Assembly: GCA_019239825.1 (NCBI GenBank)
Contig: JAFAZK010000280.1
Coordinates: 28,214-92,213, forward strand
Length of the DNA: 64,000 nt
Origin: Verrucomicrobiota bacterium
GTDB lineage: Bacteria > Verrucomicrobiota > Verrucomicrobiia > Chthoniobacterales > JAFAMB01
Direction: 5' to 3'
Shown here: one piece after another, positions 1 to 64,000 of the stretch
Layout: the number at the start of each line of letters is the position of its first letter
Numbering within the stretch: the stretch's first letter is position 1
Notes under the pieces: model-generated
Told to the model about the DNA's origin: nothing
What the model saw: the letters and a program-made list of their open reading frames with translations, nothing else
The model's database searches: none
Made by a program: the position numbers and the translations under genes

Positions 1-289
1 CACGCTTCGCATCGTAATCGACGTGGTACCGCCGCGAAAGATACGAAGCGATGGACTCTCGGAGCCGAGGCAAACCGAGATTCGACGTGTAGCCGGTTTT
101 TCCCTTCTCCATCGCAAAGATTGCCGCCTCGCGAATTCGCCAAGGAGTAACGTAGTCCGGTTCGCCGATTCCGAGCGAAATGACATCGGTCATCGATTGG
201 ACCACCTCGAAAAAGTCCCTGATACCGGACTTTGGGATGGCCGAAACTTGATCCGCGATGAATCTGGAAAAATCCTGAGGAGGATTCAT
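1..289 (-). CDS. Aminotransferase class I/II, N-terminal part (runs off the left edge)
   Basis: Minus-strand translation MNPPQDFSRFIADQVSAIPKSGIRDFFEVVQSMTDVISLGIGEPDYVTPWRIREAAIFAMEKGKTGYTSNLGLPRLRE, typical of PLP fold-type I aminotransferases; start overlaps the stop of the next gene (ATGA). Confidence 0.8.
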   Translation of the reverse strand, partial: MNPPQDFSRFIADQVSAIPKSGIRDFFEVVQSMTDVISLGIGEPDYVTPWRIREAAIFAMEKGKTGYTSNLGLPRLRESIASYLSRRYHVDYDAKR

Positions 290-765
290 GGCGTAACCGG
301 CAATCGCTCAACGGGAGGCGGTTCACTGAGCAGTACTCCGTTTTGTTTGTAAGTCTTCAATCGGAAACGAGTGGCTGTGGCAATCACGCCTTCTACGGTG
401 CTTAGCTTCTCCGAAACGAAATGGGCGATCTGCCTCAGGTTTCCTCCTTCCACGATAACCGCTAGATCGTAGCCACCACTCATTAGCCAGCAACTTTTTA
501 CTTCGTCAAATCGGGCAATACGTTGGGCCAGGCGATCGAACCCGCCACCTCGTTCCGGTGTGATCCGCACTTCGATATAAGCGGTGACGGCATCGACATC
601 GAGCTTCTCTGGGTCGACGACCGCTTGATAAGCCAGGATAACGCCGTTCTTCTCGTAGTCGGCGATCTTCTGCTGAATTTCGGGAATTGGCAGTCCGAGG
701 AGTTTACTTAGTTCGCTGAGAGACAGTTTTGAGTTCTGCTGCAGAAGTTCGAGCAAATGGTCCAT
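286..765 (-). CDS. Lrp/AsnC family transcriptional regulator
   Basis: N-terminal HTH (LSLSELSKLLGLPIPEIQQKIADYEKNGVI) plus RAM-like ligand domain; coupled to an aminotransferase. Confidence 0.88.
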   Translation of the reverse strand: MDHLLELLQQNSKLSLSELSKLLGLPIPEIQQKIADYEKNGVILAYQAVVDPEKLDVDAVTAYIEVRITPERGGGFDRLAQRIARFDEVKSCWLMSGGYDLAVIVEGGNLRQIAHFVSEKLSTVEGVIATATRFRLKTYKQNGVLLSEPPPVERLPVTP

Positions 766-810
766 TGATGAGTGGCAGGTCGACGGGAGGTTAAGGCGCT
801 AAGGGGTGTT

Positions 811-968
811 GGCTCAAAAGTAATCAGTAACCAGGAAGCAGTAATCAGTAGTTTCGACCGCTGCCCAAAGCCCTCGGACGAAGCTTCTCGGCCGTTTGCT
901 GATGATAGAATGGACTGATTACTGACACACTGCTTACCGCTTACTGCTTACTGCTTACTGGTTACTGG
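811..968. repeat. Family C inverted repeat, copy 1
   Basis: GGCTCAAAAGTAATCAGTAACC ... CTTACTGGTTACTGG. Confidence 0.7.
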
Positions 969-976
969 TCACGGCC

Positions 977-2065
977 CTATTGGTCCCCAAAACTAATATC
1001 CACGGACCGCGCCATTTCTACCAGCTGGTTGTTTGGATCGACCACGCGCAGCTGGTGGACTGCGTCTGCGATAGGTACATCAGCAATCTCGTAATGTTGG
1101 TAGCTCACCATCCGGCCGAATTTTTCTTCCTGGATCAGATTCACTGCTTTCACGCCGAAACGCGTTGCCAGGATCCGATCGAGTGGACCTGGGGTCCCGC
1201 CGCGCTGCAAATGCCCCAGAATGCAGTAGCGAGTCTCTTTCCCGGTACGTTCCGCTATTTGCTGGGCTACGATCTCGCCGACTCCTCCAAAATGATGTTC
1301 AGCGCCCTGTTTCGCCTGGTAGTGCTGGATGCCGTCTTTGGGGCGAGCGCCTTCCGCCACGACGATCATGGTGCTTTGGTAGCCGTCTGCGTCGCGCCTA
1401 CGGACGACGTCCGCAACTTTTTCCCAGTCGAACGGGATCTCCGGTAGCAAAACAATATCGGCGCCTCCGCTGATTCCGCCGTGAAGAGCAATCCAACCGG
1501 CATGCCGCCCCATTACCTCGAGCACCATCGCCCGCTTATGACTGGCCGCAGTCGAGTGCAGACGATCGAGTGCATCCGTTACGCAGCTAACCGCTGAGTA
1601 AAAACCGAACGTCATCGCCGTCGCTTCCAAGTCGTTGTCGATCGTTTTCGGTACGCCGATCACGGAAAAGCCTTGTTCGTAAAGCTGGAGGGCGGTCGTC
1701 AAAGAACCGTCCCCACCCACCACAATCAGGCCCTCTATGCCAAGCTCTGCGAGGGTCGCCCGAGCGCTCTCGATTACCTCTTTTGGCACCGTCGTTTTTT
1801 CGCCGCTGCCGACTTTGGCAACAAAATGTCCTTTGTTCGTGGTACCGAGGATCGTGCCGCCCAGTTGCATGATTCCGGCGGTCGTGGCCCGGTCGAGGAT
1901 TGAATACTGGCAGGGAGGAAGCAACCCTTCGAACCCATCTCGAAAACCGATAACTTGCCAGTTCAGTTTTTCCGCTGCCTTGGTAACGCCGCGGAGCACG
2001 GCATTTAAGCCGGGACAGTCTCCACCGCTTGTCAGTATGCCGATTCTCCTCTGGTACATAAGCAA
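977..2065 (-). CDS. pfkA: 6-phosphofructokinase
   Basis: GILTSGGDCPGLNAVLRG, GGDGSLTTA, PKTIDNDL, MGRHAGWIALHGG, LGHLQRGGTPGPLDR motifs. Confidence 0.93.
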   Translation of the reverse strand: MLMYQRRIGILTSGGDCPGLNAVLRGVTKAAEKLNWQVIGFRDGFEGLLPPCQYSILDRATTAGIMQLGGTILGTTNKGHFVAKVGSGEKTTVPKEVIESARATLAELGIEGLIVVGGDGSLTTALQLYEQGFSVIGVPKTIDNDLEATAMTFGFYSAVSCVTDALDRLHSTAASHKRAMVLEVMGRHAGWIALHGGISGGADIVLLPEIPFDWEKVADVVRRRDADGYQSTMIVVAEGARPKDGIQHYQAKQGAEHHFGGVGEIVAQQIAERTGKETRYCILGHLQRGGTPGPLDRILATRFGVKAVNLIQEEKFGRMVSYQHYEIADVPIADAVHQLRVVDPNNQLVEMARSVDISFGDQ

Positions 2066-3007
2066 TCAGTGCTTCGAAGTCTGTGTGGGTCTGCCGGCCG
2101 CGGCCCACTGGTCGTATAAACCCCAGGCTCTCCCTAAAAGTTGCTGCGCTACGGAAAACCGGTCGGCTGCTCCCAATATCACGATATCAACCCGCCGGGG
2201 AGTAACATAAGTCGTCTCGCCTTCTTTGCGAATCTCCGGGTCTCTTTGGGAAGACAGGGCGATACACTGCCCGGCCCTAGCCGTGGTACCGGTCTTAACG
2301 CCGTCGATTCCGTTGCTGCCCACTAATTCATTCGTGTTTCGCAGCAAATATCCTAGGTTCTGGCCGCCGCGACTGAAATTGACCTTCCGTTCCTTTTGAG
2401 AGACGTAAAAACGAAAACCGGCGTCGTTCATCGCGTAAGCGACGAGCTTCACCACGTCGGCGGCCGTCGAGTAAGGCTGCGGCCCTTTCTCGGGTTCTAT
2501 GCCGTCGGGATTCACGAAGAGCGTCTTTTCCATACCCAATTGACGGGCTAACGCATTCATTTGGGTAACGAAGGCTTCGGTGGCCCCGAGTTCGCTTAAG
2601 GATCCTGCTGCGCGCGCCCGCAGCGAAGCACCGACGGTATAGGCCAAGGCATAAGCGGCTGTCCCGTCGGACTCCATCATCGCGGAGTAAATGAGATCGC
2701 GATAGCTCATCTGATCGTCGGGCTGAAGCCCGATCGGATTAGTGCCATATGGGCGAATTGCCTGGGGCGGAACGGAAATCAGTTGGCTTAGATCGGTCCC
2801 GGTGCTCGCTGCCCAATCCAAAACTACTTTGGCGGTCGCGATCTTGGTGAGGCTAGCGATCTGGCGTTTCTGATCGCCTTTATATGATTCAAGAATGTAA
2901 CCGCTGGTATGATCCGCGAGAACGTAGGCGGCCGCCAACTGCGCCTTCACCCCAATGGGCAATAAGGCTGCAACCAACAGAATAGAAGTCCGAACGAGTG
3001 CTACCAT
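2066..3007 (-). CDS. D-alanyl-D-alanine carboxypeptidase (S11 serine peptidase)
   Basis: SLTKIATAKVVLD (SxxK), SDGTAAYAL, GVKTGTT (KTG) motifs, N-terminal signal peptide. Confidence 0.88.
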   Translation of the reverse strand: MVALVRTSILLVAALLPIGVKAQLAAAYVLADHTSGYILESYKGDQKRQIASLTKIATAKVVLDWAASTGTDLSQLISVPPQAIRPYGTNPIGLQPDDQMSYRDLIYSAMMESDGTAAYALAYTVGASLRARAAGSLSELGATEAFVTQMNALARQLGMEKTLFVNPDGIEPEKGPQPYSTAADVVKLVAYAMNDAGFRFYVSQKERKVNFSRGGQNLGYLLRNTNELVGSNGIDGVKTGTTARAGQCIALSSQRDPEIRKEGETTYVTPRRVDIVILGAADRFSVAQQLLGRAWGLYDQWAAAGRPTQTSKH

Positions 3008-3059
3008 GGTGGAAATCGCGCTCAGTTTATGGAGGAGTTCGAGGAGTTCAAGGGCGCAT

Positions 3060-3327
3060 GGTAGGGCGAGGCTTCAGAAAGACCGAAAAAGGGTCGCAAG
3101 GCAAAATGACGGTTCGGTCTATCGCGAGCATCATCGCAGAGCGGCCGAGCCTTGGGTTGCGCATCCCCCGACTCCGACTTCGCCAGTTTTCCAGCTTTGA
3201 CAGTTTGATGATCGAACACGGCTACGTCGGACACATCGGCAGCTTTTGGGTGTTTCGTGCTATATAGCGTCGAAACGCGATCTCGCGTTGCGGCCACCGT
3301 TAGCTCTTTCGGGAGCCTCGCCCTACC
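3060..3327. repeat. Family B inverted repeat, copy 1
   Basis: GGTAGGGCGAGGCTTCAGAAAGAC ... CTCTTTCGGGAGCCTCGCCCTACC. Confidence 0.75.
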
Positions 3328-3373
3328 ACCTCCACTTGGACTCCTTCGAGTAGTCATTTTGGCGCGAAGGTTG

Positions 3374-3823
3374 CTAAGTCGGGGCTGCCAGTTTTGGAGC
3401 ATTGCTTGGGTTCCATGGGTTGGTTTTGAAATGGGCGTGTTCCAGAGCCCCGATTTGCGAATCGCAGAGGCCAAGGATTTGATCGACCTTTAGGCCGAGG
3501 TACTCCGAAGGGAACAGCTTCAGGTTTTTTTTGGCCAGTTTGAAGAGTCGCCAGGCCGGATGTAGCCGGCGACCGTCGGTGGGATGCAAAGGTCGGTGAA
3601 ACTGTTTCTGTAAGTGCACGAATGCTCCCGCTAGTTGAATGAGCCCTTTGTAAAAAGCGGCTTCTGGCCCCTCAGTTTGGAGCCAGATGTGTTCCAATAA
3701 ATCGTGCGCTTGGTAGTATTCCTGCCGATTAAAAAGCAAGAAATAGCCTCGGAAATAAACATCATCTTCATCCCCGATGGCGAGTTCGCGGGCCAAGGCT
3801 TCAATCCGATCTCCTTTCTTCAT
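3374..3823 (-). CDS. DUF309 domain-containing protein
   Basis: YFLLFNRQEYYQAHDLLEHIWLQTEGPEAAFYKGLIQLAGAFVHLQK is DUF309-like. Confidence 0.75.
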   Translation of the reverse strand: MKKGDRIEALARELAIGDEDDVYFRGYFLLFNRQEYYQAHDLLEHIWLQTEGPEAAFYKGLIQLAGAFVHLQKQFHRPLHPTDGRRLHPAWRLFKLAKKNLKLFPSEYLGLKVDQILGLCDSQIGALEHAHFKTNPWNPSNAPKLAAPT

Positions 3824-4109
3824 GCGTGACCTCTGATCCTAACCCAGCAGAACCACAGCTGAAAGCGTATCGTCAACCCTTCTGCTGGCGCCGGAGTGAG
3901 CGGACAGCAGCGCGGGTTCGCCGGCTTAATGTCCCTTTGAATAGGAACTTCACGGTTTATTTAAAGAGAGTTTGATCGGAAATTTCAAGAGTGCGGAATT
4001 TTTCTTGGTATCCTGACTAAGCAAACAGACAATGCGACAGATGCCTCTAGCCTGCAAAATGCAAAAATCAGCTGGTAGATTCAGAGGCCCGACAGCTGCT
4101 GTATGAGCA

Positions 4110-5390
4110 ATGCAGGCTGAAGGACTTATGCCATTGGACCTAGCCCTAGTCGCAGTTGCCGGTCTCATAATACTGGCGGTTTTGTCGGCTTTTATCTCGG
4201 GAATCGAGACGGCGCTTTTCTCGATCCGGGAATGGCGATTGCATCGTTGGCGGAAGGAGGATCCGAAACGAGTCGAGCAATTCGAGCGCCTGATGAAGAA
4301 CCCCAGAGAGGTGCTTAGCGTAATCCTGCTGGTAGACACCATAGTAAATATTTTACTGATCGTTCTCACCGTTGCGATCGTCACGTCGATTACGATTCCA
4401 GTCCCTTACTGGGTCAAGACGTTGTTCCTGTTTACGCTGATCGTCGTCGCCTGCGACCTAGTGCCGAAGATGTTGGCGTTGCGTGACCCATTTCGATTCG
4501 CGCGGCAAGCGATCATGCTCTTGCGATTTTTGCTGCCGGTCTTCGGCCCCCTGTCTCGACTTACCCAACGAGCATCTGAAGTCATTGCCAGTTTTTTCCT
4601 GCCGACGAAGCTTGAAAGAGCCGAGCAATTCAATGATGAGGAACTCATTGCCCTCGTAGAATTGAGTGCCGAACAGGGCCAGCTTCGGGCGGACGAGCAA
4701 GAGATGATCGAGGCGATCATCAAACTGGGAAACAAGTCCGTCAAAGATTGTATGACGCCTCGGGTTGATGCTTTTTTTATCAGCGATTCAATGACGAATG
4801 AAGAGGTCATCCAGCAACTCCGAATCAAACGCCGTGATCGGGTGCCGGTTTTTGGCGATAGCCCTGACGAAATTTTAGGCATCTTGGATGTCAAAGCTTT
4901 TCTAGCCGATCCGTCCGAACATTATGCGGAGAAGGTCGATGTCCCGTCGTTTGTGCCGGAGACCATGCGCGCTTTGGATCTATTGCGCGCATTCTTAAAG
5001 CATCCCCAAAGATTGGCGATCGTGATCGACGAATTCGGCGGCACGGAAGGGGTCGTCACCATGAGCGATATTCTGGACGAGATCCTGGCTGATGTGGCGC
5101 CGCGAGGAGATGAAGAACTCTATCTTGAGGAGTTAGGCGATGGCGCTTGGTTAGCGTGCGGCAGCGTTCGTTTGGAAGACCTCGAGGAAGCGCTGCATCT
5201 TGATTTTGACACCGAAGAATTCGACACCCTCAACGGTCTGATTTTCAATCGCCTCGGGTATGTGCCGCGTTCCGGAGAGAAGGTGCAAGTGCCGCCATTG
5301 GACCTGGAAGTTCGCGAAAGTACTCGCCGGCGAGTGGTCGAAGTGAAACTGCGGCGTCTGGAGAAAAAGGAGGCTGCGCAGGCGGCATGA
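4110..5390 (+). CDS. CNNM/CorC (HlyC/CorC) family transporter, DUF21 plus CBS domains
   Basis: DUF21 membrane domain, then CBS pair (VKDCMTPRVDAFFI; RDRVPVFGDSPDEILGILDVKAFL) and CorC_HlyC C-terminus. Start may be 4128. Confidence 0.88.
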   Translation: MQAEGLMPLDLALVAVAGLIILAVLSAFISGIETALFSIREWRLHRWRKEDPKRVEQFERLMKNPREVLSVILLVDTIVNILLIVLTVAIVTSITIPVPYWVKTLFLFTLIVVACDLVPKMLALRDPFRFARQAIMLLRFLLPVFGPLSRLTQRASEVIASFFLPTKLERAEQFNDEELIALVELSAEQGQLRADEQEMIEAIIKLGNKSVKDCMTPRVDAFFISDSMTNEEVIQQLRIKRRDRVPVFGDSPDEILGILDVKAFLADPSEHYAEKVDVPSFVPETMRALDLLRAFLKHPQRLAIVIDEFGGTEGVVTMSDILDEILADVAPRGDEELYLEELGDGAWLACGSVRLEDLEEALHLDFDTEEFDTLNGLIFNRLGYVPRSGEKVQVPPLDLEVRESTRRRVVEVKLRRLEKKEAAQAA

Positions 5391-6334
5391 CCTGGCTTTT
5401 ATTCATCGTTTGCCTGGCAGTTTCATTTGTCTTTTCGGGGACCGAAGCGGGTTTGCTGTCGCTTAATCGGTTGCGGTTGAGGCAATTATCGCGGAGCGGG
5501 GATGCACACGCAGTCCGCCTCTGGCGCCTGGTAGAGGAACCGTCCCGCCTATTTATCACCGTCCTCTGCGTTACCGGTCTCGCAAATATCATTGCGGTCC
5601 TGATCCTGACTTCCTGGTTCGTGCACGAGTTTAAAGGGTGGGGATATCTCTGCACCATTCTAGTCGCTTTTCCGATCTTTTTGATTGTGACCGAGATGTT
5701 GCCGAAGTCGTTTTTCCGGCGCTTTCCGTACCAGGCTCTTGCCTCTATTGCCGTGCTCCTGGAGATAGCTTCTTTGGTGTTGACCCCGTTGATGGCCGCC
5801 GGCTCATGGTGCGCAGTTCACATTTTCCGGCTGAAGCGGCCACAGGAAGTTTTCGTGGCGCGAGAAGACCTGAAGTCGGTGACGAAGTCGATCGAAAAAA
5901 TGGGGATATTGAGCAGCATCGAACGTCAGATGATCCACAACGTGGTCGATTTTCGTGCCGTGCGGGTCAAGGACGTGATGATTAAACGTGACCGGGTAGT
6001 GACGTTAAGAATTGGGACGCCGGTGGAGGAGGTGATCAAGACCTTCTTACAGACTCGTTTCGACTCTTTGCCTCTGGCGAACGACCGAGGCGAGATCGTT
6101 GGTTTAATCAACGCGTTCGATGTAATCCTGGACAAAAAGCCCGGTGAGAATGCCGACGCTTATCTGCACCGCATGTTAGTCGTGCGCGAAGATGAGCCCG
6201 CGTCGCTGGCATTACACCGGTTGAGAGCAGCGTTTCCGCAGACGCTCGCACTGGTGGTCGACGGTGAGGACCACCCGATCGGCGTGGTCGGCATCGAGGA
6301 TCTGTTGGGGCCGTTAGTGAAGACGGTGGGGTAG
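5387..6334 (+). CDS. CNNM/CorC family transporter, second tandem paralogue
   Basis: DUF21 membrane domain and CBS pair; ATGA overlap with the upstream paralogue. Confidence 0.85.
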   Translation: MTWLLFIVCLAVSFVFSGTEAGLLSLNRLRLRQLSRSGDAHAVRLWRLVEEPSRLFITVLCVTGLANIIAVLILTSWFVHEFKGWGYLCTILVAFPIFLIVTEMLPKSFFRRFPYQALASIAVLLEIASLVLTPLMAAGSWCAVHIFRLKRPQEVFVAREDLKSVTKSIEKMGILSSIERQMIHNVVDFRAVRVKDVMIKRDRVVTLRIGTPVEEVIKTFLQTRFDSLPLANDRGEIVGLINAFDVILDKKPGENADAYLHRMLVVREDEPASLALHRLRAAFPQTLALVVDGEDHPIGVVGIEDLLGPLVKTVG

Positions 6335-6537
6335 GGCGTGTCGGCGGTGTGACAAGATAATTTCGCAGGTCGTAAAGATGATCGATCAAGCAGACCGCTG
6401 GATTATCAATCCCACGCCCGTTAAGCGGCGTTCAGCGCGGGAGGGAGCATACGCGCCCAGACGCCGAAACGCCCGTACGCCGACACGCCTATACGCCCCT
6501 TGAACTCCGGGAACTCCTCCAATACTGTTGTCGGTTT

Positions 6538-7689
6538 ATGTCAACAACTCCGCAGGCGCCGCCTTACTCTCGAAAGAACCCTTTTCCTGCCAAACTTGTG
6601 GTAAGCCAGACATTGACACTCTCAGGTTCGGAGAAAGAGACGCGGCATTACGAGTTCTCGTTAGCGGGGTCCGGAATGCAATATGAGCCGGGAGATTCCA
6701 TGGGGGTCTTCGCGAAAAACAATCCCAAGCTGGTAGAAGACCTTTTGGAGGCTCTCCATTTTTCTGGCGGCGAAAGTGTGACTACTAAAGAGGGCGAGAC
6801 CTTCACGCTACGCGAAGGTCTGCTTCACTACTTTCAGATCACGCAACCTTCGAAACAATTCCTCGAGTTGATCGCTGAACGCTCGGCAACGAGAGCGGAG
6901 CTAAAGGAATTGCTGGATCCGGAACGAAAACGGGACCTGGATAATTATCTTTGGGGACTGGAAATCGTCGATTTTCTTCTGGATAACCCTTCCCTTCGTT
7001 TAACTGTCGAAGAATTCGTGCGCACCCTGCGAAAGCTTCAGCCGCGGCTGTATTCAATCGCCTCCAGCCTGAAGGCTCACCCGGAAGAGGTGCACTTGAT
7101 GGTTGCGTCGGTTCGTTATGAGAGCCATGGCCGGAAGCGTGAGGGTGTCGCGACCACTTATCTGGCGGATCGTGTCGCGGTCGGAGCAGAAGTGCCGATG
7201 TTCGTGCACATCGCCAAAGGATTTCGTCTTCCGGAGGATCCTTCGACACCGATCATTATGATCGGACCCGGCACCGGATTAGCTCCCTTTCGAGCGTATC
7301 TCGAGGAACGAAAGGCACTAGGCGCATCAGGGAAGAACTGGCTCTTCTTTGGCGAACAGCGTCACAACTGCGACTTCTTTTATAAGGAACAGCTTGAAGG
7401 GCTACAGAAGGAGGGTGTTTTAACGAGGTTTGACACCGCTTTTTCCCGAGACCAACCGAACAAAATCTACGTCCAACATCGAATCCTCGAAAACAGCAAG
7501 GAGATCTTCGATTGGCTGGAATCTGGCGCCCACTTCTTCGTCTGCGGCGACGCCGCCCGGATGGCAAAAGACGTGGATGTAGCTTTGCACCAAATCGTCG
7601 AAAAACATGGGGGCAAAACTCCCGAACAAGCCGCCGAGTACATCGAGGCCTTGCGAAAAGAGAAGCGTTATAAGAGGGACGTTTACTAA
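6538..7689 (+). CDS. Sulfite reductase flavoprotein-like FAD/NADPH oxidoreductase (CysJ-type FNR module, no flavodoxin domain)
   Basis: YEPGDSMGVF, RLYSIASS, GPGTGLAPFRAYLEER, FFGEQRHNCDFFY, FVCGDAARMAKDV. Confidence 0.87.
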   Translation: MSTTPQAPPYSRKNPFPAKLVVSQTLTLSGSEKETRHYEFSLAGSGMQYEPGDSMGVFAKNNPKLVEDLLEALHFSGGESVTTKEGETFTLREGLLHYFQITQPSKQFLELIAERSATRAELKELLDPERKRDLDNYLWGLEIVDFLLDNPSLRLTVEEFVRTLRKLQPRLYSIASSLKAHPEEVHLMVASVRYESHGRKREGVATTYLADRVAVGAEVPMFVHIAKGFRLPEDPSTPIIMIGPGTGLAPFRAYLEERKALGASGKNWLFFGEQRHNCDFFYKEQLEGLQKEGVLTRFDTAFSRDQPNKIYVQHRILENSKEIFDWLESGAHFFVCGDAARMAKDVDVALHQIVEKHGGKTPEQAAEYIEALRKEKRYKRDVY

Positions 7690-7705
7690 GAATAGGATCT
7701 GGCTC

Positions 7706-9151
7706 CTATTCTACGGTGATTTCTCGGACGTAGATATTCACCTGGCCGTCGGCGCCTTTTCGAACATCCTCGATCTGGAAGGGACGATCGTTCAATCTGG
7801 CGACCGGATCTCCTTCCTTAGGAACATTGCCACCTTTCGGAAACTCTACGATAATTCGGATGCTCGCACCCGGCGCGTTGTTTGACTCGGATTTCGGCCG
7901 TAGGACGGCGCGATTCTCTCGGGCCGCAGTAACCGTGAACTCGCCTTTGAGGTAGATCGGCTCTGTGCCGATTCCTTTGTCGGCCAGCTCAGCAGTTTGG
8001 CTTACATCGAACAATCGGCCTCTTGGCATCAAACCAGGTTTAAAAAGTTGCCAGCTTCCAATTCGGTTACCCGCTCCGGGACTGGCTGAAGCGGCCAAAA
8101 AGGGTTGAGGAGTGGTTTCAGCAACCGCCGGGGCAGTCGGAGTCGGTGTAGCGGTAGGACGATTCGCCGGTGTTGCGGCTACGACCAGTTGTTTCGGGGT
8201 AGGGCTGGCGTGAGGCTGCTTCGCCAACAGAGCGGGCGTCGGAGTTGACACCGGTGCAGCGCGCAAGGCGGCCACCAAAGTAGGATTGTTAGAGACCGAG
8301 GCGCTAGGAGAAGCGTTACTCGGTGAAACTTTATTGGAAGGAGTGTTCGTCGATGCCACCTGCGAGCCGGCAGCTCGCCGATATTGGGCAAACCTGGTTT
8401 CGGCCGCTTCAAACTGGTTGTTGCTCACTAAGGGTAATCCGGCCTTTACGTAAAGGGCCGCAGGAGGTTCAAGCTGGAAGCTGCTCCCACTCTGGCCGTA
8501 GGAAGAGTAAAGCAACGGCATACAGGTGAATAGCAGACGTCCGCCGCCTAGGTTCGTGATATGAACGATAGCGGTCAGGTCAAACGACCGTCGCAATTCC
8601 AACCCTAGCCCGGTGACCAACACCCGCTGCATGCTGGCTAGCTGTTCTTTTGGTCCCGGGAAGACCGCTTCCACGTAAATCGTGGGGACGTCGTTTGATT
8701 GCGCCAACGCCACTACCCCGCTGCCGAAGTATTGATTTTCGCTCATCGGGAAGGCATCCAGAACCGTGTATTTTCCGGTTATATACGGAACTTTGCCTAC
8801 TTGGTGGTCATAGTTGCGCAGGAACGATCGAATCAGGTTATTGCTTTCTTCTTGGAGACCAGTGGCAGTCATTGCTCCGTAACGCTCCAGCAGTTTGTCG
8901 GATCCCAGGAATTCTCCGGCTGGAGCAGCCGTTAATTCGAAGCGTTTCGGCGGCACCACCTTGTTGAGCTTAGCCAGTAGCTGGTAGTTGAAGGGTTGTT
9001 CCGGGTGATCGAAGACGTAGAAAGTTCCGATCCAGCAAACAACGGCTACACCGCAAAGCAGCAGGATGACTACCGTCCAACCGAAAAGACCGTCCGAGCC
9101 CTCAGGTGGGGGCAGACGTCCTCGTGAGCGCCCGAGCTCTACTGCTTTCAT
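7706..9151 (-). CDS. Hypothetical single-TM protein with Pro/Thr/Ala-rich central segment
   Basis: Long ORF, N-terminal TM helix (WTVVILLLCGVAVVCWIGTFYVF), low-complexity linker. Confidence 0.7.
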   Translation of the reverse strand: MKAVELGRSRGRLPPPEGSDGLFGWTVVILLLCGVAVVCWIGTFYVFDHPEQPFNYQLLAKLNKVVPPKRFELTAAPAGEFLGSDKLLERYGAMTATGLQEESNNLIRSFLRNYDHQVGKVPYITGKYTVLDAFPMSENQYFGSGVVALAQSNDVPTIYVEAVFPGPKEQLASMQRVLVTGLGLELRRSFDLTAIVHITNLGGGRLLFTCMPLLYSSYGQSGSSFQLEPPAALYVKAGLPLVSNNQFEAAETRFAQYRRAAGSQVASTNTPSNKVSPSNASPSASVSNNPTLVAALRAAPVSTPTPALLAKQPHASPTPKQLVVAATPANRPTATPTPTAPAVAETTPQPFLAASASPGAGNRIGSWQLFKPGLMPRGRLFDVSQTAELADKGIGTEPIYLKGEFTVTAARENRAVLRPKSESNNAPGASIRIIVEFPKGGNVPKEGDPVARLNDRPFQIEDVRKGADGQVNIYVREITVE

Positions 9152-9185
9152 TGGTAGTTAGCTGATTCTGGGACGGTATAGAAAA

Positions 9186-9524
9186 TCAGCGTTTCTCCCC
9201 GGAGACTTCGAATGAACTTCCACAACCACAACTGCGGACAACGTTAGGATTATCGATTTTAAAACCTGAGCCGGTCAACCCATCCGTAAAGTCCACGGTT
9301 GATCCATGCAAGTACGCGGCGCTCTTCGGGTCGATGAGTACAGATACTCCGTTGCTTTCGATCCGATGGTCATCCGCTTTGGGGTAATCAAACTGCATGC
9401 CGTATTGCTGACCGGCACAGCCTCCATCTTCGACAAAGATGCGTAACCCCTTGTCACTGTAGCTCGGATCTTCCGAGACCAGCTCTTGGAGGTGCCGAAT
9501 AGCTGCTTGAGTGACCGTAATCAT
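9186..9524 (-). CDS. Iron-sulfur cluster insertion protein (HesB/IscA/ErpA family)
   Basis: DGGCAGQQYGMQFD and SCGCGSSFEV Cys motifs. Confidence 0.9.
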   Translation of the reverse strand: MITVTQAAIRHLQELVSEDPSYSDKGLRIFVEDGGCAGQQYGMQFDYPKADDHRIESNGVSVLIDPKSAAYLHGSTVDFTDGLTGSGFKIDNPNVVRSCGCGSSFEVSGEKR

Positions 9525-9598
9525 GGCTATGTCCTAACTTAAACGGTAAGTCCCTACGACGTCAACGGCGGGAGAGGGGGAGAGGAGAGAAGCTAAAA

Positions 9599-9741
9599 GT
9601 GATTGGTGATTCGTGATTGGTGGGCGGGCTGTCTGCGTTTTCAACAGGAACAGGTGCCGCACAGCAACGTCCTGACGTACACAGACCTCTCCTGCTGCTT
9701 CTGACGTCGGACCTCCCCACCAATCACGAATCACCAATCAC
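9599..9741. repeat. Family D inverted repeat, perfect 26-bp arms
   Basis: GTGATTGGTGATTCGTGATTGGTGGG ... CCCACCAATCACGAATCACCAATCAC. Confidence 0.9.
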
Positions 9742-9797
9742 GTTCGACTCCCCGCCCTCCCGTTGTGCAACATCCCATACTGCGGTAGCCTAACAAA

Positions 9798-11672
9798 ATG
9801 GGTCGGATCGCTTTGCTTCCGGACGAAGTCGCTTCACAAGTGGCGGCGGGCGAGGTCGTGGAGCGGCCAGCTTCGGTGGTAAAGGAGCTGGTCGAAAACA
9901 GTCTGGACGCGGGAGCGACCAGGATTGAAATCGCCATCGCCAGAGGCGGCGCCAGCCTGGTGCGCGTAGTGGACAACGGCTTTGGCATGGATCGGGACGA
10001 TGCTCTCTTAAGTTTGGAGCGCCACGCCACCAGTAAGATTCGGACCGGCAATGACCTTGCAAACATTCATACGCTTGGTTTTCGGGGAGAAGCTTTGCCA
10101 AGCATCGCCAGCGTTTCTCGCTTTCGCTTGGCCACTCGTCCTAACGATGCGATCGAAGGAACAGAGATCCTGGTCAATGGTGGAAAGATAGATAGTGTCC
10201 GGGCCTGTGGCGAAGCGCCGGGGACTTTGGTCGAAGCCAAACATCTCTTCTACAATCTGCCGGCTCGGCGGAAATTCTTACGCACGGAGAACACGGAAGC
10301 CAGCCACGTTCAACATCAGTTGATGCTGCAAGCGCTGGGGCATCCAGAGGTCGGTTTTGTACTTTTGCGGGACCAAGCGGTGATTTTTCAGTTACCCCCA
10401 ACCCGGTCGTTGGCGACCCGCATTTCTGATCTGCGAGGCGACCAGATCATGAAACAGGTAGTCGAGATCGAGCCCACCACCGTCGACGGGATCTCGATTC
10501 GCGGATTTTTAGGTAAAGCGGGCGTCAGCCGGCCAACCCGAGCGGAACAGATCATGTTTGTTAATGGGCGGGCGGTCGACAATCTGACCATCCAACACGC
10601 TTTACGGGAGGGTTATCACACCGCGTTGATGAAAGGGCAGTATCCCCTGGTGTTTCTCTTTCTGGATCTGGATCCAGCGGACGTTGACGTTAATGTGCAC
10701 CCGGCCAAGCGGGAAGTCCGGTTTCGCAATCCGGATGTGATTCGCCAGTCTTTGGCAGAAACGGTTCGGAAAACGCTCGACTCAGACCGCGGCAATTGGA
10801 GTCGGGCATTTGCCAGTCCGCGATCATCCCCATTACTGGATGTTGCAGACTTCGCCCCTTCTCCTCCTGTAGCTTCGTCGGCGAGGGCCGAATCTGTGGC
10901 GCCACTCGTGCCTCTGGTGGAGCAGTTCGCGTTGCGGAAAGATTGGCACGAGTTTTCACAACCACAGCAAAAAGAAGACGGATTAGCATCCCCACAGATT
11001 TATCGCTCGGAAACGGCGATACCGGTTTCTCATGGCAGCAAAACCGAGGCCCATTCGACGAGGATCCCACCGGACGGTAGGGAAACCCCGAGCTCAGAGT
11101 TCCGCTTGCTCGGTGTGTTAGGGAAACTCTACATCCTCATGGAGAATGAAGAGGGACTAGTTCTGGTGGATCAGCACGCCGCTCATGAACGCATTCTATT
11201 CGAGCGTCTGCGCCGCGAAACCGAAACCGCCGGTGTCCCCTGTCAACGGCTGCTCATTCCGATCGTGTTAAGGCTGCCGCCAAAAGATCACGATTGGCTG
11301 CTGCTAAATGCGCCCAGCTTGCAGAAAATGGGGTTTTCGGTTGAACCTTTTGGCGAGTCGACGTTGAAAATCGATGGGATTCCGCAGTTTTTGCGGATAG
11401 AAGATCCTGCAAATACCATCCGCCAGCTCGTGGATGAGCTTCGTTCTCTCACCTCTAGCACCTCGCGTCTTCGCCTGGGCGAAGACGTCATAGCAAAGAC
11501 AGTTTGTCGGTACGCAGTGAAAGCCAATGATCAGCTTCACGCTGCCGAAATTGGTCAATTGGTTAAGGACCTCTTGGCTTGCGAGTTACCTTATTGCTGC
11601 CCACATGGACGCCCCACCATGATCCAGATCGGTTATTCAGAGTTGGAGAAGAAGTTTGGTAGGAAAGTGTGA
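9798..11672 (+). CDS. mutL: DNA mismatch repair protein MutL
   Basis: IAAGEVVERPASVVKELVENSLDAGA-type GHKL start, GFRGEALPSIASVSRF, C-terminal DQHAAHERILFERL, CPHGRPT. Confidence 0.96.
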   Translation: MGRIALLPDEVASQVAAGEVVERPASVVKELVENSLDAGATRIEIAIARGGASLVRVVDNGFGMDRDDALLSLERHATSKIRTGNDLANIHTLGFRGEALPSIASVSRFRLATRPNDAIEGTEILVNGGKIDSVRACGEAPGTLVEAKHLFYNLPARRKFLRTENTEASHVQHQLMLQALGHPEVGFVLLRDQAVIFQLPPTRSLATRISDLRGDQIMKQVVEIEPTTVDGISIRGFLGKAGVSRPTRAEQIMFVNGRAVDNLTIQHALREGYHTALMKGQYPLVFLFLDLDPADVDVNVHPAKREVRFRNPDVIRQSLAETVRKTLDSDRGNWSRAFASPRSSPLLDVADFAPSPPVASSARAESVAPLVPLVEQFALRKDWHEFSQPQQKEDGLASPQIYRSETAIPVSHGSKTEAHSTRIPPDGRETPSSEFRLLGVLGKLYILMENEEGLVLVDQHAAHERILFERLRRETETAGVPCQRLLIPIVLRLPPKDHDWLLLNAPSLQKMGFSVEPFGESTLKIDGIPQFLRIEDPANTIRQLVDELRSLTSSTSRLRLGEDVIAKTVCRYAVKANDQLHAAEIGQLVKDLLACELPYCCPHGRPTMIQIGYSELEKKFGRKV

Positions 11673-11684
11673 GAGTCGGTGCGA

Positions 11685-11930
11685 CCTGGAGGGGAGCCGC
11701 TTTATAATATGGCTCGACTGCCGGCGACATTTTCTCTTACACCGTTTGCGACCGGAAAATGTGAAAGCAGGCGGCTTGCGAGCATTACCCAGCGTGTGTT
11801 TCTGCCAAATGTTTTCACGTTGGATCGACCAGGGCCCAAACGATAAGACTGCCACGCCTCGAAACATTCTCGGGAGCCGCCTATTGCCGAACCATTGAGC
11901 TGCTATGTTTTAAAGCGGCTCCCCTCCAGC
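11685..11930. repeat. Family A nested palindrome, copy 1
   Basis: CTGGAGGGGAGCCGCTTTATAA ... CGGGAGCCGCCTATTG ... TAAAGCGGCTCCCCTCCAG. Confidence 0.85.
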
Positions 11931-11955
11931 CGCGTCGGCTGACTTCTCCCTTTTG

Positions 11956-12315
11956 CTACGCCTTCTTCCCCATTTTCCTGGCTAGTAAAGCGATCAAGGC
12001 TGGTTTAGCGACTGTCCACGCAACGGACCAAAGTTGTCCCGCTACCGTGCCGGCAAAGCTTTTACCGGGAGGCCGGACGCGACCGCCGTGTTTATCGATA
12101 TAGATCTTTTTCGTTCGCCGTGGTAGCCGCGATAGTACCCAACCGAAGAACGCCATGAAGCTTAGCCAAACCCAACGGTTTTTTTGCCAAGCCACCGAAA
12201 AACGGTGTTGGAAGTTGAGCTGACCTTGCAGGCCGGTCGTAGCGCCGGCCAGATCACCTCGGGTTCTCTCCAGTTCCTCGATTATTCGACGTTTCTCGTC
12301 GTTGACCGGAGCCAT
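11956..12315 (-). CDS. Hypothetical membrane-associated protein (third gene of a YqjD/YqjE-like set)
   Basis: Overlaps the downstream end of the holin-like gene; position matches the yqjD-yqjE-yqjK arrangement. Confidence 0.55.
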   Translation of the reverse strand: MAPVNDEKRRIIEELERTRGDLAGATTGLQGQLNFQHRFSVAWQKNRWVWLSFMAFFGWVLSRLPRRTKKIYIDKHGGRVRPPGKSFAGTVAGQLWSVAWTVAKPALIALLARKMGKKA

Positions 12316-12701
12316 TCTCGATCCTTTTGCAACTCATCTAGGGTCATACGGAACATCGGCCGGATTACTCGGTAGCGGAGGATAATCGCCGCAATCAAAC
12401 TTCCGGCTAGCAGAATTCCAGCGCAGAGCAGGGCCCCCCAGCCCCATTCCCAATGGAGTATCGTGATGATCAGATACAGCAGAAAGACTGCAAACATCAC
12501 CAGAAAGCCTGCAAATAACACCAACACACCCGTTACCAGGAGGCCGATAATTAACAGGTGTAATCCGGCTTCCTTAGCTTCCAGTCCCAAGAGCTGGAAC
12601 CGGAGTTCCAGATAACGAAGAAACGCCGCGACCCAGTCTTTAACCGAGTCGGCAGTCGATGAGCGCTCCGATTCAGCGCCAACCGGAGCATCTGAACTCA
12701 T
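12282..12701 (-). CDS. Phage holin family / DUF1469 (YqjE-like) membrane protein
   Basis: Two strong TM helices (LLIIGLLVTGVLVLFAGFLVMFAVFLLYLIITIL; GALLCAGILLAGSLIAAIIL) with DUF1469-like spacing. Confidence 0.75.
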   Translation of the reverse strand: MSSDAPVGAESERSSTADSVKDWVAAFLRYLELRFQLLGLEAKEAGLHLLIIGLLVTGVLVLFAGFLVMFAVFLLYLIITILHWEWGWGALLCAGILLAGSLIAAIILRYRVIRPMFRMTLDELQKDREWLRSTTRNVE

Positions 12702-12704
12702 AGA

Positions 12705-13043
12705 TTATTTGCGAAGAAACAGACCGAGCAGAAAACCGGCGCCTAACGCCATCAGTATCGCCTTGGTTGGGTTCTCTCGCACGTACGCTTCTCCTTCGCT
12801 CTGCCAAAATTTTGCCTTTGAACGAGCGTCTGACCACGCCGTTTCTGCCGCTCCGCGAAATTCGTGAGCTCTAGCCTCTGCCGCCGCCTTGAGCTCGTCC
12901 GCCTTTTTCTCCGCGGCTTTCCGGATTTCGTCGGCCTTGGCGCTAGCCGCAGTTTTTAAATCGTCAGCCGCAGCTTTCAAATGTTCTTTTGATTTGCCCG
13001 CTGCCGCATCTGGGTCTGGACTGGTTTCCATAGTTCGTGCCAA
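12705..13043 (-). CDS. DUF883 (ElaB/YqjD-like) protein
   Basis: Ala/Lys-rich coiled coil ending YVRENPTKAILMALGAGFLLGLFLRK. Confidence 0.8.
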   Translation of the reverse strand: MARTMETSPDPDAAAGKSKEHLKAAADDLKTAASAKADEIRKAAEKKADELKAAAEARAHEFRGAAETAWSDARSKAKFWQSEGEAYVRENPTKAILMALGAGFLLGLFLRK

Positions 13044-13226
13044 AATTAAGTCTTCTAAGTGGAGAGTGGATTAACCTCTGAACTATAAAACACTCTCGGG
13101 TTTTAATCTCGAAAATCAACCTTTCGACACGTCTTAGGCTTGCTCAAGGCGGGCCTTCCGACAAGGCCAAGGCCAGCGCGTGGCGAGGGGTTATATTTGT
13201 TTCGGCGCAGGCTCCTGATTCCGGTC

Positions 13227-13445
13227 TTATGTTTCCCGGAAAATAATTCGAGCTTTACTCATATCGTAAGGGGAAATCTCAATTTCCACTTTGTCACCGG
13301 GGACGATGCGGATGAAATTTTTCCGCATTTTTCCGCTGATATGGGCGAGAACCTTCTGGCCGTTTGGCAGCGTCACCCGAAACATCGTATTGGGTAGGAC
13401 TTCAGTGATCGTGCCTTGGATAACCAGAGGTTCCTCCTTAGGCAT
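13227..13445 (-). CDS. infA: Translation initiation factor IF-1
   Basis: [72 protein letters not shown]; internal Met preferred over the ORF-track start. Confidence 0.95.
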
Positions 13446-13668
13446 ACGTGAAATTGTCTTCACAAGCTGCAGTTTTCAAACGAGATACGCGCGGCCGGTA
13501 AAAAAACCGAGGAGGTAGGAGCTAGAATCTAGGAGCTAGGAGTGACGCTGCGTCACCAGGCGCAAAGCGAACCGACGGGGATCTGACATATAAGTTCCCT
13601 AGGTCCTATAGGTGCTATTCGGTAGCAGGGATCAGAAATGCCTCATGTCCCCAATTCCCACCCAACTC

Positions 13669-14340
13669 CTAACCCCCTTGGAACTTCAGCACCCCGAACC
13701 GTTCCGGTAGATGGAAAGTACCGCTAAAGGTAGGCGACCAAGCCGAGAGCTCACGAGGCTGATCTTTTGGATGTTCGATCCGGCAAAAGTTAATACGCCA
13801 CCGGGAAGCGTCACATTCGCCCATGCTTTTGAAAGGGAGAGCCAGTCCTGCCACCCATCCGTAAGCCAACAAACCCGTTGCTGTACGAAGTCCTTCGCAG
13901 TTCCAGGCGAAATCCTTTCGCATCCCGCTCCGAACCCGTCGTATAAAAACGTCTAATACCGTATTCAACGGATTAACCTCGAACTCGAAGTAACAATCCA
14001 GATCGCCGAAGGGATCAATAAAGATCTCGACCACATCTTGTTCCCAGAGCGGATCATCCCGTTTGGTGAGGGTTGCCCACGGGTCTGGATCTTGGCAAAC
14101 GAAAAGGACCAGGAGCTCGTCTCGATGCCAAGCGACGCGGATTTCGGTTCCCCAGACCGGCGGCCGGCCGCTCCTGTTATCTAACAGAAAAACGCGGCTG
14201 GCCTTAGACCAACAACCGGCAAGTGCATCTAAGGACGAACCGTCCCAGGCCTCGGTGTGAGGGCAGATAACCGCCGGCATGCTGGTCTGTTGGTCTGGCG
14301 ATATCACCGTTAAAATCAGAGTTTCACCACAAAGGCACAA
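13669..14340 (-). CDS. Carbohydrate-binding family 9-like domain protein
   Basis: VWGTEIRVAWHRDELLVLFVCQDPDPWATLTKRDDPLWEQDVVEIFIDPFGDLDCYFEFEVNPLNTVLDVFIRR, CBM9-like. Confidence 0.7.
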   Translation of the reverse strand: MCLCGETLILTVISPDQQTSMPAVICPHTEAWDGSSLDALAGCWSKASRVFLLDNRSGRPPVWGTEIRVAWHRDELLVLFVCQDPDPWATLTKRDDPLWEQDVVEIFIDPFGDLDCYFEFEVNPLNTVLDVFIRRVRSGMRKDFAWNCEGLRTATGLLAYGWVAGLALPFKSMGECDASRWRINFCRIEHPKDQPRELSAWSPTFSGTFHLPERFGVLKFQGG

Positions 14341-14435
14341 AGAACACAGAGGTTAAGAGGAAGAGATTTTTTAAAAGCCTCGATCTCCAAGCTCTCTGTT
14401 TCTCTGTCGTGCAAACATGCGGCCTTCGTGGTGAA
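14322..14435. repeat. Family G inverted repeat (TTCACCACAAAGGCAC-type arms)
   Basis: TTTCACCACAAAGGCACAAAGAACACAGAG ... CTCTGTTTCTCTGTCGTGC...GGCCTTCGTGGTGAA. Confidence 0.7.
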
Positions 14436-14436
14436 T

Positions 14437-15627
14437 TTATTTTCCCGCCTTCGTTTCGGCGATCAGCTTGCGAAATTGATCGAAAAAGTAGGTGGCGTCA
14501 TGTGGCCCCGGCGCAGCCTCCGGATGGTATTGCACACTGAACACAGGATGGTTTCGGTCGCGTAGACCCTCAACCGTGCCGTCGTTCAGGTTGATGTGGG
14601 ATACTTCCACGTCGGAAGGTAATGAATCCGGATCCACAGCGAACCCGTGATTCTGTGAGGTAATCGCTACTTTCCCGGTGGCCAGATCTTTGACCGGCTG
14701 ATTCCCTCCCCGGTGACCGAACTTCAGTTTAAATGTTTTCCCACCGTAGGCATAACCCAGTAACTGGTGGCCGAGACAGATCCCAAAGATAGGGCATCTG
14801 CCGACCAATTCGCTGAGTTCTTTGTGAATGTAGGTCAGCGGCGCAGGATCTCCCGGGCCATTGGATAGGAAGACGCCATCCGGCTTCAAACTCAACACCT
14901 CTTTAGCTGTGGTTCCGGCCGGCACTACCCGCACTCCGAACCCATGTTGGCGCAGCCGGCGCAGGATGTTGGTTTTAATACCGTAATCGTAAGCAACGAT
15001 ATTATGCTGCTTCGGGGGTAACGATTTGAAGGCTTGACCGTTTTCTTCGATCTCTGCGGTGTCGGCGCCCTTTATCAAAGTCCATTCCCGGCTCAAACGA
15101 TCTTCTGGGTCCCATTCGAATGCCTCAGGCGTTGTGACCTCTCTAACAAAATCAGCGCCAATCATCGGCGGGGCATTGCGAGCCGCGGCGACCGCGTCTG
15201 CAGGAGATAGAGCTTCGTCTGTCAGGCAGGCCCGCATCGCTCCGCGAACCCGTAGATGCTTGGTGAGGGCTCGAGTATCCACCCCTTGGATCGCAGGGAT
15301 CTTCCAACGCTTCAGATATTCGTCGAGCGACCCTGCTGAGCGCCAATTGCTGGTTATGGGCGATAATTCTCCTACCACAAACCCGCGGACGTGCGGTTCA
15401 CTGCTCTCGTTGTCGAGGTCGTTTGTTCCGTAATTGCCGATCAGCGGATAGGTCATCGTGACGATTTGACCGCGGTAGGAGGGATCCGTCAGGACTTCCT
15501 GGTAACCCGTCATCGACGTGTTAAAACAGATCTCGCCGACAGTGGTGCCGGACGCGCCGAACGAGTCCCCGCTGAAGGTCCGCCCATCTTCTAGAGCGAT
15601 TAAAGCCTGCTTCATTTTCGGCGGCAA
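14437..15627 (-). CDS. carA: Carbamoyl-phosphate synthase small subunit
   Basis: FNTSMTGYQEVLTDPSYRGQIVTMTYPLIGNYG; GATase GICLGHQLLGYAYGGKTFKLKFGHRGGNQPV; QYHPEAAPGPHD. Confidence 0.96.
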   Translation of the reverse strand: MPPKMKQALIALEDGRTFSGDSFGASGTTVGEICFNTSMTGYQEVLTDPSYRGQIVTMTYPLIGNYGTNDLDNESSEPHVRGFVVGELSPITSNWRSAGSLDEYLKRWKIPAIQGVDTRALTKHLRVRGAMRACLTDEALSPADAVAAARNAPPMIGADFVREVTTPEAFEWDPEDRLSREWTLIKGADTAEIEENGQAFKSLPPKQHNIVAYDYGIKTNILRRLRQHGFGVRVVPAGTTAKEVLSLKPDGVFLSNGPGDPAPLTYIHKELSELVGRCPIFGICLGHQLLGYAYGGKTFKLKFGHRGGNQPVKDLATGKVAITSQNHGFAVDPDSLPSDVEVSHINLNDGTVEGLRDRNHPVFSVQYHPEAAPGPHDATYFFDQFRKLIAETKAGK

Positions 15628-15712
15628 ATATGGGGGTGGTAAGAGAGGAGTTCAAGGGCGGGGAGAGCAGGATTCAGGAGCCAGGAGGCGTTGGGTTTGG
15701 TGCGCGTGCCGC

Positions 15713-16002
15713 CTGGAGGGGAGCCGCTTTTGAATTTTGCCCGTAACCTGAGCTGATCGGGCAAATAAGTGGCGCCCTAGGGGTTGCTTGTTCAGCAGGC
15801 GGCTCCCGCGAACGCCTGCTGATGTCCCTACAACCCACTGCGATTCACTTCGCTCTATACCAAATACGACGCGATAGGGCCAAATCGCACGGTGAGACGT
15901 TCGAGGGAGCCGCCTGCTTCTCCCGCCAGGCAAACTTCGCCCGGCGGAGGGCTCCGATCGCATGCGTTCAAATTAGCATCGGCGAAAGCGGCTCCCCTCC
16001 AG
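15713..16002. repeat. Family A nested palindrome, copy 2
   Basis: CTGGAGGGGAGCCGCTTTTGAA ... GCAGGCGGCTCCCGCGAACG ... GGGAGCCGCCTGCTT ... GCGGCTCCCCTCCAG. Confidence 0.88.
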
Positions 16003-16007
16003 GGTGT

Positions 16008-17282
16008 TCAGGCGCTCCGTCCCATTGCTGCCAACGCCGACCTCAACATCGGAGCAAGGTCTCCGTTCTTGCTAATAACGATTTTCTCCAGGCCCAGCCA
16101 ATCCGCCATCGATCGTAGCTCGGCGGCTACTGCGTGAACGAAGGTTTTCGGTTCCGTCTGGGGCTCGGCAAATGCGCCCACGACTCGCAGGGCTCGGTTG
16201 GCGCGATCGGCTTTCAAGTCGAGCCGGGCCACGAAGTTTTGCCCAAACAGAAACGGTAGAATGTAATAGCCGTGTTGGCGTTGCGCTGCAGGCGTGTAGA
16301 TCTCAATCCGATAATGAAATCCGAAGAGCCGCTCTGTTCGTTGCCTCTCCCAAACTAAGGGATCGAACGGCGACAAGAAAGCCGCCGCTTCGAGCGAACG
16401 AGGGATGCGAATCGCAGAGCTAAGATATGCCGGCTGGCGCCAACCTTCGACTTTCACCTCGAGCAGTTCGCCTGCTTCGACAAGTTCGCGGATTCGAGGA
16501 CGGGTCTCGTTAAGCTTTAGTCGGAAGTAGTCGCCAAGGTCATTTTCAGTCGCGACGCCAAGCGCTCGAGAGGCTGTTGCCACCAAGTCTCGCTGACCAA
16601 TTTCCCGTTCGGGTAGATGGCTGTTGTATAGATCGGGAAAGACCCGCTCTGTGAGATCGTAAATGCGCTCAAAATTGCGCCGGGTTGAAGTCGTGACCTG
16701 CCCTGACCAGAATAGCCATTCCAACGCGATCTTCGAATCGCTCCATTCCCACCAGCCGGCTTTCTTGGCCAATTGCTCTTGTCTAATCATTTTTTCGACA
16801 TCGCCGGCTCCGGATGGGCCGTGCTCTCGGATGACCTCCAAAACGTCCTGAATCAAGCCGGCCTTTTCGCTGGCAAAAGTGACCAACCCTTTGTAAACCC
16901 CGCCCCCCTGTTTAGCCCGTTCCATCCGCCAACGGAGGCTCGGAAACAGGTTAATCGGGATAAGGGAGGCAGCATGGCCCCAATACTCGAACAGACGGCG
17001 TTTCCGGTAGGCAAGATCGTCCAGCCACTCTGTTGGGTAGGGACCGAGGCGTGAGAAGAGTGGGAAGTAATGAGCTCTAACCAAGACATTTACCGAGTCG
17101 ATCTGCAACAATCCCAGACGCTGAACTGTGGATAGAAGATGTCGTTTAGTGACTGCGGCCGGTTTAGTAGATCCCAAGCCTTGGGCCGCTAAGGCAGCCC
17201 GCCGCGCTTCGCCAAGTGAGAGCGTCAAACGCGTACGCGTCCTGGGAGATCTAGCGGGGCTCACCAAGAGAGCTGGTTCCAA
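16008..17282 (-). CDS. Winged-helix DNA-binding / YcaQ-like DNA glycosylase family protein
   Basis: LLSTVQRLGLLQIDSVNVLVRAHYFPLFSRLGPYP ... LFEYWGHAASLIP, YcaQ family hallmarks. Confidence 0.82.
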   Translation of the reverse strand: MEPALLVSPARSPRTRTRLTLSLGEARRAALAAQGLGSTKPAAVTKRHLLSTVQRLGLLQIDSVNVLVRAHYFPLFSRLGPYPTEWLDDLAYRKRRLFEYWGHAASLIPINLFPSLRWRMERAKQGGGVYKGLVTFASEKAGLIQDVLEVIREHGPSGAGDVEKMIRQEQLAKKAGWWEWSDSKIALEWLFWSGQVTTSTRRNFERIYDLTERVFPDLYNSHLPEREIGQRDLVATASRALGVATENDLGDYFRLKLNETRPRIRELVEAGELLEVKVEGWRQPAYLSSAIRIPRSLEAAAFLSPFDPLVWERQRTERLFGFHYRIEIYTPAAQRQHGYYILPFLFGQNFVARLDLKADRANRALRVVGAFAEPQTEPKTFVHAVAAELRSMADWLGLEKIVISKNGDLAPMLRSALAAMGRSA

Positions 17283-18553
17283 TAAGTGACCGTACCGTTA
17301 TGGTTCTTAACGAATCTAACCGAACCATCTTGCGAAATCACGATGGCGAGACACTTCGGATGTTGATCACAAAGCCGATAGACGGCCCGATGGCGAGTGC
17401 CAACGTCGTCTAAAGATTCATTGGCCCAAATCGTGGCTTCAAGATCCATCGCCCGCCGCACACTCGATAGGCACGGTGCTTCCGAAAGTAATTCTGCGCC
17501 GAAGCCGATGATTTCATATTGCTTGCTCAATATTAAGGCTCCGTCGACCGCCATCAGGTCGCCTAAAAAGTGGGCGAACTCGAAAAAAGCCTCGTCTAGT
17601 TCACCCAGGTGTCGGTCAGCAAAGCTTTGGTACTCATTCCAACCGATGTTCTGAACGTGGTTGGCGACGGCTAACTGGCTAAGGCGCAAGACGGCGGATC
17701 TGAGCAGGTTCCGGTACCGAGTCCGCAGCGGGCTTTTGGCCAGCAAATACTTGAAACGCATTGGACCACCTGGCGCAGCAAATTCGGCTTCGTCCTCCGG
17801 CTCGATAAAGACCAGCGTGCCACCATGTTTGGCGTTTCTTACCACGCTGAGCGTTCGGCGACTGATATTCTGAGAAACCGCTCTAATGAAGTCGATATCG
17901 ACCCTTACAGATGGGTGATTGTCTTCGTGGTTGGCCAGCCAGTGCTGCATTTGCTTGCGTACACCAGCGAACGATTCCCGTAGCCAGTTAGACTGGAAAA
18001 GGTCAAACGCGTAAGCCTCCAGCTGCCCGCCGCTCAGCGCGGCTATCCGGCGATGACCCACAAAGACGGTAATGCGACCTGGACCAAGGGCATGAATCAC
18101 CACTCGCGTTGGTAACGGGTAACCGGTGAAACGGCCGCCGTCGACACTATTAACCCATCTAGTGCCGGACAAAAGAATCCCCCAAATCTTGAGCTTTTCG
18201 TCTCCGTAAGGCGCTACGGCGACCAAGGACCGAAAGAAGTCCGCCGCCATGGAGATCCGCCTAACTTCCTGCTCGTTAAACGGTCGCGGCCGGTCGAACG
18301 AGATTCCGCTTAAAGCCGTCGGTGCCTGATCGGCTTTTATGACGTCATCGGGATGACCCAGTAATATACGGAAAGTAACCGGCCGCTGTTCTTCTCTCAG
18401 CAGACTCGCGTGGTAGGCGACATCCAGCAGCAATCGGAGCTGCCAATCATTTGGTAGATACGTCAACAGATCCGCGGGCCAAGCTCGTTTGACCAGATCG
18501 GTCAATTGGCCCGGATAAGAGTAGCCTAAGTAACTATGCAGCCGATGGGTCAT
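17261..18553 (-). CDS. Diadenylate-cyclase-like (DisA_N/DACNV-related) domain protein
   Basis: C-terminal MAVDGALILSKQYEIIGFGAEL ... DVGTRHRAVYRLCDQHPKCLAIVISQDGSVRFVKNHNG resembles the DGA and GTRHR motifs of DAC domains. Confidence 0.65.
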   Translation of the reverse strand: MTHRLHSYLGYSYPGQLTDLVKRAWPADLLTYLPNDWQLRLLLDVAYHASLLREEQRPVTFRILLGHPDDVIKADQAPTALSGISFDRPRPFNEQEVRRISMAADFFRSLVAVAPYGDEKLKIWGILLSGTRWVNSVDGGRFTGYPLPTRVVIHALGPGRITVFVGHRRIAALSGGQLEAYAFDLFQSNWLRESFAGVRKQMQHWLANHEDNHPSVRVDIDFIRAVSQNISRRTLSVVRNAKHGGTLVFIEPEDEAEFAAPGGPMRFKYLLAKSPLRTRYRNLLRSAVLRLSQLAVANHVQNIGWNEYQSFADRHLGELDEAFFEFAHFLGDLMAVDGALILSKQYEIIGFGAELLSEAPCLSSVRRAMDLEATIWANESLDDVGTRHRAVYRLCDQHPKCLAIVISQDGSVRFVKNHNGTVTYWNQLSW

Positions 18554-18746
18554 TCTCAGTCATCGCAATCAAACCGACAATAAATCGCTACCGGAGTCAG
18601 TTTGCAATTTCCGAGGCGGAAGATTTTGCAGGGCTCAGCGATGACATCGCAGCCTAGTGCCTGGGACAAAATTCGAGGCGGCCCTGAAAAGAGGCCGCCT
18701 GGAGACACGAGCTCCTAAGATGGGGACCTTTTTGGTCGCCGCGCTT

Positions 18747-19724
18747 TTAAAGCTTGGCCGCGATCATCTGCTCGAGCTTCACGATATCGGCTGAGAATTT
18801 ACGGATGCCTTCCGCTAGTTTTTCAGTCGCCATCGCGTCCTCGTTCAGTGCAAACCGGAATCCTTTTTCATCAAAACTGACCTTATCAAGGTCGCTCTTC
18901 TTTGCGGTTTCCGGCGATAATTTTCGGGTGATTGGTGCGTTCGAGGCGCTCAACTCAGCCAGAAGCTTCGGACTGATAGTGAGTAGATCGCTCCCCGCCA
19001 GCTCAATAATTTCTCCTGTGTTTCTGAAGCTTGCCCCCATCACCTGGGTCTCATAGCCGTACTTCTTGTAGTAATTGTAGATCTTGGTTACCGAGATAAC
19101 TCCCGGATCCTCGGCGCCGTGATATTCTTTTCCAGTCGACGCTTTGTACCAGTCATAAATCCGGCCCACAAATGGCGAGATCAACCGTACCTCGGCTTCG
19201 GCGCATGCTACCGCCTGAGCGAATGAGAAGAGCAACGTAAGGTTGCAATTGATCCCTTCCTTCTGGAGCTGTTCCGCTGCCTTAATCCCTTCCCACGTCG
19301 AGGCGATCTTGATCAACACACGTTCGCGGGAGATGCCGTTCTTTTCGTAAAGGCCGATCAGTTGCCGAGCTTTCTTGATCGAGCCTTCCCGATCAAAAGA
19401 AAGTCGCGCGTCCGTTTCGGTCGAGACCCGGCCCGGAACGATCTTCAAAATTTCTAACCCGAACGCGATCAGCAAATGGTCGATTATATCTTCGATCTTC
19501 GCTGCACCGGATAACGGGGAAGACTTCAAATTGGCGATGACTTCGTCCAGCAGATGGGAGTATTCAGACTGCGAAACCGCCGCGAAAATGAGACTTGGAT
19601 TAGTCGTCGAGTCCTGGGGCTTGAATTGTTGAATGCTCTCGAAGTCGCCGGTGTCAGCTACGACTTTCGTGAACTGTTTGAGCTGATCCAGCTGTGAAAG
19701 CTTTTCAAGAGTTTCGGTGCTCAT
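18747..19724 (-). CDS. tal: Transaldolase
   Basis: [47 protein letters not shown] ... [12 protein letters not shown] ... [37 protein letters not shown]. Confidence 0.96.
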
Positions 19725-19802
19725 ACCAACCACCACCCAACGCCCTTTGAGGTGCAACTTCAACAACTTTTTGCGCGGCAATTGGGCGATTCGATCAGCC
19801 CT

Positions 19803-20173
19803 GTGGAGCGTTGCCTCGCAAGCGAGCCCGAGGCGTCGTCACCATGGAGGGGAGCCGCTATTACCCGGACACCGTTTGCACGTACAGTCTTGAAACCCCG
19901 CGTTGATCAGGTGGGCGTGTGCGAGCGGGCGGCTCCCGCGAACGTCTCCTGACGTCCCTACCATCCAGGGCGATTCTCTTCGTTCTCTATTAAATGCAAC
20001 GCGATAAGGCCGAATCGCATTCGTGGAGACGTTTCCGGGAGCCGCCTGCTACACTACCTTGGACAGTTTGCCCGATTTTTGGCGCGATCATGCCAGGTGT
20101 CTCTTAACAGTCAAAAGCGGTTCCCCTCCACGGGTGGCAACCCCTCGGTCTCGCAAGCGAGGCAGCGCTCCAC
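19803..20173. repeat. Family A nested palindrome, copy 3, with GTGGAGCG outer shell
   Basis: GTGGAGCGTTGCCTCGCAAGCGAG ... TGGAGGGGAGCCGC ... AAAAGCGGTTCCCCTCCA ... CTCGCAAGCGAGGCAGCGCTCCAC. Confidence 0.88.
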
Positions 20174-20185
20174 GGCTTTGCCGCC

Positions 20186-21571
20186 CTAGGCGCCTTTTGC
20201 AGCGTGAACAGCGACCGGGGAACCGTGGACCGTTTGGTAATACCCCTGCAGCGCCGCGTCATAAACGGTTTTGATCGGCACGCCTGCTTTCTCCGCGGCT
20301 TTGCGGCAATCCTCAAACTCGGGTGCCACCTGAATCACTTCTCCTCCCAGCATGCCCAGCTTGATCGCCAGAGACCCGTACGGAGTAGTCACCGAGACGA
20401 AGGTTCGCTCGAGAGCCAAACGATCAACTTCCCGGTAACGCACCCCGAAGGTCGACGTGTGCCGAAGGATCATTTCTTGGACTTCTCCCAGCTGGTCGGG
20501 ACGGCAAAGAGTGGTAAGTAAGATCCCTGGCCGGCTCTTTTTCATTTGGACCGGAGAGAAAAAGGCTTCCGCGGCGCCAGCCTCCCTTATCTTATCGATC
20601 GCTGCCCCAAGAAGTTCCGGGGTCATATCATCAATGGTTGCCTGTACTTCGACCAGGCGCTCAGGACCAGAAGAGAAGATTTTGTCGGCGAGGATTGCGC
20701 GAAGCACGTTTGCCCGTTCGGGGAGATCTCGGCTACCGAGGCCGTAGCCGGTTTTGGTAGGCCGGATCGCCGGGAACGTGCCGACTGAACTCTGAAATTC
20801 AGCTACCAGGGCGGCGCCAGTGGGCGTGATCAACTCAAAGGGCACCGCAATTTGAGTAATAGGCAATCCAGCCAGGATTTCGATCGTTGCCGGGCTGGGA
20901 ATCGGATATTCGCCGTGAGCGCAATGGATTGAACCCTGGCCGTCGACCATTTGAGAAAAATGGATCTCGGCCACATCTAAACTTTCGATCCCGACGCAGG
21001 CGAGCACGATATCGACGATCGAATCGAGTGCGCCAACCTCATGGAAGCGGACGTCGTCGATCGAACACCCATGGATCTTCGCTTCGGCAACCGCCAGGCG
21101 GCGAAACACGCCCAGACTATGCTTTTTGGTAAAATCGGAAAGATCGCTCTCTTCGATCAACTGGACGATGTCCCGGTACGTCCGATGAGCGTCAGGGACG
21201 AGCTCCAGCTCGTCCACCGTGTGTTTAGAAGAGGGCTTGTCTGGGCTATCCGCATGTTCGTAGTGCCCATGATCGTGATCCCCATGATGGTGGTGACCCC
21301 CATGATCGTGTTCGTGCTGATGATCATGATCCTCGTGATGCTCGTGTTGCGAGTGGACGTGGACTGCGCCGGCGTGCACCCCGAATTTGACCCCAGCGAT
21401 CCCTTTGCGCTGTTGGCGCTCGAAATGCAGGTGATGATCTTCGAGTGCGATTTTGGTCAATTCCCATTCGAATACCGATGGCGCGACTCCGAGATCGGTC
21501 AGTGCTCCGACAAACATGTCGCCACTGATCCCAGAGAAGCAGTCCACGCAGAGAATCCTCATTGCAGCCAA
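20186..21571 (-). CDS. larC: Nickel pincer cofactor biosynthesis protein LarC (DUF111) with His-rich insert
   Basis: LCVDCFSGISGDMFVGALTDLG, DVRFHEVGALDSIVDIV, TPTGAALV, DDMTPELLG; His/Asp-rich insert. Confidence 0.9.
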   Translation of the reverse strand: MAAMRILCVDCFSGISGDMFVGALTDLGVAPSVFEWELTKIALEDHHLHFERQQRKGIAGVKFGVHAGAVHVHSQHEHHEDHDHQHEHDHGGHHHHGDHDHGHYEHADSPDKPSSKHTVDELELVPDAHRTYRDIVQLIEESDLSDFTKKHSLGVFRRLAVAEAKIHGCSIDDVRFHEVGALDSIVDIVLACVGIESLDVAEIHFSQMVDGQGSIHCAHGEYPIPSPATIEILAGLPITQIAVPFELITPTGAALVAEFQSSVGTFPAIRPTKTGYGLGSRDLPERANVLRAILADKIFSSGPERLVEVQATIDDMTPELLGAAIDKIREAGAAEAFFSPVQMKKSRPGILLTTLCRPDQLGEVQEMILRHTSTFGVRYREVDRLALERTFVSVTTPYGSLAIKLGMLGGEVIQVAPEFEDCRKAAEKAGVPIKTVYDAALQGYYQTVHGSPVAVHAAKGA

Positions 21572-21597
21572 TAGAATGACAAATCAGGAGCCGCAAC

Positions 21598-21815
21598 CAA
21601 AACCACGAATGGACGCGAATAGGAAACGCGAATGAACGCGAAGACTTAAGGGCAACCGCAGATTCACGCAGATGTATGCAAATAATTTCTCCGAGGTACC
21701 TCCTGGCCATTTATGCCCTGTTTCTCCGTGGGAGCGGGCTAGGTTGCTGCAGCTTAGTTTCCTGTTCGCGTGCATTCGTGTCCATTCGCGGTCCTTTTCG
21801 TGTCCATTCGCGGTT
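21598..21815. repeat. Family E inverted repeat (GAATGGACGCGAAT-type arms)
   Basis: CACGAATGGACGCGAATAGGAAACGCGAATGAACGCGAA ... TTCGCGTGCATTCGTGTCCATTCGCGG. Confidence 0.8.
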
Positions 21816-21908
21816 ATTTTTCGCAACTTTTTGCTGGTTAGAGGGGTAGGAGAAATGAGGCGTTAAGCCTAGGATGGAAAACAATAAACCGCTCAACTTT
21901 GCAGACCT

Positions 21909-22613
21909 ATGAGGACAGCTGTATTAGCCGCGCTCTCGATTGCAGTCTTAATGGCGACGGGGAAGATGGCCCCGGCGCAGCAGCCCGTTACTGTTGATAT
22001 TCCGATTCTGAATCAAACCCTGATCGCATCTAGTAATCAGACGCTTTCTATCAACGGGGATGGTAAACCCAGGGTGATTACCGGTGATAATAACAAGATC
22101 CAGATTCACGGCGATTGTTCGAGTCTGAAGGTCATAGGTAAAAGCAACACGGTTGAAGTGGAACGGGTGGGAGACATCCAGATGATTGGCGCCTCGAACC
22201 GGGTATCTTATGTGCGCACGCTTAACGGTGATACCCCGACTATCGCGAATATCGGGCAGGATAATGAGGCTAAGCAAGTGGCTGGCCTGGATTCCGCCAA
22301 TGTGGCGACGCCGGGTCCGTCTGCGGAAGATAGCGGCGATGTGCAGTTGGTCATCCTGACCAATGATAACCAGACGCGACCGATCAATAAGCCGCACGTC
22401 AGATTGGTTGGCAGCAATAACTCTCTCGTGTTTACCGGCGTTGCCCAGGAACTCGAAATCGACGGATCAAACAACGACGTCGAGATCGATCAGGTCACCA
22501 AAGTTATATTCCACGGCTCGAATAATGATGTGACCTACAAGCAATCTCTAAGCTCGGGAGACGTTGTTTCGGAAGCGCACGGCTCGAATAATGAGGTCGA
22601 GAAAGCGGACTAA
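21909..22613 (+). CDS. Secreted DUF3060-like protein
   Basis: Signal peptide plus repeats ITGDNNKIQIHGDCSSLKVIGKSNTVEVERVGDIQMIGASNRVSY. Confidence 0.7.
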   Translation: MRTAVLAALSIAVLMATGKMAPAQQPVTVDIPILNQTLIASSNQTLSINGDGKPRVITGDNNKIQIHGDCSSLKVIGKSNTVEVERVGDIQMIGASNRVSYVRTLNGDTPTIANIGQDNEAKQVAGLDSANVATPGPSAEDSGDVQLVILTNDNQTRPINKPHVRLVGSNNSLVFTGVAQELEIDGSNNDVEIDQVTKVIFHGSNNDVTYKQSLSSGDVVSEAHGSNNEVEKAD

Positions 22614-22794
22614 AACCGCGATGGGCGAGAACAATCAGGTGATCACAGCCGAGCCATAACGGAGCGCGGCCGTGAACGGCGACTAATACTAGACCGGCAC
22701 GCGGCAGTGGAACAGTTAGGCCCTGGCTGCAATGGCCGAGGTCGCACTACTTTCTTCTTTTCTGGCAGCCGAGCTTCGTTGTATACGGTCACAC

Positions 22795-23226
22795 ATGAAG
22801 TGTGGCATTTGGCTTGGCATCATAGTAGGCTGCTTCGGGCTGGTTGCCGTGCCCGCAAAGGCGATCTCTCCGGATCTCTGGCAAAATGACTTGGCCAGAG
22901 CGCAAACTTTTTACGTCGGTCCATGGGAAGTCGACCTCCCTCCTTTCTATTTCGGTCCGAATGCGAATCAGCGAGAACTCCGGCTGTTGCTTAAACAACC
23001 AGACGCGACGGCTCGGATGCGTTGGTTGCTTTCTCACGGAACTCCTGAGGGCCAGATGTGGGGTTTATACGGATTGCGTCTGCTGCACGACCCGGAATTT
23101 GAAGCCTATGCCAGCCGCCTCGAAGAGCAGCCCGGAGAAATCTTAACCACTACCGTCGTCCCAGGCTTCCATAAGACGAAAAGTGAAGTCATCGAACGGA
23201 TTCGTCATAACGATTTTCATTTTTAA
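22795..23226 (+). CDS. Hypothetical secreted protein
   Basis: Signal peptide MKCGIWLGIIVGCFGLVAVPAKA; internal Met start preferred. Confidence 0.6.
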   Translation: MKCGIWLGIIVGCFGLVAVPAKAISPDLWQNDLARAQTFYVGPWEVDLPPFYFGPNANQRELRLLLKQPDATARMRWLLSHGTPEGQMWGLYGLRLLHDPEFEAYASRLEEQPGEILTTTVVPGFHKTKSEVIERIRHNDFHF

Positions 23227-23292
23227 TTGGTTGCAACTTACACCGGCTCAGGTGTGTAGTTACTGAGAGTTGAACCCCGCTTCTAACTACCT

Positions 23293-23670
23293 ATGAAAAA
23301 CCTATCAGGAAGATTCCGCTTGTTTATAGCAATGCTCGGCTGTTCAGCATCCCTGGCTATTGGACAAAGCGTTGTTCGCGGTACGGACACCGCTCAACAG
23401 ATCATGGCGTCAAATCAGAAGTTGTCGTTTGACGGCGCTAACAAGACTTTTCAAATCCTCGGTCATGATGACGAGGTTACGGTCACGGGCGATTGCTTCG
23501 CGGTTTCTGTGCTAGGCACCAACAACAAGGTGATCCTCGATGGGGTTGGCGTCATCCAAGCCGGCGGCAGCGGCAATTTGATTACCTATCGTCGGGGACT
23601 GAATGGGGACGCGACCCCTAAAATCGCGACGACTGGCGAGAACAATAAGGTGGTCGCTACCGGTCAGTAG
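23293..23670 (+). CDS. Small secreted DUF3060-like protein
   Basis: Signal peptide; VTVTGDCFAVSVLGTNNKVILDGVGVIQAGGSGNLITYRRGLNGD. Confidence 0.7.
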   Translation: MKNLSGRFRLFIAMLGCSASLAIGQSVVRGTDTAQQIMASNQKLSFDGANKTFQILGHDDEVTVTGDCFAVSVLGTNNKVILDGVGVIQAGGSGNLITYRRGLNGDATPKIATTGENNKVVATGQ

Positions 23671-23772
23671 TGAGAAGTGATTGGTGAGAGGCGACCGGTG
23701 CCGCTGAGCTGTGGAGCGCTGCCTCGATTGCGAGGTAACGCTCCACGGAGCCGGTTCGATTGCCAATCATAT

Positions 23773-24228
23773 TTATCTTGCCGAACCCCGAAGCCGTTTC
23801 GCCAGATAGGATCGTTGATGGCCGCGGGGATAGTCTTCCAATGTGCCGAAGACCTTAAACCCGAGTTTTTCGTAGAATCCGGGTGCCTGATAGTCAAAGG
23901 TGTCCAGATAGATCGCATCGCACTCTTGCTCAACGGCCAAGGCTTCTGCGCGCGCCATTAATTCACGGCCGATCCCTTCTTTTCGGAACTGTCGGTCGAC
24001 GTAAAGGCTTGAGACAAAGAAATGATTCCAGTGAGTAAAGCCTAACAGTCCCGCGATGAACTCGCCAGAGTCAGAACGCACGACAATAGCGAATTCCTTC
24101 TTGTTTCGCGGCCCTACCTGCGCCTCGTTGTAGGCGATCAAGGGGTCGATGATGCTGTAACATTCTTCAGGCGTTGGCTCGGACCGCAAGGTATAGGTAA
24201 GTTCCATTGTTGGTCGCTGGGTCCACAA
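23773..24228 (-). CDS. GNAT family N-acetyltransferase
   Basis: FFVSSLYVDRQFRKEGIGRELMARAEALAVEQECDAIYLDTFDYQAPGFYEKLGFKVFGTLEDYPRGH. Confidence 0.9.
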   Translation of the reverse strand: MWTQRPTMELTYTLRSEPTPEECYSIIDPLIAYNEAQVGPRNKKEFAIVVRSDSGEFIAGLLGFTHWNHFFVSSLYVDRQFRKEGIGRELMARAEALAVEQECDAIYLDTFDYQAPGFYEKLGFKVFGTLEDYPRGHQRSYLAKRLRGSAR

Positions 24229-24307
24229 CCCTAGAGAAGACCGCTTTTCAGATTGGCAGCTTTATCGTCCGGCATCAAGCGCCGGAATTGCCCAGCGGCG
24301 ATTTACG

Positions 24308-24454
24308 ATCGTCCTCGTATTCGTCGTCGTCCTCGTCCTCGATTTGTTTTTGGGCGTGTTCACCGGATAGGATTGCTCTCGGAAATATGCACTGGGTAGT
24401 TCAGCCTCTCTCCGGTTAGTCGCACCTTTTCGAGGACGAGGACGACGACGATCG
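24308..24454. repeat. Inverted repeat with (G)AGGACGACGACG-type arms
   Basis: GATCGTCCTCGTATTCGTCGTCGTCCTCGTCCTCGA ... TCGAGGACGAGGACGACGACGATCG. Confidence 0.8.
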
Positions 24455-24459
24455 GTCCC

Positions 24460-27400
24460 CTACACCTCAAACGCCAGGATACGCGGAAGCTCGCCGGGAT
24501 ACGCAAAACATAGCAGCGAATATCCGATCCCGGAGATTCCGCGAAACAGGCTCGGTGAGAAGCAGAAGTTTTCGCCCACACTCTGTTGAAGACGAAAGAA
24601 CGCTCCTCGCAGACCGCGTTCGAGAGTTTGCTCGATAAGATTCGCGGCACTAGCCTGGAACTCAGGCCGGTTCTCCCGGCTGGCGATATAACTCAGGACC
24701 TCGGCAATGCCGAAGTTTCCGCAGCACCAGTGGTCCATGCTGCCTCGCTGGCGGATCTTTTCAACGACGATATCCAGCTCGTCGCGGGAAAGCTTTTGCG
24801 GTGTCTCCACGCCGACCGTGGCTAAAAGAATGCCGGCGGCGCCGTTGCACCAGTTATTGAGAGAACCTTGCGGTCCTCTTACTGCGATTGGCCAAGAACT
24901 GTTTTTCGGGTCAAAAAAACCTCTCATCAGTTTCAAGGCTCGCTCAACGAGTTCGTTGAACTGTGGATCACAGAAAGTGCGGCTGTATTCGGTCAAGGCA
25001 AAACTGATGCCCGCTAAGCCGTGAGCAAAACCGACATAGGAATCGCCGTTAGACCTGGTCCAGCCGAGCTCGGGATGGTAACGAGCCGCCAGCATCCGAG
25101 CTGCAGCGAGCGCGTTGCCGGCCGCACCGGCGTCTTTTGTGACCTGATAAAGTCGTGTAAGCGCGACTAACAATCCGGCCACACCCGAGATTATGTCAGG
25201 CTCATCCGTTTCAGGCCTTAATTTGACTCTTTTATTCAGCGCTAGAGCCAGTGCAGTCCAATCACTGTCCTTGGTTAGCCTTCCCAGAACCAAAGCGCCG
25301 TAAATCAGAGCCCCGACTCCATTGCAGATACCGGGAGGATAGTCAGCAGGCGGCTCGAAGACAGCCAGCCTTTCCATGAATCTCGATCCCGGGCGTTTCG
25401 GGAAAGCGGATCCTGTTAACTGGTCAACCGCCGCTAGAAAAATGAGCGGCCCCATATCTCCCAGATAGATCCCTTCGCGGTGAGCAGCGCTGAGATCGCG
25501 CGGAAGAAAACTCGGCGGATCCCATAGATACGGGCCATCTGATTTACTGATTCGCTGAGTTAATTCGTTAGCAAACTGCTGGACGACTGTTTCGGCCTGC
25601 GCGCCGGTTAACGGCTTTTCGATGGTCGCTGGAAAACGTCTGAGGGATTCCTGGATCACCTCCGTCTGAAAGCGGAAATCGTCTGCTCCCATGGCAGCGA
25701 TTCGTTCGAAAACGATATCGATCGGTTTCTTTCGAGCCGCGCTGGGCAGATGAAAGTTTCGACCAAGTAATTCCGTGCTGTTCAGCCGAATATGGAACCT
25801 CGGTATATCCAAGCCGAGCAATGACTGAACCTCGAAATCGATCAGCGTCTTGGTTTCTGGGGTTAGAGCGTTGTCTCGCAACGGGACACGATAAAGCTGC
25901 TCAAAAACGATGCTTTGGCGCACGCCAGAGGTCAGACATTTGGGAGCACGTGCTTGCTTCAGCAGGAAACCATAAAGGGTCGTCGGACGGTAAACGAACC
26001 TGGTCTTACTTTGGGCAAATTGTTCGATTAACCGGCTAAACTCGGTTTTCCGATCTGATACGAAATGATAGAGCCGGCCAAAGCCCGTTATGAGTTCGGC
26101 TTGGTAACGCCGCACATCCTGGATCTCATTGCCCAAACGGACAGTGTTGCCGGCATGCCTGGGTGATCGCGGCTTGGTGACTGGCCGCATCTGGTCGGAG
26201 TTGAGATTTTCCCAGTCAGTCACGTTTGTGTGTGTTAGGTCCACAAAACCGCTGCCCAGGCCGCAATAATCTGCCGGTACATGGGAGGCGCTTAATTGCC
26301 AGAAGGGCAACAAACCGGTCTCGATCACTGATGGGTTTCCTAGTTCCAAGACGTGCGCAGCGCCAGGTGTCGAATCGAACTTCGCGCTTCCACGTCCAGG
26401 GTGAAAAAATGATTCCGTGTCGATAGGAACCGGGCGATCGCCGGCAGCGATCACATTTTCGAATCCCAGATCACATCCATTCAGCAGATAAGCCAGACAG
26501 AGGAGTTCGCCACCGCCCCGGTAATAATGCCGGACATCTTGGGCGTTTTGACAGGGAGATTGTTCGATAAATTCTTCCCAGCCATATTCCTCACGCTTGA
26601 TTACTCGCGCCAGGCGCCAAGCCGCGGTGAATCCGACCCCGGCAAGCCACCGATCAACTCGAACAAGCGCTTCAGCAATGGAAAGGTCTTTAGGCTTGTA
26701 TAGCACCTGCTTGCCGTCGTCGAAAATGAGCAAGATCACTTGCTTACCTCCATCGTGCCGATCCGATATGCCCGTTTTTGTCCGTACTAGTTTTGGCCAG
26801 CGATTCTCTGACTGACCCAACGCGATCACTTCAGAAAAGTCAGTTCGGAGACGCTCCAGGAATAGGTTAGTGGAGTTAGTCCAGGATGTGAGTAAATGGC
26901 TGATCTGGCGGGCTAAAACCGGGAATCGTTCAAATAAGATCCGGTACTCGCTTTGGCGGACGCTTTGGATAAAGGTCTCGAAACTGCCGCCATTCTGCTG
27001 ATGTTGAGAGAATTGCGCGAAGCTCGGGAAAGAAGCAAGTTCGGAGATTTCTTGGAGAAGCGAAAGCAGCAAAGAATCGATCGCCGATGCCGTCACGGCG
27101 TCGGGTGACAGCGATAAGTTCTGACGAGCGAAAGCGATCAGGGGTAGCCAGAGAACTGAAAATGGAAATGCTTGGCTCCCCTCCAAATCAACGGGGGGAT
27201 ACTGAAGAGCTTGGTTGAGAACTTCTTCCCATCGATCCCTTTGGGTCACCGGTTCTGGCGGCTCGGAGGTGACATAAACGGCCTGCTCTTCGGAAACACC
27301 AAGCGATCTCAGGCGAGCAGAAAATCGGTCATAAGTGCCCGTCGTGAATACCTGTTTCCAATCGCGGAAATCGTCTCCGGGTTCCGGAGTTGCCTGGGGT

Positions 27401-27474
27401 TCGGTAGGCGCTGCGGCTAACCGCTCGTGAAGATAGTGAGCTTGGGCAGAGAGGGCAGCTAATGATTTAGACAT
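24460..27474 (-). CDS. lanM: Type 2 (class II) lanthipeptide synthetase LanM
   Basis: 1004 aa. Dehydratase region QVLLIFDDGKQVLYKPKDLSIAEALVRVDRWL and HYYRGGGELLCLAYLLNGCDLGFENVIAAGDRPVPIDTESFF; C-terminal LanC-like domain with WCNGAAGIL and HWCCGNFGIAEVL zinc motifs. Confidence 0.95.
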   Translation of the reverse strand: MSKSLAALSAQAHYLHERLAAAPTEPQATPEPGDDFRDWKQVFTTGTYDRFSARLRSLGVSEEQAVYVTSEPPEPVTQRDRWEEVLNQALQYPPVDLEGSQAFPFSVLWLPLIAFARQNLSLSPDAVTASAIDSLLLSLLQEISELASFPSFAQFSQHQQNGGSFETFIQSVRQSEYRILFERFPVLARQISHLLTSWTNSTNLFLERLRTDFSEVIALGQSENRWPKLVRTKTGISDRHDGGKQVILLIFDDGKQVLYKPKDLSIAEALVRVDRWLAGVGFTAAWRLARVIKREEYGWEEFIEQSPCQNAQDVRHYYRGGGELLCLAYLLNGCDLGFENVIAAGDRPVPIDTESFFHPGRGSAKFDSTPGAAHVLELGNPSVIETGLLPFWQLSASHVPADYCGLGSGFVDLTHTNVTDWENLNSDQMRPVTKPRSPRHAGNTVRLGNEIQDVRRYQAELITGFGRLYHFVSDRKTEFSRLIEQFAQSKTRFVYRPTTLYGFLLKQARAPKCLTSGVRQSIVFEQLYRVPLRDNALTPETKTLIDFEVQSLLGLDIPRFHIRLNSTELLGRNFHLPSAARKKPIDIVFERIAAMGADDFRFQTEVIQESLRRFPATIEKPLTGAQAETVVQQFANELTQRISKSDGPYLWDPPSFLPRDLSAAHREGIYLGDMGPLIFLAAVDQLTGSAFPKRPGSRFMERLAVFEPPADYPPGICNGVGALIYGALVLGRLTKDSDWTALALALNKRVKLRPETDEPDIISGVAGLLVALTRLYQVTKDAGAAGNALAAARMLAARYHPELGWTRSNGDSYVGFAHGLAGISFALTEYSRTFCDPQFNELVERALKLMRGFFDPKNSSWPIAVRGPQGSLNNWCNGAAGILLATVGVETPQKLSRDELDIVVEKIRQRGSMDHWCCGNFGIAEVLSYIASRENRPEFQASAANLIEQTLERGLRGAFFRLQQSVGENFCFSPSLFRGISGIGYSLLCFAYPGELPRILAFEV

Positions 27475-27479
27475 AAATA

Positions 27480-27503
27480 GCCGCCATCGGAACCGATGGC
27501 GGC
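27480..27503 (-). promoter_or_regulatory. Perfect hairpin between precursor genes and lanM start (possible attenuator / RBS occluder)
   Basis: GCCGCCATCGG-AA-CCGATGGCGGC, 11-bp perfect arms, 2-nt loop, ending 6 nt before the lanM ATG. Confidence 0.75.
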
Positions 27504-27547
27504 TTCAAAAATGCTTCGTCCTAGCAAATAAGTGCTATCGGCGCGGC

Positions 27548-27682
27548 TTAGGCGATGTTGACCGTGCTCAACACGTTGGAGCAGCTGACGCTCTGAATAG
27601 AGGTGGTATCGTTGATGCCGCCGGCAACGTCTTCGAGTTGTTCGTCGCTAATGGATTCTGGTTTGTTGGTTTCTTCGCTCAT
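27548..27682 (-). CDS. Lanthipeptide precursor copy 1 (44 aa, double-glycine leader)
   Basis: Hand translation MSEETNKPESISDEQLEDVAGG|INDTTSIQSVSCSNVLSTVNIA*; not in ORF track (below size cutoff). Confidence 0.92.
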   Translation of the reverse strand: MSEETNKPESISDEQLEDVAGGINDTTSIQSVSCSNVLSTVNIA

Positions 27683-27748
27683 ATTATCCGTAGGTTTATG
27701 GTTCTCGTTTGTTAAGTCGGAATTGGCCGGCTTTTCTCTGGCGCGGCT

Positions 27749-27883
27749 TTAGGCGATGTTGATCGTGCTCAACACGTTGGAGCAGCTAACGCTCTGAATA
27801 GAGGTGGTATCATTGATGCCGCCGGCAACGTCTTCGAGTTGTTCGTCGCTGACCTGTTCTGGTTTGTTGGTTTCTTCGCTCAT
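27749..27883 (-). CDS. Lanthipeptide precursor copy 2 (44 aa)
   Basis: Hand translation MSEETNKPEQVSDEQLEDVAGG|INDTTSIQSVSCSNVLSTINIA*. Confidence 0.92.
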   Translation of the reverse strand: MSEETNKPEQVSDEQLEDVAGGINDTTSIQSVSCSNVLSTINIA

Positions 27884-27952
27884 ATTAAATCGGTTTGTCC
27901 GGTTTTGGGTTTCTTTTAGGATCGGAGTTCGCCCATTCTTCCTGTGCCAGAC

Positions 27953-28087
27953 TTAGGCGATGTTGACCGTGCTCAACACGTTGGAACAGCTAACGCTCTG
28001 AATAGAGGTGGTATCGTTGATGCCGCCGGCTACATCCTCGAGTTGCTCATCACTGATCGATTCTGGTTTGTTGGTATCTTCGCTCAT
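27953..28087 (-). CDS. Lanthipeptide precursor copy 3 (44 aa)
   Basis: Hand translation MSEDTNKPESISDEQLEDVAGG|INDTTSIQSVSCSNVLSTVNIA*. Confidence 0.92.
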   Translation of the reverse strand: MSEDTNKPESISDEQLEDVAGGINDTTSIQSVSCSNVLSTVNIA

Positions 28088-28149
28088 ATGGTTGGGTGTA
28101 CGGTTGGTTTGGTTTCTGGTTGTGGTTCTCGAATGCCGCGCTCGAGAGT

Positions 28150-28464
28150 TTAGAGGCTGGAATCCGGGCCTAAGAACGTGTTGTTCTCAGCGCTTAAGAA
28201 TCCGCCCGCTATTGTTTCAAGCTCGGCGTCCGAAAGGTTTGCATTCTGGTCCGGGAAATCCTTTGGCAAGACGATGTACATCAGATCGTCTGTCTCTTGC
28301 AGGAGTACTACCTTCAGCCGATCCGGTAATGTGGTGCCTAGTGCTCGCTCGACGGCGAACTTTGGGTTCGCTAGCAAGGATTCCCGAAACGCCTCATCTT
28401 TCAAGGCCGCCCTTACGAGTACCTCTTTGACGTCTTTTCGTGAGATATTCGAGTTGGAATCCAT
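28150..28464 (-). CDS. NHLP (nitrile hydratase-like leader peptide) family RiPP precursor
   Basis: ALKDEAFRESLLANPKFAVERALGTTLPDRLKVVLLQETDDLMYIVLPKDFPDQNANLSDAELETIAGG|FLSAENNTFLGPDSSL, typical NHLP leader with a GG site. Confidence 0.85.
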   Translation of the reverse strand: MDSNSNISRKDVKEVLVRAALKDEAFRESLLANPKFAVERALGTTLPDRLKVVLLQETDDLMYIVLPKDFPDQNANLSDAELETIAGGFLSAENNTFLGPDSSL

Positions 28465-28578
28465 TTCTACTCTTTGTCTCCGGTGTGCCCGACATCCACT
28501 TCCGTGTCCGCCGAGCTATTTAGCAATGGGTGTGCCATAACTACGTCTGTTGATTCAAGTATCTGGGATATGGTCAGT

Positions 28579-28594
28579 TGCATACATTTAGCCA
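28579..28594 (-). promoter_or_regulatory. Candidate sigma-54 (-24/-12) promoter driving the precursor genes
   Basis: Minus strand TGGCTAAATGTATGCA: TGGC-N8-TGCA, correct GG-N10-GC spacing, ~115 nt upstream of the NHLP start. Confidence 0.6.
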
Positions 28595-28620
28595 TTTTAG
28601 CTTCCTGACTGAACAACCCA

Positions 28621-28665
28621 AAAATGGAACTCCGATTCTCGAAAATGGAACGACAGCTCCATTTT
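28621..28665. promoter_or_regulatory. Candidate enhancer (UAS) for the adjacent sigma-54 activator: three AAAATGGARC half-sites
   Basis: AAAATGGAAC (28621), AAAATGGAAC (28642, exactly 21 bp later), inverted GCTCCATTTT (28656-28665). Confidence 0.6.
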
Positions 28666-28684
28666 AGGTTCGCGGTCCGCTGTT

Positions 28685-29848
28685 TCACTCCTCTGGCTTC
28701 AGGCGATGGTGCCGCAGAAAATCCATGAACTTTTGATAGTGTTCCGGCCTGATATTGAGTAGGACACTCATCCGGCGATAACTGCCTCTGGCTGCTAACA
28801 GTCCCTGGGAGATTATCTCGCGGACCTGAGCTCGATTTAAGTCGCGGTCGAGAAAAGGCTCATGAACGACGTCCCAAAACGACCTCCCCTGCTCGACCAT
28901 ATCCTCGAATAGTTCATTCTTGCCGGTGCCCGGACCAGGTAAACTTGCTTGGCGAAGCTCGCTGACAAAATGATCTGGCTCTATGTACTTTGATTCCGCC
29001 ATGGAGAAGCCGATCGTGACGATGCTCCGGAGCTCCCGAACATTGCCCGGCCAGGGGTATCGCTCTAGAAACTTGATCGATGTAGGCGAGAATGCCTTCT
29101 TGAGGTTGTATTCCTGATTCAGCTTATCGACAAAATAACTAATTAATAGTTTCCAATCCTCATCGCGTTCCCGCAAAGCTGGGATATCCAAGGGAAAATA
29201 GCGGAGGCGGAAATAAAGATCTTGGCGAAAATGACCGGTGGCGATCATATCGCGCAGCGGTCTGTTAGTGGCTGCTATTACCCGAACATCCACCGAATAG
29301 GTTTTGGTCGAGCCCAACGGTTTAACTTCCTTTTCCGCGAGTGCTCGCAGCAACATGGTCTGAGCAGTGGGAGGAAGATCACCGACTTCATCCAGGAAAA
29401 CGGCGCCTCTGTCCGCCGCATCAAATAGACCTTTATGATCAGCGATGGCGCCGGTAAAGCTGCCTTTAACGTGCCCGAATAGTTCGCTAACGGTTACGTT
29501 GCCTTCGCTGTATTGTGGGCAATTGACCACCACAAAAGGCTCGCTAATGCGCGAGCTCATCAGATGGCAGGCTTTAGCAAATAACTCTTTGCCTACACCA
29601 CTCTCGCCTGTGATCAGGATGGTTTGATTGAATTTGGCGAACTTTTGAACTTTGTCTAAAGTGTCTCGCATTTTCGAACTGACACCGACTAGATCAACCG
29701 CTTGCTTTATTCCCCATTTCTCTAGGGACTTGACGCGGACCTGGAAGGCCACATCCGTCATGGTTTTGTCAGTTTCGCGGCTAACTTTCGTAGACGGAAA
29801 CGGAACCACGTTAGCGGTACTATCGCTCTCCATAAATGCAAGACACAC
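28685..29848 (-). CDS. Sigma-54 interaction domain transcriptional activator lacking a receiver domain
   Basis: GESGVGKELFAKACH (Walker A), GSFTGA loop, GAVFLDEVGDLPPTAQTMLLRAL (Walker B), RYPWPGNVREL; short N-terminus with no receiver. Confidence 0.92.
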   Translation of the reverse strand: MCLAFMESDSTANVVPFPSTKVSRETDKTMTDVAFQVRVKSLEKWGIKQAVDLVGVSSKMRDTLDKVQKFAKFNQTILITGESGVGKELFAKACHLMSSRISEPFVVVNCPQYSEGNVTVSELFGHVKGSFTGAIADHKGLFDAADRGAVFLDEVGDLPPTAQTMLLRALAEKEVKPLGSTKTYSVDVRVIAATNRPLRDMIATGHFRQDLYFRLRYFPLDIPALRERDEDWKLLISYFVDKLNQEYNLKKAFSPTSIKFLERYPWPGNVRELRSIVTIGFSMAESKYIEPDHFVSELRQASLPGPGTGKNELFEDMVEQGRSFWDVVHEPFLDRDLNRAQVREIISQGLLAARGSYRRMSVLLNIRPEHYQKFMDFLRHHRLKPEE

Positions 29849-29928
29849 GAGGCCGGGAACCGCCCTTATCCTCTACCTACTCTGGACCATACCAACTGTT
29901 TTTCCGCAAGATGCGCGTAGGGTCCTGT

Positions 29929-29995
29929 CCCATAAATAGCATGGCTTTTGCCGGCGGCCTATTCTGATCGCGACGAAAGCCATGTTATTTATGGG
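29929..29995. terminator. Long inverted repeat between transporter and activator genes
   Basis: CCCATAAATAGCATGGCTTT ... AAAGCCATGTTATTTATGGG: 20-bp arms, one mismatch, 27-nt loop. Confidence 0.65.
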
Positions 29996-30015
29996 TAGTA
30001 CCCTAAGTTACAGAA

Positions 30016-32967
30016 TCAGGCTAGTTGTCGTCTGGCGAGGTCGGCGAATGGTCCCGCCTGATTCATCAACTCAGTGTAAGTCCCGGTCTGTGCGAGTTCA
30101 CCATTTTGCAGCACGAATATTCGATCCGCATTGATGATCGTGCTCAACCGGTGCGCGATGACGATTCGGGTCGCCTGCATCGCGTCCAAACTTTCCGTGA
30201 CTTTTCTTTGGGTTTCATTGTCCATGGCGCTGGTCGCTTCGTCAAAAAAGACAATGCGGGGCCGGTTTACCAGCGCTCGGGCAACCATTAGCCTCTGGCG
30301 CTGCCCCCCGGAAAAGGTGCCGCCTCCCTCCGAGACCACGGTGTGCATGCCCATGGGCATATTCTTGATGTCCCGGTCTAGACCAGCCATTCTCGCTGCT
30401 TCCCAAGCGTCGTTCACGCTTAGGTTGGTATGTGAACCGATAATGTTCCGATAAATGTCGGTGGGCATCAGCCGGCTGGATTGCAGGACAACGCCGATCT
30501 GCTGGCGAACTTCGCGGATATCCAAAGAAGACATTTCCTGGCCGTCGTAAAAAATTGCGCCTGATTCGGGTTTTTCGAAGCCAAGGAATAACCGCAAGAG
30601 CGTCGACTTGCCCGAACCTGATCCTCCAACTAGAGCCACGAACTCGCCAGGCCTGATGCGCAGCGAGATATCTTTCAAAATCAATGGTGCATCCTGGTTG
30701 TATCGGAACGAAAGGTGGTAAACCTCCAACTCACCGCTCAACTCGCCGGGGTGGGCTTTTGCCTCATCGATTTCGGGTTGGGCTTCGATAACGGGCCGAA
30801 GCCGCTGGAACAAAGGTAAGATCATTAAAAGATCCAACACGACCGTACTCAGTGACAACATGCTTGAGAGGACGTTGGTAAATACTCCGTTAAACGCCAC
30901 GAATTGGCCGGTGGTCATGTTGAATTTCTCTTGTCCCTGCGCAGCCTGATCCTTGAACCAGCCATATAAAAGGAATAGCAGAGCCGTCGCGATCACGGGA
31001 TAAACCCGGCTGAAAACTTGAACGATATTCCCGAGAAATTCGACTCGGAAGGCCAGCCTTTTCTGAGTCGAGAACTTCCTGGTCCATTCCCGGAACGCAG
31101 AATCTTCGGCGCCGGACACTCGGATTTTCGCAACCCCGTTTATCAGCTGCAGAACCAAGCCTGTAATTAATCCTCGGATGCGGAACATCTGCCGCTGGTT
31201 CGTCAGCTGCATCAAGTTGATGCAGAGCGGTAAGATCACGGAGAAACCGATAAGACCGAACGCCGCCCAGGCCATCTTGGCGTTGAACGTAAAAAGGAAG
31301 ATGCCGGTTATCAATGTGCTGATAGCACCGACGATGGCTTGAGTACCGGATTGAGAAATAGCCTGCCGAATCTGTTCGACTCCCAATGCCCGGTCTGTGA
31401 GGTCACCTGAGGTATAGTCGCGAAAGAATTGAGATGGCAGGTTGAGTAGACGGTCCCAGACGCCTGCTTGTACGGAATAATCCATTTTGCCGGTCAGGCG
31501 GAGGACGGCGATCGAACGAGTTAGTTCGAAAGCGAATGTGCCTAAGGCGGCCGCGAAAAGCCCAACGGCAAATTGAGCCAGTTGACTGCGATCGGCAGCG
31601 GGAATAACGCTGTCGATGATCTGACCGCTGAAGTACGGCGTTACCATTCCCAAAAACCCAACTAACACTCCCATCAGGCTGATGGTGCGCAGATCGGCGT
31701 GACAAGTCCGCATGCCGAATTTAATCAGGTCCCAAGCACCAAGCCGCCTTTCCGGTAGAGGCGTATATAAAGAAACGGCGAAGGGCGACAGAGTGGCAGC
31801 GCTTGAAGCAGTAACCACAACGCGTTCCACCGTGCGTGGGTCCGCTAACTCATACGTCGTGTGTCCGGTTTTCAAAATCGCGACTGGCTCGAGGGTGCCC
31901 TCGCGAAACGCTAGCAATGGGCCATGATCGACTTCCCACCACTCGCCTCGGAGCGCTATGGTGCGGTACCGGAACCGGGAAGCCTTTGCGATCGCTGCGA
32001 GTTTATCGCTGACTTGAAAAAGATCGGCTGGGACCTTGACCTGAATGCCGGATGCCTCTCCTACGAGCCGGCAAGCGATGACCAGGGGATTGCCGGAAGG
32101 GTCGGCGAGCAGGCCGGCCGTCTGGAGTTCGCGACGAGTCGCCAGCACGGAGGCGATTTCGCGCAGAGCGGTATCGCGCGACCGCAAACCGGACGCCTCT
32201 CGCGCACGCAAGCGATTAAAATCATCAACAATTCTGAGCTTCTTATTGATGAACTCGCATTGGCACAACACCTCGTGGAATAGCCCAAGGCCGATCCAGA
32301 AAGTAGGTTGGGTGATGCTGGCAGGAGAGGAAAAACATGACAGCAGGTTATCGTCATAAGATTCGATCCATGTGTCCGAAGACAGAGGAAGGATAGGAAC
32401 CCCTTCACCGGATAAAGAGACTCCTTCCATACCCATGTAAAGCGCTTCTCCGCGCAGGACCTGTATCCACACGATCCCGCGGCGCGCTCGAGCGATCTTG
32501 CCGCGAGGCAGTAACACTTGCTTACCGCCGACGAGAACCTCATCCGCTTTTGGTAGTGGCCTCGTATCGCGCGAGACACTGGCAGAAAGCTGTTCGAGCC
32601 AGTGATCGATGAGTTGGCTGAGAGTAGCAGCGTATTCGTGATCGCGTGCCAGCCGTCTCAGATCATCTTGACGCAGCCCGACCAGCTCCGAGCCTTCGCG
32701 ACCGGTGAGCAAAAAACAGTAACCGTGCGCTTGCTTGTTAAAGTCCATCCCGAAAATCAAGGAACCTGGCTCCAGCGAAAGGAAGTGTGACCGCGGGCCG
32801 GTAGCTTCGCCGGCTTCGAGCTGCACGGTGAAAATTTCAATCCGGCCCGTGGCGATAAACCAGACGTTCTCAGATCCTTCAACGACGAAAGATTGGTTCA
32901 ACCGGAGGACCTGTAGTTCACCGGATTGAATGAGAGCGTTACTAAGAGCTGCTGAAATGGCCGGCAT
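30016..32967 (-). CDS. NHLM bacteriocin system ABC transporter, ATP-binding/permease with cNMP-binding-like N-terminus
   Basis: N-terminal sensor-like region, 6-TM domain, GGSGSGKSTLLRLFLGF, FSGGQRQRLMVARALVNRPRIVFFDEATSAMD. Confidence 0.88.
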   Translation of the reverse strand: MPAISAALSNALIQSGELQVLRLNQSFVVEGSENVWFIATGRIEIFTVQLEAGEATGPRSHFLSLEPGSLIFGMDFNKQAHGYCFLLTGREGSELVGLRQDDLRRLARDHEYAATLSQLIDHWLEQLSASVSRDTRPLPKADEVLVGGKQVLLPRGKIARARRGIVWIQVLRGEALYMGMEGVSLSGEGVPILPLSSDTWIESYDDNLLSCFSSPASITQPTFWIGLGLFHEVLCQCEFINKKLRIVDDFNRLRAREASGLRSRDTALREIASVLATRRELQTAGLLADPSGNPLVIACRLVGEASGIQVKVPADLFQVSDKLAAIAKASRFRYRTIALRGEWWEVDHGPLLAFREGTLEPVAILKTGHTTYELADPRTVERVVVTASSAATLSPFAVSLYTPLPERRLGAWDLIKFGMRTCHADLRTISLMGVLVGFLGMVTPYFSGQIIDSVIPAADRSQLAQFAVGLFAAALGTFAFELTRSIAVLRLTGKMDYSVQAGVWDRLLNLPSQFFRDYTSGDLTDRALGVEQIRQAISQSGTQAIVGAISTLITGIFLFTFNAKMAWAAFGLIGFSVILPLCINLMQLTNQRQMFRIRGLITGLVLQLINGVAKIRVSGAEDSAFREWTRKFSTQKRLAFRVEFLGNIVQVFSRVYPVIATALLFLLYGWFKDQAAQGQEKFNMTTGQFVAFNGVFTNVLSSMLSLSTVVLDLLMILPLFQRLRPVIEAQPEIDEAKAHPGELSGELEVYHLSFRYNQDAPLILKDISLRIRPGEFVALVGGSGSGKSTLLRLFLGFEKPESGAIFYDGQEMSSLDIREVRQQIGVVLQSSRLMPTDIYRNIIGSHTNLSVNDAWEAARMAGLDRDIKNMPMGMHTVVSEGGGTFSGGQRQRLMVARALVNRPRIVFFDEATSAMDNETQRKVTESLDAMQATRIVIAHRLSTIINADRIFVLQNGELAQTGTYTELMNQAGPFADLARRQLA

Positions 32968-32998
32968 AAGACTGGACCTATCAGCGGTCCACTCTACG

Positions 32999-33037
32999 GC
33001 AGCGGAATATTCCGGCTACGCCGGACCATTCCGCTGC
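32999..33037. repeat. Hairpin 1 of three in the transporter gap
   Basis: GCAGCGGAATATTCCGGC-TAC-GCCGGACCATTCCGCTGC (two mismatches). Confidence 0.75.
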
Positions 33038-33084
33038 ACTGGCGGAAGATGTTGTTAATAGTATCTCGTTCATTCTTTCAGATA

Positions 33085-33120
33085 GGCAGTTAGATAGGCG
33101 CTAACGCCTATCTAACTGCC
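33085..33120. repeat. Hairpin 2 of three in the transporter gap
   Basis: GGCAGTTAGATAGGCG-CTAA-CGCCTATCTAACTGCC, perfect 16-bp arms. Confidence 0.85.
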
Positions 33121-33123
33121 CAT

Positions 33124-33171
33124 AGCCTGCGTTCTTAAAAAATCGCCGACGATTTTTTAAGAACGCAGGCT
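33124..33171. repeat. Hairpin 3; member of the AGCCTG...ATCG-NNGA-CGAT...CAGGCT family; likely also terminator
   Basis: AGCCTGCGTTCTTAAAAAATCG-CCGA-CGATTTTTTAAGAACGCAGGCT, perfect 22-bp arms directly after a transporter stop. Confidence 0.85.
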
Positions 33172-33173
33172 GG

Positions 33174-35357
33174 CTAGTGGCTTATCAATTTCGAGTACGG
33201 TCCTCCTGCGTTTTTCATCGATTCATGAGTTCCTCGTTCCGCCACTTTCCCGTATTCCAAGACGATGATTTCGTCGCAGTCCCGGATACTACTCAGCCGA
33301 TGCGCCACAATTAAACAAGAGCAACCGCGACGCCGCAGATTTTGATCGATCTGTTCCTCGGTGCTCGGATCCAAAGCGCTGGTGGCCTCGTCCAGGATCA
33401 ACAAACTCGGCGAGTTGACCAACGAACGCGCAATCTCCAGGCGTTGACGTTGTCCCCCCGAAAAGTTAACCCCACCTTCAGAGACTTGGCTGGACAGACC
33501 GCCTTGACGGGAAGCGACTACATCGGCGATGGCTGCATCCTTGCAGGCTTGTGTGATGTGCAAATCTGGTATCCCGGTGTCCCACATGGTAAGGTTGTCT
33601 CGAACCGTGCCTTCGAACATAAAAATATCCTGATCGACCATCGCGATCGAATTATGCAAAAGGCGTGGCGGGATTTTGTCTCGAGGGACACCGTCCAAGA
33701 GTATCTCTCCGCTCCAGGGCTTAAAAAGCCCGGCAACAATCTTGGAAACCGTAGACTTACCACTCCCACTTCCACCAACTAGCGCTACCCGATGCCCTGG
33801 CCGAATACTGAAGCTGAGGTCCGCAATCAGCGGCGGCGCCAGCGGATTGAAACCGAAGGTCAGATTGCGCACATCGAGCTGACCGCTGAGCTTAATCGTC
33901 GCGTCAAACCGCGGGTCGACTGACTGTTCTTGGAGATACGCCGAGTCTATTTCGTAGCGCAGAACATCATCCAAACGATTCAAATCGGAACCGGTCTCTT
34001 GTAACACGTTACCAAAGGTTACAAAAGAGGTAATCGGCTTGGTAAATCCGTCCATCAGCGACTGGAAAGCAACCAGCAAACCGATAGTTAGATGCCCGTC
34101 CATGACCCGCCAGCCGCCTAACCCGAGGATCGTGGCAGTGATCAGGGCCTTGGTAAACGGCGGAACGGCGGAGAGACTTTGACCATAAAAATCCATCTCT
34201 TGTTCGGCCTGAATGGTCTTGGCTTGATAGCCTCCCCAACGGGCAAAAAACTCGTTCTCGCCGCCTGTCGCTTTGAGAGTTTCGATCATCTGCACGCCGT
34301 TCATCGAAGTACCCATTAGTTTTCCGCGCTCTTGCAGAAGCCGGAAACTCGCGTCAACTCTCGGGCGTTGAACCAGTTTGACGCCGAGGAGGTTGAGCAT
34401 GGCCAAAGAGACGCACGCCAGGGTGAGCCAGACATCGTATTGAAACATTACCAGGGCGAAAAACAGGAGCGCCATCAGGTCAAGAGCCGTGGTTACCATT
34501 TTGTCGGACAGCACCTTGGCCACTTTGTCATTGATCAGCACCCGCGAACCGATCTCACCCGCATAACGCTGGGAGAAAAACTCCATCGGCAGCCGGATAA
34601 CATGGGTAAAAAATTTAGCGGATGTGGTTAATGCCAGCTTGGTCTCCAGTCGCAAAAGGAAGTGCCTCTGCAAGGCGACAAGGAAGAGCATGAAAAGAAT
34701 CGAGACCCCCATGGTCGAAAGCAGGGGACGCAAAATGTCAGTTTTATCGCCGATGAGAAATTCATCGATAAAAACGCGCGTGAACGAAGGGTTAACAATG
34801 TTGGGGATGATCAGCAGCAGCCCCGTCAACAACGCGTAACTCAACCCGATCTCGAAACCAGAAACCCGCCGGCGCAATGCTGCTGCGAGACTCGGCTTTT
34901 CTCCGCCCGGAGTAAAACTCGGACCTGGCTGAATAGTTAGGACAACGCCGGTGAAAGAAGCCTCGAGCTCTTCGAGCGCAACTCTGCGCGGTCCAGTCGC
35001 AGGATCATTAAGATAAACCTTACCCTCGGCGACCCCTTCATATACCAAAAAATGATTGAAATTCCAATAGAGGATCACCGGCGGCTTCATCTTCAGCAGA
35101 GCCTCTAGCTCGCAGCGGATACCCTGACTCACCATCCCGTACCGGCGGGCCGCTTTGAGTAGATTACTCGCCTTACTACCATCCCGGCCGACACCGCATT
35201 CCAGTCGGAGTTGTTCCAGCGGAATCCAGAGATTGTGATAGCGAAAAATGACGCCCAGGGCGGCTGCTCCGCATTCCACCGCCTCCATCTGCAACAAGGT
35301 TGGGGTGATCACTCGATCCGGAAGCCGCTCTTCCGCTGGCAGACTGGGTACGCTCAT
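33174..35357 (-). CDS. NHLM bacteriocin system ABC transporter with N-terminal C39 peptidase (leader-cleaving exporter)
   Basis: C39: TPTLLQMEAVECGAAALGVIFRYH ... VILYWNFNHFLVYEGVAEGKVYLNDPATGPRRV; TM domain; GGSGSGKSTVSKIV, FSGGQRQRLEIARSL. Confidence 0.92.
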   Translation of the reverse strand: MSVPSLPAEERLPDRVITPTLLQMEAVECGAAALGVIFRYHNLWIPLEQLRLECGVGRDGSKASNLLKAARRYGMVSQGIRCELEALLKMKPPVILYWNFNHFLVYEGVAEGKVYLNDPATGPRRVALEELEASFTGVVLTIQPGPSFTPGGEKPSLAAALRRRVSGFEIGLSYALLTGLLLIIPNIVNPSFTRVFIDEFLIGDKTDILRPLLSTMGVSILFMLFLVALQRHFLLRLETKLALTTSAKFFTHVIRLPMEFFSQRYAGEIGSRVLINDKVAKVLSDKMVTTALDLMALLFFALVMFQYDVWLTLACVSLAMLNLLGVKLVQRPRVDASFRLLQERGKLMGTSMNGVQMIETLKATGGENEFFARWGGYQAKTIQAEQEMDFYGQSLSAVPPFTKALITATILGLGGWRVMDGHLTIGLLVAFQSLMDGFTKPITSFVTFGNVLQETGSDLNRLDDVLRYEIDSAYLQEQSVDPRFDATIKLSGQLDVRNLTFGFNPLAPPLIADLSFSIRPGHRVALVGGSGSGKSTVSKIVAGLFKPWSGEILLDGVPRDKIPPRLLHNSIAMVDQDIFMFEGTVRDNLTMWDTGIPDLHITQACKDAAIADVVASRQGGLSSQVSEGGVNFSGGQRQRLEIARSLVNSPSLLILDEATSALDPSTEEQIDQNLRRRGCSCLIVAHRLSSIRDCDEIIVLEYGKVAERGTHESMKNAGGPYSKLISH

Positions 35358-36673
35358 TAATTCTTGATTCCCAGGATCTCTTTGATTTTTGGAATGACGA
35401 ACTCGACCGGGGGCTTACGCTCAACCACGATGGATGCTTGGGCTAACGTGCCGCTGAAAATACCCGTAGGCGGGCCCTGTGACGAAGACCATTTGTAGCC
35501 GCTCTTGGTTGTCGGATCAGGATACAGTTCGGCGGTTACTTCAATGGGCGCACCTTTTGACGTGAGGTCCTTAACTAGTTCGTCGTTTCGCAAAACGACT
35601 TTCATCCCGTCCGGCGTACTTGGAAAATAGGAGACACTCGAAACCTTTCCCAGGATGAAACCGTACTCCTCCGCTTTCACCGTCGAAGGCGAAATCTGGA
35701 TCTCCTGACCCGTTATTACCTTTTTGCCTTGTCCGGCCGGCACGTAGATCACCGCCTCCATCTTGGCGTCTTCCGCCTCCACCGTAATGATCCTGTCCTT
35801 GGAGCTGACGGGAGATCCTCTTTCCACTAACTTTTCAATGACCCGGCCGCTGTAGCGGCAGATGACCTTAGTGCCGGCGTCTTTCTCTTCCCGGAGTTGG
35901 TTCAAGTCCAGGGCGCTTTGATTAATTTCTTTGAGACGCGCGTTTCGCTGGGTTTGAGTTTCCCGGACCAGTTTAATCTCGCTGGTCCGGATCTCGCTCA
36001 TCTTTACTTGGGTATCGGCCGCTTGTAATTGCACCGCATAAAGAGCGTCTCTGGCTTTGTTGACCGAAGCCTGAGTAGTCAACCCTTTCTGGAGAAGGTT
36101 TGATTGGTTGTCGAATTCGGTTTGGTCAGCGTCAATTTGCACTTTATAACTCTTTTGGGCCGCCTCCATCGCCTTCTCTTCCTTCTCGTAGTCGGTAATC
36201 GCAGCGTTATCGCTTTTGGTTTCACGGGCGGTCATATCGGCATCTTGCGCCTGCAAAAGTTTGAGCTGCGCTTCCTGGGTCCTGATCTTTAACTCCAATT
36301 CTGACTGGCTCATCGTAGCCACGATCTGGCCGGTCGTAACTTCGTCACCAGGTTTGACCAGGACTTGGGTAACAAACCCGTCATTAGCGGCAGCCACGTC
36401 GTAGACAGCGCCTCCCCGAATCAGAATTCCACTTCCGCTAACCGTGTCCGGAATTCGCCCCAGAAAACCCCAGAGCAGGATCAGAAACAGGATTAGACCT
36501 AAGGCCGAGACCGCCAGCCAGCCGGCCGGCGAGGTAATCGACATTAAGTAATCAAGTTGCTCGGGGGAGGAGAGGCGCTCCAAAGCGGCTCTCCGAAAGA
36601 TGCTCCGTTCGGTGGCGCCGTTGCTACTGGTGCCATGGTGGCCGGCCTGAGATGTATTTGATGTTTGGCTCAT
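35357..36673 (-). CDS. NHLM bacteriocin system secretion protein (HlyD-family adaptor)
   Basis: Single TM, biotinyl-lipoyl halves (GFVTQVLVKPGDEVTTGQIVATM), coiled coil, GRVIEKLVERGSPVSSKDRI. Confidence 0.87.
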   Translation of the reverse strand: MSQTSNTSQAGHHGTSSNGATERSIFRRAALERLSSPEQLDYLMSITSPAGWLAVSALGLILFLILLWGFLGRIPDTVSGSGILIRGGAVYDVAAANDGFVTQVLVKPGDEVTTGQIVATMSQSELELKIRTQEAQLKLLQAQDADMTARETKSDNAAITDYEKEEKAMEAAQKSYKVQIDADQTEFDNQSNLLQKGLTTQASVNKARDALYAVQLQAADTQVKMSEIRTSEIKLVRETQTQRNARLKEINQSALDLNQLREEKDAGTKVICRYSGRVIEKLVERGSPVSSKDRIITVEAEDAKMEAVIYVPAGQGKKVITGQEIQISPSTVKAEEYGFILGKVSSVSYFPSTPDGMKVVLRNDELVKDLTSKGAPIEVTAELYPDPTTKSGYKWSSSQGPPTGIFSGTLAQASIVVERKPPVEFVIPKIKEILGIKN

Positions 36674-38666
36674 AGTTCCGGTCCTTCAAAACGGGGCCCA
36701 CCGGTTCTCTCACATCTGGAACTGTCTCGAAAGCTTGCTCGGTTATATTCGCTTGTTCGACTGCTTTCGGAAATCCGGGGACCCGCAGCGCGGTCTCTTG
36801 CGACAGCAGGGTCGCAGTTTCATATCTCAAGTCGACAATAGCGTTGGCCAGAGCTAAGCGAAAATCGACCAACTGAGTTTCCGCGGTCGTCAGTTGCTCT
36901 TCCGACTGGATAGTCTCGAACATGGTGGTTGCACCTCGGCGAAACTTTTCCCGCATGTCGTTAAAGGACTTTCTGAACGCAATCACCGCATCATGCTGAG
37001 TCTCGACGTCCGAACCCAGTTCTTGAATGGTGTCCGCACTCGCGGTCACGCTTGCGGCGATTGTAGTAGAAAGATCCTCCATCTGAATGATAGCTTGGTT
37101 CAGGTCGGATTGGGCCAGCACTACACCCCCCTTGGAACTGTTGTTGGCAAACGGCCAAGCTAACTGCGCTCCAAGCGATAAATCCAAACCGAGCTTGGTG
37201 CCTCGCTGGCTCTGGCCACTTGAGCTCGTTATCTTTTCGTTGTTGATGTCAGTCCCGATTCCGGTGGTTAGACTCGGGTATATAATGAGATCTTCCTTCG
37301 CTTTGGCTAAGCTCACCTGTTTTGACCTGATTGTCTGCAAGGCAGCAGCTCGATCGAGCCTCCGAGCCAGAGCCTCATCCACCAAAGCATCGGTGTTCAA
37401 GATTCTCGGCTGATGCTCGCTGACATCGGGGAAAGATTGAAATGCGAGCGGCAACCGGTGCAGTTGATCAGTTCTCAGACCGATGGTGATCGCCAGTTTC
37501 TTGGCAGCATCATAAACGGAAACTAATGCCTGTGTCCGTTGCGCGAATGACTGCGAACGACGGCCCTCGGCCAGCGTGACTTCACTGTAAGGAACTCCGC
37601 CTCCCTCCGCCATCTGCTTAGATAAATCCTCAAGAATAGAGTCAACCCGATAGGCGCGATCTTGCAGCGCAAATTTCTGCAAAGCGGATACCATTCCCCA
37701 GTACGCCTGGGCCGTGTCTGAGGCCGTCTTCTGAGCCTGGTTCCGTAACGTTAGTAACCTGCCTTCGTAATCGATGCGTGCCTCAATCTCTTCTGCGTCG
37801 TTGTACAGGACGCCAGCTTTCTTGAAGACCGGGATGTTAGCGGTCATCACAATTCGGTTCGTAGTCGGAGGGTATTTGTTGTTACCGGCCTGATCCACCC
37901 AGATCGGTTGATACAAAATAGACATGTCAATCCCGTTTCGAAATTTTTTGCTCAGTGAAACTTCCGTATCGATCGAGTCCGTCGCCTTTAGTTCCTGGCT
38001 CTGAACCGCTTGGGTAATTGCGCTGTTGATAGTCGAACTGCTGGCCGGGATGCCAACGGAACGAAAGATGGAGGGCAGCGCCGAGCTTAGCACTTGCTGA
38101 TTCGCGTCCAGAGAGGTATTGCTGGCTTCCGCTGGAATCGAGTGGGCGTATTTAGCAATTAATAGTGCCGTAGTGTCGAAGTCGCCTACCTTTTGTTGAA
38201 GTTTGCCTTTCGCCGATTGCGAGTCTTCGGAAGATAGTCGCAAGTCTTTGTTTTGAACGAGTGCGATTCTCACTGCGTCGAGCAACGAAAGAGAGAACAG
38301 ACCTGGCGGCGTGAGTTCAGTTAATGAGAGCGCGGATTCGAATTTCTGATCAAACTCCTCTGCCTGCTGTTGCGTGATTCCGCCGACTACCTCACCTGTT
38401 CCGCCTGGACCGGTCGGGCTCGGCGATGGTAGTTGCCCAGGTGGGATCAACGGCTTTATCTCATTGCGGTTACCTCCATGCTGCGGAAGTTCAATGGGTG
38501 CGCTTGAGGTTGGTGTGGGCGACGGTATCGCCGGTGGAACTGCCGGCGTAGTTTGAGCTTGCCCGGCAACTAAGAGGGTTGTTTCAAAGCCGATCAAACC
38601 GGCAATGCTTAACAAACTGAAGCGCAAAACATCCAACTTCGTCCTGCGATAATGAAGAGATTCCAT
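36624..38666 (-). CDS. TolC-family outer membrane protein
   Basis: Signal-like N-terminus; SLSLLDAVRIALVQNKDLRLS; duplicated coiled-coil repeats typical of outer membrane efflux proteins. Confidence 0.83.
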   Translation of the reverse strand: MESLHYRRTKLDVLRFSLLSIAGLIGFETTLLVAGQAQTTPAVPPAIPSPTPTSSAPIELPQHGGNRNEIKPLIPPGQLPSPSPTGPGGTGEVVGGITQQQAEEFDQKFESALSLTELTPPGLFSLSLLDAVRIALVQNKDLRLSSEDSQSAKGKLQQKVGDFDTTALLIAKYAHSIPAEASNTSLDANQQVLSSALPSIFRSVGIPASSSTINSAITQAVQSQELKATDSIDTEVSLSKKFRNGIDMSILYQPIWVDQAGNNKYPPTTNRIVMTANIPVFKKAGVLYNDAEEIEARIDYEGRLLTLRNQAQKTASDTAQAYWGMVSALQKFALQDRAYRVDSILEDLSKQMAEGGGVPYSEVTLAEGRRSQSFAQRTQALVSVYDAAKKLAITIGLRTDQLHRLPLAFQSFPDVSEHQPRILNTDALVDEALARRLDRAAALQTIRSKQVSLAKAKEDLIIYPSLTTGIGTDINNEKITSSSGQSQRGTKLGLDLSLGAQLAWPFANNSSKGGVVLAQSDLNQAIIQMEDLSTTIAASVTASADTIQELGSDVETQHDAVIAFRKSFNDMREKFRRGATTMFETIQSEEQLTTAETQLVDFRLALANAIVDLRYETATLLSQETALRVPGFPKAVEQANITEQAFETVPDVREPVGPVLKDRNYEPNIKYISGRPPWHQ

Positions 38667-38801
38667 GGCAGATGTTCAGAGCGAGGGTCAGAGCCTATCC
38701 TTAACGCCGTTTTGGCATAAGCCTCCGATCTAAACAAGTGCGAAAAAAAGTGAATCTGCTTTACCGTTTTTTCTCGGTTCGTTTACGATTCCTACGAGCT
38801 T

Positions 38802-39566
38802 ATGGAAGTTGCGGTTGAAATCGTTGAGGGCAAACCAGTTCTGGTGTTTTCCCGGCGTCTTGATGATGAAGCCGCCGGACGATTCAGTCGAGAATTAGGC
38901 CTTTGGGTTGAACGGTTACTCACAAAAGGAATGTCCGATTTAGCGATCGAATTTTCCGGGGTCTCATATATTACCAGCGCGATACTCCGGTCGCTCTTGT
39001 CGATGGCTAAGCGAGTGCGAGCAAGGGGTGGGACCCTTTGTATCCTGAACCCCAGCGCTGAAATCCAAGAAACATTTGGAGTCATTGGCTTTCGGGAGAT
39101 CTTTGAATCTTATGGCGGCAAATTCAGGCTGAGCCTTCCGGCGGTCCCGCTACCACAGCGTACCCCGGCCGAGACTGCCCAACTTGATATTATTGTCGGC
39201 AATCGCGTGTTCGCTTGCGCCGACGGTGATACTCTTGGAACTGAAGGATCGTTAGGGCCTGAGTTGTTTTCGGACTTGCCTGGCGTCGCCGCCCGACCCG
39301 TCCGCTTCCAAAACGCCGGCAGTCACTGGGTGGCGCTTGTGGGGGCCAACCCCGGATCTATTGTTCGCGTCGATAGTCAAGTGGTGGCTCCGGGCCAAGA
39401 AGCTATTCTTAAAGACGACCACGTTCTTCAGATCGGTGAGGTGAGAGTCCGCGTTCACGTGACCTTACCCGAAGGCACCAGCCGTGAAGGCGAATCGATT
39501 AATGTCCAAGTCCAAGGCGTGTTCTCCCAAACCGCAGAATGGATCGACAAGGCGTTGAAGGAGTGA
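38802..39566 (+). CDS. STAS-domain protein with FHA-like C-terminal half
   Basis: N-term STAS (DLAIEFSGVSYITSAILRSLLSMAKRVRARGGTLCILNPSAEIQETFGVIGFREIF); C-term FHA/YscD-like (GNRVFACADGDTLGTEGSLG...DDHVLQIGEVRVRVHV). Confidence 0.75.
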   Translation: MEVAVEIVEGKPVLVFSRRLDDEAAGRFSRELGLWVERLLTKGMSDLAIEFSGVSYITSAILRSLLSMAKRVRARGGTLCILNPSAEIQETFGVIGFREIFESYGGKFRLSLPAVPLPQRTPAETAQLDIIVGNRVFACADGDTLGTEGSLGPELFSDLPGVAARPVRFQNAGSHWVALVGANPGSIVRVDSQVVAPGQEAILKDDHVLQIGEVRVRVHVTLPEGTSREGESINVQVQGVFSQTAEWIDKALKE

Positions 39567-39572
39567 GGGCCG

Positions 39573-39962
39573 CGGAAATGACAAAATGACAGATGACAAA
39601 TGGAGGCGTGACTCGCTCAGCGCTCCTGGAGGGGAGCCGCTTTTGACCGTCCTGAGTCAAAAAACCGTCTCTGAAAGATTACGTTTGCCGATAGTCAGCG
39701 CGTGTTGGCAGGCGGCTCCCGCGAACGTTTCCTGATGCCCGCCACGACCTGCAGCGTCTCCGTTAGCTCAATGATCCAAATTTTCCGAGCAACCACACGC
39801 GGAGACGTTTGCGGGAGCCGCCCGCTAACACACGTTTGGTGAAACCACGATTTTAAGCATGATGCCGCCAGCGGTCTGCCGCAGTCAAAAGCGGCCCCCC
39901 TCCAGGAGCGCTGAGCGAGTCACGCCTCAATCAGCCATCTGCTATCTGTAATTTCCCGGGCT
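39573..39962. repeat. Family A nested palindrome, copy 4, with two outer shells
   Basis: AGGCGTGACTCGCTCAGCGCTCCTGGAGGGGAGCCGC ... GCGGCCCCCCTCCAGGAGCGCTGAGCGAGTCACGCCT, flanked by ATGACAGATGACAAATGG / CCATCTGCTATCTGTAATTT. Confidence 0.9.
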
Positions 39963-40158
39963 CCGGCGCCTCCGCTATTAATATAGAGCCGTTGGCCACA
40001 GCATGGTGGCCGCTCGAATAACTCTGCTTTGCTGTCAATGCAATTTGCACGAGATTGTGGCGTTTCGATTGCGATATTACGCATCTTGAAGCAATGCGAT
40101 TTCGTTAATGCTCTGAAGATAAGGCACTTACAACTTAGGCTCAAAAATTGCTAAAACG

Positions 40159-41514
40159 ATGATCGCAAAGCCGGATTTCATGAGAGCGCTGATAATTGAT
40201 GATGAAAAAGCAATCCGGAGTTCAACCGTCATTGCTATCCGAGCTGAGGGACATGTTGCCGAAGGTGCTGACAGTAAAGCGGTTGGTCTCCTGAAATTGC
40301 AGGAGGACGCTTACGATCTCGTCTTTCTCGACCTTCGCCTTGGAGATGAAGACGGTCTCGAAGTTCTGGAAGACATCAAACGAACATTTCCGCAAGTCCA
40401 GGTCGTGGTCTTTACTGCTTACGCATCAGTGGCTTCTGCAGTAACCGCGATGCAGAAGGGAGCCTTTGATTACCTGGAGAAGCCTTTTACTCCGGAGAAC
40501 CTCCGTCAAATCTTGGGCCGGGTCGAAAAACAGCGGAAGCTTGAAACCAAGATCGTCGAGTTGCAGCGCGAGATCGATCGCCAGAATCCGAGCGTCGATT
40601 TTTCTTCGGAAGACCCGGCCATGAAATCGGCGATAGAAATTTTGTTCAAAGCTGCGCCAACCCAAGCGGCCATCCTTTTGTTGGGGGAGAGCGGTACGGG
40701 CAAGAGTGTTTTGGCAAGGGCCATTCATGACCGGAGCGAAGCGAGAGACGCGCCTTTTGTTACCGTAAGTTGCCCTAGCCTGTCTCGCGAGTTGCTCGAG
40801 AGCGAACTATTTGGGCATGTGAAAGGCGCTTTTACGGGCGCGATCAGAGATACCTGGGGCAAGGTCGCGGCTGCGGAGGGTGGAACCTTGTTCCTCGACG
40901 AAATTGGCGAACTGCCCCTTGAGATCCAGCCGAAACTACTGCGTTTACTCCAAGAGCGGCAGTACGAGCGGGTCGGTGAACACAAGATCCGGGTTACCAA
41001 TGCCAGGGTCATAGCGGCGACCAATAACGACCTAAAAGAACGAGTGCGGGTCGGGAGTTTCCGCGAAGATCTTTACTATCGGCTCGACGTGATCTCGGTT
41101 CGGATCCCGCCTCTGCGGGAGCGACTGCATGACTTAGACCGGATCACTAAATCGTATCTCGAATTCTTTTCTCGCCAGCTAGGGCGGCCCCGCTTGGCGT
41201 TTAGTGATGGCGCGTTAAAGAGACTCAACAGTTATCGGTGGCCTGGTAATCTTCGAGAACTGAGAAACACGATTGAACGAGGGGTAATCCTATCGCCGGA
41301 CGACTTTCTCAGTGAAAGGTTTATACCAGAAAATCCCCCAGCGCCTCTCGACGCCAGGATTTCAATCGGGAGCGATGTCAGTCTGGAAGCTTTGGAGGAG
41401 GCTCATATCCGTAGCATTTTGGGACGGGCATCCAGCTTGGATGCGGCGGCGAAGACCCTGGGGATAGACCCGGCGACCCTGTACCGGAAACGGAAGCGGC
41501 TCAATCTGCAGTGA
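40159..41514 (+). CDS. NtrC-family sigma-54 response regulator
   Basis: Receiver ([26 protein letters not shown]), [19 protein letters not shown]-terminal Fis-type HTH. Likely start 40180. Confidence 0.94.
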
Positions 41515-41629
41515 CGCAGGCTGTTGGCCCTTAGAGAGACGTCGATGTCTTCTAAGCGCTTGACTTGAAGGGACTTCGGTATCCTCATGATGGATGCTTT
41601 TGAATATAAAGCTGGCAATACAATTTTGC

Positions 41630-41693
41630 GGTGCAGCCGCAAAATTGCATCACAGCCTGGATTGTTGAGGGATCGTTGACGATTCTTCAACAA
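41630..41693. repeat. Two consecutive hairpins upstream of the histidine kinase; second belongs to the AGCCTG...CAGGCT family
   Basis: CAATTTTGCGG-TGCAG-CCGCAAAATTG then AGCCTGGATTGTTGAGGGATCG-TTGA-CGATTCTTCAACAATCCAGGCT (hairpin ends a few nt past the listed end). Confidence 0.8.
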
Positions 41694-41702
41694 TCCAGGC
41701 TT

Positions 41703-43538
41703 ATGCTGCGTTGGCGACTTACACTCGGCCTGCTGGCCACGTTGATCATTTTGTTGACTGTAGGGGTCTATGGGGTCTGGCTATTTAATGACCTTGGACG
41801 CGCCGTCGACAAGGTTTTGTGCAACAACTACGACAGTATCCGCGCCTGTTCTTCCATGCGGGTGGGTACCGCTCGGGTTAACATTTTCTACTCTCGCGGA
41901 ATAGACCGGCCAACTTTGCCCTACGACCAGACTGATCCGCTAGATAAAACCGAAAAGGATTTCCAAGCCGCCATTCCGATCCTGGAGCGGAACGCCAAGG
42001 ATCCGGAACAAAAGCGACTGGTGAGCGAGTTAAAGCAAGCGGTTACGGATTACATCAGTGTTTACCGGGAAACGTTCCGCCAATATTTCGCTCATGACCC
42101 TGCGATCCACGAGTCTTGGGCTCGGATTCCGGAGCTGACGCTCAAGATCACGAACCTGAGCCAGAACATCCTAAGTATTAATGAAAAGCAGATGTTGGAG
42201 GCCAACCAGGAGGCGCGTCGCAAGTCAGCGGATTCGATCCGGCTTCTATTAATTGCGATGGTGAGTTCCGTCATCGTTTTCATTTTCACCTACGCCAGGC
42301 TCGGCCGTTCACTAATTGATCCGATCCGGAGGTTGACCCACTCGATTCGAGATCTGCGTTCCAGGGAATTCGAGAATCTCCTTCCGGTGCAGAGCCGGGA
42401 TGAACTCGGTGAGCTCACCAATGAGTTCAATCGCATGGCTCAGGAGCTCCGCAGCTTCTATCGGGAAACGGATCGTAAACTCATCGAGTTAAACCAAATT
42501 ATCCGGGCTCTGCTCACTACGTTGCCCTATCCTCTGTTTATCCTGGACGAACACGATCGCATCTCCCGGATGAATCCGGCTGCTGAAAGTCTCATGACGA
42601 ATCTGGGCGCCGGAAGCGATTTGCCGTCGCAAGTCAAACGCCGGCTGGTAGACGTTTCCCGAGGCGGTACCGATTATCGGCTGGACGATCTCAAGCAAGC
42701 TTTACTGTTCAGAATCAACGAACAGGAAACGTATTTCTTGCCCCGAATCTTTCCCGTTATCCTCGAGGACGGAACATTCACTGGGCGCGCAGTGATGCTG
42801 GTGGATGTGACGCGCTTCCGCTGGTTAGACGAAGTAAAAACCGATTTGCTGGCGACGTTGAGTCACGAAATCAAGACGCCTTTGACCGGCATCCGACTGG
42901 TCCTCCATCTTTTGCTCGAGCAACGCACTGGCAAGTTGTCGAGCTCACAGGAGGAATTGGTGATGACGGGCTGTAATGAATGTGAGCGGTTGCTCAAAAC
43001 GCTCAAGAGCATTTTGGATCTGGCCCGGATGGAAAGCGGGCAGGACCTATTGGATCTTGTCCCGGTCTCGCCGGCCCAATTAGCGCGAGAGGCTTACGAT
43101 CATTTCCTGGAATTTTTCGATCAATCTTCGCTGCAGCTGGAATTGGATGTGTCGCCGGATCTGCCAAAAGTGTCGGTTGATAGCACCCGCATCTCGTTAG
43201 TGCTTACTAACTTCTTATCAAATGCCCTCAAGTACAGTTTCCCTGGTACGCAGGTAGACCTCCGGGTCCAACAACTCAGCGAGCAATTCGTCCGCTTTAG
43301 TGTGACCAACCGCGGTCCCGGATTGTCCGATCTAGAGCAAGCCAAGGTATTTGATAAGTTCTATCGGGCGGAAAAACAAAGTATCCGGGACGGTGTAGGC
43401 CTGGGCCTATCCATCGCCCGGCAAATTGTGCAAGCGCACGACGGCCGTATCGGGGTAAAAAGCGAGCTTAATGGTCTGACCGAGTTCTTCTGTGACCTCC
43501 CGGTCGCGGTGAGCGTAGAGCAGTTGGTCGAGGTGTGA
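41703..43538 (+). CDS. Sensor histidine kinase (HAMP, PAS, HisKA, HATPase), NtrB/KinB-like
   Basis: TM-HAMP (LIDPIRRLTHSIRDLRSREFENLLPVQSRDELGELTNEFNRMAQEL), TLSHEIKTPLTGIRLVL, GVGLGLSIARQIV; start moved to MLRWRLTLG downstream of the hairpins. Confidence 0.92.
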   Translation: MLRWRLTLGLLATLIILLTVGVYGVWLFNDLGRAVDKVLCNNYDSIRACSSMRVGTARVNIFYSRGIDRPTLPYDQTDPLDKTEKDFQAAIPILERNAKDPEQKRLVSELKQAVTDYISVYRETFRQYFAHDPAIHESWARIPELTLKITNLSQNILSINEKQMLEANQEARRKSADSIRLLLIAMVSSVIVFIFTYARLGRSLIDPIRRLTHSIRDLRSREFENLLPVQSRDELGELTNEFNRMAQELRSFYRETDRKLIELNQIIRALLTTLPYPLFILDEHDRISRMNPAAESLMTNLGAGSDLPSQVKRRLVDVSRGGTDYRLDDLKQALLFRINEQETYFLPRIFPVILEDGTFTGRAVMLVDVTRFRWLDEVKTDLLATLSHEIKTPLTGIRLVLHLLLEQRTGKLSSSQEELVMTGCNECERLLKTLKSILDLARMESGQDLLDLVPVSPAQLAREAYDHFLEFFDQSSLQLELDVSPDLPKVSVDSTRISLVLTNFLSNALKYSFPGTQVDLRVQQLSEQFVRFSVTNRGPGLSDLEQAKVFDKFYRAEKQSIRDGVGLGLSIARQIVQAHDGRIGVKSELNGLTEFFCDLPVAVSVEQLVEV

Positions 43539-43580
43539 GGTAGGGCTTCAGCGAGCTCAGTCGAGACGGCGAAAATCTTT

Positions 43581-43790
43581 GGTGGGGCGAGGCTCCCGAA
43601 AGACTGCGAGTCTAACCAGGGAATAAAGGTGCGTCGCTTGGATTTCGTGCGCTGCGCCTAAGATCGCGCCGAGCCGTGGCCCAACGATAAACCTCGGCTC
43701 GGCACGCTTGATGGCCGAACATCGTTACTAGTGTATTGAACACCAGGGGCTTCGTTATAACGTCGGGTCTTTCGGGAGCCTCGCCCCACC
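43581..43790. repeat. Family B inverted repeat, copy 2
   Basis: GGTGGGGCGAGGCTCCCGAAAGAC ... GTCTTTCGGGAGCCTCGCCCCACC, essentially perfect. Confidence 0.85.
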
Positions 43791-44105
43791 AGTTTTACTC
43801 CCTACTGTCAAATTGAACCCGCGCTTTCTCGCGGTCTGTACGAACCGATCTAAGAGCTTCTCCTCAATAAAGGTAAACGCTACGTCCAGCCCACCGCCGG
43901 CGTAGGCCCGTCCTATTTCGGCTTCTACGCTGGTCGGCTCACCAAAGGCAGAAAGAAATTGATTCGAAACCCATAGTTCGAACAACCGGTTTCGATCTTT
44001 AGGATTTTCGCCTTGGCCGATCCGTAAAAGCCAAGACCGAGCGAACAGCGCCAGGACGGCATCTCCGATCCAAGCCTCGTTTCGCAACTGCTCTTCAGGA
44101 TCCAT
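43755..44105 (-). CDS. Small RNase III-like domain protein
   Basis: RNEAWIGDAVLALFARSWLL resembles the RNase III NERLEFLGDAVL signature. Confidence 0.5.
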   Translation of the reverse strand: MDPEEQLRNEAWIGDAVLALFARSWLLRIGQGENPKDRNRLFELWVSNQFLSAFGEPTSVEAEIGRAYAGGGLDVAFTFIEEKLLDRFVQTARKRGFNLTVGSKTGGARLPKDPTL

Positions 44106-44745
44106 TTTGACTAATCTCCGGCGAGAAATTCGACAAACAAGTGTATTCAGCGCCTTCGGGTCCAGGCACGCTTCGCATCAGACTCACAGAATTTACCCGC
44201 CAGAAACATTCTCGGAACCAATCCTTTTCTGAAAGGATGCGCATTCGCTCTGCAAACCTTCGCGGCAGGTGACGAAATCGAGCGATCGTGATGTGAGGGT
44301 AAGAACGCTCGTTTTCTTTTAAAGGAATTATTTTGGAAAACGTGGCTAAAAAGCCAGATTGCAGCTGTTGCAACAGTCCATTCGAACGGCAGCCCACCCA
44401 CAAAACTCTGGGACGATGAAAGGCGGGAAAACTGCCGATACCGCTCAGAGTCAAGACCGGGAGCTCTTTGAATGAGGCCATGACTTCATTCGCCGTGACC
44501 TCTAAGTTCGCGATTTCCGCCGGCGGGACACTTCCCAAAAATAGAATGGTCAAATGAAACTGGGTGGGCCGAGTCCAGCGCACGGCGCGTTGTGGGTCAA
44601 AACCCGTTTCCAAGACTTTTCTTACTTCGCTCTGAATTGCCGACAAATGATGGATCACGTCCGGAGGTGGATTAATAGAGAAGAAGAGTCGAACCGGCCC
44701 CGTGTCGGTAGGCGGATCCAATCTCTCGAATGTATCGCTTTCCAT
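44095..44745 (-). CDS. thpR: RNA 2',3'-cyclic phosphodiesterase
   Basis: RLFFSINPP, WTRPTQFHLTILFLGSV (HxT), YPHITIARFRHLPRR (HxT). Confidence 0.9.
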   Translation of the reverse strand: MESDTFERLDPPTDTGPVRLFFSINPPPDVIHHLSAIQSEVRKVLETGFDPQRAVRWTRPTQFHLTILFLGSVPPAEIANLEVTANEVMASFKELPVLTLSGIGSFPAFHRPRVLWVGCRSNGLLQQLQSGFLATFSKIIPLKENERSYPHITIARFRHLPRRFAERMRILSEKDWFRECFWRVNSVSLMRSVPGPEGAEYTCLSNFSPEISQNGS

Positions 44746-44917
44746 TACGCTTTCGGTAGGGACGAACTCCTTGGGGGGCGAGCCTCGGAGCGGTTCTAGG
44801 TTTTAAGTATTACGTTCCAAGTTGCGCCCTCGTCCCAGCAGCCGAAAATTCATCCCCACCGGACGTCTTAACCAGTTTCTTGATTTTCGTGCCGGCAACG
44901 GTAGTGATTTCGGCTTC

Positions 44918-45985
44918 ATGAGAATGATTTGTGGTTTGGTGTTTCTGGCTGCCGGCTGGTTCGTTCTCACTCCCTTGTATGGAGATGTCTCTGAGGCCAC
45001 TTGCACGGCAGCAGAGAAGTACTCGGTTTCCCACCGAGGCCTGTCTCTGCTGGTGATTCAGGACGGTCACGTCATTTATGAACGTTATTCGGATGGCGAT
45101 AGCCAGGATAGGGTTGCCTCGATTTTCAGCGGCACCAAGGGGTTCTGGTGTTTGGCTGCTATCGCCGCTCAACAAGACGGAATTCTGGATCTGGATGAAC
45201 CCGTGAAAGATACCATCACCGAGTGGGCAGATGAACCCGACAAGAAAAATATCACCATCCGCAATCTTCTGAGCTTTACCGCTGGCATCGAACCAGTATT
45301 CGCTCTTCATGGCAAAAGGATCCCCGATCGCAACCGCTACAGTATTGCATTGAGAGCCGTTGAGCCTCCAGGCGAAAGCTTCATGTATGGCCCGAGTGAG
45401 CTCCAGATTTTTTCGGAGGTTCTCCGAAGAAAATTGCTACGGCGCCATCTTACTCCTCAAGAATATCTGCAGCGACGAATCCTGAGTCCGCTTGGCATCT
45501 ATGGTGTGGACTTTCGGGAAGACGCCGTCGGTAACCCTTTACTCGCCAGCGGTTTTAAATTGAGCGCCAGAGAATGGGCGCAAATAGGGATTCTGATTCT
45601 CAACGAAGGGAAATATGGTCGCCGACAAGTCGTCCCGAGCGGTATGCTGGCCGAACTGTTCCATGGCAGTTCTGCTAACCCGATTTTTGGTATGGGGTTT
45701 TGGCTTAACCGGACCGCAAGTGACGACGCCAGCGAGGTCGATGTCGAGAAAATGTTGGATATCCCTTGGCAACGGCAATATTGGCACCATGTCTGTCTGT
45801 GCCGGGACGCACCACGAGACCTGATTGCGGCGATTGGCTCGGGTTACCAGCGCGTGTTTGTCATCCCTTCCATGGACCTGATTATCGTCCGCCAGGGCCG
45901 CGATGGTCCTTTCTCCGATGCGAGGTTTCTTCGAATCATCCTGGGCAAGGAAAAGCTTCGCGGCTCCCGGCTAGCAGAGGGTTAG
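44918..45985 (+). CDS. Serine beta-lactamase-like hydrolase (class C/DD-peptidase fold), secreted
   Basis: Signal peptide from MRMICGLVFLAAGWFVL; FSGTKGFWCLAAIAA (SxxK variant), YGPSELQIFSEVL (YxxS). Confidence 0.78.
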   Translation: MRMICGLVFLAAGWFVLTPLYGDVSEATCTAAEKYSVSHRGLSLLVIQDGHVIYERYSDGDSQDRVASIFSGTKGFWCLAAIAAQQDGILDLDEPVKDTITEWADEPDKKNITIRNLLSFTAGIEPVFALHGKRIPDRNRYSIALRAVEPPGESFMYGPSELQIFSEVLRRKLLRRHLTPQEYLQRRILSPLGIYGVDFREDAVGNPLLASGFKLSAREWAQIGILILNEGKYGRRQVVPSGMLAELFHGSSANPIFGMGFWLNRTASDDASEVDVEKMLDIPWQRQYWHHVCLCRDAPRDLIAAIGSGYQRVFVIPSMDLIIVRQGRDGPFSDARFLRIILGKEKLRGSRLAEG

Positions 45986-46220
45986 CGGTTCGCCGTTCAT
46001 CGTTGGCGCTTCACGCAGCGACTTATACCCTATGAGTCCCATAGAGCCTGCTTCGGCGCAGTCGCGCGATTGGGGGGGAGGCAGGTCCTATGCTCTGGGG
46101 TGCTTTTCTCCCTTTTGCGTTGCATGTCCCGAGAGCTCAACTATTAACTTCGACCAGTAAACAGTGAACCGAGAACTGAGAACTTGATCAACCACAGCCA
46201 CAGTTTACTTTCCGCTTATT

Positions 46221-46697
46221 ATGGACCTTACGCATGACCACTTCTTTTGGGGACTAGGAGTGGGTATACTTCTTGGGATCATCGGCATTATCTTGACCAT
46301 CCTTCGACTTTGGGAGGCGCGCCGCGAAGTGGCCCGCTTGCGACGGCATCTGGCCGACAAACTCGAATTGGAAGCCGATGCCACAAACCGGCTAAAAGGG
46401 GATCTGCAGAATCTGAAGTCGCAGAACGAAAACCTTAGAATGAAGGTGGCGACTCTCAGCCAGACACCAGACCGCAAACAGCAACGGGATCTGGAAGTAT
46501 ACGCCAGGGCCGAGCGCTACATGGTCTCGCAATCACCTGGTTTCCCCGCAGTCTGGGAACAGGCCAAACGAGTCGCGATGGGCGAGCTCGAGACCGAAGA
46601 ACAGGGACAGAGCCTTCCGCGCCGCGTATTTAACGCGCTATTGAATCGGTCTCCGAAAGCGGATGATCGAGAGGAGCAGCCGCAGCCCCAGGCTTGA
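46221..46697 (+). CDS. Hypothetical protein with N-terminal TM and coiled coil
   Basis: FWGLGVGILLGIIGIILTILRLWEARREVARLRRHLADKLELEAD. Confidence 0.65.
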   Translation: MDLTHDHFFWGLGVGILLGIIGIILTILRLWEARREVARLRRHLADKLELEADATNRLKGDLQNLKSQNENLRMKVATLSQTPDRKQQRDLEVYARAERYMVSQSPGFPAVWEQAKRVAMGELETEEQGQSLPRRVFNALLNRSPKADDREEQPQPQA

Positions 46698-46841
46698 AGT
46701 TGTCGGGCCCTTCTTATCCGCGATGATTTCGGGGGGGGAAGATGGCTTGTCGCGCCGTAGGTCTTGCGGAAGACGGAGAAATTCGCGGTTGACGCAGTCT
46801 GCTAACGGTGGCAGGCTCTGTCTCCCTTTTTTAGAAAGCTC

Positions 46842-47111
46842 ATGGCAAACACGCGATCAGCAGCGAAACGGTCAAGGCAGACCAATGCTCGTACCTTGCA
46901 AAACAAGTCAGTACTCACCGGAATCAAATCGCAGCAGAAAAAGCTGAGTGCGGCGATTGCCGGAGGAGATAAGAGCAAAATCGAAGCCGAACTGGGTCTA
47001 TTTGCTTCTAGACTCGACAAAGCAGCGAAGCGTGGCGTCCTTCACAAGAATTACGCGGCTCGCCGCAAGAGCCGCGCGACCCATGCCGTGGCCGCGAAGC
47101 TGAAAGCTTAG
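46842..47111 (+). CDS. rpsT: 30S ribosomal protein S20
   Basis: MANTRSAAKRSRQTNARTLQNKSVLTGIKSQQKKL...LHKNYAARRKSR. Confidence 0.93.
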   Translation: MANTRSAAKRSRQTNARTLQNKSVLTGIKSQQKKLSAAIAGGDKSKIEAELGLFASRLDKAAKRGVLHKNYAARRKSRATHAVAAKLKA

Positions 47112-47124
47112 GCCGGGAGCTCCC

Positions 47125-47408
47125 CGGAGGGGAGCCGCTTTCGACCGTCCGAAGTGGAACGCGCGTTTTTCGAAACGTCGCGTTTGCCTGTAGGGACTGC
47201 GTGTTAAAGAGGCGGCTCCCGCAAACGGCTCCTGATGTCACCAGCATCTGTAGTGTCCTTGTTTGACCCTTACGATCGACACGGCTTGGGCGATTCACGC
47301 GTTGAGACGTTTCCGGGAGCCGCCCGCTAACGCGACCTTTGGCAGGGCCATGACTTTCGACGCGGTTACACCAGGAGTCTGGGACGATCAAAAGCGGCTC
47401 CCCTCCAG
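47125..47408. repeat. Family A nested palindrome, copy 5
   Basis: CCGGAGGGGAGCCGCTTTCGACCGTC ... CGGGAGCCGCCCGCTAACGCGACC ... GATCAAAAGCGGCTCCCCTCCAG. Confidence 0.88.
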
Positions 47409-47433
47409 TCGATGCGCGGCGGCGCCTGCCAAA

Positions 47434-47796
47434 TCAATTCAGATTGCCCATCAATTCTGGGCGCGACGTTAAGCGACTGAGCTGACAGCCGCTATCCGAG
47501 GGATCGTTTAAGAACAACAAAGTTACTTCATACGCAACTGATCGGCAGTACATGCGATCGCAGCTGACCACGAGCCCGGTCAGGTCGACACATACCGGCG
47601 TGCTGTCCGGCGATTCTGGTTCAGCGCATACCCGCAACGAGATCTGAGTTCCGAGATCGAATCGCCAGCGCGAACGGAAAACCAAGCCTTGGTCGTTCAG
47701 CCGGATATCGCTGTAATTACCGAAAACACAATCAACGCCGTAGTCGAGATAAATGACTATATCCGCCCCCCGGCTGTCCGGTATCGAAGAGTTCAT
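47434..47796 (-). CDS. Hypothetical (PilZ-like) protein
   Basis: ~120 aa with a PilZ-like beta pattern; weak. Confidence 0.4.
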   Translation of the reverse strand: MNSSIPDSRGADIVIYLDYGVDCVFGNYSDIRLNDQGLVFRSRWRFDLGTQISLRVCAEPESPDSTPVCVDLTGLVVSCDRMYCRSVAYEVTLLFLNDPSDSGCQLSRLTSRPELMGNLN

Positions 47797-47842
47797 CCGC
47801 GCTGCAACCTCTGGGCGTACGGTAGCCGGAGTCGGCCTTCCG

Positions 47843-48613
47843 TCAAGTTTGGCTCTCCATTTCGCCCTCCACTTCAGCGAGGATGCGCTTAGCTAAACGG
47901 CCGAGCAAATAGGTCGTACAAATTGTTAATATGAAACCGCTACCCCAGACTAAATAGTCGTGGAGACCGGGTTGTTTAGTGCCGCGTGCCATTTCAACGC
48001 CGAACTGGCCTAGGGTGCCGATAAACGAATAAAGGAACAGGCCTGGAATTTGTCCGAGCGCGACCCACATCAGGCAACGATGCAAGGGAACTCTGGTCAG
48101 CCCGTATAAGTAGTTTAGCAGGCTGGATGGGGCCAGCGGGTTCAATTGCGAGAGTACCACGATCTTCCAACCGTGCCTTTCGATTGCCCGGTCAATGAGA
48201 GCAAGCCGCCGGCTGTTATGGATCAGTTTTTCGATCCGCCGCCGGCCCAACCACCGGGCAATACAAAAAGCGGCGGCTGCACCCAGCAAGTTGCCCACCA
48301 GAACGATGAGGAATCCCCACCATAATCCGAACAGGAACCCGCCTCCGATACTCAGTATTCCGCCCGGTAACAGCAACACATTGCAGACCGCGTACGCGAT
48401 TGGATAAACGATGCCGCTCCAGAGACCGAGGCTTTCGATGTGCTTTCTGGCGTCACCGATCCAGTTCAAGACCGGATATTGTGAACTCAACAAAAAGATA
48501 ACTACGATGGCCAGCGCCAGCCCGCCGACTTGTATTATCAGAGTCCAAGGGATCCTATGGCTACTACTACTATATTCCTCGGACGAACTGGGCGAGCTCG
48601 GCGGTGGTATCAT
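47843..48613 (-). CDS. TVP38/TMEM64 family membrane protein (VTT domain)
   Basis: LLPGGILSIGGGFLFGLWWGFLIVLVGNLLGAAAAFCIARWLGRRRIEKL ... LNPLAPSSLLNYLYGLTRVPL. Confidence 0.9.
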   Translation of the reverse strand: MIPPPSSPSSSEEYSSSSHRIPWTLIIQVGGLALAIVVIFLLSSQYPVLNWIGDARKHIESLGLWSGIVYPIAYAVCNVLLLPGGILSIGGGFLFGLWWGFLIVLVGNLLGAAAAFCIARWLGRRRIEKLIHNSRRLALIDRAIERHGWKIVVLSQLNPLAPSSLLNYLYGLTRVPLHRCLMWVALGQIPGLFLYSFIGTLGQFGVEMARGTKQPGLHDYLVWGSGFILTICTTYLLGRLAKRILAEVEGEMESQT

Positions 48614-50390
48614 ATGTAAGAAACGGCGTGATCAGATAGACCCCAGGGAAGAACTCTAGCACGGCATCGATGATCTGCTTCGCCAGATCAATACCCATGC
48701 GCTTACCTTCCGCCCCTTCTTTACCGGTCATTTTTGAGCGAACAATGTCGGGGATCATAATGCCGGGCACCTCATGGTGCAAAAACTCAGTTTGCCGTCC
48801 ATTCAGCAGCGGCCAAACCCCCGTGAAGATCGGGACATCGAGGTGGCGGGTCCGCTCGTACATGGTTTTGACCAGTTCTGGATCGAAGACCGGCTGTGTC
48901 ATTACATAGCTGGCCCCAGCTGCGACCTTTCTTTCCAGGCGCGCGATCTGGGCATCCAGGTTCTTGGCATTCGGATTGAGGGTACACCCCATCACAAAAT
49001 CAGTGGGGTACTTGATACTTTTACCCGTGAAATTGTACCCTTTGTTCATGCCGGAAATGATTTCCATCAATTTGATGGAATTCACGTCATAGACCGACGA
49101 AGCGCCTGGCTGATCTCCAAATTTTGCGGGATCACCCGTAAGCGGGAGAATGTGCCGGATTCCCAGCGCAGAAATCCCGAGCAGCTCGCTTTGCAAACCG
49201 ATTAAATTCCGGTCCCGGCAGCTAATATGGAGCAACGGCATGATGTTATACTGCTGCTTAAGCATCGCGCCGATGGCGAGGTTGCTAACCCGCAGTATCG
49301 CCAGGGAATTATCAGCCAGCGTGATGGCGTCGCTGCCCGCATCGACCAGGTATTGGGCTGCCTTGAAATACCGTTCCAAATCCAGCGTTTTAGGCGGGTC
49401 TAGCTCGGTTACAATGACAGTCTGGCCGCTCTTTATCAGGTCTAACAAGCTGGTTTCAGCCGGCCGTCTGCGTTGTAGAGGTTCTTCCAGCCGTTGGATA
49501 ACCGGCTTTGAAACGACTGGTTTCAGGCCGGCAATGGAAAGCGCCATCTGCCGGATATGTTCCGGTCCGACCCCGCAACAGCCGCCGATTAGTCGTGCTC
49601 CTTCCGCTACGAATTCTCGGCTCTCCTTACCGAAGTACTCAGGTGCGGTGTTGTACAGAAAGCGACCCTCGTGATAGCGCGGGTAACCGGCGTTGGGGAA
49701 AGCACTGATCAAAAAGTCAGTCGGGATCCTGCGCAAAATACGAACCATGGCGTGCGGCCCGGTAACACAGTTTACGCCGACGACGTTGGCTCCCAGCCTT
49801 ACCAGCTCCCGAAACGCCTGCAGAATCGGTAAACTCGAAGGTAGACGGCCTTCTTCTGAGCAAACCATGGAACAGATCACAGGAACATCAGAGCTGAGCT
49901 GGCGTAACGACGTTAGTGCGATCTTGATTTCATCGAAGTCCAGGAAAGTCTCGAGAAAAACGGCGTCGACTTCAGCCTCGAGCAAGGCTTTTAGCTGAGC
50001 GGTGAATACCGCCGCACGATCGATATGTTGGGCGTCGGCTTCGTCACGGTAGATGCCCAGCGGTCCGACACTGCCTGCGACCCAGATATCTTTATTACCA
50101 GCAGCCTTTTTGGCTAGCTTTACCGCCGCCTGATTGAGTGCTTCGACCTCATTTTCCAGGCCGTGTTTTGCCAGCCGGACCGCATTTGCTCCGAAGGTGT
50201 TGGTCTCTAACAGGTGAGAGCCGGCATCGACATAGCTCTCATGGACCTTGCTAACCACGTCCGGTTCCGTGACGTTGAGCTGTTCTAGGCACACGTCTAG
50301 CGCTACCCCGGACGCCAATAGTTCGGTTCCCATGGCGCCGTCTCCACAGACGATCGACTCCTGTAGCACTTCGAGTAATTTTGTACCCAT
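48570..50390 (-). CDS. Bifunctional homocysteine S-methyltransferase / methylenetetrahydrofolate reductase
   Basis: N-term CGDGAMGTELLASG, LIGGCCGVGPEHIRQM; C-term MetF-like (TELDPPKTLDLERYF, GASYVMTQPVFD). Start at internal MGTKLLEVLQES. Confidence 0.93.
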   Translation of the reverse strand: MGTKLLEVLQESIVCGDGAMGTELLASGVALDVCLEQLNVTEPDVVSKVHESYVDAGSHLLETNTFGANAVRLAKHGLENEVEALNQAAVKLAKKAAGNKDIWVAGSVGPLGIYRDEADAQHIDRAAVFTAQLKALLEAEVDAVFLETFLDFDEIKIALTSLRQLSSDVPVICSMVCSEEGRLPSSLPILQAFRELVRLGANVVGVNCVTGPHAMVRILRRIPTDFLISAFPNAGYPRYHEGRFLYNTAPEYFGKESREFVAEGARLIGGCCGVGPEHIRQMALSIAGLKPVVSKPVIQRLEEPLQRRRPAETSLLDLIKSGQTVIVTELDPPKTLDLERYFKAAQYLVDAGSDAITLADNSLAILRVSNLAIGAMLKQQYNIMPLLHISCRDRNLIGLQSELLGISALGIRHILPLTGDPAKFGDQPGASSVYDVNSIKLMEIISGMNKGYNFTGKSIKYPTDFVMGCTLNPNAKNLDAQIARLERKVAAGASYVMTQPVFDPELVKTMYERTRHLDVPIFTGVWPLLNGRQTEFLHHEVPGIMIPDIVRSKMTGKEGAEGKRMGIDLAKQIIDAVLEFFPGVYLITPFLTYDTTAELAQFVRGI

Positions 50391-50560
50391 AACGTAATAC
50401 CCCGCGGTTTGCCCCTGGAGGCGAAATAAAGACGCTCTCCCGGCTTTGTCACCTAGATCTTGCAATTAGCCTGCCCGGACGCCGGGAGGAGACCCGCTTT
50501 TGAGCATAAACAGGCACCTGCCATGATCGCGCCCAAATCATGGCGCGGCCCTACACATTC

Positions 50561-50841
50561 CTGGACGGGAGCCGCTTTGCAAGGGGGTCCGCGCTGAACC
50601 CGTATTCATCAAGCATAGCGTTTGCTAAAGTGAGGTGTGTTGGCAGGCGGCTCCCGCGAACGTTCCTTTATTTTGCCACCCCGTGTACGTTTCTTTTGGT
50701 CCCGCCTATCCAACGCCTTCCTGATATTAACGCGTGGAAACGTTTCCGGGAGCCGCCTGCTACACTACCCTGGGTTGTTTGCCGATCTTTGGCGCGATCA
50801 TGCCAGGTGTCTCTTAACGGTCAAAAGCGGCTCCCCTCCAG
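50561..50841. repeat. Family A nested palindrome, copy 6
   Basis: CTGGACGGGAGCCGCTTTGC ... GCAGGCGGCTCCCGCGAACG ... CGGGAGCCGCCTGCTACAC ... AAAAGCGGCTCCCCTCCAG. Confidence 0.85.
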
Positions 50842-51214
50842 GCGTTGGGCGATAACACTCTCAATCTGTCATTTGCTATCTGTCATCTGTCATTTTCTCT
50901 GCCGGGGATCGAACGCATCCCGTAACCCGTCCCCCGCGAACGTTCCTTTATTTTGCCACCCCGTGTAACGTTTCTTTTGGTCCCGCCTATCCAACGCCTT
51001 CCTGGTATTAACGCGTGGAAACGTTTCCGGGAGCCGCCTGCTACACTACCTTGGCTAGTTTGCCGATCTTTGGTGCGATCATGCCAGGTGTCTCTTAACA
51101 GTCAAAAGCGGCTCCCCTCCAGGCGTTGGGCGATAACACCCTCAATCTGTCATTTGCTATCTGTCATCTGTCATTTTCTCTGCCGGGGATCGAACGCATC
51201 CCGTAACCCGTCCC
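50653..51214. repeat. ~280-bp tandem duplication spanning part of a family A element and the oppC-like 3' end
   Basis: CCCGCGAACGTTCCTTTATTTTGCC... repeats at a 280/281-bp offset with only a few differences; both units end GGGGATCGAACGCATCCCGTAACCCGTCCC. Confidence 0.9.
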
Positions 51215-52091
51215 CTAGGAAATTCAACGCCAGCAAAGTGCTGCCCATCGCGATCGCCGGAAAGACTAGTAACCACCAATAACCTTTTATGGGATTGATC
51301 ACCTGAGCGGCATCACTCAGTAACAAACCCCAGCTCGCCAACGGCGCTTGAATGCCGACTCCGAGAAAACTGAGAAAGGACTCGTCCAGAATCACAGAAG
51401 GCACGGTCAGTGTCAGATAGACGATGGCTACGCCAATCAGGTTCGGTAAGAGATGTTGCCAGATTATGTTCCAGTGGCTCTGACCAATGCTCCGGGCGGC
51501 GACTACGAACTCCTGCGATTTTAAACTGAGCACCTGACCCCGAATGATCCTGGCCATAGTCAGCCATTCAGTAAAGCCGAGGCAAGCGACCAGGATGAAG
51601 ATTTTCGAATAACCTACCAAGCTTTGAAACCCATGGGTGGCCAGGTTTGCGCGCAGAATAGGATCGACAGCGCTGATCAAGATCAAGAGAAAGATGAGAC
51701 GGGGAATCGCGTAGAGGATATCGACTAATCGCATCATCAGGGAGTCGACTGATCCTCCTAAGTAACCGGCGATCATGCCGTAGGTGATTCCAATGGCGAA
51801 ACTGACTGCGGCGCCAGCGATACCGACTAACAGTGAAATTTGGGCGCCAAGCAAAACCCGGTAAAGCAAATCCCGTCCGTTCAAATCGGTGCCGAATGGA
51901 TGGAGCCAAGATGGCGGCAAAAAACTGTTCTGGCTGGCGTTGGCGCCCGCCGTCGGCAGTAGGTGCGGTCCGATCACCGCGGCCGCCGCTACCAGGACTA
52001 GCACCGATAGCGAGACAATGGCGGCGCGATTTCGCCGGAGCCTGACCCAAGGCGAACGGGTGTTAACCATACAGAACGATCCGCCGGTCAA
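51171..52091 (-). CDS. Peptide/oligopeptide ABC transporter permease (OppC/DppC type)
   Basis: LHPFGTDLNGRDLLYRVLLGAQISLLVGIAGAAVSFAIGITYGMIAGYLGG; EFVVAARSIGQSHWNIIWQHLLPN. Confidence 0.93.
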   Translation of the reverse strand: MTGGSFCMVNTRSPWVRLRRNRAAIVSLSVLVLVAAAAVIGPHLLPTAGANASQNSFLPPSWLHPFGTDLNGRDLLYRVLLGAQISLLVGIAGAAVSFAIGITYGMIAGYLGGSVDSLMMRLVDILYAIPRLIFLLILISAVDPILRANLATHGFQSLVGYSKIFILVACLGFTEWLTMARIIRGQVLSLKSQEFVVAARSIGQSHWNIIWQHLLPNLIGVAIVYLTLTVPSVILDESFLSFLGVGIQAPLASWGLLLSDAAQVINPIKGYWWLLVFPAIAMGSTLLALNFLGDGLRDAFDPRQRK

Positions 52092-52983
52092 GCCAACCGT
52101 AGAGGATATCTACCATCAGGTTGAACCCGACGAGCAGCACGCAGTACACGATAACGATGCCGCCTAAAAGAAATCCGTCCCGGTTAAGGACTGAATTCAC
52201 AAAGAAACCACCAGCCCCAGGTATAGAAAAAATGTTCTCCACCACTATGGATCCCGTTAGCAAATTTGCCGCTAACGGCCCCAGAAAAGATACCACGGGC
52301 AAAACTGCGACTTTGAGGGCGTGTTTATAAATGACTTGGCTCTCCGGCAAGCCTTTGGCGCGCGCGGTGCGAACAAAATCCTGTGTTAGAGCTTCTAACA
52401 TGCTGGCCCGGGTCAGCCGCGCAATGTAGGCGGCATAGGGAGCAGCTAAGGTGATGGATGGCAGAATGAGACTCCTTAGCGTGCCCCAGCCGCCGACCGG
52501 GAGAAGCTGCGTATAGATGGCGAAGATCAGGATGAGCAAAGGGCCGATCACGAATGACGGTAGCGAAATCGCCAACAGAGCTCCCAGCATAGCGGAACGG
52601 TCGATCCAGGAATGCTGGTACGAAGCTGCCAGCGAACCCACTAAAACGCCGCCAACCGTAGCCAATACAAAAGCAATGCCGCCCAGGGTCATTGAGACCG
52701 GCAACGCGTCGGCCAGAATCTCGTTGACGGACCGGTCCCGATATTTGGTCGATAATCGGAGATCCCCATGTAAAAGGTCACCCAAGTAGCCGAAATATTG
52801 GTTCAAGATCGGCCCATCCAATTTGTACTTCGCTAGTAACGCCTTCTCGATGCGTTCCGGCAGCTTCCGTTCCCGGTCGAAGGGCCCGCCTGGCATCAGC
52901 CGAATCAAAAAGAACGTGATGCTGACCACGCAAAACAAAATCACCACCAAACCCAGCATCCGCTTCGCGATGAACCGAATCAT
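52063..52983 (-). CDS. Peptide/oligopeptide ABC transporter permease (OppB/DppB type)
   Basis: MIRFIAKRMLGLVVILFCVVSITFFLIRLMPGGPFDRERKLP; DFVRTARAKGLPESQVIYKHALK. Confidence 0.94.
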   Translation of the reverse strand: MIRFIAKRMLGLVVILFCVVSITFFLIRLMPGGPFDRERKLPERIEKALLAKYKLDGPILNQYFGYLGDLLHGDLRLSTKYRDRSVNEILADALPVSMTLGGIAFVLATVGGVLVGSLAASYQHSWIDRSAMLGALLAISLPSFVIGPLLILIFAIYTQLLPVGGWGTLRSLILPSITLAAPYAAYIARLTRASMLEALTQDFVRTARAKGLPESQVIYKHALKVAVLPVVSFLGPLAANLLTGSIVVENIFSIPGAGGFFVNSVLNRDGFLLGGIVIVYCVLLVGFNLMVDILYGWLDRRIVLYG

Positions 52984-53018
52984 TAGAAATCGGGGTTATG
53001 GTAAGCAATGCGAGAGAA

Positions 53019-53398
53019 GAATGACAAATGACAAATGACTAGAGCGCCAATCGTTTCTGCCCAGCGCCTGGAGGGGAGCCGCTTTTCACTGTTGCGAGAC
53101 TTCTGGCGTGATCGCGCAAAAAATCATGGCGTGACTCAACGTGGTGCAGCAGGCGGCTCCCGCAAACGGCTCCTGGTGTTGCCACGATCTGCAGCGCGTC
53201 CGTTTGAACCGAACGATCGAATACCGCTCGGACAATTCACACGCGGAGACGTTTCCGGGAGCCGCCTGCTATTCGACGGTGGGCAAAGCCACGCTTTTTC
53301 GCGCGAACATACGTGGGGCATGACCGCGGTCAAAGGCGGCTCCCCTCCAGGTGCTGGGCGAGCTTGACCGCAAGCTGTCATCTGCCATCTGGCATTTC
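53019..53398. repeat. Family A nested palindrome, copy 8, with TGACAAATGAC shell
   Basis: AATGACAAATGACAAATGAC ... CCCAGCGCCTGGAGGGGAGCCGC ... GCGGCTCCCCTCCAGGTGCTGGG ... CTGTCATCTGCCATCTGGCATTT. Confidence 0.88.
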
Positions 53399-53549
53399 CC
53401 TCGGCCCGCTCTACCCATCCGGCCCGTTTTACGGTATAATGCCGCCGTAACCTCGAACTGCGTTTTCCACTTCGCCGTCTCCGTGCCCGACCCGCTTGCT
53501 GCGTCTTGCAAGCTGGAGGCCTCCGTGTCACTCTCCCGATCTTAAATTT

Positions 53550-55367
53550 ATGTCGTCTAAGAAGCACAACTATGATGAGAGCAAGATCAAAACCCTCTCA
53601 TCCCTCGAGCATATCCGAACTCGAACCGGCATGTACATCGGCCGGTTGGGCGACGGTAGCCATTACGATGACGGCATCTATATCCTCATCAAAGAGGTCA
53701 TCGATAACGCGATCGACGAGTTCATTATGGGATATGGCAAACAGGTCGAAATCTCGCTCGATAACAGCGTCGTTCGGGTGCGTGATTTTGGCCGGGGGAT
53801 CCCTCTAGGCAAGGTGATCGAGTGTGTTTCTCGAATTAACACCGGGGCAAAGTATAACGACGACGTCTTCCAATTCAGCGTCGGCTTGAATGGGGTTGGC
53901 ACTAAGGCGGTAAACGCGTTGTCCGAGGAGTTCACCGTCACCAGTTATCGAGACGGCCAATTCTTTAGAGCCGATTTCAGTCGGGGCGAACTAAAATCAG
54001 AAAAGCGCGGCAAACAGAATGCGCCCGACGGCACCGAGATCGTTTTTACGCCGGACCCGACTATCTTCAAAAGTTTTCTGTTCCGGGAAGAACATCTGCT
54101 GCGGCGCATCCATCTTTATACTTATCTGAACGCCGGTTTGCGGATCAAATACAACGGACAGGTCTTTACGTCGGAGAACGGGCTAAAAGACCTGCTCGAA
54201 GAAGACGTGGCGGAGGACGCGCTCTACCCGGTTCTGCATTTCCGGGAAAAGATGATCGAGATAGCGTTTACTCACACCAATCGATTATCCGAGGATCACT
54301 ATGCTTTCGTGAATGGGCAGTACACTTCGGATGGGGGAACGCATTTGAGCGCATTCCGGGAGGGCATGCTCAAAGCGATCAATGATGTGGGTAAGGCGAA
54401 GTTCGATGGAGACGATGTCCGCGAAGGATTGGTTGGGGCGATCGCTATCCGGCTGAAAGATCCGGTCTTCGAATCTCAGACCAAGAACAAACTCGGAAAT
54501 ACCGAGATTCGTACCGAGCTGGTGGCCAAGGTGCGTGAAATCGTGGCTACGCTTCTCCACAAGAACAGCGAGGTAACCGAGCGGTTGCTGGCGAAGATTC
54601 AGGAAACCCAGCGTTTGCGCAAAGAGCTGCAAGATGTCCGTAAACTGGCTCGCGAGCGTTCGGCGGCTATTTCCCTGCGCATACCCCAGCTTAAAGATTG
54701 CAAGGTCCATTTGAACCTGGAGAAAGGGAACGGCCAGGAATCGATGATCTTTATCACGGAAGGCCAGTCCGCGGCAGGCTCCATCACCAGTTGCCGCGAT
54801 CCCAACGTGCAAGCGGTCTTTACCTTGAAAGGCAAACCCCTTAACGTCTGGGATCTCAACCGTACGATTGTTTATAAGAACGACGAGATCTTCAATTTGA
54901 TGCGGACATTGAACGTTGAAGAGAGCCTGCAGAATTTGCGTTACGGCAAAGTCATCCTGGCAACGGATGCCGATGTCGATGGACTCCACATCCGGAACCT
55001 GTTGATCACCTGTTTTCTTCGCTTTTTCCCGGACATTATTACTGCCGGTCACGTTTTCATTTTGGAAACACCGTTGTTCCGGGTCCGGGATAAAAAGCAA
55101 ACCTTCTATTGTTATTCCGAAGCCGAACGTGACGTGGCCATACGCAAGGTCAAGAATCCTGAGATTACCCGATTCAAAGGCTTGGGCGAGATCTCGCCAT
55201 CTGAGTTTAAGGCGTTTATCGGTCCGGGGATGAAGCTGACCCAAGTCAGCGTAGATGACGGCCACGTGGTCCAACCGCTGCTCCAGTTTTACATGGGGAA
55301 GAATACTCCCGCCCGGAGGCAGTTCATCATGGATCACCTGGTCGTGGAAGAACCCGTTGTCGCGTGA
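53550..55367 (+). CDS. parE: Type IIA DNA topoisomerase subunit B (ParE/GyrB-like)
   Basis: EHIRTRTGMYIGRLGDGSHYDDGIYILIKEVIDNAIDEF; GVGTKAVNALS; EGQSAAGSI; DADVDGLHIRNLLITCFLRFFP. Confidence 0.92.
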   Translation: MSSKKHNYDESKIKTLSSLEHIRTRTGMYIGRLGDGSHYDDGIYILIKEVIDNAIDEFIMGYGKQVEISLDNSVVRVRDFGRGIPLGKVIECVSRINTGAKYNDDVFQFSVGLNGVGTKAVNALSEEFTVTSYRDGQFFRADFSRGELKSEKRGKQNAPDGTEIVFTPDPTIFKSFLFREEHLLRRIHLYTYLNAGLRIKYNGQVFTSENGLKDLLEEDVAEDALYPVLHFREKMIEIAFTHTNRLSEDHYAFVNGQYTSDGGTHLSAFREGMLKAINDVGKAKFDGDDVREGLVGAIAIRLKDPVFESQTKNKLGNTEIRTELVAKVREIVATLLHKNSEVTERLLAKIQETQRLRKELQDVRKLARERSAAISLRIPQLKDCKVHLNLEKGNGQESMIFITEGQSAAGSITSCRDPNVQAVFTLKGKPLNVWDLNRTIVYKNDEIFNLMRTLNVEESLQNLRYGKVILATDADVDGLHIRNLLITCFLRFFPDIITAGHVFILETPLFRVRDKKQTFYCYSEAERDVAIRKVKNPEITRFKGLGEISPSEFKAFIGPGMKLTQVSVDDGHVVQPLLQFYMGKNTPARRQFIMDHLVVEEPVVA

Positions 55368-55387
55368 TTTGTGAGCGGCGGGAGGTA

Positions 55388-55528
55388 ACTCAAAAGTAAT
55401 CAGTAATCGGTGGGTCAGTAATCAGTATTTAATGAGACCTAGCCAACTTCGTCACTTTCGAGTCCAGTTTCCGAATTCTTCCGATTTTACTGATTACTGG
55501 CCTACTGATTACTGATTACTTTTGAGCC
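55388..55528. repeat. Family C inverted repeat, copy 2 (between parE and parC)
   Basis: CTCAAAAGTAATCAGTAATC ... GATTACTGATTACTTTTGAGCC. Confidence 0.85.
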
Positions 55529-55555
55529 ACGCCTCACGATCTGCCACCCGTTACA

Positions 55556-57478
55556 ATGTCCTCAAATTCCGCCTCACTCGTTCACTTGCCCGAGGATCCT
55601 CTGAAGGATCTGATTAACGAGAATTTCATCCAATACGCTTCGTACGTTATCCGGGATCGGGCGATTCCGCAGTTGGAAGACGGGCTTAAACCGGTGCAAC
55701 GCCGAATCCTGCATGCACTTTATGAGAAAGACGATGGGCGATTCAACAAAGTCGCCAACATCGTCGGCCACTGCATGCAGTATCATCCGCACGGTGACGC
55801 ATCGATCGAAGATGCCTTGGTTAATCTCGTTAACCGGACTTACCTGATCGAGGGACAAGGGAACTTCGGGAATACTCTTACTGGGGACCCGGCTGCAGCT
55901 TCTCGATACATCGAATGCCGGCTAACTGATCTGGCCAGAAACGAGTTATTCAACCCCAAGCTCACCGAGTACGTCCCCAGCTACGACGGCCGGAATCAAG
56001 AACCGGTGATGTTGCCGAGCAAATTGCCGCTGATTTTGATGCTTGGCTCGGAAGGGATCGCCGTGGGGTTATCGACCCGGATTCTGCCTCATAACTTTGT
56101 CGAGTTACTCAAGGCGCAAATTGCTATTCTCGAAAACAAAAAATTTCGAGCCGTTCTTCCGGATTTCCCTCAGGGCGGTCTCATGGACGCCAGCGAGTAC
56201 GATCGAGGAAACGGCAAAGTCAAAGTCCGGGCTAAGATCGAAAAACGAGACCACAACCGGCTGATTATTCGCGAGATCCCATTTAGTACCACGACAGAAT
56301 CAGTGATCAGTTCGATCGAGGATGCGGTCAGGAAAAAGAAGGTCAAAATTCGCTCGATCAACGACTTCACGGCTGCGGCGGTTGAAATCGTGATTACGCT
56401 GTCTCCGGGTGAAGATCCGGATAAAGCGATTGCGGCTCTCTATCACTTCTCGCAGTGCGAAGTGGTTCTGCACTCGAACATAGTAGTGATCCAGGGAGAA
56501 CGTCCCGTTCAACTCGATGTTGAGCAAGTTCTCCGGACTAACACGGAACAATTAGTCAGCCTGTTGAAGCGCGAACTTGAGATTCGCAGAGACGAACTCA
56601 CTGAGGAGCTACATCGAAAGACGCTCATCCAACTCTTTATTGAGCACAGGATCTACAAGCGGATCGAAGATTGCGAAACCTATGAAGATGTCCAGCAAAC
56701 CGTGTTGCGAGGTCTGCGGGCTCTAAGAGTAGAATTGACCCGCGAGATCACTATTGACGACGTGGAGATGTTGCTCGGACTCCAAATCAAGCGGATCTCG
56801 AAATTCGATCTACAAAAGAACGAGGACGATAAACTCAAGATCGTAGAAGACCTCAAGGAGGTTCGTAAGAACCTTCGGCAACTGACTACTTATGTCATAG
56901 GCTATCTTGAAGGCCTGATCGAACGTTACGGCAAACAGTACAAACGCCGGACGCAATCAACGACCGCCGAAGAGATCGATGTCCGGGAGTTGACCGCCAA
57001 CGAATTGGCGATCGTCTATGATCGGGAACGCGGTTTCCTTGGTTCGGAGGTCAAGGGCGAAGCCGCATTTCGCTGTTCACCGCTGGACCGGTTATTGGTC
57101 GTTTGGAAAAACAGTCGATACCAAATGATTCCACCGCCCGACAAGTTGTTCGTGGACAAGGACGTTGAGTATTTCAACATCTATGAACGGGAAAAGATTT
57201 TTACCGTTGTTTACAAAACTCCGAAGGCGACATTCATCAAACGCTTTGCCTTTGGCGGTGCGATTATGAATCGCGATTACTTTTGTGCCCAGGAGGACGC
57301 GGAGATTAAATTCATTACTGATCGACCGGTGACCGAGCTTCGCCTGAAATACCGGCATGCCAAAGGGACGCGTGTTGATGAGCAAACGCTCGCGATGAAA
57401 GATATCCAGATCCGAGGTCCGAAGTCGCGGGGCATCCAGGTCACCAAACGGACGGTTACCAGCGTAAATGGTCGGTAG
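55556..57478 (+). CDS. parC: Type IIA DNA topoisomerase subunit A (ParC/GyrA-like)
   Basis: YASYVIRDRAIPQLEDGLKPVQRRILHALYEKDDGRFNKVANIVGHCMQYHPHGDASIEDALVNL. Confidence 0.92.
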   Translation: MSSNSASLVHLPEDPLKDLINENFIQYASYVIRDRAIPQLEDGLKPVQRRILHALYEKDDGRFNKVANIVGHCMQYHPHGDASIEDALVNLVNRTYLIEGQGNFGNTLTGDPAAASRYIECRLTDLARNELFNPKLTEYVPSYDGRNQEPVMLPSKLPLILMLGSEGIAVGLSTRILPHNFVELLKAQIAILENKKFRAVLPDFPQGGLMDASEYDRGNGKVKVRAKIEKRDHNRLIIREIPFSTTTESVISSIEDAVRKKKVKIRSINDFTAAAVEIVITLSPGEDPDKAIAALYHFSQCEVVLHSNIVVIQGERPVQLDVEQVLRTNTEQLVSLLKRELEIRRDELTEELHRKTLIQLFIEHRIYKRIEDCETYEDVQQTVLRGLRALRVELTREITIDDVEMLLGLQIKRISKFDLQKNEDDKLKIVEDLKEVRKNLRQLTTYVIGYLEGLIERYGKQYKRRTQSTTAEEIDVRELTANELAIVYDRERGFLGSEVKGEAAFRCSPLDRLLVVWKNSRYQMIPPPDKLFVDKDVEYFNIYEREKIFTVVYKTPKATFIKRFAFGGAIMNRDYFCAQEDAEIKFITDRPVTELRLKYRHAKGTRVDEQTLAMKDIQIRGPKSRGIQVTKRTVTSVNGR

Positions 57479-57650
57479 GGAGGGATCTCGTCCTCCCTTC
57501 GTGGGCGTCGCATTCGACGTTCGGTGGGGATAGGGCGTGCCTGACCGGAAATTGGGAACAGGGAACATTGTTTGCCACAACCGCGACGCCCGGAAACGGT
57601 GTTACGGGAATGGGATGCGGCACGTCTAGGAACCGGTCACAGGCCCAAAG

Positions 57651-57741
57651 GGAGCCGCGGCTAACAACGCGATTCGGACGAAAGACGCCGCGCGTGGGGT
57701 AAATTACCGCGGTAGGGTCACGCGGAATGCGGCTCCCCTCC
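57651..57741. repeat. Degenerate/short family A element
   Basis: GGGAGCCGCGGCTAACAACGCG ... GCGGCTCCCCTCC. Confidence 0.6.
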
Positions 57742-57752
57742 GTTCGCGGCGC

Positions 57753-59573
57753 TCACGGCGTTGCCGGCGTTCCCGGCGCTCCCACGGGATACATCTTGCC
57801 AAGCTCTTCGGCAACGGTGGCGATCTTTTCCGGTAAACCGGGGCGAAGCGTCGGGGCTTCATGGGTAACGGCCAAGAAAGCGTCTTTCGCACCCGATAAG
57901 GTCAGAAATTCGTCTCCGATTTGATAGGTGCTCAGGCGAGTCGGGAGATTCGGATAGTCTTTGACCTTGTTGGGTAGCCGATCGTAAAGAAGCGCGTAGT
58001 CGCGGCGCGGTACCTGGAACAGGGTATGGAGACGTTGAGGCAACCGATCTGCCAAGACCGGGCCGAATTGCTGGACGATCAACGAATGCTCGATTCCCGG
58101 CAGGTTGGTGACTAATTCTGCGATGCGTGAAGCATCCAGGGTTTCCTCAGTAAAAAATTCGCTCTCCAGGACATAAGAATCCCAGGAGGCGGCGACCGGC
58201 GGCCCAGGATGGGAGATGACTAACGGAAGGTCCGGTTCGACCGGCGGTGCCGGGGGTGGGGGCGGGGTTACTGCTTTGGGCTCTTCTTTGGCAACCGTTG
58301 GTATAGGTATAAGTGGTACAGGTAGAGATCCTGCAGGTAAGGGTTTCTCCGACTCCTTAACGGTCGCTCGAGACTGCGCTTCAACTAGCTGCTTGCTGAC
58401 TTCCTCGTGCTGACGCTGAGTTAGTGCCAGAGCCTGTTTGGCCTCATCGACTTTTTGCAGCAGCTCGCTATAGCTTTCGCCGCTCTGCTTTATGTTCTCT
58501 TGCAGCACCGCGTGGTTTTGGTGCGCCTGATTTATTTGCTCCAACAGCTCTGCGTGGCTGAACCGAAGGCTGGTTAACCGCCCCTGCACATCTGAAAGCT
58601 CTGCTCCTGCATCCTGTTTTGCGGTATTCAAACGCTGATGATCCGAGCGCAACCGTTCACTCTCTTGTCGAAGCTGCGCGATCTCTTCGCGAGATTCGTC
58701 TAGCTGCCTCTGAAGTTGAGCGCGCTCGCTCACTTGCTCAGGAGTTGCCTTTGCAAGGGTGTTCTTTTCGTTGGTCAAAGACTCAACGTGTTGGTGAAGT
58801 ACAGAGACCTGCTGGATGATTGCCTCTCGAGCGGATAGACGCTGGTCGAGTTCGTCGCGGATGGGTTGCAGCTGCGCCAGCATCGATTCGCGTTCTCCAA
58901 GTAACCGAGTGATCTCTTTCTTCAACTCGCCCACTTGTGTCCTCATCAGACGGATCGTCTCCTGGGTCTCGCCCAACTCGGACATAGCCGATTGGACACT
59001 CCGCCGGGATTCCTCCAACTCGTGGCGCGTTTTGAACCAGGCCTCCTGGTGCTCGAGATGCTTGCCGCGTTCCTCCTGTAGCCTTTGCTGCGTCTGCGCG
59101 ATCTCATCCCGGAGCGACTCGTGTTCCCGCATCCGGGTTGCCAATTCGTCCTCGGCGCTCCGAATCTGATTCTGTATGGCAACATGCTCACGCTTGGCGT
59201 CATCGATCGCTTGCATGTTCGCCGACATTTGGCGTTGCAATTTCTCGTTCTCGACCCGGTTCCGCATCAAAGCGGAGAGACTGCTCAACAGATCTTCCTC
59301 AGTCTTCGAGATTACCGCTCTAGTGATATCGGGGTCCGAATGAAACCAGGGCATGTCGACCCGCGATGCACCTTCGGCAGGCTGTCTCGACGCCCGCAAT
59401 GAGCCTGTTGAAGGTGAGTGCTCTGAGCTTGTCGAAGGCCCGAGTTGCAGTTCGCTGGTTAGGTTTGTAGGGGGTAGATTCTCCGGTTCCGAAGGACTCG
59501 CTGGATGCGGATCGGGGGCCTCTGCCATAAAATCAACAGTTGCTAATTGGGTTTTTGGATTTTCCCCGACCAA
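57753..59573 (-). CDS. Hypothetical coiled-coil protein
   Basis: Long heptad-rich centre, Pro-rich linker, conserved-looking C-terminus. Confidence 0.75.
   Translation of the reverse strand: MVGENPKTQLATVDFMAEAPDPHPASPSEPENLPPTNLTSELQLGPSTSSEHSPSTGSLRASRQPAEGASRVDMPWFHSDPDITRAVISKTEEDLLSSLSALMRNRVENEKLQRQMSANMQAIDDAKREHVAIQNQIRSAEDELATRMREHESLRDEIAQTQQRLQEERGKHLEHQEAWFKTRHELEESRRSVQSAMSELGETQETIRLMRTQVGELKKEITRLLGERESMLAQLQPIRDELDQRLSAREAIIQQVSVLHQHVESLTNEKNTLAKATPEQVSERAQLQRQLDESREEIAQLRQESERLRSDHQRLNTAKQDAGAELSDVQGRLTSLRFSHAELLEQINQAHQNHAVLQENIKQSGESYSELLQKVDEAKQALALTQRQHEEVSKQLVEAQSRATVKESEKPLPAGSLPVPLIPIPTVAKEEPKAVTPPPPPAPPVEPDLPLVISHPGPPVAASWDSYVLESEFFTEETLDASRIAELVTNLPGIEHSLIVQQFGPVLADRLPQRLHTLFQVPRRDYALLYDRLPNKVKDYPNLPTRLSTYQIGDEFLTLSGAKDAFLAVTHEAPTLRPGLPEKIATVAEELGKMYPVGAPGTPATP
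59371..59438. repeat. In-frame palindromic repeat inside the coiled-coil CDS
   Basis: CCTTCGGCAGGCT ... AGCCTGTTGAAGG ... GAGCTTGTCGAAGG. Confidence 0.7.
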
Positions 59574-59842
59574 GAACGCGAAACCGTCAAAAGCCGGAGA
59601 TGTCCGTTATTAATATTACAGGCGGGCCCAGTGTGCGAGTACCAAAAGCGGCAGGGCGAAAATCCGGTTGCTGCTGTGCGAAATCGGTGGGGCTCCCGAA
59701 AAACCGCGCTCCGGCAAAATGTTGGCTCGTTCCGGAGCCTCTCCCCATCAAATTGTGACGCCGCCTCTGGTCCTTCTCGCCCTACTGCCTCGCCGCTTGA
59801 CGCGACCGCTCTTGCGGGCGATAACTTCCACTCCTAAGTACC

Positions 59843-59914
59843 GCCGGTGTAGCTCAGTGGTAGAGCAGCGCATTCGTAATGCGCGGGTCGTCGGTTCAAT
59901 CCCGACCACCGGCT
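59843..59914 (+). tRNA. tRNA-Thr (anticodon CGT)
   Basis: GCCGGTG acceptor pairs with CACCGGC; AGCTCAGTGGTAGAGC D arm; GCGCA-TTCGTAA-TGCGC anticodon arm; GGTTCAATC T loop. Confidence 0.95.
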
Positions 59915-60240
59915 TGCCCCTGTAACCTCTTTACCCAAGCGCTTTCCGGCTCTAGAAGCTGATTCACGGGCGATCCAACCCGGAAATCCTGATGCGACAG
60001 GTCGCGACAAGAAACGTCAATAAACGACGCGAAAGTTTCAAGTAGTTTCAAGTCGATTGATGATCGAGGGGGCTGGCATCAACAGCGACAGGCCGCGACG
60101 AAACCGCTTGCGAACAAGAAAATAACGATTATTAATCTTGGAAAGACAGGACGACGTCTGGTAGTTTGACGCTGGCCGGGCTTGACTCGGATAGCAGCAC
60201 GTCGCAGGTCCTGCCAAAAAGCGTTTGGCATGGGCTGGAG

Positions 60241-60269
60241 ATTCCTACCACCAAAAAATTGGTAGGAAT
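60241..60269 (+). promoter_or_regulatory. Hairpin sequestering the Shine-Dalgarno of the AlpA-like gene
   Basis: ATTCCTACCA-CCAAAAAAT-TGGTAGGAAT then TTTATG; the only purine-rich SD (AGGAA) lies in the 3' arm. Confidence 0.7.
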
Positions 60270-60272
60270 TTT

Positions 60273-60527
60273 ATGTCCAACGCAGTTTCGTCATCCGCGT
60301 TAGCGGATGCGCCGACGACGAGCAAGCCTCTGTTCGAGGATCCTCAGAGTCGCCTGCTTAGCAGTGCTGAGCTAGGCCAGTTTATCGGCAAATCAGGCCG
60401 AACCATCGAGCGGATGGTTAAGGCCAAGAAAATCCCGGCATACTTCATAAACGGAAGTTATCGGTTCTCGCTCGGCGATGTGCGGCGTGCTCTTGAGCGA
60501 TTCAAAATCAAGGAGGTCGCTCTATGA
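60273..60527 (+). CDS. AlpA/excisionase-like helix-turn-helix protein
   Basis: LLSSAELGQFIGKSGRTIERMVKAKKIPAYFINGSYRFSLGDVRRALERFKI; start just after the hairpin. Confidence 0.75.
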   Translation: MSNAVSSSALADAPTTSKPLFEDPQSRLLSSAELGQFIGKSGRTIERMVKAKKIPAYFINGSYRFSLGDVRRALERFKIKEVAL

Positions 60528-60784
60528 GGCCGCCGTCCAGAAAAGAAGAGCCCTCGACGCGGCCAAGCAATCGAGGGCGAAGAAGCAGAAAACTGAAGCG
60601 AGCTTATCGTCCTTGGAGATCTTTCGCAAGCAGTTACTCGCGCTTGCTATTTCAGCGGACGTATACTGGCCTGTTGAGACCGTTTCGTTGTTCTGGCTGC
60701 GGACTACTGGCTCTTGATCCGATTGGCTGGAACGGCCACCAGAGGCCCCTATGTGAAGTATGCTCTGAAGGAGGCCCGCTATGA
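60524..60784 (+). CDS. Hypothetical protein with possible zinc ribbon (CSGC ... CEVC)
   Basis: ATGA overlaps with neighbours at both ends; FRCSGCGLLALDPIGWNGHQRPLCEVC. Confidence 0.5.
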   Translation: MRPPSRKEEPSTRPSNRGRRSRKLKRAYRPWRSFASSYSRLLFQRTYTGLLRPFRCSGCGLLALDPIGWNGHQRPLCEVCSEGGPL

Positions 60785-61203
60785 GCACGGGTTTCAACCA
60801 GGCAATCATCCTCGGCAGACTCACGGCGCCGCCCGAGCAACTCACGACCAGAAGCGGCAAACTTTTTGTCAAAGCGACGCTAGCAGTTTCGGTGCGTCGT
60901 AAGAATGCCGAGGGAGTCGAGGAGGAGAGAACGAGCTTCATCCCTGCAACAATCTTCGGGCGACAAGCCGAGGTATTTCTAAAATACGTCCAGAAAGGCA
61001 ACCTCGTTCAGCTAGTTGGGCGGCTCGATACTAACGAGTGGAAGACTGACGCCGGCGAGAAACGTCTATCGATCTCGTTCGTTGTAGAGCAGCTGCATAT
61101 GCTACCAAGCGAATCCGCGCGACCAAAGCTGAAGACAGAAGAGAAGCGAGAGCGGGAACCAGAAAGGAAGGAGGCTAATGAGCCTGACGACATCCCGTTC
61201 TGA
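60781..61203 (+). CDS. ssb: Single-stranded DNA-binding protein
   Basis: FNQAIILGRLTAPPEQLTTRSGKLFVKATLAVSVRR ... LVQLVGRLDTNEW ... acidic tail ending DDIPF. Confidence 0.92.
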   Translation: MSTGFNQAIILGRLTAPPEQLTTRSGKLFVKATLAVSVRRKNAEGVEEERTSFIPATIFGRQAEVFLKYVQKGNLVQLVGRLDTNEWKTDAGEKRLSISFVVEQLHMLPSESARPKLKTEEKREREPERKEANEPDDIPF

Positions 61204-62230
61204 TCTCGATGCGGCGAAGGATCGGCTGCTTATACCTGAGCTTTGGCGGATCCTCAGTCTGCCTGGCGAACCGCCCACGCGCGACCAGCTAAAGTTCTCG
61301 AGTCCGCTTCGGACAGATGCTCACCCGAGTTGTTCTTTCTACCGCGGCTGCAAGCGGATGCGAGATTGGAGCACAGGGAAGGACTACGACGCGGTTGACT
61401 TTCTTGGCGAGGCTCTCGGTCTAAAGAACGGCGAAGCGATCCGGAAGTTCCTAGAGATCGCCGCCGGGAACGCCATCACGATCAATTACACTCCTGTTGT
61501 TCAACCACAGCCGAAGACCAAGGCGGAACGCCCCGTTCTTTTAGGGTTTAGGAAAGGAACTCTGGCCGAGCTCCAGCGAATAGCAGAAAGCCGAAAGATC
61601 GATGTCCGCGCGGTCGAGCTCGCTCAAGATCTTGGAACACTAAGAATCGGTGAAGTATGCGGATTCGAGTCATGGATCTTACTCGATGAAAGCGGGTTCT
61701 GCGCTGAAGCTAGACGCATCAGCCGCAAGCCATACCCGGCGATCACAACCGAAAAGATCAAGCTCGGTGAGCGAAAAGCTCACACGCTCCGGGGCAGTCG
61801 TAAGGATTGGCCAGTAGGGCTTCTACCAGCCAAGGAATATCGCCAGAGCGTCTCGACGTTCCTCTTAGTCGAAGGAGGTCCCGACTATCTTGCAGCGCTG
61901 CATTTCATCCTTCTACAGAAGCGAACTGAGATCTTGCCGGTGGCGATGCTCGGGAGAGGTCAAGGGTTAGGGCTTAAGGGGTTGTGTTCTGAAGCGGTTG
62001 AGCACTTCAGGTGCCGGCGGGTGCGGATGGTGCCTCACAACGATCCGGACGGTGGCTCTTATCTGAGCGCGGTCCGATGGGCGAAGCAGCTCCGGAGTGT
62101 GGGGGCCGATGTCGATGCTTTCCTCCTTAAAGGCTTAACAAAAACTGATCTGGCCCCGATCAAGGACTTGAACGAATGCGTTGAGATTTCGCCAGAGGAG
62201 GCTCGAAAGCTAAAGGAGCTCTTCCCATGA
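61178..62230 (+). CDS. Primase-like / TOPRIM-like protein of a mobile element
   Basis: N-term CHC2-like region lacking the zinc motif; TFLLVEGGPDYLAAL and HNDPDGGSYLSAVRWAKQL TOPRIM-like motifs. Confidence 0.7.
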   Translation: MSLTTSRSDLDAAKDRLLIPELWRILSLPGEPPTRDQLKFSSPLRTDAHPSCSFYRGCKRMRDWSTGKDYDAVDFLGEALGLKNGEAIRKFLEIAAGNAITINYTPVVQPQPKTKAERPVLLGFRKGTLAELQRIAESRKIDVRAVELAQDLGTLRIGEVCGFESWILLDESGFCAEARRISRKPYPAITTEKIKLGERKAHTLRGSRKDWPVGLLPAKEYRQSVSTFLLVEGGPDYLAALHFILLQKRTEILPVAMLGRGQGLGLKGLCSEAVEHFRCRRVRMVPHNDPDGGSYLSAVRWAKQLRSVGADVDAFLLKGLTKTDLAPIKDLNECVEISPEEARKLKELFP

Positions 62231-63639
62231 GTCAGGTCCGGACGCCGGAAGAATTGGAGAGGGAGGTTATTCCTAAAATGCGCGTCTCGCCGGGTGAAAG
62301 CGAGACCGCTTTCGCCGAGAGGCTCAATCAAGAATATCCCGATTTACAAAACGGCTCTCTCAATGAGCACGCAACCGAGCATCAATTAGCCAATTTGCTA
62401 AATGCTCAATTACCGCCTCTGCGATGTGTTGCCAAGGACTGGTACACGTATCGCAACGGGGTGTGGCGGAGGGGCACCAAGGATGTTTTCAGGCCGCAAG
62501 CGCTCGCAATCCAAAATTCTAGAAACAGGACCGACCGAAAAGCCGGGAACGTTCTCTGCCACTTGGAAAGCAATAGCCAAGTCAGGGAAGACGAGTTCTC
62601 GTCATTTCACAAATTCGATGGCGAATCGATCCTGATTAATTGCGCAAACGGAGTGCTACGAGTGACTGCGGATAGCGAAGAATTATTGCCGCACTCACCG
62701 GACCACCTCTTCGTCGGCCAAGCAGCTTCTCGGTTTGAGCCGTATGCGGAGGCGCCAACATTCGAAAAAGTTCTTTGTGAAGCTCTTCCTGATCCCGAGG
62801 ACGTCACCTTGTTTAGGCTGTTTGTCGGTTACACACTTTATCCTGGTTGTCCGTTTGAGGCATCCTTGGTCTGTTACGGTGACGGCGGGACTGGCAAGAG
62901 TACCATCGCGGACGGGGTGCGGGCTGCGCTGGGAGATGATCTTATCCGTTGCTTATCGCTGTTACAGATCTGTGATCCGAAGAGCTTTCACTTGGTTCAA
63001 CTCCGAAATGCCGCAGTGAACATCAGTACGGAGCTTGACGCGCTGCCGGTTGTTGGTGCCGAAAATTTTAAGCTCTTGGTAAGCGGTGAACAGGTCGCGG
63101 CAGACAGAAAGCACCAGGAGATGGTTTCGCTAAAAACAACGTGCAAGTTCTGGTTTTTGACCAACTATCTCCCGCGGTTTCAGCACGGAACGGACGCAGA
63201 GTTACGCCGTCTTCGGTTTCTGCGATTTGAGAAGCGGCCGGCAAAACCGGACCCAACTCTCAAGCCGCGGATTGCACTGGAGCGCGACGGCATTTTTCGC
63301 TTCGCAATCGATGGACTACGGTCATTGCTCACCCGTCAGGAGATACCGCATGGTGGCCACCGATCAAAAGAGACGCGAGAGCGCTTCAAAATCCAAAACG
63401 ACCCGCTTGCGGCATTTGTTCATTCTTGCTGCAAGATTGCGGTCGAGGAGGAGGCAATCAAAAGCGAGCTGTACGAGGAGTACAAAGGGTTTCTGTCCAC
63501 CAACGGTTTACCGGATCCGGCTAATGAATCGACGTTCTTCCGGGCGCTATACAATCGGTTCCCTGTTCGCGAGTTGCGGCGCCGAGATGGCAACCGGTTT
63601 ATTCGCAAGCTGACTGGGATCGGAGTTCGCTCGGAGTGA
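62227..63639 (+). CDS. Phage/plasmid primase, P4 family (SF3 helicase)
   Basis: CYGDGGTGKSTIADGVRAAL Walker A; TCKFWFLTNYLPRFQHGTDAELRRLRFLRFEKRP; D5_N-like N-terminus. Confidence 0.88.
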   Translation: MSQVRTPEELEREVIPKMRVSPGESETAFAERLNQEYPDLQNGSLNEHATEHQLANLLNAQLPPLRCVAKDWYTYRNGVWRRGTKDVFRPQALAIQNSRNRTDRKAGNVLCHLESNSQVREDEFSSFHKFDGESILINCANGVLRVTADSEELLPHSPDHLFVGQAASRFEPYAEAPTFEKVLCEALPDPEDVTLFRLFVGYTLYPGCPFEASLVCYGDGGTGKSTIADGVRAALGDDLIRCLSLLQICDPKSFHLVQLRNAAVNISTELDALPVVGAENFKLLVSGEQVAADRKHQEMVSLKTTCKFWFLTNYLPRFQHGTDAELRRLRFLRFEKRPAKPDPTLKPRIALERDGIFRFAIDGLRSLLTRQEIPHGGHRSKETRERFKIQNDPLAAFVHSCCKIAVEEEAIKSELYEEYKGFLSTNGLPDPANESTFFRALYNRFPVRELRRRDGNRFIRKLTGIGVRSE

Positions 63640-63642
63640 TCA

Positions 63643-64000
63643 GTGACAAACGCGAAGCTTCCCGCACTCCGCTCGCTTGGCGAGTTGGCCGATACAGAGC
63701 CCGTGATCGTTATCGACACTCGCGAGCAACAGCCATTGCCATTTTCGCGGCTCAAAACCCAGCGTGGCACTCTGATGACCGGAGACTATTCTGTCGCCGG
63801 TCTCGAATGCTTGTTTGCGGTCGAGCGAAAATCGATCTCCGATCTTGTCGGCTGTTGCATGGGCCAGAATCGAGAACGGTTCGAGCGTGAGCTTCACCGC
63901 CTTCGCGGTTTTCGGTTTAAGCGCTTGGTGATCGTCGGAACCGAAGCTGATTTGCAAGAAGGGCAGTATTGTTCAAACATCAACCCACAGGCGGTTATGG
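63643..64000 (+). CDS. ERCC4-domain nuclease (GTG start; runs off right edge)
   Basis: VIVIDTREQQPLPFSRLKTQRGTLMTGDYSVAGLECLFAVERKSISDLVGCCMGQNRERFERELHRLRGFRFKRLVIVG. Confidence 0.85.
   Translation, partial: MTNAKLPALRSLGELADTEPVIVIDTREQQPLPFSRLKTQRGTLMTGDYSVAGLECLFAVERKSISDLVGCCMGQNRERFERELHRLRGFRFKRLVIVGTEADLQEGQYCSNINPQAVM

What the first reader, a model, noticed from the sequence alone, without database searches (positions are those of the whole stretch)
27548..28087. Three tandem 44-aa lanthipeptide precursors with almost identical single-Cys cores, missed by the ORF track
Cores are INDTTSIQSVSCSNVLSTVNIA in copies 1 and 3; copy 2 differs only V->I at core position 19. Each core has eight Ser/Thr and one Cys. 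At most one intramolecular (methyl)lanthionine can form, so the mature product may be rich in Dha/Dhb or be cross-linked between peptides. Leaders are only 22 aa ending LEDVAGG. Keeping three near-identical copies suggests dosage or recent amplification under purifying selection on the core.
Basis: partly seen in the sequence, partly recalled or inferred. Interest (0 to 1): 0.88.

Follow-up and report, generated by a model that had tools for sequence, protein, structure and literature searches.

The report
Single-cysteine lanthipeptide precursors with swapped cores
Three small, nearly identical genes encode the raw material for a secreted peptide that a neighbouring enzyme probably cross-links, and close relatives keep the unusual one-cysteine design while the peptide's active half and its enzyme differ sharply between species.

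Summary
Three 44-aa ORFs (minus strand) share a 22-aa leader ending LEDVAGG and a 22-residue core with one Cys and eight Ser/Thr. They are real genes: the copies starting at 28087 and 27682 differ by 10 silent changes and 1 replacement. They sit in a complete class II lanthipeptide locus of a Verrucomicrobiota MAG: TolC-like protein, HlyD, two NHLM transporters (one C39), sigma-54 activator, sigma-54 box, NHLP peptide, precursors, attenuator-like hairpin, LanM. All four genomes held for the genus have the locus, with 1, 3 or 4 complete precursors (one cut by a contig end). All five distinct cores keep one Cys; the only Ser/Thr offsets shared by all are +1, +5 and +6, downstream. LanM has the ProcM-type three-Cys zinc site, a clade that cyclises in both directions, so I predict one ring from Cys to Ser+5 or Thr+6. 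These LanMs lack the His of the DxH kinase motif (Gly or Trp). Against one relative, leader and activator show ordinary divergence but core and lanM are far more divergent, similarity stopping at the leader/core junction: a mosaic locus. Single-Cys lanthipeptides were predicted in 2024, none proven there except lipolanthines. Modification and activity are inferred.

The parts
27953..28087 (-). Precursor copy 1 (first transcribed); leader 28087-28022, core 28021-27956 INDTTSIQSVSCSNVLSTVNIA
27749..27883 (-). Precursor copy 2; core INDTTSIQSVSCSNVLSTINIA
27548..27682 (-). Precursor copy 3; core as copy 1
27479..27504 (-). 11-bp hairpin just before the lanM start, conserved in G065 and G066; predicted attenuator
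24460..27474 (-). LanM, class II lanthipeptide synthetase, 1004 aa; zinc ligands C876, C917, C918; Gly337 where CylM has H349
   Evidence: TIGR03897 572.8 bits
28150..28464 (-). 104-aa NHLP-leader peptide with Cys-less core FLSAENNTFLGPDSSL
   Evidence: TIGR03793 70.9 bits vs cut-off 50.9
28522..28537 (-). Sigma-54 (-24/-12) box TGGCACACCCATTGCT, no mismatch; also found in G065, G066 and G067
28685..29848 (-). Sigma-54-dependent transcriptional activator, AAA+; no receiver domain found
30016..32967 (-). NHLM exporter permease/ATPase (ABC2)
   Evidence: TIGR03797 900 bits
33174..35357 (-). NHLM exporter with C39 peptidase (ABC1)
   Evidence: TIGR03796 1040 bits
35357..36673 (-). HlyD-type secretion protein
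   Evidence: TIGR03794 333 bits
36624..38666 (-). TolC-like outer membrane efflux protein
   Evidence: PF02321

Best explanation
The three ORFs are precursors of a class II lanthipeptide. A dedicated sigma-54 activator turns on a promoter in front of the NHLP-precursor-lanM unit. A hairpin before lanM lets the precursors be made in excess over the enzyme. LanM binds the conserved leader, phosphorylates and eliminates several Ser/Thr of the core, and its three-Cys (ProcM-type) zinc site closes the single possible intramolecular thioether. The most likely ring joins Cys to the Ser/Thr at +5/+6 (motif C[ST]xxLST), leaving the rest as Dha/Dhb or unmodified. The C39 transporter cuts after GG and the NHLM/HlyD/TolC-like proteins export the product. 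The locus stays at one chromosomal site, but core and lanM are exchanged between lineages behind a constant leader. Shown: genes, conservation, promoter box, hairpin, selection, mosaic divergence. Inferred: that LanM acts on these peptides, the ring partner (about 0.4), export, attenuation, the exchange itself and an ecological role.
For: LanM above its curated cut-off, with the kinase/lyase residues mapped from CylM kept apart from the DxH His, and a complete zinc site. Transporter families above cut-off. The locus is in all four genomes of the genus; the order sigma54 - NHLP/precursors - lanM is complete in three, and in the fourth it is split over two contigs, the break falling inside a precursor leader. 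One Cys in 8 of 8 complete precursors, 5 distinct cores; +1, +5, +6 are the only Ser/Thr offsets shared by all. Sigma-54 box in 4 of 4. Hairpin in 3 of 3. Three-Cys zinc ligands mark the ProcM clade, which cyclises in both directions (PMC13060382). Window vs G066 dS: flanking STAS gene 0.36, activator 0.45, NHLP 0.39, leader pS 0.16, against core pS 0.55 / pN 0.40 and LanM saturated at 55% aa identity; the blastn block ends at 28021, the leader/core junction.
Against: No expression or mass data. The His of the DxH motif is Gly here and Trp in relatives; in CylM the H349A change leaves only slow dehydration (PMC4550811). The NHLP peptide is another candidate substrate. The mosaic rests on three MAG loci and a chimeric assembly is not formally excluded. 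The ring partner rests on five related cores, and one of them (L010 8397-8525), which excludes upstream partners, may be degenerate.
Confidence: 0.72

Rival explanations
1. LanM acts on these peptides, but the lone Cys ends up in an intermolecular thioether or disulfide, giving a dimer, or stays free on a dehydrated linear peptide.
For: Only one Cys for up to eight dehydratable residues.
Against: Downstream Ser/Thr at +5/+6 are conserved at fixed spacing, as an intramolecular ring would need; LanC sites act intramolecularly in known bacterial lanthipeptides (PMC9934072 abstract).
Confidence: 0.12
2. The real LanM substrate is the 104-aa NHLP peptide, and the 44-aa peptides are unmodified or helper peptides sharing the exporter.
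For: The NHLP peptide is conserved in all four genomes and lies in the same transcript; its leader also ends in GG.
Against: Its core has no Cys, so no thioether can form on it alone; the 44-aa cores keep a Cys in every case; core and LanM divergence go together.
Confidence: 0.08
3. The enzyme is a dead or degenerate LanM because the DxH His is gone, and the locus is decaying.
For: Gly or Trp at the CylM H349 position in all four LanMs.
Against: All other catalytic and zinc residues are kept; lanM is intact and constrained (G065-G066 dN 0.19, dS 1.33); CylM-H349A is slow but reaches almost full modification in 10 h (PMC4550811); one of the checked LanMs outside the genus also lacks the His (Gln).
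Confidence: 0.05
4. A labionin-like cross-link using Ser at -6 and -3 (SxxSxxC) is formed by this class II enzyme.
For: Ser at -6 and -3 in the window cores, Thr at the same offsets in three of the four other core copies types checked (A1 and B1 have both, A3 neither).
Against: The L010 8397-8525 copy lacks both; such spacing is likely by chance in Ser/Thr-rich cores; labionins are class III products and the LanKC model is far below cut-off.
Confidence: 0.03

Closest known systems
Cyanobacterial ProcM-clade class II lanthipeptides (prochlorosins; nostolysamides NpuA/NpuM)
   Same: Three-Cys zinc ligands, LanM, GG leader, NHLM exporter genes; the Nostoc punctiforme LanM is the top plasmid hit (27% identity)
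   Different: Long Nif11-type leaders and several Cys in the N. punctiforme core; here a 22-aa leader, one Cys, DxH His lost, a sigma-54 box and activator
Predicted single-cysteine lanthipeptides (R Soc Open Sci 2024, PMC11251773)
   Same: One Cys in the core, C39/GG processing, some clusters with a class II dehydratase
   Different: That paper's text does not mention Verrucomicrobiota; here several related species and cores show that the Cys and downstream Ser/Thr are conserved
CTB family bacteriocin (NF038167)
   Same: Leader similarity over residues 1-28
   Different: Below the family cut-off (23.5 vs 32 bits); the match covers little beyond the leader

Membership tests
Class II lanthipeptide (LanM) system | LanM with fused DUF4135 dehydratase and LanC cyclase domains | tested here: met
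Class II lanthipeptide (LanM) system | Conserved dehydratase residues (CylM D252, H254, K274, D347, H349, N352, D364, R506, T512) | tested here: inconclusive
   Eight kept; the H349 position is Gly/Trp; the CylM mutant is slow but active
Class II lanthipeptide (LanM) system | Precursor gene beside lanM with leader ending GG/GA and a core with Cys and Ser/Thr | tested here: met
Class II lanthipeptide (LanM) system | Exporter with C39 peptidase | tested here: met
Class II lanthipeptide (LanM) system | (Methyl)lanthionine in the product | not testable with these tools
   needs mass spectrometry
ProcM clade | Cys-Cys-Cys zinc site (CCG) | tested here: met
   C876, C917, C918 in the window LanM and aligned Cys in the other three
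ProcM clade | Many diverse Nif11-leader substrates for one enzyme | tested here: not met
   1-4 copies of closely related cores at each complete locus
NHLP leader family (TIGR03793) | Score above the family cut-off for the 44-aa peptides | tested here: not met
   about 12 bits vs 50.9; the adjacent 104-aa peptide does pass
Labionin peptides (class III) | LanKC-type synthetase and SxxSx(2-5)C motif | tested here: not met
   LanKC model 52 bits vs cut-off 575; SxxSxxC is in the window cores, TxxTxxC in most relatives, neither in L010 8397-8525

The most novel reading that the evidence does not exclude
A class II synthetase that works without the kinase His makes single-Cys peptides whose lone Cys forms either a reverse (Cys to downstream Ser/Thr) ring as the sole cross-link, or an intermolecular or labionin-like cross-link not known from class II, and lineages exchange core plus enzyme as a cassette cut at the leader/core junction.
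Probability: 0.2. Interest if true: 0.75.

Novelty: new variant of a known kind. Interest (0 to 1): 0.5.

Why it matters
PMC11251773 states that no single-cysteine lanthipeptide had been experimentally defined, apart from the further modified lipolanthines. This locus gives a compact testable case: intact synthetase, conserved Cys, conserved candidate ring partners and natural variants for comparison, in a phylum where LanM is rare (matches in 4 of 390 sampled genomes, 2 over the family cut-off). The enzymes also offer a natural test of whether the DxH His is needed in LanM kinases, and the core/lanM difference behind a fixed leader is a natural example of the leader/core modularity that peptide engineers use.

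Tried and rejected
The genome-contig scan with LanM found only the same-genus G067 fragment, viral contigs nothing, and plasmid records only LanMs below about 28% identity. A precursor search over the class gave only leader or weak matches outside the genus. The second LanC-like gene of the assembly (C309) is stand-alone, apparently secreted, with no dehydratase or GG precursor seen nearby, and was set aside. Labionin reading: SxxSxxC is present in the window cores, but Ser/Thr at -6 and -3 are likely by chance in such cores and absent in one homologue. 'Recent tandem duplication only' was rejected as a full account because leader and core of copy 1 have different histories. Literature searches for Verrucomicrobiota LanM and for sigma-54 control of lanthipeptides showed nothing close in the titles and abstracts returned. 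An AlphaFold model of LanM from the four-sequence alignment came out at mean pLDDT 37.6, too poor to use, so no fold search was run.

Full report
Observation. Copies 1 and 3 (starts at 28087 and 27682) differ at 10 synonymous and 1 nonsynonymous positions, a silent bias with p=1.3e-6, so they are translated genes under purifying selection. They are the only significant matches in the 6.67-Mb assembly. A same-genus genome is recorded as a Verrucomicrobiota MAG.

Setting. Reading the minus strand: TolC-like protein, HlyD (TIGR03794), NHLM transporter with C39 peptidase (TIGR03796), second NHLM transporter (TIGR03797), sigma-54 activator, NHLP peptide (TIGR03793), three precursors, LanM (TIGR03897, 572.8 bits). 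A perfect -24/-12 box lies at 28522-28537 and recurs without mismatch at the equivalent place in G065 and G066 and with one mismatch in G067. G065 has a further one-mismatch box (L010 7798-7813) before its upstream block of three precursors. Between the last precursor and lanM a strong hairpin is conserved in three loci (z -4.0, -4.5, -4.3); in G065 and G066 its T tract runs into the lanM ATG, and one stem pair changes from C-G to U-A. I read it as an attenuator that favours precursor over enzyme; this is inference, and the tail in the window is weaker.

Relatives. All four genomes held for the genus carry the locus; the NHLM C39 transporter was not found in the seven other genomes of the family searched. 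G065 has four precursors, G066 one, G067 a leader cut by a contig end, with its lanM on another contig. Five distinct cores are known. All have one Cys. Ser/Thr offsets +1, +5 and +6 are present in every core; no upstream Ser/Thr is. Since the LanM carries the three-Cys zinc site of the ProcM clade, which is reported to form rings in both directions (PMC13060382), I predict a ring from Cys to Ser+5 or Thr+6. This is inference.

Enzyme. Mapped on CylM, the Asp, Lys, Asn, Arg and Thr residues of the kinase/lyase site and the first His are kept, but the His of DxH (CylM H349) is Gly337 here and Trp in the three relatives. In the other LanM or LanM-like sequences checked it is His, except for Gln in one haloarchaeal LanM. 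CylM-H349A is slow but reaches almost full modification in 10 h (PMC4550811), so an active enzyme is plausible.

Mosaic history. Between the window and G066, the flanking STAS gene (dS 0.36), activator (0.45), NHLP (0.39) and copy-1 leader (2 silent differences in about 12.7 sites) show low divergence. TolC-like, HlyD, ABC1, ABC2 and lanM are saturated or nearly so, and the core is pS 0.55, pN 0.40. Similarity ends at 28021, the leader/core junction, and LanM is highly divergent from its first codons. G067 has a third LanM type, 54-56% identical to the others. The simplest account is exchange of core plus lanM between lineages, with the leader as the join. The direction is unknown, three loci are few, and an assembly chimera is not excluded. 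The leader/core contrast between copies 1 and 3 (8 vs 2 silent changes, Fisher p=0.016) fits the same event or later gene conversion.

Comparison. By gene content this is a class II lanthipeptide system, although the product itself could not be tested. It has the zinc site of the ProcM clade but not its many diverse long-leader substrates. Single-Cys lanthipeptides were predicted in 2024 (179 peptides) and described there as not experimentally defined (PMC11251773). Hence a new variant of a known kind.

Noticed in passing
window 28150-28464 (-): NHLP peptide with a Cys-less core FLSAENNTFLGPDSSL, identical in G066, in the same predicted transcript; possible second component or second substrate.
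   Followed up: partly
L049, L054, L056, L057 (G687): Another Verrucomicrobiota genome has four scattered short peptides with a similar leader (LSDEQLEKIAGG or LSDEQLEKVAGG) and Ser-rich Cys-less cores ending SSSSSHR or SSSSIHR.
   Followed up: no
L068 9166-10476 (G000:C309): Stand-alone LanC-like protein of 436 aa with an apparent signal peptide; no dehydratase or GG precursor seen within the 19-kb stretch.
   Followed up: partly
window 21909-22613 and 23293-23670 (+): Two DUF3060 proteins beside the cluster, kept beside lanM in relatives; function unknown.
   Followed up: no
window 23773-24228 (-): GNAT acetyltransferase just downstream of lanM; GNATs tailor some lanthipeptides, but the window cores have no Lys.
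   Followed up: no
window 30012-37896 (-): The exporter block is far more divergent from G066 (73% DNA identity) than the adjacent activator (91%), with a second breakpoint near 29911-30012.
   Followed up: partly

Follow-up and report, generated by a model that had tools for sequence, protein, structure and literature searches.

The NHLP encoded ahead of three lanA genes in the 64-kb stretch of DNA analysed here (the window) appears to be a second type of precursor within a class II lanthipeptide operon of a Verrucomicrobiota bacterium, a reading to which we assign a probability slightly above one half (about 0.52). It would be made at precursor-like levels from a sigma54 promoter, cleaved at its GG by the C39 domain of the NHLM exporter and then exported as the linear 16-residue peptide FLSAENNTFLGPDSSL, modified at most by dehydration; that LanM, an enzyme of the CCG type, may dehydrate some of the four Ser/Thr residues present in the tail is the uncertain step. 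The precursor reading is supported by the family score of the NHLP, its GG site, the C39 exporter in the locus and the likeness between the LanA and NHLP leader ends, while the absence of the kinase DxH histidine from LanM has to be counted against the dehydration. Furthermore, the comparison of three genomes gives a strong hint that the NHLP is inherited independently of LanM and of the LanA cores. As the NHLP is unchanged where these differ, its role would be independent of which LanA core or LanM allele is present.

The NHLP gene and its locus

The 104-aa ORF matches the TIGR03793 leader_NHLP model over residues 9-88 with 70.9 bits (E 5.9e-20), above the curated cut-off of 50.9 bits, and its leader ends in LETIAGG (residues 82-88), directly followed by the tail. 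It has the GG end and the variable tail of this family, and the metal-binding Cys of nitrile hydratase is absent; in fact, there is no Cys at all among the 104 residues, so that a thioether ring within the NHLP is impossible. The original prediction had described an NHLP leader ending in LETIAGG with a Cys-free core, unable to form an intramolecular thioether and located beside a LanA triplet, and these points are confirmed, as three 44-aa LanA ORFs with one Cys each and a LanM are found next to it; its proposal that the NHLP donates to the LanA Cys in a two-component system is not supported (see below). The NHLP falls outside the LanA class, the tail Cys being absent in the window and in the congeners G002 and G003. 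Judging from the intact orthologues in these two congeners and a dN/dS of about 0.05-0.08, it is a real and conserved gene and not a chance frame. A genome-wide search (E 1e-3 or better) retrieved this ORF as the single NHLP. Matches in G003 (contigs C402 and C342), G010 and G530 (contig C72) were rejected as precursors because, with VCTLCSC or a continuation of it, they resemble genuine subunits of the nitrile hydratase type, and a plasmid search with the NHLP returned only remote NHLPs (33-42%).

Table. Features of the locus (window positions; aa, amino acids)
Feature	Position	Strand	Remarks
LanM	24460..27474	-	1004 aa; TIGR03897, 572.8 bits
Hairpin between last lanA and lanM, candidate attenuator	27479..27504	-	11 pairs; -24.7 kcal/mol; z -4.2
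LanA c	27548..27682	-	44 aa, one Cys
LanA b	27749..27883	-	44 aa, one Cys
LanA a	27953..28087	-	44 aa, one Cys; leader MSEDTNKPESISDEQLEDVAGG, core INDTTSIQSVSCSNVLSTVNIA
NHLP precursor ORF	28150..28464	-	104 aa; ATG start, GGAG upstream
NHLP leader, residues 1-88	28464-28201	-	GG at 87-88
NHLP tail (core) FLSAENNTFLGPDSSL	28200-28153	-	16 residues, Cys-free
Putative sigma54 promoter TGGCACACCCATTGCT	28522..28537	-	11/12 match; 57 bp before NHLP ATG
Further candidate half-site GTTCCATTTT	28630-28621	-	accompanies inverted repeat AAAATGGAGCTGTCGTTCCATTTT
Candidate upstream activator site AAAATGGAGCTGTCGTTCCATTTT	28642..28665	-	inverted repeat; conserved in three genomes
Sigma54 activator, AAA+ enhancer-binding protein	28685..29848	-	PF00158, 202.6 bits
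NHLM exporter ABC2	30016..32967	-	TIGR03797, 900.3 bits
NHLM exporter ABC1 with C39 peptidase domain	33174..35357	-	TIGR03796, 1040.2 bits; PF03412, 110 bits
NHLM HlyD-type adaptor	35357..36673	-	TIGR03794, 333.2 bits
TolC-like outer-membrane factor	36624..38666	-	PF02321, 83.5 bits

The genes are transcribed from the minus strand in the order TolC-like factor, HlyD-type adaptor, ABC1, ABC2, sigma54 activator, NHLP, three lanA and lanM, and the NHLM exporter trio (TIGR03794, TIGR03796 and TIGR03797) scores above cut-off throughout. No receiver or sensor domain was found by Pfam in the sigma54 activator. The sites equivalent to the sigma54 promoter in G002 and G003 match at 12/12 positions and lie 58 bp before the NHLP start. 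Two sigma54-like sites matching at 11/12 or better occur in the 64-kb window, the second (11/12, position 3360, plus strand) being outside the cluster; a site nearer to the activator (GG-N10-GC, 8/12) was dropped in favour of the 11/12 site kept in the three genomes. The NHLP is the first gene behind this conserved promoter, upstream of the lanAs and of the hairpin that precedes lanM, which has a counterpart in the same position in both G002 and G003, with a different sequence and the same pairing. This position before a likely attenuator suggests that the NHLP belongs to the precursor section of the transcript and not to the enzyme section. In G003 (L007, 7510-8525), a second repeat resembling the activator site, together with a sigma54 promoter, stands before a separate lanA triplet, and in one of its members, TMDNFVGVKNCTAALSTISL, the core has diverged. 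In G002 (L006, 11357-11860), an insertion of ~480 bp with GTTCACC-type repeats separates the activator gene from the activator site.

Each LanA is made up of a 22-aa leader (MSEETNKPESISDEQLEDVAGG) and a 22-aa core, which contains one Cys and, N-terminal to it, its own Ser/Thr. The LanA leaders match no NHLP model and resemble the CTB family bacteriocins only weakly (NF038167, 23.5 bits, below the cut-off of 32). Their end, ISDEQLEDVAGG, is like that of the NHLP leader, LSDAELETIAGG, which would suit a single GG peptidase, but as a GG leader end is general for the NHLP family (PMC2887384) this is no proof that LanM binds both leaders. Within the window genome, the three lanA cores are 96-97% alike and the three leaders only 85-92%, and it looks as if a new core had spread across older lanA leaders. 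The GNAT acetyltransferase gene that adjoins lanM (23773-24228), present in all three loci and encoding an ordinary acetyltransferase according to Pfam, is probably a flanking gene outside the system; Lys is absent from the window LanA cores and from the NHLP tail.

Inheritance of the NHLP, LanM and the LanA cores

The orthologous loci of the window genome (G000), G002 and G003 were compared, these being the three genomes with an available NHLP orthologue; all are drafts, and G000 has an estimated contamination of 8%, but its contig is syntenic with those of the congeners. The loci of G002 and G003 contain the same kinds of genes as the window, with the NHLP in the same place. A fourth congener, G001, could not serve as an example of a locus lacking the NHLP: the contig with its LanM is 3134 bp long and breaks off within lanM, and the assembly lacks the activator and lanA as well. 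The NHLP, intact and Cys-free in all three genomes, is 94% identical to that of the window in G002 and 86-87% in G003, and the corresponding values are 96 and 89% for the activator, 87 and 88% for ABC1, 85 and 86% for ABC2, and 55 and 54% for LanM. The dN/dS given above indicates purifying selection on the NHLP. Between the window and G002, dS is 0.36 for the flanking STAS gene, 0.45 for the activator and 0.39 for the NHLP, whereas it is about 2.8 or saturated for the exporter genes and saturated for LanM, and in the three pairwise comparisons NHLP and activator diverge in parallel (0.39/0.45, 1.48/1.90 and 1.26/1.68), values above about 1.5 being unreliable in every case. The contrast between low and saturated dS suggests that the activator, the promoter and the NHLP follow the chromosome and that the exporter and LanM are other alleles.

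A similar break is found within lanA. When lanA a is compared with G002 at the DNA level, the leader is identical at 63/66 positions (95%) and the core at 34/60 (57%), and the BLAST matches of the three window lanA copies to G002 end within one base of the GG codon. As a rapid change of the cores alone would not explain the divergence of LanM, we infer that lanA cores and LanM have been replaced by recombination. This homology break, exactly at the leader/core junction, provides a readable case of a change of product in which leader and promoter are kept.

The NHLP core behaves differently. Its 16 residues are identical in the window and G002, with 0 nonsynonymous and 4 synonymous changes (a chance of 0.0019 if neutral), while G002 and G003, which have a LanA core type in common, differ at 7/16 positions of the NHLP core. 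Because the NHLP core is the same where LanA cores and LanM differ and different where the LanA cores agree, an obligate pairing of LanA and NHLP seems unlikely. The same mixed inheritance would be explained just as well if LanM never acted on the NHLP. Between the window and G003, 7/16 tail residues are changed against 7/88 in the leader (Fisher P 0.001), and the leader, with 5-9 differences in 87 residues among the genomes, is the most constrained part of the protein. Such a conserved leader followed by a variable tail is the usual pattern of a precursor. A further proposal, which we consider unlikely, is that a fixed linear NHLP peptide stays by the sigma54 activator while LanA cores and LanM are swapped as a cassette and the LanA leaders remain constant; if this were true, the NHLP peptide would be a shared, core-independent component (a signal, a dehydrated co-factor peptide or an export partner) of an exchangeable lanthipeptide platform.

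LanM and the alternative readings

LanM aligns with LicM2 over most of its length and with CylM in two parts, and the zinc motif is CCG in all four congeners. In the kinase DxH motif of the window enzyme the His is replaced, giving DLG (residues 335-340, DLGFEN): taking the catalytic positions of CylM from PMC4550811, the place of His349 is occupied by Gly in the window LanM and by Trp in G001-G003, while the counterparts of Asp347, Asn352, Asp364, Lys274, Asp252, His254, Arg506 and Thr512 are retained. However, CylM H349A, although slow, achieved almost full modification after 10 h (PMC4550811), so that the window LanM need not be dead. The absence of this His is in itself a natural variation of the LanM dehydratase active site that extends across the genus. 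CCG LanMs are the promiscuous kind, and the usual partner of an NHLP precursor is a CHG LanM (PMC10027976). Searching the named genome collection with LanM yielded one relative, a truncated LanM in a Verrucomicrobiota metagenome-assembled genome.

Dehydration without ring formation, one of the outcomes proposed originally, would be the most obvious effect of LanM on the NHLP, and the same has been deduced in print for Cys-free NHLPs beside LanM, which Haft et al. (2010; PMC2887384) assumed to remain at the dehydrated stage. Homologous loci with an NHLP and without LanM, which would have spoken against the original prediction, were looked for, and LanM turned out to be present at every locus where this NHLP subfamily was found; radical SAM-type loci without a LanM match do hold NHLPs in the same phylum, but these belong to other subfamilies, about 36% or less similar.

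Several other roles for the NHLP have to be weighed against that of a second precursor. Its strongly conserved leader would be compatible with an escort or chaperone as well, as the original prediction had allowed for, in which the folded leader docks on the NHLM exporter or on LanM and aids the short-leader LanAs while the tail is incidental; the exporter is indeed of the NHLP type, whereas the LanA leaders are not. This accounts for the leader and leaves unexplained the constraint on the tail between G000 and G002, the retention of the GG site and the faster divergence of the tail in G003, where it changes in the manner of a precursor core. This speaks against a pure escort; moreover, the exporter has strongly diverged between G000 and G002 and the NHLP has not. 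We therefore consider an escort unlikely. Many classes of RiPP use NHLP leaders (PMC2887384), and the genome holds 22 radical SAM matches elsewhere, from which it could be argued that an enzyme encoded outside the locus modifies the NHLP in place of LanM. This is improbable, given that PF04055 (radical SAM) has no match on the locus-bearing contig C230, YcaO (PF02624) has none in the window genome (95.8% complete) and no other clear modifying gene is kept inside the locus across the three genomes. On the same grounds, a TOMM/azole peptide on the NHLP leader (no YcaO in the genome) and a proteusin with a radical SAM epimerase or methyltransferase (no PF04055 match on C230) were rejected. Besides LanM, no further DUF4135 enzyme was found in the window genome.

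The single NHLP copy and its short Cys-free tail could also be those of a relic, which would be an orphan precursor surviving from a former cluster without being used any longer, but the low dN/dS and the frame, promoter and GG site intact in three species make this quite improbable, and we rejected it on the dN/dS and the conserved promoter. We give still less credit to a signalling role, in which the exported 16-mer, instead of being an antimicrobial, would control the sigma54 activator encoded next to it, or the regulon of that activator: the parallel divergence of NHLP and activator in three comparisons would agree with it, but the activator shows no sensor domain and, as the two genes are adjacent, their shared inheritance is to be expected anyway. 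Least credible of all is the two-component system proposed originally, in which Dha/Dhb of the NHLP tail would form a cross-link with the only Cys of a LanA. The idea is invited by the common operon and by the presence of one Cys in every LanA and of none in the NHLP; a specific cross-link partner, however, should co-vary with the LanA core, and the NHLP does not, so that an intermolecular thioether was rejected as the main reading and the Cys-free NHLP is not classed with two-component lanthipeptides, whose second peptide likewise bears thioether rings and is co-inherited with the first. In addition, the Ser/Thr before the Cys in each LanA core favours an intramolecular LanA ring, and bacterial LanC-type cyclisation is described as intramolecular (PMC9934072).

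Relation to described systems and to other loci of the phylum

Haft et al. (2010; PMC2887384) already recognised both the NHLP family and the existence of Cys-free members beside LanM. According to this work, over 60% of the NHLPs adjoining LanM have a core Cys, which leaves a substantial Cys-free minority, so that the NHLP described here is not exceptional for the family. The NHLPs located beside LanM in Nostoc sp. PCC 7120 and N. punctiforme (PMC2887384) share with it the leader family, the GG end, the NHLM trio and the adjacent LanM, and differ in that the window genome has a single NHLP, which is in an operon with short-leader LanAs, comes first behind a sigma54 promoter and is accompanied by a LanM of the CCG type. 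Lanthipeptide clusters whose precursors have two types of leader have likewise been described in Synechocystis sp. PCC 7509 and Chamaesiphon minutus, where NHLP and Nif11 leaders occur with two LanMs, CHG for the NHLP and CCG for the Nif11 precursors (PMC10027976), whereas here there is one CCG LanM, the LanA leaders are short and the NHLP is Cys-free. The combination of one CCG LanM, short-leader LanAs and one Cys-free NHLP in first place under sigma54 control is thus a variant, of which we found no description in the limited literature considered. In the same limited literature we found no test of the assumption, made in 2010, that Cys-free NHLPs stop at the dehydrated stage, and this locus is a clean test case for it, with one LanM, two leader types and one Cys-free core; sister species which differ in LanM and LanA cores and have the same NHLP core add to its value.

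In the same phylum, locus L035 of G394 also combines an NHLP leader, a Cys-free core and a nearby LanM-type dehydratase domain, but its cores are longer and it contains B12-binding radical SAM enzymes, absent from the window locus. Proteusins with such a DUF4135-only dehydratase are of the polytheonamide type. Beside LanM-like enzymes, the NHLP of G475 and one of the two in G053 have a core Cys, and at the corresponding loci (L105, L075 and L008) another NHLP family occurs in several copies, with long cores of the form G-K-C ... SWGxx. Many genomes from a single family of the order, among them G515 and G035 (L078, L079), have ORFs of the LanM-type dehydratase that are about 500-600 aa long and seemingly without a LanC-like cyclase domain. 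Finally, the LanM dehydratase domain is matched eight times in G051, a genome of the same order (L067, L068, L076 and L077), which also has short NHLP-like peptides with a Cys near the C-terminus, such as WSTLCTDYTTTITNPNT.

Follow-up and report, generated by a model that had tools for sequence, protein, structure and literature searches.

The window analysed here, a stretch of 64,000 nucleotides, is part of a 6.67-Mb verrucomicrobial metagenome bin. Read along its minus strand, it carries genes for a TolC-like protein, an HlyD protein, two NHLM-type ABC transporters and a sigma-54 activator, followed by a control region and then by an NHLP-leader gene, three lanthipeptide precursor genes and LanM. 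The first gene of the operon behind the control region encodes an NHLP leader-peptide family protein of 104 aa (28150..28464, minus strand; TIGR03793, 5.9e-20, above the cut-off). Translation of the next stretch (27549..28087, minus strand) gave three near-identical double-Gly precursor peptides with starts at 28087, 27883 and 27682, and these are followed by a class II lanthipeptide synthetase LanM of 1004 aa (24460..27474, minus strand; TIGR03897, 1.1e-171). The NHLP leader, both ABC transporters, the HlyD protein and LanM all passed the cut-offs of their models (TIGR03793/03794/03796/03797 and TIGR03897), and with LanM, NHLP leader and NHLM transporters together the locus is a class II lanthipeptide / NHLP cluster.

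The translated precursors follow the pattern MSE(E/D)TNKPE..DEQLEDVAGG-INDTTSIQSVSCSNVLST(V/I)NIA. The three genes, with cores INDTTSIQSVSCSNVLST(V/I)NIA, stand in tandem in the window (27549-28087); in the two related loci described below, L002 and L003, the cores differ (e.g. TMDNTITTENCSATLSTINL) and the leader is kept. Two strong inverted repeats lie between the two ABC transporter genes (33085-33165) and may be terminators or repeat elements. Between the transporter and activator genes (29929-29995), CCCATAAATARCATGGC pairs with its reverse complement in a long, imperfect inverted repeat; it is missing in both L002 and L003 and may be a small palindromic mobile element that has inserted upstream of the activator.

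The activator (28685..29848, minus strand) is a protein of 387 aa whose residues 54-220 match Pfam Sigma54_activat at 4.4e-60, together with AAA_lid_14. Its AAA+ domain carries a GSFTGA loop, a variant of GAFTGA that is invariant across three orthologues and is shared by one further sigma-54 activator encoded in the genome; domain and GAFTGA-type motif together identify the protein as a bacterial enhancer-binding protein (bEBP). A domain search recognised no sensory domain in the first ~50 residues. At the other end of the protein, the NCBIfam PspF and NtrC models align through to residues 363-383, no Pfam HTH model matched, and hhalign gave a weak match to Fis-like domains, in register, at E 0.06. 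This C-terminal domain probably carries a Fis-like helix-turn-helix. Beyond the orthologues, relatives of the domain were found neither in 387 genomes of the phylum nor on plasmids, where the full-length matches listed were general bEBPs such as NifA with identity <42%. The bin, for which contamination is estimated at 8%, encodes one copy of a complete RpoN with AID, CBD and DBD domains, on another contig than the window, and about 18 other sigma-54 activator-like matches were present in the genome. A second sigma-54 activator domain lies within the window itself (40591-41334, plus strand) and shares 40% identity with the first across the AAA+ region.

In the control region, a previous reading of the sequence alone (the sequence-only reading) had described two copies of AAAATGGAAC exactly 21 bp apart and an inverted GCTCCATTTT forming a palindrome, and we confirmed both. 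The direct copies start at 28621 and 28642; the latter pairs with the inverted copy at 28656-28665 to give a 24-bp palindrome. Half-site 1 (AAAATGGAGC; 28656..28665, minus strand) is thus the distal arm of the palindrome and half-site 2 (AAAATGGAAC; 28642..28651, plus strand) its proximal arm, the two together reading AAAATGGAGC-N4-GTTCCATTTT, while half-site 3 (AAAATGGAAC; 28621..28630, plus strand) repeats half-site 2 in the same orientation 21 bp away. The palindrome pattern can be written AAAATGGARC-N4-GYTCCATTTT. AAAATGGARC occurs only 35 times in the 6.67-Mb genome, and a first-order Markov estimate predicts ~0.4 half-sites in 64 kb. Triples within 45 bp would number ~1.5e-8, which puts the observed one far outside what chance would produce. 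A fourth half-site (AAAATGGCTA, 3 mismatches), overlapping a promoter candidate that we reject below, was not conserved and was dropped.

Sigma-54 promoters were sought with the scan pattern TGGCACRNNNNTTGCW, the consensus being TGGCACR-N4-TTGCW with GG-N10-GC spacing. The sole zero-mismatch match to TGGCACRNNNNTTGCW in the 64-kb window was TGGCACACCCATTGCT at 28537-28522 (28522..28537, minus strand), with the -24 GG at 28536-28535 and the -12 GC at 28524-28523. The 6.67-Mb genome contains 7 perfect matches, whereas reversing the pattern as a control gave 4. A match to the consensus is thus weak evidence by itself, and the argument for this promoter comes from where it lies and from its conservation. 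From it, transcription is predicted to start near 28511, with a leader of ~47 nt up to the ATG of the NHLP gene at 28464, and the enhancer lies ~85-129 bp upstream of -24. As bEBP sites are usually spaced at 80-150 bp (PMC7910581) or 100-150 bp (PMC7057263), the spacing here is normal.

The sequence-only reading had instead placed the -24/-12 promoter at 28594-28579, with an unusually close enhancer (~27-71 bp) and a transcription start near 28567. The letters TGGC-N8-TGCA and the GG-N10-GC spacing are indeed present there on the minus strand, but the site has three mismatches to TGGCACRNNNNTTGCW, is one among 39 equally poor GG-N10-GC sites in the window, and has the perfect, conserved promoter 57 bp downstream of it. 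The comparison with related genomes also went against it, as set out below.

The activator was found in two further genomes, at L002 (G066:C171, 96% identity) and L003 (G065:C476, 90% identity). The precursor operons of both share the enhancer-promoter arrangement and contribute three more units, four in total in three genomes. L003 carries two of them, one directly after the activator and before small precursor genes, the other before an NHLP-leader gene. Since each copy in L003 stands before its own precursor genes, the element goes with the promoters and not with the 3' end of the activator gene. The whole enhancer-promoter unit is duplicated within L003 7633-9010, which may represent duplication of a regulatory cassette together with precursor expansion.

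Half-site 1 was retained with 0 mismatches and half-site 2 with at most one in 4/4 units; half-site 3 kept the same offset in 3/4 and was degraded in unit 1 of L003. Conservation of the half-sites in related loci was the test by which the sequence-only reading had offered to be refuted, and it came out in that reading's favor. The promoter was conserved with 0-1 mismatches in all four units, the sequences in the relatives being TTGGCACGGCCATTGCT, TTGGCATGACCGTTGCT and TTGGCACGCCCGTTGCT. From the start of the palindrome to the T of the -24 element the distance was 128, 130, 129 and 128 bp, so that dyad half-sites lie at a conserved distance within the ~80-150 bp expected of a bEBP upstream activating sequence (UAS). 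Pairwise identity between units was 70-94% for the enhancer and 68-91% for the promoter; the ~80 bp spacer between these two elements (28538..28620, minus strand) was 50-62% identical, which barely, if at all, exceeds the level of shuffled sequence. The conservation is shallow, since all four units derive from a single genus, represented by three metagenome-assembled genomes that are close relatives; saturation of the spacer partly answers this concern.

The promoter first proposed at 28594-28579 falls within this unconserved spacer. The aligned L002 sequence has TCGCC in place of TGGCT and has lost the GG, and the L003 units lack such a site. We therefore rejected it as a highly improbable promoter, and the unusual closeness of the enhancer was an artefact of measuring from it. 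A cross-species spacing test of this kind tells a real -24/-12 promoter from its look-alikes. The best IHF matches in the spacer had 1-2 mismatches, with about one expected by chance on our own estimate, and no IHF site is claimed. A small ORF running through the control region (73 aa if started at the GTG at 28688, 42 aa if started at an internal ATG that overlaps the rejected promoter) was also discarded as a gene because it had no family match and L002 preserves neither its ATG nor its frame.

We considered whether the palindrome could instead be an RNA hairpin, a terminator or attenuator behind the activator gene, with no role in binding protein. The element can fold (-10.5 kcal/mol) and starts 19 bp past the activator stop codon, but its arms are rich in A/T and, unlike a standard terminator, it has no long T-run behind it. 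The half-sites had originally been described as lying directly after that stop codon; this is correct for the window, but the closeness is incidental, as the corresponding gap measures 499 and 156 bp in the two relatives, whereas the interval to the promoter stays fixed. Moreover, the second copy in L003 is located behind precursor genes and not behind the activator, and the third half-site, a direct repeat, contributes nothing to a hairpin. An RNA element is thus a very remote prospect.

The distribution of the enhancer was assessed across 213 genomes of the order. The three genomes with the activator contain the palindrome without mismatch, one copy each in two of them and two copies in the third, and one stray palindrome exact to the pattern, with different inner letters, was found in G100. 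Scattered palindromes with 1 mismatch were present elsewhere in the order, the one examined, in G068, lying inside an oxidoreductase gene. That match and an inverted AAAATGGARC pair within an AraC-type gene (G000:C42) look like chance, and the idea of a wider regulon was rejected. Activator, NHLP leader and enhancer co-occur in the same 3/213 genomes, and all three are absent from the fourth genome of the genus. No second exact copy of the palindrome exists in the window's genome. As this genome holds ~18 other activator-like matches and no other exact enhancer, one activator with one target is the simplest reading.

A different regulator, such as a repressor or a cluster-specific co-factor, might bind the palindrome, with the activator acting elsewhere or without specific DNA binding. 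The activator's C-terminal domain has no Pfam match, its binding to the palindrome is itself deduced, and a two-turn repeat would suit many dimeric regulators. However, the fixed 128-130 bp to a sigma-54 promoter is bEBP geometry, the palindrome is confined to the cluster, and to those genomes, that have this activator, and the genome has ~18 other activator-like matches but no further exact palindrome. We regard a different regulator as unlikely.

What can be read directly from the DNA is the set of elements, how they are conserved, the fixed spacing between them, their joint occurrence with the activator and the complete rpoN in the bin. From them we propose, with a probability of roughly 0.86, that a dedicated bEBP-UAS-sigma-54 cassette controls the class II lanthipeptide operon. 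An activator-UAS-promoter cassette before the precursor operon had been suggested by the sequence-only reading, and the comparative evidence supports it well. The activator would bind the palindrome and the third half-site two helical turns away, and would assemble into an AAA+ ring on the enhancer while the intervening DNA loops. Its GSFTGA loops would then remodel RNA polymerase-sigma-54 held closed at TGGCACACCCATTGCT, and transcription would proceed from the predicted start through the NHLP-leader gene and the three precursor genes, and probably LanM. These steps are modelled on bEBPs in general, which bind enhancers ~100-150 bp upstream, form AAA+ rings and remodel sigma-54 closed complexes by means of the GAFTGA loop (PMC7057263). 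Because no sensory domain of its own was recognised, the activator is probably controlled either through the level at which it is expressed or by a partner protein in trans, as is PspF; control in trans is known for both PspF and HrpRS, neither of which has a sensory domain (PMC7057263).

More tentatively, and with somewhat less than even confidence, we suggest that a single verrucomicrobial lanthipeptide cluster has a private sigma-54 circuit with one activator and one target. It would combine a sensorless activator, whose C-terminal DNA-binding domain falls outside the present Pfam models, with a previously undescribed three-half-site enhancer that it recognises, and the target cassette would have been duplicated alongside precursor genes in one relative. 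A dedicated system of this type (one activator, one 45-bp enhancer, one promoter) would offer a handle with which to induce the cluster in a laboratory host, in this case a cluster of uncultured soil Verrucomicrobiota.

Where their regulation is known, lanthipeptide clusters are mostly under two-component systems. Within the data set of PMC10663231 these were the main form of regulation, and in the open-access literature, of which our coverage was incomplete, we found no lanthipeptide cluster reported to have a sigma-54 activator. Natural-product genes of Myxococcus xanthus are an established case of sigma-54 control (PMC7910581), which has also been proposed widely for PKS/NRPS clusters (PMC3665592). 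The best reading of the locus is a known kind of circuit on what would be an unusual target. In its leader family, both ABC transporters, HlyD protein and LanM, each above the model cut-offs, the locus resembles NHLP/NHLM bacteriocin and class II LanM clusters. Other NHLM transporter loci of the phylum differ from it, as 0/12 had a sigma-54 activator in the flanks examined (mostly 8-9 kb per side where the contig allowed), in a search that included a positive control.

Like PspF and HrpR/HrpS, the protein is an AAA+ activator without a recognised N-terminal sensory domain of its own, with a GAFTGA-type loop and an enhancer upstream of a sigma-54 promoter. In contrast to PspF-type bEBPs, the locus showed no PspA-type partner gene, most of the identity lies in the AAA+ domain, the enhancer has a sequence of its own and the loop reads GSFTGA. 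The arrangement is also similar to that of Nla28 of M. xanthus, which pairs sigma-54 promoters with bEBP half-sites 80-150 bp upstream at specialised-metabolite genes (PMC7910581). The targets of Nla28 are polyketide and non-ribosomal peptide genes with mostly intragenic promoters, whereas the target here would be a lanthipeptide (RiPP) operon; and Nla28 is a developmental bEBP with several targets (PMC7910581), whereas the activator described here is encoded beside what is apparently its only one.
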